Shown here in pieces: positions 1 to 36,441 of a DNA stretch of 36,441 bases. How positions within the stretch are numbered: position 1 is the first letter of the stretch; the number at the start of each line of letters is the position of its first letter. Source of the stretch: Caulochytrium protostelioides (Eukaryota > Chytridiomycota > Caulochytriomycetes > Caulochytriales > Caulochytriaceae); contig ML014296.1 of the NCBI GenBank assembly GCA_003615045.1, forward strand, positions 1 through 36,441, in the 5' to 3' direction. The notes under the pieces are model-generated. The model made no database searches. It was not told the DNA's origin and saw only the letters and a program-made list of their open reading frames with translations. Made by a program: the position numbers and the translations under genes.

Positions 1-11
1 AAACAAAAACA

Positions 12-127
12 GCATCCGTGGTTTAGTGGTAAAATTAACGCTTGCCATAGACATCCTGACCGCCTTCCCGGCTTCAGGGTCGTACAGCAACATGTGTTAG
101 CCCCGGGTTCGATTCCCGGCGGATGCA
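12..127 (+). tRNA. tRNA-Gly (anticodon GCC) with an intron of about 45 nt
   Basis: The first seven bases gcatccg pair perfectly with cggatgc at 120-126, followed by discriminator A at 127. The D arm (gttt/aaat) and the T arm (ccggg, ttcgatt, cccgg; B box at about 106-116) are canonical. The anticodon stem aacgc (37-41) pairs with gtgtt (94-98) with one G-U pair. The loop reads t-t-g-c-c-a, giving anticodon GCC at 44-46. The mature body is interrupted after base 37 of the tRNA by an insertion at about 48-92, the standard position for eukaryotic nuclear tRNA introns. Four T residues at 129-132 would serve as the RNA polymerase III terminator. Edges of the intron may be off by one base. A decayed mobile-element relic starts almost directly downstream. 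Confidence 0.93.
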
Positions 128-149
128 GTTTTGCGTTACCCACCTTTTT

Positions 150-695
150 AGAGAACCGTGCACTCATTGCTTCCGCATCGTCCTGGTCGGTGAGTTCCGC
201 ACGGCCCAGATGCATGTCGAGACGAATGACCTCCTGACTAAGGTGAAAACCCGGAACCCGAAGAAGGTGCCGATATCTCACGCTTCCCAGGCGGGAGCCA
301 ATCCGCGCCGACGGCCGTCAACCCGATCCGCAACATCAGGGTGTATGCTCAGATGATTGTAGTCCTCAAATCCGGGCAACGCTGGCGCCAGGGGACGGTA
401 CGAGGCTTGCTGTGGAACATAGGCACCCACGGCGAGTTTGTGAACCGCGGCCTTAATGCCACGTTGAACATCCGACGCTGCCTGGACTTACCCGTCAGAC
501 AAATAGCGCTGTGCCGTAACTCCGAGCAAGACCCGTTGCGGCTCGAAGTCGGCAAGCTCATCCGACAACAAGCTTACTGCGCTACTGCCGTTGTGGGGAA
601 ACCCTGGGGGGCATCATGGAGGGGGTGGTGTACATCGTGAGATGCCAGGATGGGCCTATATACACGAGAAGCTCGCTGTATTCATTTTAATCTTC
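150..695 (+). pseudogene. Fanzor/TnpB-like nuclease relic A (C-terminal part plus tail)
   Basis: This is a broken copy of a TnpB-like RNA-guided nuclease of the eukaryotic Fanzor type. One frame (about 180-310) reads V-G-E-F-R-T-A-Q-M-H and then K-V-K-T-R-N-P-K-K-V-P. It resembles the D-E-F-R-T-S-x-x-C segment that precedes the zinc ribbon in Fanzor proteins, with D changed to G and the cysteine lost. The reading then shifts frame at about 310-345 and continues as VVLKSGQRWRQGTVRGLLW, then VNRGLNATLNIRRCL. The conserved N-R-D-x-N-A-A-x-N-I block (RuvC-III aspartate) has become N-R-G, so a catalytic residue is missing. The usual stop TAA after G-K-L-I-R-Q is CAA here, so the frame runs on to 640. 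A tail shared with copies C and D extends to about 693. No N-terminal half is visible. The relic fills the gap between tRNA-Gly and the ALKBH1-like stop codon. Confidence 0.68.
551..693 (+). repeat. Fanzor-relic 3' tail, copy A
   Basis: The segment starts at the codons for G-K-L-I-R-Q and continues through the block gtggggaaaccctgggggg, catcatggaggg and gatgggcctatata to a ctgtattcattttaat end. It matches the tails of copies C and D closely by eye. In TnpB and Fanzor elements the RNA scaffold overlaps the end of the gene and the element end, so this may be a scaffold or right-end relic. That is inference from position and conservation only. Confidence 0.55.
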
Positions 696-716
696 ATCGT
701 GCTCGCTGGGGTCAGT

Positions 717-2009
717 TCACTGGAATTGTCGCACATTTATATTGATCCGGTGCGATTGTAGGTACTTCTGCATCGACTGGCTGCACGCCGAAAAGCAGGA
801 CGCGATCGTTCCAGGCTGGGTAAAGGGGAGCATGTGCAGGTCGGTTCCTTGCTCAATTTGCTTGGAAATCTGGCGCCCCTGCGCCGCAAAAGCGCGTTTG
901 ATCTGCCGTGGAGCGTGTTCAGGCACGGACTCGCGCGCCATTATACGAGGCACCCCGTGGAAGTTGAGTCGTGCGGGCCCGCCGAAGAGGATAATGTCGC
1001 CTGACCGGACCCGAAAGGCAGTCGGGGTGTCCTCTCGCGTCTGGCTTCCCATGAGAAAAACAGCATCTTGTCCAAGACTTAGCGAAACCAGAGGCGCTGT
1101 CATGTTGACTTCGCTGCGGTCCTGGTGCGCCATGAGCGCGTCGTGTGGTCCATAAAAGTTGATGATACCGCCCTGCGGTCGCCATTGGTCGGCCGTATAG
1201 TGTGTCAGATGGGCCGTGGCGCCGACGATGGCGCGCGTCAAGGCGACCAGCAACGGCGGTATAGGGGCGACACGGTCGGTGTAATACTCTTGGCGAGACC
1301 AGTTGTACTGCATCCCAAGGCTTGACCACCGCATACGGTCCATGAGTTCGGAGCAAGAGAGGGCGGTCAGATCCACGCTGCTCGGCGATGGCGAGGCTTC
1401 ATAGCCCGCGGCTACGCTGAGTGATCCATCTTTGATGGGTTGAGATCGCGACGATGGCGCGCTAGGCGGGAAGTCGGTTTTTAGAGGAATGATCTGGTCA
1501 GGCTGGGCCTGAGCAGCGTTCCAGATACCGTGGTCCGGCACGTCCCAGTGCGCATGCAAATTGGAGACATTAGGTTCCCGCGACCATTGCTCAAGGGATG
1601 CCGCCGCCAGATAGCACTGTGCCGAAGGGGTCAACGCGTTGGGAATGATAATGAGGCCAGGGACTGTGGCGACCGTGTACGCGACGACGTCCGGTACCAT
1701 CCAGTCGTCAATGCGGATGTCCACCGCAGCGTGTACAGGATCGCCCTGCTCGTCGGGGCGGAGCAGAGTGCCTAGTGTGGCGTCGGAGGCCGCAGACCAT
1801 CGGATGGCACCGGCCGATCGCAGGTGCTGGCTGTGTGGGTTGTCGTGGCACTCGAGGCGGTCGACCAGCGAGGCCGGAAGGGGCCCTCGCCGTTTGTATT
1901 CTCGCTCGATGGCCCGGAAGGCGGTCGTATTGGCTTGACGCGGGGCGGCTTCTGAGCATGCTGCCCCGGTGCGGCACGCAGTGGTCGGAGTTGCCGAGCA
2001 CGCGGACAT
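717..2009 (-). CDS. ALKBH1: AlkB homologue 1-like Fe(II)/2-oxoglutarate dioxygenase
   Basis: The product is an AlkB-family oxygenase closest to eukaryotic ALKBH1, which demethylates methylated bases in nucleic acids (tRNA and DNA substrates are described for the family). The chosen ATG at 2009 gives 430 residues; the open frame continues upstream to 2117 but only from a TTG. The N-terminal T-A-F-R-A-I-E-R-E-Y-K-R-R segment is typical of ALKBH1. The core shows R-W-S-S-L-G-M-Q-Y-N-W and then N-F-Y-G-P-H-D-A-L-M-A-H-Q-D-R-S-E. Iron ligands are His295 and Asp297 (H-Q-D) and His351 (F-H-G-V-P-R-I). The 2-oxoglutarate-binding arginines lie in R-I-N-I-N-V-R-Q (421 and 427), two residues before the C-terminus. 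All key residues are present, so the enzyme should be active. The protein is somewhat longer than the animal homologue, with a Ser/Pro-rich insert around residues 180-205. The stop lies about 25 bp from the tail of Fanzor relic A, so the mRNA 3' end probably runs into the relic. Confidence 0.9.
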   Translation of the reverse strand: MSACSATPTTACRTGAACSEAAPRQANTTAFRAIEREYKRRGPLPASLVDRLECHDNPHSQHLRSAGAIRWSAASDATLGTLLRPDEQGDPVHAAVDIRIDDWMVPDVVAYTVATVPGLIIIPNALTPSAQCYLAAASLEQWSREPNVSNLHAHWDVPDHGIWNAAQAQPDQIIPLKTDFPPSAPSSRSQPIKDGSLSVAAGYEASPSPSSVDLTALSCSELMDRMRWSSLGMQYNWSRQEYYTDRVAPIPPLLVALTRAIVGATAHLTHYTADQWRPQGGIINFYGPHDALMAHQDRSEVNMTAPLVSLSLGQDAVFLMGSQTREDTPTAFRVRSGDIILFGGPARLNFHGVPRIMARESVPEHAPRQIKRAFAAQGRQISKQIEQGTDLHMLPFTQPGTIASCFSACSQSMQKYLQSHRININVRQFQ

Positions 2010-2117
2010 TGTGCGAGGAGCAGGCGATGGCGATGGCACCAGCAGCGACCTGCAGCAGCGCGTCAGAACAAGCGTTGCGCTAGCGCCGCATCGAGCGGGA
2101 GGATACTTTGCCAGCAA

Positions 2118-3060
2118 GAAGGCTGCATCTTCTCGCCTTCACCCTTCCTGCGGGTAGAGACGCCTTTTCCAGTCACTGAAAAACGGTTTTGGGCTCCCAT
2201 TAAACTGCAGTCGCCTTATCCAGACGACGAAGGCCGATCTGGCCTATCATGCCGTAGGGAAGGTTGTGGGAGGCCTGCATCACACATGGGCGATCACTAT
2301 GACGCTGCACGGCGCGGCACGGCGTGGCGGGACGAGCCAGTGACCGCCCTCGAGCACACGGGCGGGCCCAGCCTCCGCCGCCGCACCTGGGGGCGGCAGG
2401 AGCAGCTAAGCGGCCGACGGCGCAGCGGCTTGGTCGGGGGCTTGCATGTCGGATGGCGCGTCGGATGGCGTAGCTTATCGGCAACCCTTCGGCGTTACAG
2501 GAGGGGTGCCGACGGAGATGCCCCAGCGGGCGCACAGAGCGTGGGCGCCATCGAGGAGGGCGTCGCCTGAAATCGCGGTGATCCATGCCTCGTACCAAAT
2601 TCATGCCTAGATTTCGGATAGGAGATTGCGTTCCAATCGGGATTCACATGACAGCACCAGGACTGGCGGTTGGGCACCGGTCCCGTCCACCCGTTCCATG
2701 CATCCAGGACATTAACTCATCAGATGGCGCATCAAGAAAGGAGTTACACTGCTGGAGAACCTGCAAAGTCCCGCATCTATCGAAGGGGTTTAATGCGCCA
2801 GGAACTAGGGCGTTTTGGTATTCTCGACGAGGGCCGTTGTAGAATGCGCCGCGCGTTCACCATTGTGATGGGTGCTCCAAAGTCCATTTTTCGCTTCAAC
2901 GCTCGTCAGGGCCATGCCCGAAGCCATGTTTGGAGAGAAGTGATCGCCCTGCTGCTGGTGCCGCCCCGCTTTGGCCCCCGGACCCTTGATTTCAACGGCA
3001 TTAGCGAGCTTTGGCTAATTACCAGTGTCCTCGTGCGCAAGGAGGTCGTCATCCTCCTCG
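2118..3060. other. Intergenic, no supported gene
   Basis: Open frames on both strands here look like unconstrained GC-rich DNA. On the minus strand a few pieces read protein-like (about 2500-2600 and 2200-2270, with a tgtgatgcag acceptor-like site between them), but no start codon or family could be found. This stretch should contain the 5' region of the ALKBH1-like gene. Confidence 0.5.
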
Positions 3061-3064
3061 TCGC

Positions 3065-3144
3065 AGTCGGTATATTGAATCAAGGCGCACACCATGCCCT
3101 CCGTGGGGGACCCAGGGATCCCCCGAGGCAGACGCCCATTCGGT
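3065..3144 (-). repeat. Fanzor-relic 3' tail, copy B (diverged)
   Basis: Downstream of the G-K-V-I-R-H stop on the minus strand, the sequence keeps the order t-g-c-c, a G run, c-c-c-t-g-g-g, g-g-a-g-g-g-c-a-t-g-g and then an AT-rich a-a-t-a-t-a-c-c, parallel to tails A, C and D. The piece gggggatccctgggtccccc is a near-perfect inverted repeat (about 9 bp each arm allowing one G-U pair). Confidence 0.45.
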
Positions 3145-3771
3145 TCAGTGTCGAATGACTTTGCCGACCACGGACCGCCGGGGCGCTTGCCCGAGATTGC
3201 GGCACAGCGCTTCTGGTCTGTCCGGTAAGGCCAGACAGCGTCGGATGTTCAACGCGGCATTGAGATCGCGGTTCACCCACTTGCTGTGGGTGGCATCATT
3301 GCCGTTGGTAGCTCTATACCACAGCAGCCCTCGGACCACGGTTCCCTGACGCCGGTGTTGACCGGGTTTCAGGACCACATTGATCCGGGCGTACACCCGG
3401 GTCTCCCAGAACGGGGTGGCCGGCGTCGGCGCGGCCGGGGAAGCGCCTGCGCGCGTCCTGCGGGGCGGGTTGACCCGCGTCGGCGCCGTCTCCCGGGGGT
3501 GCCCGGTCTGATCAGGGCTGACGAGCAAGGGGTTCGTAGCCCCGGGGGTCGCCGTGACAATCGGCACGACGTCGGCCACCTTCTTCTTGCGCACAAAGTG
3601 GACGCACATGCTCGTTCCGTCGCTGTCGACGGTTCCGGTGAACGTGTGATCCATACCTTCCAGCTGGCCGCATGCCAGGGAGGTCGCCCACCGCTCTGGC
3701 GGGGTCATGGCCTGGAGGGTCTTGAGGTTGCAGGTCACCCGCTTGAGCTCCGTCAACAGACCATGGAGCAC
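3065..3771 (-). pseudogene. Fanzor/TnpB-like nuclease relic B (internally deleted)
   Basis: A 208-codon open frame (3145-3771) joins two ends of a Fanzor-type protein. The first part contains FTGTVDSDGTSMCVHFVRKK, which resembles the T-D-G-x-S-x-S-V segment just before RuvC-I in Fanzor proteins. A Pro/Thr-rich stretch follows, and then the C-terminal block RINVVLKPGQ, GTVVRGLLW, WVNRDLNAALNIRRCL and G-K-V-I-R-H-stop. The N-R-D aspartate is kept, but RuvC-I, the D-E-F-R-T-S segment and most of the zinc ribbon are gone, so no active nuclease is expected. The frame opens on GTG; the first in-frame ATG is at 3708. Beyond the stop (3145-3147), positions 3144-3065 hold a diverged form of the tail seen in A, C and D. 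A TATA-like box lies about 130 bp upstream of the open frame. It could be a decayed copy or an internally deleted derivative. Confidence 0.68.
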
Positions 3772-4640
3772 GCAGGTGTCAATCGTGATAAAGTAAACGC
3801 AGTTATTATATTATTCCATGATGTATGCGTGTGCTATCACGGGAGAGTCTGCATCACGAGAGAACGTCCACTGGGGGGTCTGCATGGAAATGGTCCCCTA
3901 TTTATACTTTACAGATCGAGGAGAGCACTAAAGCGGAGGAATAAGCTTTTTTTTTTGCCGCATCCACGTCATTCCCCGCTGGGCATCAGAGGGTCTGCGT
4001 GATCCCGTCGGGCACTGCCCGTGGAGGCCACGTCGCCAGACGTCAAGGTGGCGCGATGCTCAGCGGACGATCGCCCCGACGCTGGACGTCAGCGGGTCGA
4101 CGTGATCTCGCCGTCGAAAAGAACCGGGCGACGCGGCCGTATAGGCGAACCTGCCGTTGGGCGTCGCCGGGTCAGCACTGGGGCAGCGCAGCCTGCCCAA
4201 AGCTTTCTGAGTGGCCGCAGAGCAGGCGCGCAGGGCTCACCGCTCGAGGTCCCAGACGGTGGGTCCGGCCGGCAACGTGTTGCGTGAGGGGGCCATTGCT
4301 TCCATAACCCGAATGGCGGCCCCCTGGACCCGGAAACAGCATGCGTCCAGCTCCGTGGAGCCCATTGGGGAGGGCGTCGAAATGATCGATCACCTCGCGG
4401 ACGCCCGCCTGCAGCATTTCTCCTCGCGCTCTTCTGCGGCCGTCGCCCTCCAGCTGCCCGCCAGCACGGTCGCTCGCGCCAGGCGACCATGCGGCCGCTT
4501 CCTGTAGCAAAGTCCAAGTCCTTCGTATTGCGGTAGGCGGCCTAGGAGGTCGTGGGCGCCTTGGAAACCGTGGGCGCCGCGGGGCCGCATAAAGATGTTG
4601 GTGAAATCTTTATGGCCCTGGAGGGGTCCAAAAGCCAGGT
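3772..4640. other. Intergenic between relics B and C, no supported gene
   Basis: The stretch contains an AT-richer part (3780-3960) upstream of relic B. A block at about 3870-3910 on the plus strand resembles the relic tail (c-c-a-c-t-g-g-g-g-g-g-t-c-t-g-c-a-t-g-g-a). It is followed by GC-rich DNA with overlapping frames on both strands that match no family I recognise. Confidence 0.4.
3898..3906 (-). promoter_or_regulatory. TATA box candidate upstream of relic B
   Basis: On the minus strand the sequence reads tataaatag within g-t-a-t-a-a-a-t-a-g-g-g-g, about 130 bp upstream of the open frame of relic B. The spacing and match to a TATA box are good, but no start site is known. The same bases on the plus strand also resemble a Fanzor-relic tail end, so the assignment is uncertain. 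Confidence 0.35.
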
Positions 4641-5090
4641 CGCCAGCTGGAAGTTGACCCGAAAGCAGCGCGTCCCGGGTGGACGCCTCCCGACCACGCT
4701 GACGACAGTCAACCCGGTCCGCCGGACCATGGGGTATGCCAAGACAAAGGTAGTCCTGAAACTAGGACAACGCCGGCGGAAGGGGATCGCGGTCTGAGGT
4801 GTGCTCTGCTGTGAGGCCGCCAACGGCAGATTTGTGAACCGCGTCTTCCTCCATGCCGCATCCATCACTGCCTCGCCGCACGGGTCAGACCGAGGGCGTC
4901 GTGCCACCTCCCCAGGCCAGCCCCCCTTCAGCCCGTGGCCGGCAAGCTCATCCGGCAATAAACTTCATGCGCTACTGCCGCCGTGGGGAACCCCTGGGGG
5001 GCCTCATGGAGGGGAGGGTGCTCGTGTTAGGCGAGGAGGGGTCTATCTATGAGCATACGTTGTCACGTCTGTTCATTAACAATGATCCAA
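4640..5090 (+). pseudogene. Fanzor/TnpB-like nuclease relic C (scrambled C-terminus plus intact tail)
   Basis: The sequence aligns by eye with relic A. It reads T-V-N-P-V-R-R, K-V-V-L-K-L-G-Q-R-R-R-K-G up to a TGA stop at about 4795, then resumes as F-V-N-R around 4830 where the others have VNRDLNAALNI. After that the frame is lost. The coding part is therefore ruined by stops and indels. The last codons G-K-L-I-R-Q and the stop TAA (4959-4961) are recognisable in the third frame, followed by the shared tail to about 5088. No N-terminal half is visible between relics B and C. The contrast between a decayed gene and a well-kept tail is the notable feature. Confidence 0.6.
4931..5088 (+). repeat. 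Fanzor-relic 3' tail, copy C
   Basis: From gcccgtggcc at 4931, about 107 positions match the tail of copy D with a single difference seen (a versus g in gct-a/g-ctgcc). After that the copies diverge (gaggagg versus gaggatg), followed by a weak match gttcattaacaatgat at the end. The tail contains the normal stop codon TAA, the block gtggggaacccctgggggg and cctcatggagggg. Confidence 0.65.
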
Positions 5091-6640
5091 GGCGGAGGTC
5101 GAGCGCGGGATGCGGTCCCTTATCGCCCGTCGTTGCCTTCCGCCGACGTCAGGGACGTGGCGCAGAGCGGCCCTGAGGACCCGGGTGATCCGCCGTTCGC
5201 TGCCCTGATGGCCTGCCCTCCTCCTCCTCCCTTCGGCCTGACCGACCCGTCAGGGCGGCATGAACAGGCGAGGGCCGGGGCAGACGACGGCCACGCGCCT
5301 GCCCTCTCCGCGGCCTCCACAGCCAGTGCCACGCGCCGAGGTCCCATGGATGGCGGGATGCAGGGATGGATGCGACGCGCCATCCCCCATCTACGCCGCT
5401 CGCTCGCGCGAGCCGCGCCTGGTCCCTGAGGATGGCGCCGCCTCTGCGCTTGAAGGACGCGGCGACGAGAGGCGTTCCCTCAAGGCACGCGCCGAGACCG
5501 CTCCTCTCACGCCCCGCGAAAGGTCCTCTCTTGCTGCGGCGCTTACACTCACCTCCCGCAACGCGGGCCCATCCCTCCTCTCCCCTCGTGTCCTGCACGG
5601 TCCGATCAGAAACCCGCCAAGGGGTGGCGATGCACATGCCGCTGCACGCGCTGGGCCCCAGGGGACCAGGCGGCGCGGTGGGGCGGGGGGGAGAGGCCTC
5701 CGCGATAGGCGGAACCTCCCCAACGGCGTCCGGCATCCGGCGTTCCGCGCTGTAGCCGAGTGTTGACACAACGGCGGTGCCCCCGGCGGCGTGATGATGG
5801 CCGCCGCATGAGGGCTGTCGCATGGCGCAGCAACGTGGTGGAAGGGGTCAGCTGCGCGTTCGTTCGCCTCCCGCTCGCGGCTTTCCCTTCTCCCTGCTTC
5901 CTCGCCGCCGGTGGCCATCGGGCAGCCTCCGCACGACCCAGCGGCTATCGGATAACGCGCGCTGACGGCCCGTGGGGGCGGACCCTGGCCCAGTGGATTC
6001 ACCTGACCACCGAAAGTGGTCCCAGCGATCGACTTGAGCCGTGGCGCCCGCCGCTGCGCCCGATCCGCGGTCAGGAACACCGCATGCGCTGCATGAGGCG
6101 ATGGTGGCGACAGCCATGCTGTGGCCGATGGGCACCGTGGCCCAACGCCGCCGCTGCAAAGCGCCACAGGACGTCCCAGGGGCTCGTTGTCCGGACGCTG
6201 GAGGCGACGGCCCGTCCCTCCTTCGTTCCGTGTCAGCGGGGGCCATGCTGAGACCAGCGCGCGCGCAGCCAAACGAGGCGCCCTGCGTGCTGGAGGAGTC
6301 AGGAGGGCATGCAGGGCACGGCGTGGCCATCCACAGGGGCCGGAGGGCCTCTCGGGGTGCCGCCGGGCAGCCGCGTGAGGGGTCACCGCGGGACCTGACC
6401 GCCGTCGGGTCGTCGTCCTGACCATCGCCCCGCACCGCCTGATCCTAACGGCTTCGGCCGCGTCTAGCGCTCTTCAGGCGCGGCCCACTTGGCCCCCATA
6501 TGCCCTGCGTACGGGCCGATGAGGGCCGAAGGGCACCTCCCTCCGAGCGGACACGCGGTTGCCAAGGCGGGAATCAGGGGTCCAGTTCCGCGGCAACGGC
6601 AGGGAAAGCCGGGAAGTGCGGCCGCCGGGGTGACAGGACA
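5090..6640. other. Very GC-rich spacer, no supported gene
   Basis: Long overlapping open frames exist on both strands, as expected in DNA of this GC content. They are rich in Arg, Pro, Ala and Gly, with no recognisable domain, and opposing frames are equally long. I see no repeat, RNA or gene I can support. Confidence 0.5.
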
Positions 6641-6669
6641 GCGCCTTCTCGCTGGCTGGCTTTCCGCGA

Positions 6670-6955
6670 CCTCTTGCCACCCACGGCAAGTTCATGAACT
6701 GCGACCGCCATGCCGCGTTGAACATCTGACGCTGTCTGGCCTTACCGGTCAGACCGGAGGCGTTGTGCCGCACCCCCGGGCAAGCTCCTCCGCAGCCCGT
6801 GGCCGGCAAGCTCATCCGGCAATAAACTTCATGCGCTGCTGCCGCCGTGGGGAACCCCTGGGGGGCCTCATGGAGGGGAGGGTGCTCGTGTTAGGCGAGG
6901 ATGGGCCTATATATATGATCATAGGCTAGGCCACTGTCCATTAAAAATATGATGG
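6670..6955 (+). pseudogene. Fanzor/TnpB-like nuclease relic D (short C-terminus plus tail)
   Basis: Only the last part of the gene is left. From about 6685 it reads T-H-G-K-F-M-N-C-D-R-H-A-A-L-N-I, stop, R-C-L-A-L-P-V-R-P-E-A-L-C-R and then G-K-L-I-R-Q with the normal stop TAA (6823-6825). Compared with N-R-D-L-N-A-A-L-N-I-R-R-C-L in copy B, the block has several substitutions and an in-frame TGA where the other copies have CGA. Upstream of 6670 no similarity to the other copies is apparent, so it is 5'-truncated. The tail is almost identical to that of copy C. No product is expected. Confidence 0.62.
6794..6952 (+). repeat. Fanzor-relic 3' tail, copy D
   Basis: This tail is almost identical to copy C from gcccgtggcc through ttaggcgagga, and shares gatgggcctatata with copy A. 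It ends with an AT-rich part c-t-g-t-c-c-a-t-t-a-a-a-a-a-t. It is the best representative of the family tail because it combines features of both A and C. Confidence 0.65.
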
Positions 6956-8261
6956 TGAGGATGATCGTGCGGACGACAATCATACGGATGAGCATCCTGA
7001 CTCACCCATCCCGTCCGTGCCTCGGGTGAGTTGCGAATGCCGAGAACGGATGTCACTGAGTCGCTGCATCGGCCGTGAGCTGCGTTTCCAGTCGCGCGGC
7101 CTCAGCGCTCATGCATGTACGAACCGCTCAGCCAAGCCGCCGCGACCCTCGCAGCCATGCGCCATTCGCGGCCTCCCCTTTCATCACGGCCCCTGTGCTT
7201 CACTTGGACCAACCCCTGGACTCAGCCCCCGTGTCAAGCATGCGTGACATGATGTGTCGAGACGCGCTTCTTGCAATGTATTAAGCGCTGCGACGGCTGT
7301 CGTTGCCGCCGCCGCACTCGGGCGGCAGGGGATGCCTTGGGGCCGATGGGTTGACCTGGCCACCCCGTGTACTGATGCATCGGACATCGGACATCGGGCA
7401 TCGAGCCTCGGGCATTGGCGTGGGCCGCAAAACGCCAACGCAAGCGCAAAAGCAGGGGGCAGCAGTGGCCATCTGTCTCAATGAGACGGGCGCCTCACGA
7501 CCACTGCCGATGCAACGACGACGATGAGGCGATGGTCGCTGAGGCGCCTGCGGAGACCATGCGGAGGGACGAGCGCCCAGCACCACCACAAAGACCAATG
7601 TCGAGGGTCTCATCGTCCTCCCCGCGCCGCCCCCACCACCACACACACGTCGACATGCGCAAAGGTGCGCACGCGCAGAACTCACCTGAGGGGCCTCGTC
7701 CCGTCCGCCAAGGCCTGCCAGGCTCTGAGCATACACGCGCGCGACCCATAGAGGCTGCGATGGCGCAAGGCGGCGAAGGCGATCCTGATGCATGCAGGCA
7801 CCCGTGTCGAAGGCGCCGAGGTGGAGGGAAAGGCGGAGGAAAGCGCGCCAGGGGGAGTCCAAGCCGATGCCCCGGCAGATGCCCAGGGAGCTCAGCGCCG
7901 AGCAGCGCGAGCGGGTCTTCGCCGCGGGTCGCCCCCGTCTCGCGCCCACGCGCCCCTCCGCCTGGCGGGTGGTGGTCTGCGATATCCATGACGCCAAGCC
8001 ATGATGAAGCGCGCCGAGCCGTGTCACGCTGCGCCGCGCCGCGCTGTGCGGTCCCCTTCCTCTTGGCCCACCTCGCGTCGCTCGCCGTGCCTCAGCATCC
8101 CCTTCGGATGCGGGCCCCGAGGGCGTCCCGTCGTGGTCGGGACCGAGCGCCAAAATCGTTTGATGCCGCCCGCAGCAGAGGGGTCGAGGGCTCAGCACAC
8201 GGCGAAGCGCCGGAGCGGTGTGTCGCCGAGTGCCGTCGATGGTCATCCGGCGGCATCCTCG

Positions 8262-8362
8262 TTTTGCTTTGCTTTTCTTTTACTTGGCTTTCCTATCCTT
8301 TTCCTTTTCCTTTTTCTTTTTCTTTTCCTTTTTCTTTTCCTTTCGTTTCTGTTCTTCATCAG
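8262..8362 (+). repeat. Pyrimidine tract ending in an acceptor-like cag
   Basis: About 100 bases are almost entirely C and T, dominated by ttttcc and tttttc units, ending in ttcttcatcag. It looks like either an expanded CT microsatellite or an extreme polypyrimidine tract before a 3' splice site. No exon could be confirmed after it. Confidence 0.7.
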
Positions 8363-8830
8363 CGAGGGCAGAGAGACCCCTCATGGCCCGTGTGGCGCGC
8401 TAACGGGCCTCAGACCGGGGGAGCATGGATGCCGTTGGACTCCCGCATTACCGCATCACATCAACGGCGCTGTTCGCCTGGCCTGGCCTCGTCTCTCGCC
8501 CTCGCTCTGACCCTTCAGGCGCCGAGGCTGGGACCGCCTCGTTTTATACGTGCAGCGCAAGAGCGCATGGCACCGCATGGGGGTGGCATGTTGCATGTTG
8601 CAGGTCGCATGTTGCAGGTCCTGCCTCGGAGGCCCGGGTTTCGAGGCGGCGGAGGAGCGGGCACAGGGGGACCGGTGTGCGGCGCACGCCTCTCCTCCTC
8701 CTCCTCCGGCCCGTGGATGGGTGGAGAGCGATGCCGAAAAGGAATAGCAGGGAAAGGCGAGGAGACGAGAACGCAGCGCAGCGAGCCAGCAGGAAAGAGC
8801 GAGAGCGAGAGCGAAAGAGCGAGAGAGAGG

Positions 8831-8900
8831 GAGAGCGAGAGAGGGAGAGCGAGAGAGGGAGAGCGAGAGAGGACGAGCGAGAGAGGACGAGCGAGAGAGG
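8831..8900 (+). repeat. 14-bp purine-rich tandem repeat, five copies
   Basis: Three copies of gagagcgagagagg are followed by two of acgagcgagagagg, set in a longer purine-rich stretch (about 8790-8907). The frames crossing it encode only simple Arg/Glu or Ser/Leu repeats. Confidence 0.9.
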
Positions 8901-10862
8901 ACGAGGGCGACGCGCTGGGGCGTCGCCAAGCGGGACACGGACCCGCGGGGAGCGGGTCCTCCTCGCGGCGACCGCCACGTCCCGCATGGGCGTGCCCATG
9001 CCGTGGCGCCTGCTATCACGACATCGGTGCATTCATATGCCACGGCCCGAGCCACGGCTCGTCGGCGGCGCGGGCAGCATTGTCTTCGGGGCGGCGCGCG
9101 CCGGTGCGCTCGCGCAGCCGCCGGGGGTGAGGACCCTCCGCTCGCCCCGGACGCCAGGTGCGCGAGGATTCGCACAGAGCAAGGGCAGCACCCCGGCAAA
9201 AGGGCAAGGGCAAGGGCATGGGAGCACGCCCCAGAAAACAGCGATTCCGTACGCGTGTCCTCTCGCCAGCGTGTCGCGCGCCCCATCCGCGGTTGCTCTC
9301 CCAGCCGCCGTGCTCCATCCGTCGTCCTTCTTGGCGTCCACGAAGAAACGCACGTGGTGGCGACCGACGGGCCGGCTCCTTCTCTCTCCCTCGACCACCG
9401 CCACCGCCACCGCTGAGCCAGCCCCCACCCGAGCTCTTGCCGCGTGGCCACCACTGTGACCACATCCCGCGTCCACGCCGACGATTGCTTCCCACGTCGG
9501 GAGGGCCTTGGCGTCGTCAGCTGCGACATTCGCGCCGCGACATCTCTGCATGCCCTGCGTGCCCTGCATCATCCGAGCTCCGTAGGTGGATTCGCCGACC
9601 GGCCGCTTGGTGGTCGACGTATCACCCTCGTCATCCTCGAGATCCATTCGTGTACATCCGGTGACCCTGTGACCGTGTGGGAATCACCCCACGCCACACC
9701 GCGCGGACAGCCGCTGTGCTGTGCTGTGAAGCCGTTGCTCCCGCGTGCCGTGCTGTCGTGTCCCGGACTGTGCGGTGCTGGCGTGCGCGCCCCCCTTGTC
9801 CTGCCCTGTGCCGTCCCTCTCGTCACGCCTGCCCCCCGACCTGGGTGGTCCCTGGCCGCATCCCGTTGCTGAGACCCACGCTCGGCACAAGATTGCCTGT
9901 GACGTTGCAAGCCATCTTCCCTCATCGCCACCGTCAATGCCATCGCCATCGCCATCGCCATCATCTGTCCCTGTCCACGTGGCCTTCCGCACCTTTCGTT
10001 CGAGCTTCGCGGTGTTGCGTTTCGCGCCCCCCGCACCGTCGCTTTCGCATTTCGCTGCCTTTCTGTAATACCCGCTGCCACGCCCATCCGGAGCCCGCGA
10101 GTCAAGCCGCGGCGATCCGCTAGAGATCGCAGGCATACCGCCTTCACAAGGCCTTCCAGCCCTTCTCCTCCTTCTCGGCTCACAGCGTGAATCAGGGTGT
10201 TGACGCTGACCTGGCCGTGACCTCTGCTTGAACCCTTCATTCACGGTCCTTGGTGCTGTCCCGCGACGGTCGCCGCGTGGAGAGGGAGAGAGAGAGAGAG
10301 AGGGAGAGCGAAACCGGCTTGCGCGACTCGCCTCGGTGCAAGCCATGGAGATCGCCTTTGCCGCCTTCGCCGCCTCCGTCGTCTCGTCCGTCCTCGCCAC
10401 CACGGCTGTTGCCTGCCGGTGATCTTATTGGGAGGCGCCCTCCTCCGCCTGGCGCTATCCACCGTTCGTCCGTGTCGCTCTCGCGTCATCACTGTCTGCG
10501 CCTCCAGCCTCACGCGGGCATCCTGCCATCCCTCGTTGGCTGAGCCCTGCTTCGCCTCCCCGACCTGCCCGCCACGCCACGCGTCGCGTCGCGTCGCTGA
10601 CTCGGTCACTCATCCCCCGTCTTGGTGCTCGAATCCCACTGCGTGATTCTGCATCTGCCACGTCTGCTACATCACCGGTTGCCGATCTCGCTGATCGACA
10701 CTAACGCTGCGACGCTTGCCATCGTCGCCACGACGCCCACGGTCGCCGCCATCGCCGCCGTCGTCAAAACGTCCGCCCTCGCGGCTCTCCCTCGGGTCGG
10801 CTCGCCGGAGTCGCTCTTTCCGCCACCTTGGTCGCCACCATTCACTCGACAACGCACCGCAG

Positions 10863-12822
10863 CGCCGGGGCCGGCGGCAGCAACGGCGGCAATGGGCCGT
10901 CCCACCTCGGGCCTGACGACGCGGCCTGGGTCGCCTGGCTCGGCAGCGACCTAGCGACCCCGCCGCCGCCGCCCGGCACCGCCCCAACGCGCTTCCCGAC
11001 GCCGCCCTCCGGGCCGCCGGGCCACAGCGCTCTCCCCGGGGCCCATCTGAACGCCCTGCAGACTCCCGGCCCGAGCGAGTGCGACGGCGTCGGCGTCAGC
11101 GCCGGCGTGCCCGCCTGGAACCCTACGGCGCCGCCGCTCTTCAGCCCCATGGGCGTCTCCAACTCCGACTTCCACGCGTCGCGGCCCGCCGTCGCGGCGG
11201 GCGGCGCGCCTCCGGGCGGGCCCGGTAGCTGGATCCCTTCGAATCCGACGATCCGGCGCAACGAATTGTCGGCGCACCGCGGCGGCGGCAACAACAACGG
11301 CGGCGGCGGGCCCGTCGAGAACGGTGTGCCGTTCGCTCCAGGCACGTGGGCCCCACCGCAGCCGCAGTCCCAGCCCCATGGTATGCAGTCTCAGCAGCAG
11401 CAGCAGCAACCGCCGCCGCCGCCTCAGCAGTCTCAGCTGCAGCAGCACCCGCCGCCACCGCATCAACAGCACCAACAGCAGCAACCGCAGCAACCGCCGC
11501 CGCCACTGCAACAGCAGCAACAGCAGCAGCAGTCGTCGCATCGTCAACCCCCGCTTCAAATGTCTGGCCAGGTGTCAGGCCCGGTCTCCATGTCGCAGCC
11601 GCCGCCGGGCTTGGCGTATGGGGCGCCGCCCGGGGGCCGTCCTGCCCATGCGCCGCATCTACAGATGTGGGGCGGCGCCAACGGTCCGCACGCGGAGATG
11701 CACCCGGGCAACGGCGGCGGCAACGGCAACGGCGGCGGCCCCTACGGGCTGCCCTCCGACGAGTGGGCCGCGCCGATGGGCATGCCGGACGGCCAAATGT
11801 CTGGCAGCGCGCAGCCGTCGCAGACCATGATGCGCACCATGCACTACCGCCCGCCTGCCGTGGCGGTCGCGCCGCCGCCCAGCCTGCGTCTGAAGAGCGA
11901 TCCCGCTGGGTTCCCGGGGAACCCGCACGGCGGCGACCCGGGGCCCGACATGATGCCGCCGTCCGCAATCCCCACGCCGCGGTCGGACGCCGCCTCGCTC
12001 CACGGTGACACCGGCCTCCATATGGTCCGGCGGCCGATGTACCCGGGCGCTGCGCCGCACCCACACCCACAGCAGCACTCGCAGCAGCACTCGCAGCAGC
12101 AGCAGCAGCAGCAGCAGCCGCCACAGCACGTACCGCATATCCAGACCAACTCCGGAAACCACTACGTCGGCTCGTCGCATCCTCTCTTTGCCATGGCACC
12201 TCATAGCAGCGGGAGCGGCAGTGGCAACATGGCATCGTTCCCGTCGCAGCCGTTGCCCTCGCGGCTGCCGCATCCGTCGCTGCCGCCGCCACCGCCGCCG
12301 CCCGGGTCTGGTCCCAAGTACCGCTGTGCTTGCGGGAAGGTCTTTTTGCGCCTCTGCGGCTACCGCAGCCACTACCGCGCCCATGGCAAGCTCGGCGATC
12401 TCCCGGGCTACATCCCGGACGCGCCTCCGGAGCGCGTGGATACCGACCAGCTCGCCGCCGAAGCGCAGGAGCGTGACCTTCACCAGCAGCAGCAGCAACA
12501 GCAACAGCAGCAGCAGCCGCACTCGGCCGGCCTCGTGGACGCCAATGGGATGTCGCACGTGGGCGGTTTCGCGTCAGGCGGCGGCGCCGGGTCGGGCGCG
12601 CCGCCCTCGGCGTCGTCTTCGGCGGGCTACGCCAGCGAGCGTCCGCACCCGTGCCCGTGGTGCGGCAAGTCCTTCCTCCGCCGGCAGGACCAGCGCCGCC
12701 ACGTGCTGGCCCATGCCTACGACACGAAGCGCTTCTCCTGCACCGGCTGCGGTAAGCGGTTCACCCGCTCGGACGCCTTGTTCCGCCACCACCAGGCGCG
12801 ACGGTGCCGCGCCATGCGCTGA
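10863..12822 (+). CDS. Polyglutamine-rich C2H2 zinc-finger protein, probable transcription factor
   Basis: A long Gly/Pro/Gln-rich region leads into three zinc fingers. Finger 1 (12325-12384) is unusual, C-x-C-x12-H-x3-H (C-A-C-G-K-V-F-L). Finger 2 (12652-12714) is canonical, C-P-W-C-G-K-S-F ending H-V-L-A-H. Finger 3 (12739-12807) reads CTGCGKRFTRSDALFRHH and ends in cysteine, a form often seen as the last finger in fungal proteins. Fingers 2 and 3 are adjacent; finger 1 is about 90 residues upstream across a glutamine run, so fingers 2-3 probably form the DNA-binding unit. Glutamine tracts lie near 11395-11540, 12074-12117 and 12484-12516. The frame is open from 10705 but has no ATG until 11149. 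The 5' end is therefore unresolved: either the start is at 11149 or an upstream exon is spliced in, for example at the c-c-g-c-a-g site at 10862 used here. Confidence 0.78.
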
Positions 12823-15125
12823 TGCCCCGGCCGCTTGCGCGTGGCAACGGATGGCTTCGCGCCTCGCCTGCTCCGCATGAACCTCCCCGCTTCTGCTCGA
12901 CGACTGCCTGGTCCGGCTGGCCGGCTGGCCGGCTGGGAGGTCTGTCGCCGGGTCAAGCGCGGGAGCGGGCGCATGCGGGGGTTCGGTCCCGACGCTGTCG
13001 GCGACGCTCTTGGACTAATCCACCCTCGTGGCCCATTTTCTTGTCGCCCCTCCTCGCCATGCTTCCACCGTCACGCGCTCTGCGGGCCCGTGGGCTCGCT
13101 TTTCTCGATCGGCTCGGGGGCGCTGCCGCTTCTCTCGTCTGATACGCCGCCCTGCCCGGTTTGGCCCGGCGTGGCCCGGCCATCTGCCGATCCTGCCTGT
13201 CTGTCGACTTGCTCGCTCGCTTTACTTTCTTGTGCCGGCCGGGATGGCTGATGCACACAGCCAGGCATGTCGGCCCATTCATCCTTTCTTAGGCGCCGCG
13301 CACGGCGGGATCGTTGGACATCGCTCGATCTCGCCTGCTCTCTCGTGGGCGGCGTTCCCTCTGGCGCCCCTCTGGCGTTTCTTTAGCGCTGGCCGCCGCC
13401 GCTGCCGCCTTCTTCCTTTCATTATTTTTTCTTCTTTTTCTCAGCTTTGTTTGCGCGATGATTCCTTTTCCCGTCCTTTGCTCCACCTTCCGCTGCGGAG
13501 CGGAAGCAGTTGCGGTCGGGTGGATTGCGTGCCGGCCACAGGGCGGTTGATCCCTGCGAGGATGAAGACGCGATGTGAGCCCGGCGGCATCCTTGATTGC
13601 GCCATACCGCGCGCCGTCCCCGTCCCGTCACGCTCCGTCGACGATCGCGCCTTCCCCAACCCTGCGATGCGCTTCCTGGCGGTGGCCCCATGGTCGTCCT
13701 GCCTTCAAGGGGGCCCTCGCGTAGCCCTCGCTGCGACTGATCTCGTGGACCTCTCATGTCTCATCCCTGATTTCGCCTTCGCCGCGCTCCGCTGTACCGC
13801 CTTATCACTTTCCGGCGGGCCTCCCTTCTCCCAGGATGTCATGCCGCCTCTCTCTTTTCTCTTTGTACGTCAAGTAGTGCCCCTCCCTGTGATGAGTCGC
13901 TCGCGCCAGCGCGGGACGACGGGCGCTGTGAATAGGGTGGAGGGCGGTGTGAAGGCGGCCAGGCAAGGATGGACGAGGGAAGGCTTGGCCCATCAGGGAC
14001 ACCCGGTGTCGGGACTCGTCGGCGCTGCCAGGCTCCTCCGCTCCCGCCCGACCGAGGCGTCGACGCCCCTGTCCGTGATTCGAGGAGAATGGCACGGACA
14101 GTCCCCATGGCGGCCCCATCCGCCTCTCCTTCCCAACCAGGTCGGGGTTCGTTTCCCATCGTGCGCTCGGCGGCTCCGCCTCCAATGGCTACCGCCGCCA
14201 CCCGCCACGAGGCGCTGATCGGCAGAAGGCCTCCGCAGCAGGTATGAAGCGTGATGGGCGGTGGAGGGCTGCTGCAGCGACGGCGCACCGACCAGCGCAT
14301 GCTCATCGGGGGGCCGTGATGGCGGTGCACCGAGTCGGTGCGGATGACCCTGTCGAGCGTCGGGCACGAGCCACCGGAGCACGAAGCTCTCTGCGGTTGT
14401 TGGGGGTGCTTGAGCGATCGCGCGGCGCCTCGCTGATTCGATGGCAAGTCATGCTTGCAGGGCCCCTGCCGCACCCCAGCGTGCGTGACGTCGCAGCGTC
14501 GCGCGGCGTTCGTTGCCAGGGGCCCGCAAGGTCCGTGTGAGCGGTCCGGCTGGCGTCGCCACGAATCCCTGCTGCGCGTCGGGCCACGCTGGTTCATCTC
14601 GCGCCGACCGCCCAGGGGGTGGCCCTGTTCATGCTGGTCATGCCTCGGCGGTCGATGTGCACGTCACCGGACGTCGAGACATTGGCGTCGAGTGCCATGA
14701 AACGCCTCTCGCCCGACGCTTCATACTTCCGTCTCTATGTTCAATTTTTTATCTCTCTCTACGAAGGAGGCGGCGACGAGAGGCGTGGGGCGCCGACGGC
14801 TGCGTGTGTCGAGCATCCTGGGCGGGCCCACGGTCAGGCCGCGCCAGTGGCCGCGCCCGTCTCTCGCACCGCCTCTCATGCAAGCCGATCGGGTCTGATC
14901 CGGTCCAGCCTGATCGAGGGTCCGGCCCATACCGGGTCGCCTCGGGTCGTCTATGCCGCTCGCACCCGCCCGTCGCACAGCGCCCGTGTCCCTCGAACGC
15001 GGGCAGGTGGCGCTGCGCAGCGCAGCGCAGAAATATCGATCCCGGAGCGGACAAGACATCCCGGCGGCACGCCTCCTCGCCCGCCGGCGGCCTCGGGTGC
15101 CACGGGGCTGTTGGCCCGGGGGAAA

Positions 15126-15168
15126 GGCGAGGCGAGACGAGGCGAGACAAGGCGAGGCGAGGCGAGGA
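15126..15168 (+). repeat. GGCGA-type imperfect tandem repeat
   Basis: Units ggcga, ggcgagac and ggcgagacaa repeat imperfectly across about 43 bases. It is a simple-sequence tract of no known role. Confidence 0.75.
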
Positions 15169-15445
15169 GGCCGCCCGGAGGCCGGCTCGTGCCACGGGGA
15201 TCGCCATTCCCGGTGGGAGAGGCGCGGCCTCACCGGCGGCTCCGAGGACGATCGATCGCTCTGGAGCAGCCCCAGGCCGGCCGAGTCCGCCGACGGCCCT
15301 CGCCCTGGCGGCGCTCGGGCGACGCACGAGGCCTGAAGCCGCCTCGAGCCCAGAGGAGTCAGCGCGCGCGGACCCATGGCACGGAGCAATGGCGCGTGAA
15401 TGGCACGGCCGACGCGCGCGGGCCCGGGGGCGCTCCGCTCCGCAC

Positions 15446-15500
15446 CGCATCGCATCGCATCGCATCGCATCGCATCGCATCGCATCGCATCGCATCGCAT
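15446..15500 (+). repeat. Pentanucleotide microsatellite (CGCAT)11
   Basis: Eleven perfect head-to-tail copies of cgcat follow one variant unit (cgcac). Perfect purity suggests recent expansion and length polymorphism. Confidence 0.95.
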
Positions 15501-17346
15501 CCAGGATGGCCCCGCCGCTGGCGAGGCGATGGGACAGACCGCGTGGACTCCCCGCGGCGCGGCGGCGCCAGGGTCCTCGCGGGTCTAGGGCGGTCGGCGA
15601 TCGTCGCGGGCCGGATTCGCCCTCGGCGCCGACCGCACGCGGGCTCGTGCGGTGAGAGCCGCGCAGAAAGGCGCGGGGAGTCCACGCTGTCTGGAGGTCT
15701 GATCAGCGCACGGTCCGGAGGCGCGGCGCATCGGCCGGCAGCACGCTTGTCATGCACGTCTCACGCCGCCCCAGGGCACGTCGCCTCTGGCTCGCAGGCG
15801 GCGTCACCCCTGGACACGGCCCTGCCCGCGTCGACGCGACGTGTGCCGGAGGCTGCATTTCGCCGCATCCTCTGCCGCTTCCCGCGCGTGGACATACGTG
15901 GCCGACGACCGACGACCAGCGGCCTCGAGGGGCTGCGCTTCCCGTCGCCTGTCTGACGGACCGAAGCGACCCTGGGTGTCCTCGTGTTCATTCACGGCCG
16001 CTGTCACGCGGTGGTGTCCTCCTTCGACGTGATGGTCTTCCCGGCGCTGTCCCTCCTGCCCTGCTGATGCTCCAACGCCTAATCGGTGCTCCGACTCCGA
16101 CGCTTGCTCCGCTCATTCATCCTCGGCCGCCCCTGTCCGATTCCGTTCCGAATCCCCGCGTTGTCTTCTGGCATGTGGGTGTTGCGGCCGCTTCATTGAG
16201 CATATTTCACGGCGTGACCCTCCCAACACCGGCAGCTCGGACCCGGCGTCCGTTCTGCACCCTCTCACGCGTGTGCTCGCGCTGACCTTGAAACGTCCGC
16301 GACCCCCGCGCATGCGTTTCTCTCGTTGGTGAGGACTTTGCCGTCCGCCGTCTTTGTAGTTTCATGTAAGTCCTGTGCATGCTGCCTATCTACTAGAGAA
16401 GGCCGATCCTTGGCAACCCACGTGACTCCCACACCGACCAGCCGTGCCCCCTTTGCGGCGTGGGATGTCCGCCCCGCCACCTCATCCGACGGCCCCAGCT
16501 ACCGGTGGCGCCCGTGCGCCATGACGACCGCGCCGTTCTCACGATGACCACTGCGTCGGCGTGGGGTCACCGTGCGTCTGGTGGAATCAGGGCTTTCAGG
16601 GCCGTGGGCATCCTGCCTGTCTGCTGACGAAGATGCCGATCGCTCATGCCCCTATTGACACGTTTCTTGTGAATGTTTTTCGTGATTGATCCGCATCTGA
16701 CTGCACGCGGATCGTGCGCATCGGTATCCTGTGGCCCCGCCTGGGGATCTCACCATTGGCCATTGCCGTCGCCATCGATGCGCGAGGCTATGTTGGCGAC
16801 GATTCGGCATCGACACGCAAACGCGATGGCGGGGGTGACTGCCTTCGCATGGTGGGATTGACATCCCCTTCCCGTTCCCCTTCCTTTGCGCGGCGCATGG
16901 GCCCTCGTCGGCTCTGTCGTCTTCCGAATGCGGCGGCCCCATTCCCCATGCACCCTACGCGGGATGGGCTGACCTGATCGCGGGGGTCTGAACCCAAAAC
17001 TGGGGTGGCGCGGACGGCCCCTGGCCCGCCGCCCTCTTCGGCGTCTGCGGATCCCATGGCGATCGGGTATGCTTCGTGCTCGCTGGGTCCCGTCGTGACG
17101 ATCACCATCATGGTACGTCATGGTCTCTAGCATCTTCATCGACGACTTCCCCAACGCCGGCGCCGGTAATGCGCGCCTGACCCTGACGATCGCGAGCGGT
17201 CCCCTTTCTCCCCCTTTTCTGTGCTCTAGAGATCTGCCGTCGCGTCTCCCGACGATCCTCGTGCCTCTTCGTCTCCCCGTCGACGGCGTCAGGAGCAGCC
17301 GAAGCATCGCGGTTTGCTGACGCCGCCCGTGGGGCTCGCTGCCACG

Positions 17347-20300
17347 ATGTCGTCGTTCGACTTTCTCACCAGCGGCGCCGATCCTTTGCTGGACGGGATG
17401 GCGATGCCGCCGTTCCTCTCGCAGGCTGACGCCGACACCCAGAAGTGCAACGAGAGCCCCGGGGGCGCCCATCCGCTGGGCAACGCGGTCGGCCTCGCCG
17501 ACTTCAACGATGCCCGCCTCGTCCAGCAGTTCCTCATGGGCGCGCCCGCCTCCTCGCCGCACCTCAGCCCGCCGATCGTCGTGCCCGACACCGCCACGAC
17601 CAGCGCCGAACTGACCAGCGCCGACTCGGGCACCCACGACCACGAGACAGCCGCCTGCGCTGGCGCAGGTGCAGACGCAGGCATCGCCGCAGCGGCCACC
17701 CATGGGCCGACCCCCGCATCGACCGCCGCCGCCGCCGCCGGCGGCCCCCACGGCGCCCCGCCGCATCCCGCTGACGGCTGGTCGTCGTCGTCGTCGTCGT
17801 CCTCGGGCGCCGCGGCGCCCGCCCAGCTGACGCCGCCACCACCGCTGTCCACCCGCAGCAGCGCCTCGTCCATCATGACCTCCCCGATGTCGCTGCCGCC
17901 TCACACGGGCCACCCCGCGCAGACCGCGGGCGGCCTGATGAGCGGCAGTGGCAGCGGCAGCGCGGACAGCCACGGGTCCCTGAACGCAGGCAGCGCGGGC
18001 GCCGCTCCGTTCAGCCACACGCCGCTGCACATGCTGCAGATGCTCGATGCGTCCAGCGTGCAGCACGCCGCGGCCGCCGTCGCCGCGGCCGCGGCCGCCA
18101 CGGCGGGCGGCTCGCCGACGTGCGCCTCGTCGCCCACCCTCCACGCCGACCTCGGCCAGGACGCTCAGGGGCTGGTCGCGGACGCCATGGCGTTCTCGGG
18201 CGGCGCGGAGGGCGCTGGCCAGCGCGGCCAGGTCTCGTCAGAGATGCTGCATCGGCGCGCGCGCGCCCGCTCGGACCCCTTCGGCGGGCCCCTCTTTGAC
18301 GCGAGTGCGATGGGCCTCTCGCTGGGCCCGCCAGGCGAGCCGAGCTCGCCGCCGGCAGTGTCGATGGCCATGACCATGAACCTGATGGGCATGCAGCCGT
18401 CGGCGTATGCGGCGCTGCGAATGCCGACCGCGATCGAGGAGTGGCTCACGCCGACGTCGGCCACGATGGGCGCCGGCGCGTCCCCGTTCGCGATAATGAG
18501 CCCCACCGGACCGGCGGCCGCCGGCTCCGCATCCGTCTCGGCCGCCTCGTCGCCCCATGTCGGCTTGTTCGCAGCTGCGAATGCCAATGCGAGTGCGAAT
18601 GTAAACTCGAGCACCGACACGTTCATGAGCTCGGCGCCCGGCACGGCGTGCGCATCGACGCCTTTGGCTGCAACGCCCTCCCTCATGGCCGCGCCGTCGG
18701 CCCACGGCCAGGCCGCCGTGAAGGCCGAGGCGGGCGCGCCGGACGCGTCTGCGCCTGCGGTGACGGCGGCGGCGATGTCGACCACGGGCGAGTCCTCGTA
18801 TGATGCGCTGAATCTGTCGCTTCCGCCGAAGCACCATGCGCGCTCGGCCTCCGGGAGCGGAATGTCGGGCGCGATGATGGGCAGCGTGTGGTCGCAGCGG
18901 CGCATCCCGACGCCAATCGCCACCCTGCCCGCGGCATGGAGCAGCCCGCTGCCGACGGGCAGCGACGGCCGCGAGGGCGTGGCGTTCTGGAGCGACGTCA
19001 AGCTGTTCACGCACTTGCATGCCATCACGTCGTCGCTGAACGACGGGCAGCCCGTGCTCGTGGTTCCTTTCATCCAGTCGCTGGTCGACCGCGGATTTTT
19101 CCTCCAAGAAGGCGTGTGGACGTGCTACCGCCGCAACTACTTTGGCATCTCCTCGTCGATCAACCTCGTGGCGCCCGCCGTGTCGCTGCCCGGCGGCATG
19201 TCCGACGCCAACGTGCTGGCCCTGGCGGCCCACGTGCTGAACGGCGACGCTCCGGAGTCGATGGACGGGCGCTTCCGCTCGGTCCCGCTCCAGGACTGCT
19301 ACGCGATGGACCGCGAGACCGGGCGCATGCGCCGCGTCAGCGACCTCGTCATCTCGGTCTCGTCCGAAAACACCGACTCACCGGAGCTCGTGCCGCTCGT
19401 GCAGCACACGGCGAAGCGCGACAAGGGCCCGCAGTTCACGCCCCCGAACTGGCGTCTAGAGTGCGGCGCGCGCCTCGCAGCCGGCCACCACCACCCCTTC
19501 GGTGACAATCGCGTCACGAGCACCATGCTGGGGCCGATGAGCAGCCAGGGCAGCGGCGGCGGGTTTTTAGACCTGGGCAATGGCGTCGTCGATCCCCTGA
19601 CGGGCCGCATGGCGGAGGTCACGGTGTACGAGCGACTGCAGTTCAAAACGGCGACCGCCCACGCTACGTCTGCCGTCTCGCTGCCGTATGCCAACGCGCC
19701 CGCCGGTATGAGCACCCACTTCCACGAGAACGGCATGCCGCGCCAACAGTACTACCGTCTCGCTCTCGATATTTTCCTGCGCTTCGAGGAAGACGTGCCC
19801 GCCACGCCGCATGATCCCAAGTTGGGCCGGGGCGTCTCGGTCGCCCACATCGTCGGCGTCCCCGACGCCTCCAGTATGCTCGCGGCCGCCAGCGTGCCCA
19901 CGACCTTCGCCTCAGGCGCCGCCGCCGTCGCCGCCTCGGCCGCCAACACGGTGCCCCTCACCATCGACTCGGCCACCCTCACGCCGTACTGCCGTTTGCT
20001 CTCGGGGCCTATCATTGTCCGCGGCCGCAGCCCCAGCCACTACGCCGACAAGACGGCCATCGCGCGCGCCGACGCTTCCTTCGGTGTGCGGAGCAAGCCG
20101 CGGCCGCACGCGCGGCGTCCGCGCGCCATGAGCGCGAGTCACATCCTCGCGCCGACCCACGGCGGTCACGGCGGCCACGTCAAGATGGCGCTGCCGTCGT
20201 ACGTGCCGCCTGCGCAGGCGCCGCTGCCGAACGGCGCCAGCGTGTCCAACTTCTTGCTCGCGCCCAAGACGAACCCTCACGCCTTCAAGACGACGCCTGT

Positions 20301-20907
20301 GCGCCGCCGCGCCGCCTCGTTCGCGATCCCAGCCGCCATGATGCCCACCTCGCTCGACCGGATGATGCAGTCGTCGCCCGCCTTTGGATCCTTGATGCAG
20401 CAATCGGAGCCTCGGCCACCGCTCTTTGGCACGCTCGGCGGCGGTGGCAACCCGTCTGGCCGCGCGCCGTCGGCGCTGATGCCGATGGACATGGACCGCT
20501 TGTTTGCAATGAGCCAGACCCACGACCCGCAGAACCACTTGATGCCGAGTCTCGCGGCGATGGGCCGGCGGCACTCGGTCCAGCACCCCACGATGGAAGG
20601 CCTGCTGGGCTCCCACCACGGCGCGGGCGCGGGAGCCTCGGGCCACGTGTCGAGCCTGGCCATGCCGACGTCGTCCACGGGTCTGTCGCTCGCATCGCCG
20701 GTGGCGTTCACAATGCCGCTGGGCGCGTCGAATCCGTTCGGGAACTTGATGCCCGCGTCGCGCACTATGAACTCCTCCTCCAACCAACAACAGCAGCAGC
20801 AGCACCACGTGTCACTATACGGTGACGTGAACGGGACGCCGGGAGCAATGCCACCTGTGACGCCCGTCGCGTCGACGGTCATCGCCCTGAATGCCTGGGG
20901 ATTCTGA
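17347..20907 (+). CDS. NDT80/PhoG-family transcription factor
   Basis: The ATG at 17347 opens a 1186-residue protein in one exon; the frame extends 33 bp further only to a TTG. The N-terminal half is low-complexity Ala/Ser/Gly/Pro with some Met-rich stretches. Residues about 570-900 carry an NDT80/PhoG DNA-binding domain: V-D-R-G-F-F-L-Q-E-G-V-W-T-C-Y-R-R-N-Y-F (581-600), then V-Y-E-R-L-Q-F-K-T-A-T-A (760-771), Q-Q-Y-Y-R-L-A-L-D-I-F and I-V-R-G-R-S-P-S-H-Y (890-899). These are the diagnostic blocks of the immunoglobulin-like fold shared by yeast Ndt80, fungal XprG/Vib-1 and animal MYRF. Family members control meiosis, nutrient-starvation responses or development; which one applies here cannot be told. 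The domain carries Ala-rich loops, making it longer than usual. The C-terminus is disordered, with a short Gln/His run before the end. No MYRF-type protease or membrane segment is seen. Confidence 0.88.
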   Translation: MSSFDFLTSGADPLLDGMAMPPFLSQADADTQKCNESPGGAHPLGNAVGLADFNDARLVQQFLMGAPASSPHLSPPIVVPDTATTSAELTSADSGTHDHETAACAGAGADAGIAAAATHGPTPASTAAAAAGGPHGAPPHPADGWSSSSSSSSGAAAPAQLTPPPPLSTRSSASSIMTSPMSLPPHTGHPAQTAGGLMSGSGSGSADSHGSLNAGSAGAAPFSHTPLHMLQMLDASSVQHAAAAVAAAAAATAGGSPTCASSPTLHADLGQDAQGLVADAMAFSGGAEGAGQRGQVSSEMLHRRARARSDPFGGPLFDASAMGLSLGPPGEPSSPPAVSMAMTMNLMGMQPSAYAALRMPTAIEEWLTPTSATMGAGASPFAIMSPTGPAAAGSASVSAASSPHVGLFAAANANASANVNSSTDTFMSSAPGTACASTPLAATPSLMAAPSAHGQAAVKAEAGAPDASAPAVTAAAMSTTGESSYDALNLSLPPKHHARSASGSGMSGAMMGSVWSQRRIPTPIATLPAAWSSPLPTGSDGREGVAFWSDVKLFTHLHAITSSLNDGQPVLVVPFIQSLVDRGFFLQEGVWTCYRRNYFGISSSINLVAPAVSLPGGMSDANVLALAAHVLNGDAPESMDGRFRSVPLQDCYAMDRETGRMRRVSDLVISVSSENTDSPELVPLVQHTAKRDKGPQFTPPNWRLECGARLAAGHHHPFGDNRVTSTMLGPMSSQGSGGGFLDLGNGVVDPLTGRMAEVTVYERLQFKTATAHATSAVSLPYANAPAGMSTHFHENGMPRQQYYRLALDIFLRFEEDVPATPHDPKLGRGVSVAHIVGVPDASSMLAAASVPTTFASGAAAVAASAANTVPLTIDSATLTPYCRLLSGPIIVRGRSPSHYADKTAIARADASFGVRSKPRPHARRPRAMSASHILAPTHGGHGGHVKMALPSYVPPAQAPLPNGASVSNFLLAPKTNPHAFKTTPVRRRAASFAIPAAMMPTSLDRMMQSSPAFGSLMQQSEPRPPLFGTLGGGGNPSGRAPSALMPMDMDRLFAMSQTHDPQNHLMPSLAAMGRRHSVQHPTMEGLLGSHHGAGAGASGHVSSLAMPTSSTGLSLASPVAFTMPLGASNPFGNLMPASRTMNSSSNQQQQQQHHVSLYGDVNGTPGAMPPVTPVASTVIALNAWGF

Positions 20908-21803
20908 TGCTGATGGTTCTAATTTGAGAATCATTTCCGACGAGACGGCTCTTTTTTTTATTATATACGTGAAGCCGATCTCGGTCAATCTCGATCAATC
21001 TCGGTCAATCTCGATTTATTCTTTGTCTAGTAGCGGGATGCAGATTAGGATGCGGTTGTGGATGTGGCCTTGCGTGGCATGGGTGACGCGTGGGTTTGGA
21101 GGGAATATTGGAATGGGGACCGGCGTCCCCCCGTCAAAGGATCGGCGGTCTGGCAGTGGTACGGCCAGGAGAGCCGGGGGGACCCGGAAGGCCGAACCGC
21201 GCTGCGCCACACGGCGTGCTCGGTCCCCTCCGGTCCGGACGCTAAGGGGCACGGGGGGCCGCGGGTACGGCCGTGTGGCGTGTGGCGGCCCGCAGCCTAT
21301 CGGAGTTCACGGGCGGTGTTTGGACGAGGCGCGGGCGGGTCCTAAGGGTGTGTGTGTGCGTGAGTGTGTGCTGGCCTCGCCGCGCCTTGCGCTGATGCGG
21401 CACCGGCCGGCGGCATCGTCTGCATCGGCGAGCGGGAATGACGATGGTGAGAACGCGACGTGGGGGGCCAGTGCCATCGCAATCGAAAAAAGGAGGTTGA
21501 CATCATGGCAAATCCGACAGCGTCAAGTCGGTTCCAGAGCCGCCGTTACCGCATATCGCTTTGTTGCGGGCCCGCCGTCGCTTTAACTCTTCCTACTACC
21601 CAGCCCCCATCGTCATTGCCACGGCGTGGCTAGTATTCGGTCCCCTCCTCCTATCGTGATACCGGGAGTCCTTGACGCCGTCGGTCTTTTGTTAGCTGAC
21701 CGTCTTTGCTCGCCGTCGCCGTCACTGTCGCTGTTGCCGTCGCCGCGAACCGTCTGCTGACGCGACCTCTTCTGAGAGCTTCCCGCCGCTCTGCTCTTCC
21801 GTC
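20908..21803. other. Intergenic between the NDT80-like gene and NOC1
   Basis: The first 120 bp are AT-richer (ctttttttttattatatacgt) and probably hold the 3' end of the NDT80-like transcript. A decamer repeat sits at 20981-21020. The rest should contain the NOC1 promoter; a run of c-g-t-c-g-c-c-g-t-c near 21700-21750 precedes the start. No gene is seen. Confidence 0.5.
20981..21020 (+). repeat. Decamer tandem repeat in the presumed 3' UTR
   Basis: Units tcggtcaatc, tcgatcaatc, tcggtcaatc and tcgatttatt follow head to tail, four copies with an alternating g/a change. Confidence 0.85.
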
Positions 21804-24800
21804 ATGGGCAAGCCCCAGGGACTCGCCGACAAGGCGGTCCAGCTCGCCGACGATGTGCGGAATATGGTCGGCAGTCTGATGGCCGCGTCGCCGAACGCCG
21901 TGCCCAAGGTGCCCTCGACCGAAGCCCTGCAGCGCGCCGAAAAGAAGCTCGCGAGCGCGGCTGACGCCAAGGCTGCTGCGAAGGCCGCCAAGGCCGCCGC
22001 CAAACCTTCGGCGAAGCCGGCCAAGACGGACGCTGCCCCGCCATCATCGAAATCCACGAAGGCCCCGAAGCCGTCGCAACCGAAGGCGAAATCAAGTGTG
22101 CCCCAGACGCTGACTCCGAAGGCCGCCAAGCCTAAAACCGTCTTTACGACGCCCCCGCAGGCGGCCAAGACCAAGGCTGCTGCTACTGCCACTGCTGCTG
22201 CTGCTGCTGCTTCCACGCCGGCGCCTTCTGCCGCCGCGGTGGCTGAGACCGTGGCGGCCGCACCGCACGACAAGAAAAAGAAAAAGTTCAAGAAGCCCAC
22301 GCACATTGTCTTTGACGATGCCGATGCCGGCTCGGCCGCCGGCTCGGACGGCGAGGATGCCGCTACGGCGCCCGCAGCCGCGAGCGCGCTGGCGGACCAG
22401 GGCGACGTGGACACGAGCATGCGCGTGAAGGCGCGCGTCGTGACTCCCGGCGCCGGCCTGCAGCGCGGGTACCTCGTGGAGCCCGGGATGAACCTCGCGA
22501 CACGCGATGCGGAGCTAGGCGGCGCGGTGGCGAAGGTGCCGACGCGAACGCCCGTGACGCTGACGAGCGACGAGATCGTGCAGCTGAAGACGAAGGCGAA
22601 GGGCCTATTTGAGCAGGAGTGTGAGCGCTGGGAGCAGCGTCCGCAGCGCGGTAACGCCGAGCTGACCCGCACGATCCTCAAGTCCGGTACGACCATGGAT
22701 CAGGTTTCGGCGCTGACGCTGATCGTGCAGGAAGCGCCGGTCCACGGCTTCAACTACTTCTCACAGCAGTTCATTCACGGCCTCGCCACGCGCCAGCAGC
22801 GTCGTATCCAGCTGCTCGTCACCGACGCCATCAAGGAACTGCTGGTCGAGCGCTTGCTGCCGGACCGCCCGCTCCTCACCTTCTCCCAGCAGCCGGGGCT
22901 CTACATGGCCGCCAGCGACAACGACCTCATCTGGTGGTTCTATGAGGACTACCTGAAGCACACGTACTTCGATTTCATCCAGCAGCTCGAGCGCTCCCTC
23001 CACGACACGTTCCCGGAGCTCCGCAACAAGGCCCTCGGCTACATCGCGCAGCTGCTTGCGGCCAAGCCCGAGCAGGAAGCCAACCTGCTGGCGCTGCTCG
23101 TGGACAAGCTCGGCGACCGCGACCGCTCGGTGGCGACGCGTGCCGTGTACCACATCTTGCAGCTGCTGCAGCAGCACCAGGCCATGAACCTCGTGGTCAT
23201 CCGCGCGCTCGAACGCATGCTCGGCCGTCTCTGGACCTCGGCTGCCGCCGCCGAGGCCGCCGCGGGCGCCGCCGCGGCCCACCCGGCCACGGCCCACCAC
23301 GACGCCGAGCAGGGCGCCCGCCAGACCCGCTACTACATCATCACGACGCTGAACCAGATCGTTTTGTCGTCGACGCCGGAGGGCGCCGAGGCCGCCAATG
23401 CCCTGATCAACATCTACTTTGCTGTCTTCGAGCACATCGTGCCGCGGCCGACGCTCACGGAGGACGTCGACAGCCAGTGGCAGAACCAGCGCAAGCAACG
23501 CCTCGCCGGCAAGAAGGCGTCCTCGAAGCCGCCGCCGCGCGCGGGGCCCCGTGCCGCCAAGCACGGTCCGCCCGAGCCCACCCAGGCGGAGATCGAGGGC
23601 CGCAATACGCGTATGATCGCCGCGCTCCTCACGGGTATCAACCGCGCGTTCCCGTATGCGCAGCTGCCCATCGAGACGTACGAGAAGCACGTCGACATGC
23701 TGTTCCGCATGACGCACCGCGGCTCCTTCAGCACGCAGGTTCAGGCGCTCTCGCTGCTGTTCCAGCTGCTCTCACACCAGCAACGCGCCGCGCTCGTGCC
23801 GGCGATCGCGGGCGGCACGACCCTCCAGGCCTCCTCGGACGCCGCGGCCGCGGGCGCACCGGCCTCCAAGCCCTCCGCCTCCGTGGCCGAGGTCGCCGCG
23901 ACGATGGCCGCCGCGCAGGAGCGCAACGAGCGCTTCTCGCGCCGCTTCTACACGAGTCTCTACGAGACGCTCCGCGACACGGCGGCGATGCAGTGTAACG
24001 CCACGGCGATGTACCTCAACCTGCTGTTCCGCGCGATCCGCGCCGACGTCGACGTTCACCGCGTGCTCGCGTTCGTCAAGCGTCTCCTGATTGCGGCGAC
24101 GGCGACCGACGTGCCCATGACCGCGGCGATCCTGTTCATGGTCGGCCACCTCGGCAAGCAACACCCCGCCGTCTGGTCGCTGGTGCGTCCCGCGACGGGC
24201 CACCGTGCCAAGGCCGCCGTGGCCGCCGTCATGGCGACCACGCCCGCCGCCGTGAAGGCCGCGCCCGTCAAGTCGGAGGACGACGATGACGAGGAGAAGT
24301 ACGTGGATGCCGATAAGGTCCGTGATACCCCGTCGTCGACGACGGCCCAGGCCGGTGCCAAGGATCTCCAGGCTGGTGCGGACGATGTCGTCCAGTATGA
24401 TTACGAGAAGCGCGACCCGCGTTTCGCGCACGGCGAGACAGCGCGCCTGTTTGAGCTCATCTGCTTGCAGAAGCACTTCCACCCGACGATCCGGCTGTAT
24501 GCGGCGCAGCTGATGGGCGGCGAGGCGATCGAGCCGCCGAAGGGCGCGGTCAACTACGACCCGCTTCAGAACCACACACTGATCCGCTTCCTCGACCGCT
24601 TCGTCATCAAGAACCCCAAGAAGCTGACGACGCTGACGCGCGGCGCGAGCTACATGCAGCCGATGGTCGGCAGCGCCGTGGGCGACTCGCGCATTGCGGG
24701 CAGCGCACAGCGTAAGCGTTCGGCCTTCCTCGAGGGCGCCGACGGCGAAGGCCAGGGCATCACGATGCTGGACGACATGCCGCTGCTCTCGGGCCGCGGC

Positions 24801-25826
24801 CGCATGTCCGCCGCGCGTCTGCAGTCGCTGCAGCCGGACGAGCAGTTCTTTGCGGCCCGTTTCCAGGCCAACTCGGGCATCTCGACCTTCCGCAACAACG
24901 CGCGCGCGGGCACGCTCGACATCGATATGGAGGCCACGAAATCCATGACCGAACAGGAGATCTGGGACGCGGTGCGCACCCAGGGCCGCTACCCAGACGA
25001 AGATGTCGACCCCGAGCTGGAGGACGAGGATGCGCTCGCGGCCTTTGCCAACGCCATGGACGCTTCGCTCGATGTGGACGGCGACGCCGAGTCCAAGGAG
25101 CCCACCGCGACCACGGCCTCAGGCGCCACTGCCAGCGACAGCGACGTCGATGACGAGGACCATGACGACGTGCCGATCCAGGATATGAACGCGCTGCTCA
25201 GCGACGACGAGGACGACAGCAGCACCAAGAAGCAAGCGGCCCCGGCGTCGTTCGGCGCTCTGAGCGACGACAACGACGACGAAGATGTCGATGACGAGGA
25301 CGATGAGGACGACGAAGCGGACGGCGTGGACGTCAACGACGAGATGGACGACGAAGAGGCCATGATGGCCGCGCTTGCCGACTCGGACGATGAGGACGCC
25401 GCGGCGTTGGCCGTCGTGCCGCCCGTCGAGTCCGCCGCCCGCGTCAGCCGCCGCCTCAAGGACGTCGCCAAGCGCGCCGCCTCGCTTGGCTACAAGGGCG
25501 ACTACTTTGCCCAAGCCACGGCCGCACTCGCACTGAAGGGCAAGAAGAAGCGCGAGGCCGCGGCTGCGGCCGATGCCGACGGCATGGACGCCGCCGCCGA
25601 CCTGGAAGATGACCCCACGCTGGGCGGCGTGTTCGCGCCGGCGTCAGAATTCGCCGAGATCATCGAGACGAGCACGAAGCGCCTCCAGGAGCGCGGCTTG
25701 GACCAGGCCGACGAGGGCGACATGAGCGATGCCGAGGAAGGCGCCGGCCTGACCGTGCCAGCGATCGGCAAGCGCGGTAACAAGCGCCCCGTCGCCGCCA
25801 AGCCCGCCAAGCGCTCGCGCAAGTAG
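21804..25826 (+). CDS. NOC1: Noc1/Mak21/CEBPZ-type ribosome biogenesis protein
   Basis: A 1340-residue protein encoded in one exon from the ATG at 21804. The N-terminus is Lys/Ala-rich and basic. A helical repeat region follows (FIHGLATRQQRRIQLLV; W-W-F-Y-E-D-Y-L-K). The CBF/Mak21 domain spans about residues 715-945, with Y-L-N-L-L-F-R-A-I-R-A-D, then YEKRDPRFAHGETARLFELI, C-L-Q-K-H-F-H-P-T-I-R-L-Y-A and H-T-L-I-R-F-L-D-R-F-V-I-K-N-P-K-K. These blocks are hallmarks of Noc1/Mak21. Residues about 1065-1200 are a long Asp/Glu-rich tract, and the C-terminus is a basic nuclear-type tail ending K-R-S-R-K. Yeast Noc1 (with Noc2) acts in the nucleolus in early 60S subunit assembly, and the human homologue is CEBPZ. 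The length is somewhat above the roughly 1000-1050 residues usual for the family. The next gene converges with only about 40 bp between stops. Confidence 0.93.
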   Translation: MGKPQGLADKAVQLADDVRNMVGSLMAASPNAVPKVPSTEALQRAEKKLASAADAKAAAKAAKAAAKPSAKPAKTDAAPPSSKSTKAPKPSQPKAKSSVPQTLTPKAAKPKTVFTTPPQAAKTKAAATATAAAAAASTPAPSAAAVAETVAAAPHDKKKKKFKKPTHIVFDDADAGSAAGSDGEDAATAPAAASALADQGDVDTSMRVKARVVTPGAGLQRGYLVEPGMNLATRDAELGGAVAKVPTRTPVTLTSDEIVQLKTKAKGLFEQECERWEQRPQRGNAELTRTILKSGTTMDQVSALTLIVQEAPVHGFNYFSQQFIHGLATRQQRRIQLLVTDAIKELLVERLLPDRPLLTFSQQPGLYMAASDNDLIWWFYEDYLKHTYFDFIQQLERSLHDTFPELRNKALGYIAQLLAAKPEQEANLLALLVDKLGDRDRSVATRAVYHILQLLQQHQAMNLVVIRALERMLGRLWTSAAAAEAAAGAAAAHPATAHHDAEQGARQTRYYIITTLNQIVLSSTPEGAEAANALINIYFAVFEHIVPRPTLTEDVDSQWQNQRKQRLAGKKASSKPPPRAGPRAAKHGPPEPTQAEIEGRNTRMIAALLTGINRAFPYAQLPIETYEKHVDMLFRMTHRGSFSTQVQALSLLFQLLSHQQRAALVPAIAGGTTLQASSDAAAAGAPASKPSASVAEVAATMAAAQERNERFSRRFYTSLYETLRDTAAMQCNATAMYLNLLFRAIRADVDVHRVLAFVKRLLIAATATDVPMTAAILFMVGHLGKQHPAVWSLVRPATGHRAKAAVAAVMATTPAAVKAAPVKSEDDDDEEKYVDADKVRDTPSSTTAQAGAKDLQAGADDVVQYDYEKRDPRFAHGETARLFELICLQKHFHPTIRLYAAQLMGGEAIEPPKGAVNYDPLQNHTLIRFLDRFVIKNPKKLTTLTRGASYMQPMVGSAVGDSRIAGSAQRKRSAFLEGADGEGQGITMLDDMPLLSGRGRMSAARLQSLQPDEQFFAARFQANSGISTFRNNARAGTLDIDMEATKSMTEQEIWDAVRTQGRYPDEDVDPELEDEDALAAFANAMDASLDVDGDAESKEPTATTASGATASDSDVDDEDHDDVPIQDMNALLSDDEDDSSTKKQAAPASFGALSDDNDDEDVDDEDDEDDEADGVDVNDEMDDEEAMMAALADSDDEDAAALAVVPPVESAARVSRRLKDVAKRAASLGYKGDYFAQATAALALKGKKKREAAAAADADGMDAAADLEDDPTLGGVFAPASEFAEIIETSTKRLQERGLDQADEGDMSDAEEGAGLTVPAIGKRGNKRPVAAKPAKRSRK

Positions 25827-25866
25827 TTCAGCATTCGATCTTTTTTATATTAATTCAGCAAGACGG

Positions 25867-28467
25867 CTAGACAAAGTCGGGACAGGACTGTCGCTGCCGC
25901 TCGCGCCACGCTTTGGTGCGCGGCAGACGGAGCACGCGCGCCCAGGCGTTGGGGATCGCGATGGGCGGCGTGATGGGCGGCGTCGGCAAGGACCACTCGA
26001 ACTTGAGCCCGCCGACGCGGGAGCCGAGGTCTTTGCCGAGGCGGCTCGTCCGCGCCACAGAGCGCTGGCGGGCCTGTGCCGCGGCGGCGGCCTCGAGCGC
26101 GCGGCGGCCGTCCGCGGGCATCACGGGCCGTCCCGCCACGGCCGTGCTGAGAGACAGGCGGTAGTCGCGCGCCGCGTGCGCGACGTTGCGCAGGTGCAGG
26201 GGCGCCAGATCGACCCGCGGGCCGTAGTCGGGCGGCGGCGGCGCGGCGCCGAGATGGTTCCGCACGAGCGACGCCTCGGATGGCGCTCCCTTGGCGTGGG
26301 ACCGGGATCGCGGCCCCGCGGGGTGCGGGCGCGCAGCCTTGTTGCCATGGTGGCGGCTGGCGGGCGGCGGCGGCGGCGGACCGGCCGGGATGTTGTGCAC
26401 GGCCTCGAGCATGGCGCTGACCTGCGCGCTGTGCCAGTGGGAGCTCGTGCGCGGCGGCGGGCGCTTCAGCTCGCGGTGCAGCGACATGCCTTCGCCGACG
26501 AGTTCGATCTGCAGCGCGGCCGGCGATGAGGCGCAGCGTGCGTCGGGAGCTTCATGGGGGTATCGGAAGTCGGCCTCGTCGTCGTCCGCGGGCGCGGCGG
26601 GGGCGGCGGGCATCGGCGGCGGGGGCGGCGGCATCGGCATCGGCGTCCGCAGCGGCGCGACGGCGGGGGGCGAGCGAGGACGCGGGTGCCGCGCGCGGTG
26701 CGCGTTCAACTCACGGTGCACGGCTTCGCCGCCGTAGACCGGACTCGGCTCGCGGTCCAGCGCGATGCCCGAGTCATGGTGGACCATTCGCGGCTTCGCC
26801 GCAGCGGCTTCGCGAGTCACGTGCGTCGTGACGATCGAGACGACGGCCTCACCGGCGGGGTCGACGGCGGCGGGAAGCCTGTGGTGGGCGCGGCGGCGGC
26901 GGCGCGGGCGGACTGCGGGACGGCCCGCGTCGTTGCCGTGGTCGTCGTCGTCGACGGCGATGACGACGACAGGTTGAGGCGGCGGCGGCGGGAGCGGCCG
27001 CGAGCGCGGTGGTGGCGGCCGCAGGCGGCGCGCGGGCCGGAGGGCGCGCGAATCGCTCGCCGTCTGGCCGGCTGCCGGTGGGGGTGCCTGTCCGTCGCCG
27101 GCCGACGGGCTCGCCGTGAGCGGCACCGCATGCGGTTCCGCCGCCGGCGACGTCGGCGGGGGCGGCGCGGTATCAGCGTCGGCGTCGCAGCGCGGCTTCG
27201 CACGGATCGAATGGATCAGGTGCTGCGTGTAGTCAGAGAGCACGTGTGGTGGAACGACGCTGCGTTCGGGTTCAGTATACTTGGCAATGAGCCGGCGTTT
27301 CATGACGGACGACGGCGACGACGCGCAGGACGCCGTCGGCGCGTGGGGCCCCGCGTCGGCCGGCGCCGGCGACGGCAAGAGCAACAGCGAGGTCCCGCCT
27401 TGCGCGGCGGGATCGCGCGGGGAAGTCGCTTCGACGGCCGCGAGACTAATGGTGCTGGCGGCCACGACCCCGGGGTTTATTGATGCGTGCGACGATATCG
27501 GCGATGCGGCGGCCGGCCTTGCGACATCGCGCCATGCCGCTTGGGATGCATGGCGCTCCGCGGTGCTCGATGGGGGCCGACCAGACGACGAGATGGACGC
27601 CCTAGATGCGGAGGCCGAGGCGGAGGCCACCTCTGACGCATCCATCCCCACCGGCGCTGGCACCGGCGACGTCGTCGTGGTCGTCGTGGTCGTCGTCGTG
27701 GTCGTCGTGGTGATGAGCGACTGCCACCACAGGATCTGCGGCGGACACGTGGCGGCCTCGGGCGCGAGCGACGTCGAGCGATGCGGCGGCGGCGGGAGGG
27801 ACGCTTCGGTGGCATCGGAGGCCACCGAGACGACGGATCCCTCGGAGGTATCGGCCGATCGATGGGTCGTGTCCGCCTCCAGCACGGGCTCATCGGGCGG
27901 CGCGACCGGAGAGCTGTCGGGCGAGTCGATGGCTGCGTCATCCGACACCCCGTTCACCGAGCCATCCAGCACCTCATCGGCTTCGGTATCGAGGCTGTCC
28001 GCCACACCGGCATTGTTGCCGTCCAGCCTGTTAGGGAGCGTCCCCTCCGCTCCGGTCTCAGCAGCGACCCCGGCCACCCCACAATACGCCCGTCGGAGGG
28101 CCGGGCTGGCGGCCTCCGAGTCCGGCGCACCCTGCGAGTCGGCAAACGAAAGCAGCTCAATGAGGTTGGTCGAGTATTCATGCGCGATGGTCTCCGCAAC
28201 GGTCGCATTCCCGTCGTCATCGCCGTGAGCGTCATTGTGATCGTCATGGCTGCCGACGCCGTCGCCACCACCACCACCACGCGATGGCCATCCTGACCAC
28301 GATCTCGAAGAGGAGCTCGACGAGCGTCTCGACGGCGGTCTCGACGACGGTCGGGACGACGGCTGGGACCAGTCGCCAGATCGCCCTGACGACGAGGCCT
28401 CGAGCTGGGTCTCGTGCGTGATCCGCGGCGCTAGCGTCGCCGCCGAGACATCTCGGGTGCGGCGCAT
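25867..28467 (-). CDS. Large disordered protein of unknown function
   Basis: The open frame runs from an in-frame ATG at 28467 (866 residues); upstream of it the frame continues only to a GTG at 28611. I do not recognise a domain. Most of the protein is predicted by composition to be disordered: Ser/Arg runs near the start, an Asp/His-rich acidic stretch, a run of about fourteen Thr (encoded near 27675-27713) and long Pro/Arg stretches. More ordered-looking pieces are VVPPHVLSDYTQHLIHSIRA in the middle, AALQIELVGEGMSLHREL, RVDLAPLHLRNVAHAARDYR, and a C-terminal S-L-P-T-P-P-I-T-P-P-I-A-I-P-N-A-W-A-R-V followed by a basic tail. The frame is open for 2.6 kb without a stop, while the plus-strand frames opposite it are shorter and lower in quality. 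The stop faces the NOC1 stop at close range. A role cannot be assigned; an intron inside cannot be excluded. Confidence 0.68.
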   Translation of the reverse strand: MRRTRDVSAATLAPRITHETQLEASSSGRSGDWSQPSSRPSSRPPSRRSSSSSSRSWSGWPSRGGGGGDGVGSHDDHNDAHGDDDGNATVAETIAHEYSTNLIELLSFADSQGAPDSEAASPALRRAYCGVAGVAAETGAEGTLPNRLDGNNAGVADSLDTEADEVLDGSVNGVSDDAAIDSPDSSPVAPPDEPVLEADTTHRSADTSEGSVVSVASDATEASLPPPPHRSTSLAPEAATCPPQILWWQSLITTTTTTTTTTTTTTSPVPAPVGMDASEVASASASASRASISSSGRPPSSTAERHASQAAWRDVARPAAASPISSHASINPGVVAASTISLAAVEATSPRDPAAQGGTSLLLLPSPAPADAGPHAPTASCASSPSSVMKRRLIAKYTEPERSVVPPHVLSDYTQHLIHSIRAKPRCDADADTAPPPPTSPAAEPHAVPLTASPSAGDGQAPPPAAGQTASDSRALRPARRLRPPPPRSRPLPPPPPQPVVVIAVDDDDHGNDAGRPAVRPRRRRRAHHRLPAAVDPAGEAVVSIVTTHVTREAAAAKPRMVHHDSGIALDREPSPVYGGEAVHRELNAHRARHPRPRSPPAVAPLRTPMPMPPPPPPMPAAPAAPADDDEADFRYPHEAPDARCASSPAALQIELVGEGMSLHRELKRPPPRTSSHWHSAQVSAMLEAVHNIPAGPPPPPPASRHHGNKAARPHPAGPRSRSHAKGAPSEASLVRNHLGAAPPPPDYGPRVDLAPLHLRNVAHAARDYRLSLSTAVAGRPVMPADGRRALEAAAAAQARQRSVARTSRLGKDLGSRVGGLKFEWSLPTPPITPPIAIPNAWARVLRLPRTKAWRERQRQSCPDFV

Positions 28468-30033
28468 GCTGCGACGGGGGTCGTCCGGGACGGGGGTCGT
28501 CCGGGACGGGGGACGAGCGGCGTGCGTTGGGCCCGTGGACGGCGTGCTGCGCCACGCAGGGCCCGTCGGATGCGGCGGCCGGTGAGGCGCCGTCACGATC
28601 GGCCGCGTCACCTGCGCACGCGCGCCCGCAGACTTAACAACGCAGAGGTATCAGGCGCTCGGCCATCCATACTCCGGTGTGGACGTCGCAGCGCCGCGGT
28701 CGCACGTCTTGGTCTGTCCTGGACCAGCGTCGTTCTGTTTTCCGACCACGTCGGTATCGTGACGATCACCCAGCACGGTGGCGATGGGTCACACCGGTGT
28801 TCACGATGGGCGAGTCAGGAGACGATGGGATCAGCGGTGGCGACGGTCCGATGGGAGGAGTGTCGGCAGGGACCCTCGCGGGCGCTGGCCTGCCAGCGGA
28901 ACACGCACGCGACGCAACGCGTGGCCCTGCCGTTTTCTGCCGCCGTCGTGACATCGGAGCCTCGGACCATCGTGACCCCGTGCCGACTTGTCACGCAACG
29001 GCTCTTCATCGGTGATCCTCGCTCATCATGCCTCGCAACGGCAGACAGCATCGGCGCGCTCCGCCCATATATCTCCCTTGGCCGCTGCAAGCACCGCCTT
29101 TTGCTCGTCGCGGTCCTCACCGCGTCCCCTCGCCGCCTTTGCAGTCCTCCGCCGCCGCCTTCTCCGCCGCCGCCTTCTCCCCGTGGCCTTCTCCCCGTGG
29201 CCGCCGCTCGGCATCGACGGCCACATCCGATGCCCCATCAGGATGCGCTGATCCGCCGCATTCATCCTCCACCTTCGCGTGCCGAGCCAGCGGCGTGCTG
29301 GGTGCTCCCGTGCCTGGCCGCCTGGCGGCCGGCGCTGCTGCGCCATCGCCTTCCTCGTTCAGGGGGGGTCACCCCCGCCTTCCTGGCGCGTCCCGCGCGT
29401 GCTCCAGCCCGCGTCTCCGAACGGCCTCGCTTGTGCGTCCGCGGCTCTTGATCCTTTGTATCTTGATCAAGCCCCCTTGGCTCTGGGGCATAAGGCCCAC
29501 GGGACCCATGGGGTCGGGCCAGGAGGCGGCGTTCATGGGGGGTCACGCCACGATCAGGCCACTCCGCGCTGCGCGGCGTCCAACGACCCGCCGGGACGGG
29601 GATCGCCGTGGCTGCGAGCGTGAAGGCCAGAAAGGCCACGCTTGAAGCTCCGGGCGCGTCGCGGCCGATGGCCGCGTGAACCACGCATCGCCTTGCATGG
29701 CATCGCCTGGCCGTGCATCGCCGCGCTGCGCCGCGCATCGCTTCACGCCGCCTGCGCCGCCCGCGACGCAGGGATCGCCGATCGCGTGGTGACGACGCGC
29801 GACCGCGCGAATCGCGTTCTTGCCGTTCGTTCGCGAGCAGCCGCCTGCGTCGGCGGCGGCGCGTTGCAGCGTCAGGAGGGTCTGCGCCACGGCCGATGAG
29901 CCGGCGACCGGCCTCCCGGCGACCGGCTCATCCAGGCGCCGCCCCCCGGCCCGGCGGCCAAGCCCCGACGCCGGCGCGGATGAGGGTGAGGCGAGACGGC
30001 GAACCAGCCGCCGCCAACCGCGACACGATGGGA

Positions 30034-30103
<70 letters not shown>

Positions 30104-30498
30104 CGGGGGTCGCGCAGCTGGGCCCGCGCCTCGCGTCCGGCCTGCTGACCGGCCGCCGCGACAAGGGCCGTTGGCGACGGATCGCCGCATAACCGACCGT
30201 CGCCGAGCGCCGTGCGACGTCGAGCCAGCGAGGAAGCAAGTGCCGCGTGGGGGAGCCGCGTGCATGGCGTCCGGCGGGCGGTCGCCGACGGCGCTGAGCC
30301 GAGACGCGATGCCGTTGTTGCTCCGCCGTCCACGCATCGTCGTGCCTCCTCACTGGCGTGGCATCGTGCGACCTCCTCGTCGGCCACACCTTTGCTTGCC
30401 GCGCCGCGCCACCCAACGCCTGGCCTATCATCGCATATCCGCGACAGACGCTCCCACGCAGGCCCGCATCCCCGTCCACCGCGCCGGCGCTGCCCGGC
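28468..30498. other. Intergenic region upstream of TOP1, no supported gene
   Basis: This lies between the diverging starts of the unknown protein and TOP1 and should contain both promoters. Frames seen here (for example 28522-29451 plus, 29543-30337 minus) are compositionally random, or consist of homopolymers where they cross the GCC tract. Short repeats include tctccgccgccgcct near 29140-29180 and g-c-a-t-c-g-c units near 29690-29750. Confidence 0.5.
30035..30102 (+). repeat. Perfect (GCC)n trinucleotide tract, about 22 units
   Basis: About 68 bases of uninterrupted gcc repeats lie some 400 bp before the TOP1 start codon. Depending on frame it reads as Ala, Pro or (minus strand) Gly/Arg, which explains the long spurious frames across it. 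It could lie in the TOP1 5' leader. Confidence 0.93.
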
Positions 30499-33129
30499 AT
30501 GACGTCTGACTCGGATTCCAGCAGCAGCAGCAGCAGCAGCAGCGATGAAGCGCTCTCCACCGTCCTCGCGCACTCGTCCGCAGCGCCGTTCACGGCGTCC
30601 GCGCTGCCGGCGCACCTCGCGGGCGTCGGCGCCATGAGCTTCCTCTCGTCCGAGGTCTCCGACGCGCCGACCGAGTCCGAAACCGAGCGTGATGCGAACG
30701 CCGACGGCGACTCGGACGACGACGAGGCCGGCGACGCGAGCACCGACGGGGGTTCCGACAGCGACTCGGACTCGGACACGCCGCTCGCGGCGCTGATCGC
30801 CCGCCAGGGCCGCGCCCACGGAGACGCGGCGCACGGCCCGACCCACGGCGTGCATCCGCTCAGCCCGCAGAAGTCGATCGGGACCGAGTCCACCGGCTCG
30901 ACGCGGCTCGTCAAGGAGAGTTATCTGGACGAGGACGGCGCTGCTAGCGGCGCCCATGGCGCGATGCGGGATGATGGCGACAGCAGCGAGAGCAGCAACG
31001 ACAGCGACGACTCGGACAGCAGCTCGGACGGCGATGTGTCACTCGCGGCGGTGCTGAAGGCTCGCACCGCGCATCTGCCGTCGTTCAAGAAGCCCAAGCT
31101 CGAGCATGGCAGCCATGGCATCAAGCTGGAGGACGATGTGTCGTCGGCCTCATCCATGACATCCATCACCCTGGCGGCGCGTGGCGCCTCGTTGGCGAAG
31201 CCTAAAAAGGCCGGCGGCCACCGGCATAGCAAGCGCAAGCACGAGGATAGCGATGCGGGCGAGGGGATGGATCTGGACGCACTGACGAACGCAAAGCGCG
31301 GGTGGACGACGCTGGAGCACAACGGTCCCATGTTCCCGCCACTCTACGAACCGCATGGCGTCCAGATGCGCTACAATGGGCAACCCGTCGCGCTGTCACC
31401 AGCCTCCGAAGAAGTCGCGACCTTCTTCGCGGGCGTGCTCGATGCGGAGCAGGGTTCAAACCCCGTGTTCTGCAAGAACTTTTTCACGGATTTCCTCGCG
31501 GTCATCCGGGCGAACGATCCCCCGTCTTGCCCGATCCGCTCGTTTGAGCTCTGCGACTTCCGGCCGATCCGGAACCATCTCGACCGGCTGCAGGAGCAAA
31601 AGAAGGCCGCGACACCCGAGGAGAAGCTGGCCAAGAAGGCCGAGCGCGCGGCGCTCGTCGAGAAGTACGGCTATGCCGTCTGGGACGGGCGCCGCGAAAA
31701 GCTCGGCGCGTTCATGATCGAGCCGCCGGGCCTTTTCCGCGGTCGTGGACAGCACCCGCGCACCGGCACGCTCAAGCGGCGCATCCAGCCCGAGGACGTG
31801 ACGATCAACATCGGCCCGACCGCCGCCGTCCCGGAGCCGCCGCCCGGCCACCGCTGGGGCCAGATCGTGCACGACCCCTCGACCTCGTGGATCGCCACGT
31901 GGCGCAACCCCATCACCGGGACGCCCAAATATGTTTATCCGGGCGCCGCGTCGGCCATGAAGGCTTCAAGCGATATGATGAAGTTTGAGAAAGCCCGGCA
32001 GCTGCATCAGTACATCGACCAGATCCGGAAGGGCTATCTGGCGGATCTGACGAGCAGCGAGACGCTCAAGGTCCAGCGCGCAATCGCGCTCTACTTTATC
32101 GACCGGCTGTCCATCCGAGCGGGTAACGAGAAAGGCGACGACCAGGCCGATACGGTCGGCTGTTGCAGTTTGCGCCGCGAGCACGTGCAGCTCGAAGCAC
32201 CGGCCACCATCCACTTTGATTTCTTGGGCAAGGACTCGATCCGGTACGTCAACTCGATTGAGGTCACCCGGCCCGTCTTCTCGGCCTTGACGAAGCTTTT
32301 GAAGAAAAAGAAACCGGGGGACATGATCTTTGATTCGCTGTCGACCACCCGTCTGAACAACCACCTGAGTGCGCTGATGCCGGGCTTGACGGCGAAAGTC
32401 TTCCGCACCTACAACGCGTCAACCACTTTTCAGTCCGAGCTCGAAAAGACGCCCGTCAACGGCTCAGATCCCGAGAAGATGCTCGCCTACAACCGGGCCA
32501 ACCGCCATGTGGCGATCTTGTGCAACCACCAGCGCGCCGTCTCCAAGAACCACGGCCAGTCGATGGCCGCCGCGCGGGACAAGGTCCAGCTCATGAAATA
32601 TACCCGATACCACATGCGGAAGGCGCTGCCTACCGCGGCGCTCGCCTCGGTCGCGCAGCACGTCCCCGACATCCGTGAGCCCGAGACCGACATGGACGCG
32701 GATGAACGCCAGCGCTGCATGCAGTTGATGATCGAGCAGCACATGAAGAAGTGCGTAGACAAGCACCGCCGCCAGACCGAGCGGGCAAAGCAGAAGGGCG
32801 AGACCCCACCGCCACCGCTGGATCAGGCCGAGATCGAGCGCGAAGTGGCGCAGCTTGCGGCGTCGCCGGTGAGCACCATGGATCCGAGCAAGCTCGAAGT
32901 CGCGTTGATGAAGCTCTCTCAAAAGATTTCCGCCGCGCAGGCGGCGCTCGTGGATCGCGACGAGGGCAAAGAAGTCTCACTGACGACGTCGAAGCTCAAC
33001 TACATCGACCCGCGCATCTCGGTCGCGTGGTGCAAAGCGCACACGATCCCAATCGCCAAGGTCTTCAACGCCCAGCTGACCACCAAGTTTGACTGGGCGA
33101 TGAGTGTCGACGACGACTGGCGGTTCTGA
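30499..33129 (+). CDS. TOP1: DNA topoisomerase I (type IB)
   Basis: The enzyme relaxes supercoiled DNA by a transient 3'-phosphotyrosine nick, acting in the nucleus in transcription, replication and rDNA maintenance. The ATG at 30499 gives 876 residues; the frame upstream reaches only a GTG at 30358. The N-terminal 250 residues are Ser/Asp-rich and disordered, with Lys-rich nuclear-localisation-like patches (K-K-P-K-L; H-S-K-R-K-H). The core begins at W-T-T-L-E-H-N-G-P-M-F-P-P-L-Y and includes GLFRGRGQHPRTGTLKRRI. Catalytic residues by comparison with the human enzyme are Arg540 (R-A-G-N-E-K), Lys578 (L-G-K-D-S-I-R-Y), Arg636 (F-R-T-Y-N-A-S), His677 (C-N-H-Q-R) and the nucleophile Tyr835 (S-K-L-N-Y-I-D-P-R). 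A charged linker (about 700-780) separates core and C-terminal domains. All parts are present, so the gene looks intact. It converges with the regulator gene downstream, about 200 bp between stops. Confidence 0.96.
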   Translation: MTSDSDSSSSSSSSSDEALSTVLAHSSAAPFTASALPAHLAGVGAMSFLSSEVSDAPTESETERDANADGDSDDDEAGDASTDGGSDSDSDSDTPLAALIARQGRAHGDAAHGPTHGVHPLSPQKSIGTESTGSTRLVKESYLDEDGAASGAHGAMRDDGDSSESSNDSDDSDSSSDGDVSLAAVLKARTAHLPSFKKPKLEHGSHGIKLEDDVSSASSMTSITLAARGASLAKPKKAGGHRHSKRKHEDSDAGEGMDLDALTNAKRGWTTLEHNGPMFPPLYEPHGVQMRYNGQPVALSPASEEVATFFAGVLDAEQGSNPVFCKNFFTDFLAVIRANDPPSCPIRSFELCDFRPIRNHLDRLQEQKKAATPEEKLAKKAERAALVEKYGYAVWDGRREKLGAFMIEPPGLFRGRGQHPRTGTLKRRIQPEDVTINIGPTAAVPEPPPGHRWGQIVHDPSTSWIATWRNPITGTPKYVYPGAASAMKASSDMMKFEKARQLHQYIDQIRKGYLADLTSSETLKVQRAIALYFIDRLSIRAGNEKGDDQADTVGCCSLRREHVQLEAPATIHFDFLGKDSIRYVNSIEVTRPVFSALTKLLKKKKPGDMIFDSLSTTRLNNHLSALMPGLTAKVFRTYNASTTFQSELEKTPVNGSDPEKMLAYNRANRHVAILCNHQRAVSKNHGQSMAAARDKVQLMKYTRYHMRKALPTAALASVAQHVPDIREPETDMDADERQRCMQLMIEQHMKKCVDKHRRQTERAKQKGETPPPPLDQAEIEREVAQLAASPVSTMDPSKLEVALMKLSQKISAAQAALVDRDEGKEVSLTTSKLNYIDPRISVAWCKAHTIPIAKVFNAQLTTKFDWAMSVDDDWRF

Positions 33130-33325
33130 TGTCTCTCTCGTCATTTCGCGTCGCTTGTATCCCTCGATTCCCCCTGCTTCTGCCTTTTCTCCCTGGCACG
33201 TTTCCGCTGTGTGCGATCCATGGTTGACTGTAGACGCTATTGGACTGCCTGCTTACTTCAAGTTTTTTTCTTTATCTCTCGGACCCATGCATTTTTCTCG
33301 TTCACTCGCTTTCGCCCCTTCTTCT
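33130..33325. other. Shared 3' region between convergent TOP1 and the regulator gene
   Basis: About 200 bp are T-rich on the plus strand (tctctctcgtc, tttttttctttatct, cttctttaacttaaac) and should hold both polyadenylation regions. No gene is seen. Confidence 0.5.
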
Positions 33326-36300
33326 TTAACTTAAACTAATCGTTCGATCGTTCAGCATCATTCCGCGATCGCGTGACCCCACAAACCGCAGCGCTTTGCG
33401 AATCGTCGGCTCGGACTGGAGGAAGTGCACCAAGCACTTCGGATCGCTCAATGACTTCAGTGCCGCGTTCACGTGGCTCGAATGCGTAACGAGCGTCGGC
33501 AGGCCAAGCTGTTTCACTGTTTTGGACAGTAGAGCCAAGCACGCGTTTGCGTCTGTGTAGGCGAGTACGCGGATACGCAGATATTCGCGCTCGATCAAGC
33601 CTGCCTGGCGCACCGACCGATGCACGAGGTCTACGTGTGTCTCGTCTTGGTCGTGCGCTTCGTTTGACCAGCTGCGGCTCGCGCCTGCATCCTCCGGATC
33701 CACGAGATGCGAGACGCGGCCCAGCCAGAGCCGGATGGCCTTTGCGTCCTGTTTCCGGGCGGCGACAATGGTACCTAAACGCGCGACCGAAAAGAGCATT
33801 CCGTACTGCAGCCTAGGGTCGTCCAAGGGCTCATACGACAAATCAACTTCATGGTCCGGCATTGCATCCTGCGATTGCCGTGATTGAGCGAGGATTCGAT
33901 GCACCAGCGCCCATCGTTCATCCAGCAAAGCGAGCGTCTCGCCGTGCGCGTTCTGTGCCGCGTACTGGTTGCTAATGCGAAGCGTCAGCGCTGCCGCATG
34001 CTCCATCAGTTTAGCCTGCAAGGGCGAGGGATGTAGCTGCGCCTCATTCAACAAATCCAGGGCGGCGAGATCGATACGCAGCATCATGTCCCGGCTGATG
34101 GCGTACCGGCTCTCCAGCATGCCGTCCTTCTTGCGTGCGAGGGTATTCCTCTCAGCCATGTAGCAGCCGCTCATGTGGTTGTACAGGCTGATGATCTGCC
34201 ATTGGAGCCGTGGTGAACATTTCGAAAACTGCTCCAGCGTGAATGGCAGTTCGGGACGACACGTCTTATCGGGGCCCTCCTCCAAATACAAGGAAGCGAC
34301 GGTGAGGTAGTGAAGTTCCTCTGGCGCAATGGCATGATCGGATTTGGATGCGGCATGCTCATACCGTTTGCGCCACTTTTGCATCGCTGTCGCTCTAGAT
34401 TCCCCAGAACAACAAGAATCAAGAAAAAAAGGATGTCAAAGAGGATCATGAGCGACTTCCAAGGATTCGTCAAGAACCGCTTAACCTTTACATAACAAAC
34501 TTACTGCTGCTGATGAACCGCGAGTCGCCAACACGCGGCAAATAATTTGGCCAGCAAAGCCGTATCGCCCGCGTTGGTGGTGGACATCTTGCGCCCCAAC
34601 GCGGCCCAGATCTTGGTCGCAATTTCAAGATGGTACGCATCCTGGCCATCCACATATCCGGCCTCCAAATAGAATTCCGTGATCGAGACGTGAGAGTCCA
34701 TGACAGCCAGGTTGGTCGAACCGTATTTGAGTTTCGTCATCGAGTGGCGAAGCAGGGCCGCTTGCAGGGCGTGGCTCATATGGTAGTCCGGTGCGATAAT
34801 CTCGCCAGAATCGACGACCGATCGGCGTGGATCGTGCGTCTGGATGGATGGCGGGTCAGAGTCATGATGACTAAGCGGGTATTCTCGGATGGCGCGAGGC
34901 GAGTTTTGAATACCGGATTTGTCGGAGTTGACCATGCCGCCTGCCCACACCGTTTCGGCGGCGCGGCTCGATCGGCGCGTCATGCGCTGCACGGGCGCCA
35001 CGTGCGGTTTCTGGGACCAAAAGCACAGCAGTGAGGAGTGACGAGAAATCACTATCACTGCAACTCGAAATCAAGCTGGTAGGATGAGACCAGCAGGCGT
35101 CGTATGGAGATACACGATGATACGAAGCAGCAAGAGGAGGACTAATGACAATTGGGACGAGAGAACTTCCTCCACAGATCCGGATCGGTCATGTCACCTG
35201 TTTCGGAACCAGTCCTTCGAAAGAGAATTGATGCTTCGCTCATCCAGACACGCGTAGAGGATCCCCGTTTGCATTTTCAACGTCACTTCATCTTTCGCCG
35301 CAAAGCGTATCGCCCCAAACCCCGCCTAGGGTAAGTCTTCCGGCGGGCCTTGGGGCGGGCCTTGCAGATCCTTTTGTGCGTTTTTGTGCTTCCGCCGCTG
35401 CGCGCCCTATGATCGACACGGCTTGCGACCGCAGTAGTTGAGAGGAACCAAAAGCAGACGAGCGGGCGGACAGACCCAAGGCGAGTGCTAAGCCGCGTGG
35501 AGCACAGAACATCACACAATTGAGCACACAAACACAAATAAGCAATACCGGGGACATGCCATGAAGAGGGAAGCGTTCATTAGATATAAAAAGGCGACAG
35601 GTCTCCGACATACGTCAGACGTCATACGGGACGGGGAAAATAGACGCGGAGTTGAACTGCATCATCGGACGATCCGCTCCCGACATCCGCCTCAAAATCG
35701 CTATACCCGCCTGGGTCATTCCGCCTTGAAACGGCGAGAACGCAGGGCTCTGAGGGATGAAACAGGAACCGCGGCAGCGGCTGGTTGCGTGGCACATGTT
35801 GCGGCGCCCGTCCAAGCAGCGCCTGGCCGAGATCTTGTTCCTGCGCGGCGGCTTCGGCCATCCGGTCGCTCCGCGTCCCCTCATCATACAGACCGAGCAA
35901 GAGGTCGTCGACACCGCTGGGCGCGCGTTGCCGGTGACGGAATGCGACAGGATCGTGCATGTCCGCGTCATGGGCGATTTCGCCCGTCATCGTCATATTC
36001 ACGAGCTCGATGGGCGCGTCGGGACTTATGCCCTCATGCGGATTCGCATTCCATACCGGGAGCGGAACCACCGACACAGTGGATCGCAGTCCGAATCCAC
36101 CGGAGGGGTGGCCACCGGTTTCCAGCTGCGATGCCCGGTTCCAGCGGACGCTTTCCGAGTGGAAGTAGGGCGACCGTTGCACCAGCTGCGAGGGAAACGG
36201 CAGGAGCTTCATCATCAAGGCACCGCTAGAGATCTCCAAGAATTCGTGATGAGTGGGAAAGGTGAGTTGCCTGTACAGTGTGACGTATAGTAAGTCAGAG

Positions 36301-36441
36301 CAATTGTGACGGGAGCAACGCTTACATTTTGGTGTGAGGTAGCTGCGACTCTAACGCTCGCAACTCACGGTTCAAGTCTTCCCTGGAGTTCTGTTCGTTT
36401 GCTGCGCTGCTGTACGACGCAGTCGTGCTACATGACGACAA
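33326..36441 (-). CDS. Multi-exon fungal transcription regulator, probably Zn2Cys6 type, 5' end outside the window
   Basis: Seven exons can be joined in one frame: 36441(partial)-36326, 36270-35796, 35749-about 35621, 35325-35198, 35075-34914, 34870-34505, 34394-33326 (about 814 residues in the window). The first and last introns are well supported: gtaagc to tgtacag (36325-36271, 55 nt) and gtaagt to tctag after a pyrimidine tract (34504-34395, 110 nt). The introns at 35795-35750, 35197-35076 and 34913-34871 fit GT-AG and phase. The one between 35620 and 35326 has a poor donor and is doubtful. The first exon reads N-S-R-E-D-L-N-R-E-L-R-A-L-E-S-Q-L, a short coiled coil as commonly follows a Zn2Cys6 cluster; the cluster itself would lie beyond the window. 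The later exons (SMTKLKYGSTN, FYLEAGYVDGQDAYHLEIAT, K-I-W-A-A-L-G-R) resemble the helical fungal transcription-factor middle region. No target can be named. Two adjacent genes are a less likely alternative. Confidence 0.55.

Follow-up and report, generated by a model that had tools for sequence, protein, structure and literature searches.

The 36,441-nt stretch of Caulochytrium protostelioides DNA analyzed here (the window; contig C186 of an assembly of 20.9 Mb in 337 contigs) carries four decayed copies of a Fanzor-like gene (A to D; Table 1), each ending in a recognizable non-coding tail, and raises the question of what this tail is and whether it has outlived the gene that it follows. The initial annotation had proposed that it does and that it could be a guide RNA scaffold or the end of a mobile element. 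Our best explanation, which we consider probable if not strongly so, is that the tail marks the fixed 3′ terminus of Fanzor1-derived mobile elements whose copies are dispersed in the genome and have scattered 5′ starts, that it likely carried a guide RNA scaffold, and that the close match between the tails of C and D is likely a gene conversion tract.

A Pfam scan of five open reading frames of the window found topoisomerase I, CBF/Mak21, NDT80/PhoG, and 2OG-Fe(II) oxygenase among them, and nothing over cut-off in copy B. All four tails, including those of A and B that had been called recognizable, are matched by a covariance model with E ≤ 4.9e-19 each (C at 4950–5049, D at 6814–6913, the others as in Table 1), though the alignment behind this model (A1) contains these same four tails. 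The in-frame stop is lost in A and present in B, C, and D, and the deletion of copy B (profile 943 to 1739) is also found in locus L041.

Table 1. Features of the window around the four Fanzor-derived copies (profile positions refer to the 2,201-position family profile).
Feature	Position	Strand	Details
tRNA gene with intron-like insert of ~47 nt	12..127	+	Rfam RF00005, 48.8 bits
Copy A, 5′-truncated, Fanzor-derived	157..693	+	profile 1537-1716 + 1795-2186; tail 560-662, end near 693
Copy B, internal deletion	3065..3801	-	profile 627-943 abutting 1739-2168; tail 3156-3061
Copy C	4582..5088	+	profile 1076-1154 + 1779-2186; stop 4959-4961; tail to about 5088
Terminal hairpin of copy C	near 5048-5076	+	
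Tract of C nearly identical to that of D, by likely gene conversion	4929..5037	+	1 mismatch/109
Copy D, short	6676..6952	+	profile 1935-2188; stop 6823-6825; A-run ends tail near 6942
Near-identity tract of D	6793..6901	+	pair of C tract

As first noticed, the tails of C and D are nearly identical and their upstream coding parts are not: the sole difference between the two tracts lies at position 4974, while the aligned coding parts share 53.5% identity and the 50 bases 3′ of the tract hold 29 mismatches when compared without gaps. The match had thus been described correctly, except that the coordinate given for D has to be moved by one base to the right. At the mean tail divergence of the family, no more than one mismatch in 109 positions is expected by chance with a probability of 6e-15, and the pair shows the largest tail-minus-coding difference (0.455) among 3,651 pairs of copies. 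Since a short near-identical tract in neighbors (here 1.86 kb apart) with divergent sequence on either side is what conversion leaves, the near-identity likely reflects local gene conversion, one of the options originally offered, and not a specially conserved RNA gene, as judged from this one genome.

Across the family, the tail is not better conserved than the gene. A total of 87 tails from 77 stretches (290 kb) were aligned, with 7 of 94 tail matches below 40 bits excluded beforehand. Over pairs of copies, mean identity is 0.715 for the tail and 0.729 for the adjoining coding part, with the tail being higher in 38.9% of the 3,651 pairs (an internal pair of C16_1919 with tail identity 1.000, apparently one stretch aligned twice, was ignored). 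For the 1,274 pairs from stretches with a protein match, the respective values are 0.734 and 0.785. In steps of 20 columns, identity ranges from 0.68 to 0.85 over the last 180 coding columns and from 0.60 to 0.77 in the 100 columns beginning at the stop, beyond which it drops to 0.43 and then, roughly 110 nt after the stop codon, to about 0.3, indicating that the tail ends where the element ends. Divergence is nearly equal across the three codon positions (0.658, 0.666, and 0.675 in one block, 0.761, 0.777, and 0.723 in the next, and 0.705, 0.751, and 0.769 at the end). Gene and tail thus decay alike, with little sign of constraint on either, and the observation of a tail better conserved than its gene holds for the pair of C and D and not for the family.

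The identification of the tail as the end of a mobile element has, by contrast, held up well, given a common 3′ end about 110 nt past the stop in dispersed copies. A 22-base tail pattern with up to three mismatches matches the genome 217 times (112 and 105 by strand) and its reversed control once, which excludes that the tails are confined to one segmental duplication. The best 40 of 145 candidates for the tail query were scored, all with E ≤ 3.4e-15, as were the best 40 of 467 candidates for a longer query, and the protein of copy B gave at least 155 matches, the best 150 of 874 candidates being scored. No intact gene was seen among loci L001 to L068, because the longest stop-to-stop frame over a match there spans 409 codons and is partly out of frame. 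Fanzor-like matches on three other contigs (C313:2705-3034, C47:4022-4279, and C62:6040-6213) come with open frames of 1024, 1426, and 761 codons and are possibly pieces taken into other genes.

Measured against a profile of 2,201 positions built from 23 copies, 86 copies, including some weak matches (C99-, C22_128680+, C279+, and C48+), reach the 3′ end of the profile, and there their ends coincide. Their 5′ starts are scattered over 2.1 kb, from position 3 to position 2101, with lengths from 92 to 2,177 and a median of about 627. Most 5′ flanks have no match elsewhere in the set, and the few pairs that share flanking sequence past the profile (B/L041 and C183/C64) show that some starts are under-extended; in C299, homology extends beyond the start of the profile by at least 0.5 kb. 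Among the copies with internal deletions are B, L041, C53, C18, C97, C64, C44, and C307; ~500 to 1,050 profile positions are lost, with the remaining segments abutting or nearly so. In the first seven of these, the deletions are precise, cover some 500 to 900 positions, and differ in site between copies. Copies that consist of the tail only, for which a search had been suggested, number at most 3 of 86, all of them weak matches.

An ordinary DNA transposon with two ends could give a similar picture if the 5′ ends went missing through decay and sampling, and our sample is indeed 3′-biased because the queries were mostly C-terminal or tail sequences; internal deletions are, moreover, common and the copies old. 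This explanation nevertheless appears improbable to us, since the 3′ ends coincide while the starts spread along the profile, and a first look gave 790 candidates with the C-terminal 116 amino acids and 375 with a middle part of 262 amino acids, even though the latter is the longer query. The tail was also present in all four stretches fetched by a match on the N-terminal side (L041, L057, L062, and L063). By a hand count over incomplete lists, 12 of the 28 listed N-side matches of protein B are followed by a C-terminal or tail match that is also on the lists, which for this reason neither proves nor refutes intact 3′ ends. Terminal inverted repeats, which a two-ended element might be expected to carry, were not found: minus-strand matches to the tail away from known tails occur in 5 of 77 stretches, and three of these are only 20 to 22 nt long. 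The two longer ones (C22_116151 and C65_83861) were rejected as such repeats, as their distance from the point where the copy starts on the profile is 0.5 and 0.9 kb in the upstream direction and they may be fragments.

The fixed 3′ end with 5′ truncation, seen in this 3′-biased sample, is also what would be expected of RNA-primed, LINE-like retrocopies for which a reverse transcriptase acting in trans starts at the tail and often stops early. The 3′ ends themselves differ between subfamilies, with a terminal hairpin and an A-run in some and AAACTCAATATA- or AAATAAATAT-like sequence in others. Runs of at least five A are found at 22 of 86 3′ ends compared to 1 of 86 downstream and 3 of 86 upstream flanks, some copies lie downstream of tRNA genes as reported for the retrotransposon TRE3 (PMC5006619), and the genome holds 19 RVT_1 matches (15 over cut-off), known by their coordinates only. 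We still find retrocopying rather unlikely: in the 22 copies with A-runs, the next base is usually T, as though the end were encoded and not a poly-A tail, and target site duplications showed no excess over shuffled pairs either in the 86 copies or in these 22, albeit with low power at such divergence and leaving out copies that stop short of profile position 2150 or have too little flank. The sole RVT_1 match near a fetched copy (C183) sits 0.8 kb upstream of an already truncated copy and does not show a reverse transcriptase to be part of the element.

That the family derives from Fanzor1 is well supported at the protein level. With a natural frame of 272 amino acids (L045) as query, 64 relatives were found (E ≤ 0.001), four of them from Haematococcus lacustris and most of them metagenomic proteins without a name, and a profile of 19 sequences (18 of these relatives and the query) matches three PDB molecules only, all of them Fanzor1 (E 8.7e-18, 2.7e-9, and 1e-7). 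The structural model of one relative (P0041; 468 amino acids, mean pLDDT 78.4, pTM 0.59) places Fanzor1 structures at ranks 1 to 7 in Foldseek with E from 9.5e-14 to 1.5e-8 and TM scores of about 0.4 to 0.5 (only 0.41 to 0.46 relative to the model). Fanzor proteins are described by a motif of the form D ... [TS][TS]xx ... RD with a C4 zinc finger between [TS][TS] and RD (Bao and Jurka 2013, PMC3627910), and the D, [TS][TS]xx, and RD elements are found as GNDPGRTN, DEFRTTQV, and NRDLNAALN in natural frames of several copies and also in relatives. The signatures DPG, an alternative Glu, and TDG given for Fanzor1 (Yoon 2023, PMC10711439) are likewise present, as DPGR, DEF, and TDG.

The C4 zinc finger, on the other hand, is missing, as the family reads DEFRTTQVHAETN and LLWYEATN in its place, and we therefore call the family Fanzor1-derived rather than assign it to Fanzor by that motif. 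The first CxxC is absent in 58 of 60 readable relatives and the second in 56 of 57; because the search was seeded with a zinc-finger-less sequence, these counts reveal a branch and not its share of all Fanzors. In relatives, the second pair reads WCxST or similar, and the first pair is kept only by P0062 and P0063. Pfam gave nothing over cut-off for three natural frames, and of eight relatives compared with PF07282, only P0062, which has kept its cysteines, passes. Two peptide patterns found no viral relatives. A limited literature search returned no description of a zinc-finger-less Fanzor branch, though one may exist; the branch is of interest for the question of whether its members still need RNA-guided cutting.

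The tail extends from the stop codon as far as the right end of the element, where the guide RNA of a Fanzor (omega or reRNA) would lie, and published Fanzor1 guide RNAs are described at the same location relative to their gene (PMC10432273, PMC10711439). In several well-kept copies, a long hairpin predicted from the stop is followed by a terminal hairpin that is perfect in some subfamilies (L006, L008, and L004). Folding z-scores from the stop reach -2.8 for L047 (the long hairpin), -3.1 for L004, -4.2 for L008, and -2.3 for L058, with -3.5 for the terminal hairpin of L006; L053 scores +0.1, and in the window, the values are -2.6 for C, -1.3 for D, and about 0 for A and B. Over 85 copies, however, tails fold no better than the adjoining 100 coding nt (mean z -1.07 and -1.08), compared to -0.43 for the 100 nt downstream and -0.74 for the reverse strand. 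Rfam found no family over gathering score in the tails of the window and 80 loci. In window positions 1 to 7100, a search at up to E = 1 yielded nothing beyond the tRNA itself and one weak match opposite it on the other strand.

Evidence for covariation is weak. RNAalifold on the whole alignment returned no pair, probably because a G-rich loop misaligns, and a 17-pair structure was drawn by hand, toward which the following pair counts therefore lean. With this structure, 79.9% of cells in 79 aligned tails are paired, with a covariation score of 0.181 compared to 0.147 for shuffles and at most 0.084 for slides. Two base pairs show compensatory changes, columns 40-96 (C-G 51, U-A 17, and U-G 5 of 77 rows with letters) and columns 43-93 (G-C 30, U-G 16, and C-G 9), and these take ranks 6 and 23 among 4,705 column pairs, while the remaining 15 pairs rank 557 or lower. 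On a tree of the coding part, retention is 0.400 for stem P2 and 0.323 for stem P1 and does not exceed that of canonical pairs picked at random (0.400). The suggestion of a guide RNA scaffold is thus made plausible by the position of the tail and the folds of the best copies, but not by stem retention or by any excess of folding over the coding end, and the structural covariation proposed as a check amounts to two base pairs. Based on position and best folds, the tail is likely the site where the guide RNA of the element was once made, and a structured RNA in a once-active lineage appears plausible.

Could the tail instead be a stand-alone RNA gene under selection after the death of the protein gene? 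The single difference between the C and D tails, the exchange of C-G for U-A at columns 40-96, and the loci of Spizellomyces that reportedly hold a guide RNA and no gene (PMC10432273) would fit, but with coding part and tail decaying alike over all pairs, stems breaking at the rate of random pairs, and coding sequence absent from hardly any copy, we consider this very unlikely. Alternatively, the hairpins may be a DNA end recognized by a transposase, with no guide RNA involved, as the perfect terminal hairpins of some subfamilies and the 3′ subterminal hairpins of Helitrons (PMC3627910) might suggest. This idea seems doubtful to us given that frequent G-U pairs (e.g., 32 of 78 rows at columns 29-121) suit RNA and that the reverse strand folds less well on average. 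No match to a Helitron protein (PF14214) was found in the genome, though the control likewise matched no genome.

Copies of the family are over-represented just downstream of tRNA genes on the same strand, a post hoc observation that is weaker when contig starts serve as control. Copy A begins 30 nt downstream of the tRNA gene of the window on the same strand; this tRNA matches RF00005 only with its 47-nt insert in the region of the anticodon arm and was not reported by ARAGORN with the bacterial code. Among 64 tRNAs (the best 63 of 234 candidates scored and that of the window), seven are followed within 1 kb by a copy on the same strand and none is preceded by one, compared to an expectation of 0.33, 0.71, or 1.21 for 213, 467, or 790 copies; a single opposite-strand copy lies within 2 kb of a tRNA. 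Besides the tRNA of the window, those concerned are at L003 447-519, L043 1-73, and L046 22-94 and, by coordinate, on C275, C294, and C114. Against contig starts, the list of copies extended by seven places gives an odds ratio of 3.2 (p 0.028), or of 4.9 (p 0.006) for the same strand, and the shorter list gives 4.9 (p 0.006) and 7.4 (p 0.0013), respectively. Almost half of the tRNAs (31 of 64) are found no more than 600 bases from the start of a contig and read inward without exception, so that their upstream sides are mostly unseen, and in some contigs (e.g., C24 and C260) each end has a tRNA. The assembly may be interrupted at these places by a repeat, or by an insertion hotspot, on the upstream side of tRNA genes. 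If the bias holds in a gap-free assembly, it would amount to an insertion preference, for which a limited literature search found no report for Fanzor, though one may exist.

Taken as the 3′ end of a mobile family, the tail would be the place from which copying proceeds, often stopping early, be it in a one-ended, rolling-circle-like, or RNA-primed mode. The stretch from the stop codon to the element end would have folded into a long hairpin, joined in some subfamilies by a terminal hairpin that a protein or the copying enzyme may have recognized, and the copies would later have decayed under little constraint. A bolder reading, to which we give little credence, is that members of a zinc-finger-less Fanzor1 branch copy themselves from their guide RNA end and insert immediately 3′ of tRNA genes with matching orientation, spreading in the manner of tRNA-targeting retrotransposons. 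The dictyostelid elements TRE3 and Skipper-2 are found downstream of tRNA genes, at distances of some tens of bp up to roughly a hundred (PMC5006619), but these are retrotransposons, whereas no reverse transcriptase was shown in the copies described here, most of which lie away from the listed tRNAs.

Parallels also come from Fanzor elements themselves. Spu-1 of Spizellomyces punctatus, with its protein SpuFz1, has a structured region between its stop codon and its end (Saito 2023, PMC10432273), to which the tail would correspond, and its protein is related to that of our family (profile E 2.7e-9). According to the same source, Spu-1 differs in that inverted repeats bound it on either side, its genes are intact, its protein has a C4 zinc finger, and its guide RNA is proven, and its 134 gene-less ghost loci stand against the very few tail-only copies here. 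For the Fanzor1 elements CRe-1/2/3 of Chlamydomonas reinhardtii, Bao and Jurka (2013, PMC3627910) report the C4 zinc-finger motif, ends of the Helitron2 type, and TSDs of 7 to 19 bp that follow T-rich sites, while in our family no such duplications and no Helitron protein were found and the cysteines are missing. In the form of their copies, these elements match our family, as they, too, combine a Fanzor1 gene with frequent 5′ truncation, internal deletions, and intact 3′ ends, for which one-ended rolling-circle copying was proposed (PMC3627910). Copies anchored at the 3′ end and truncated at the 5′ end thus occur in a lineage beyond CRe-1/2/3 and bear on the question of how Fanzor elements are copied.
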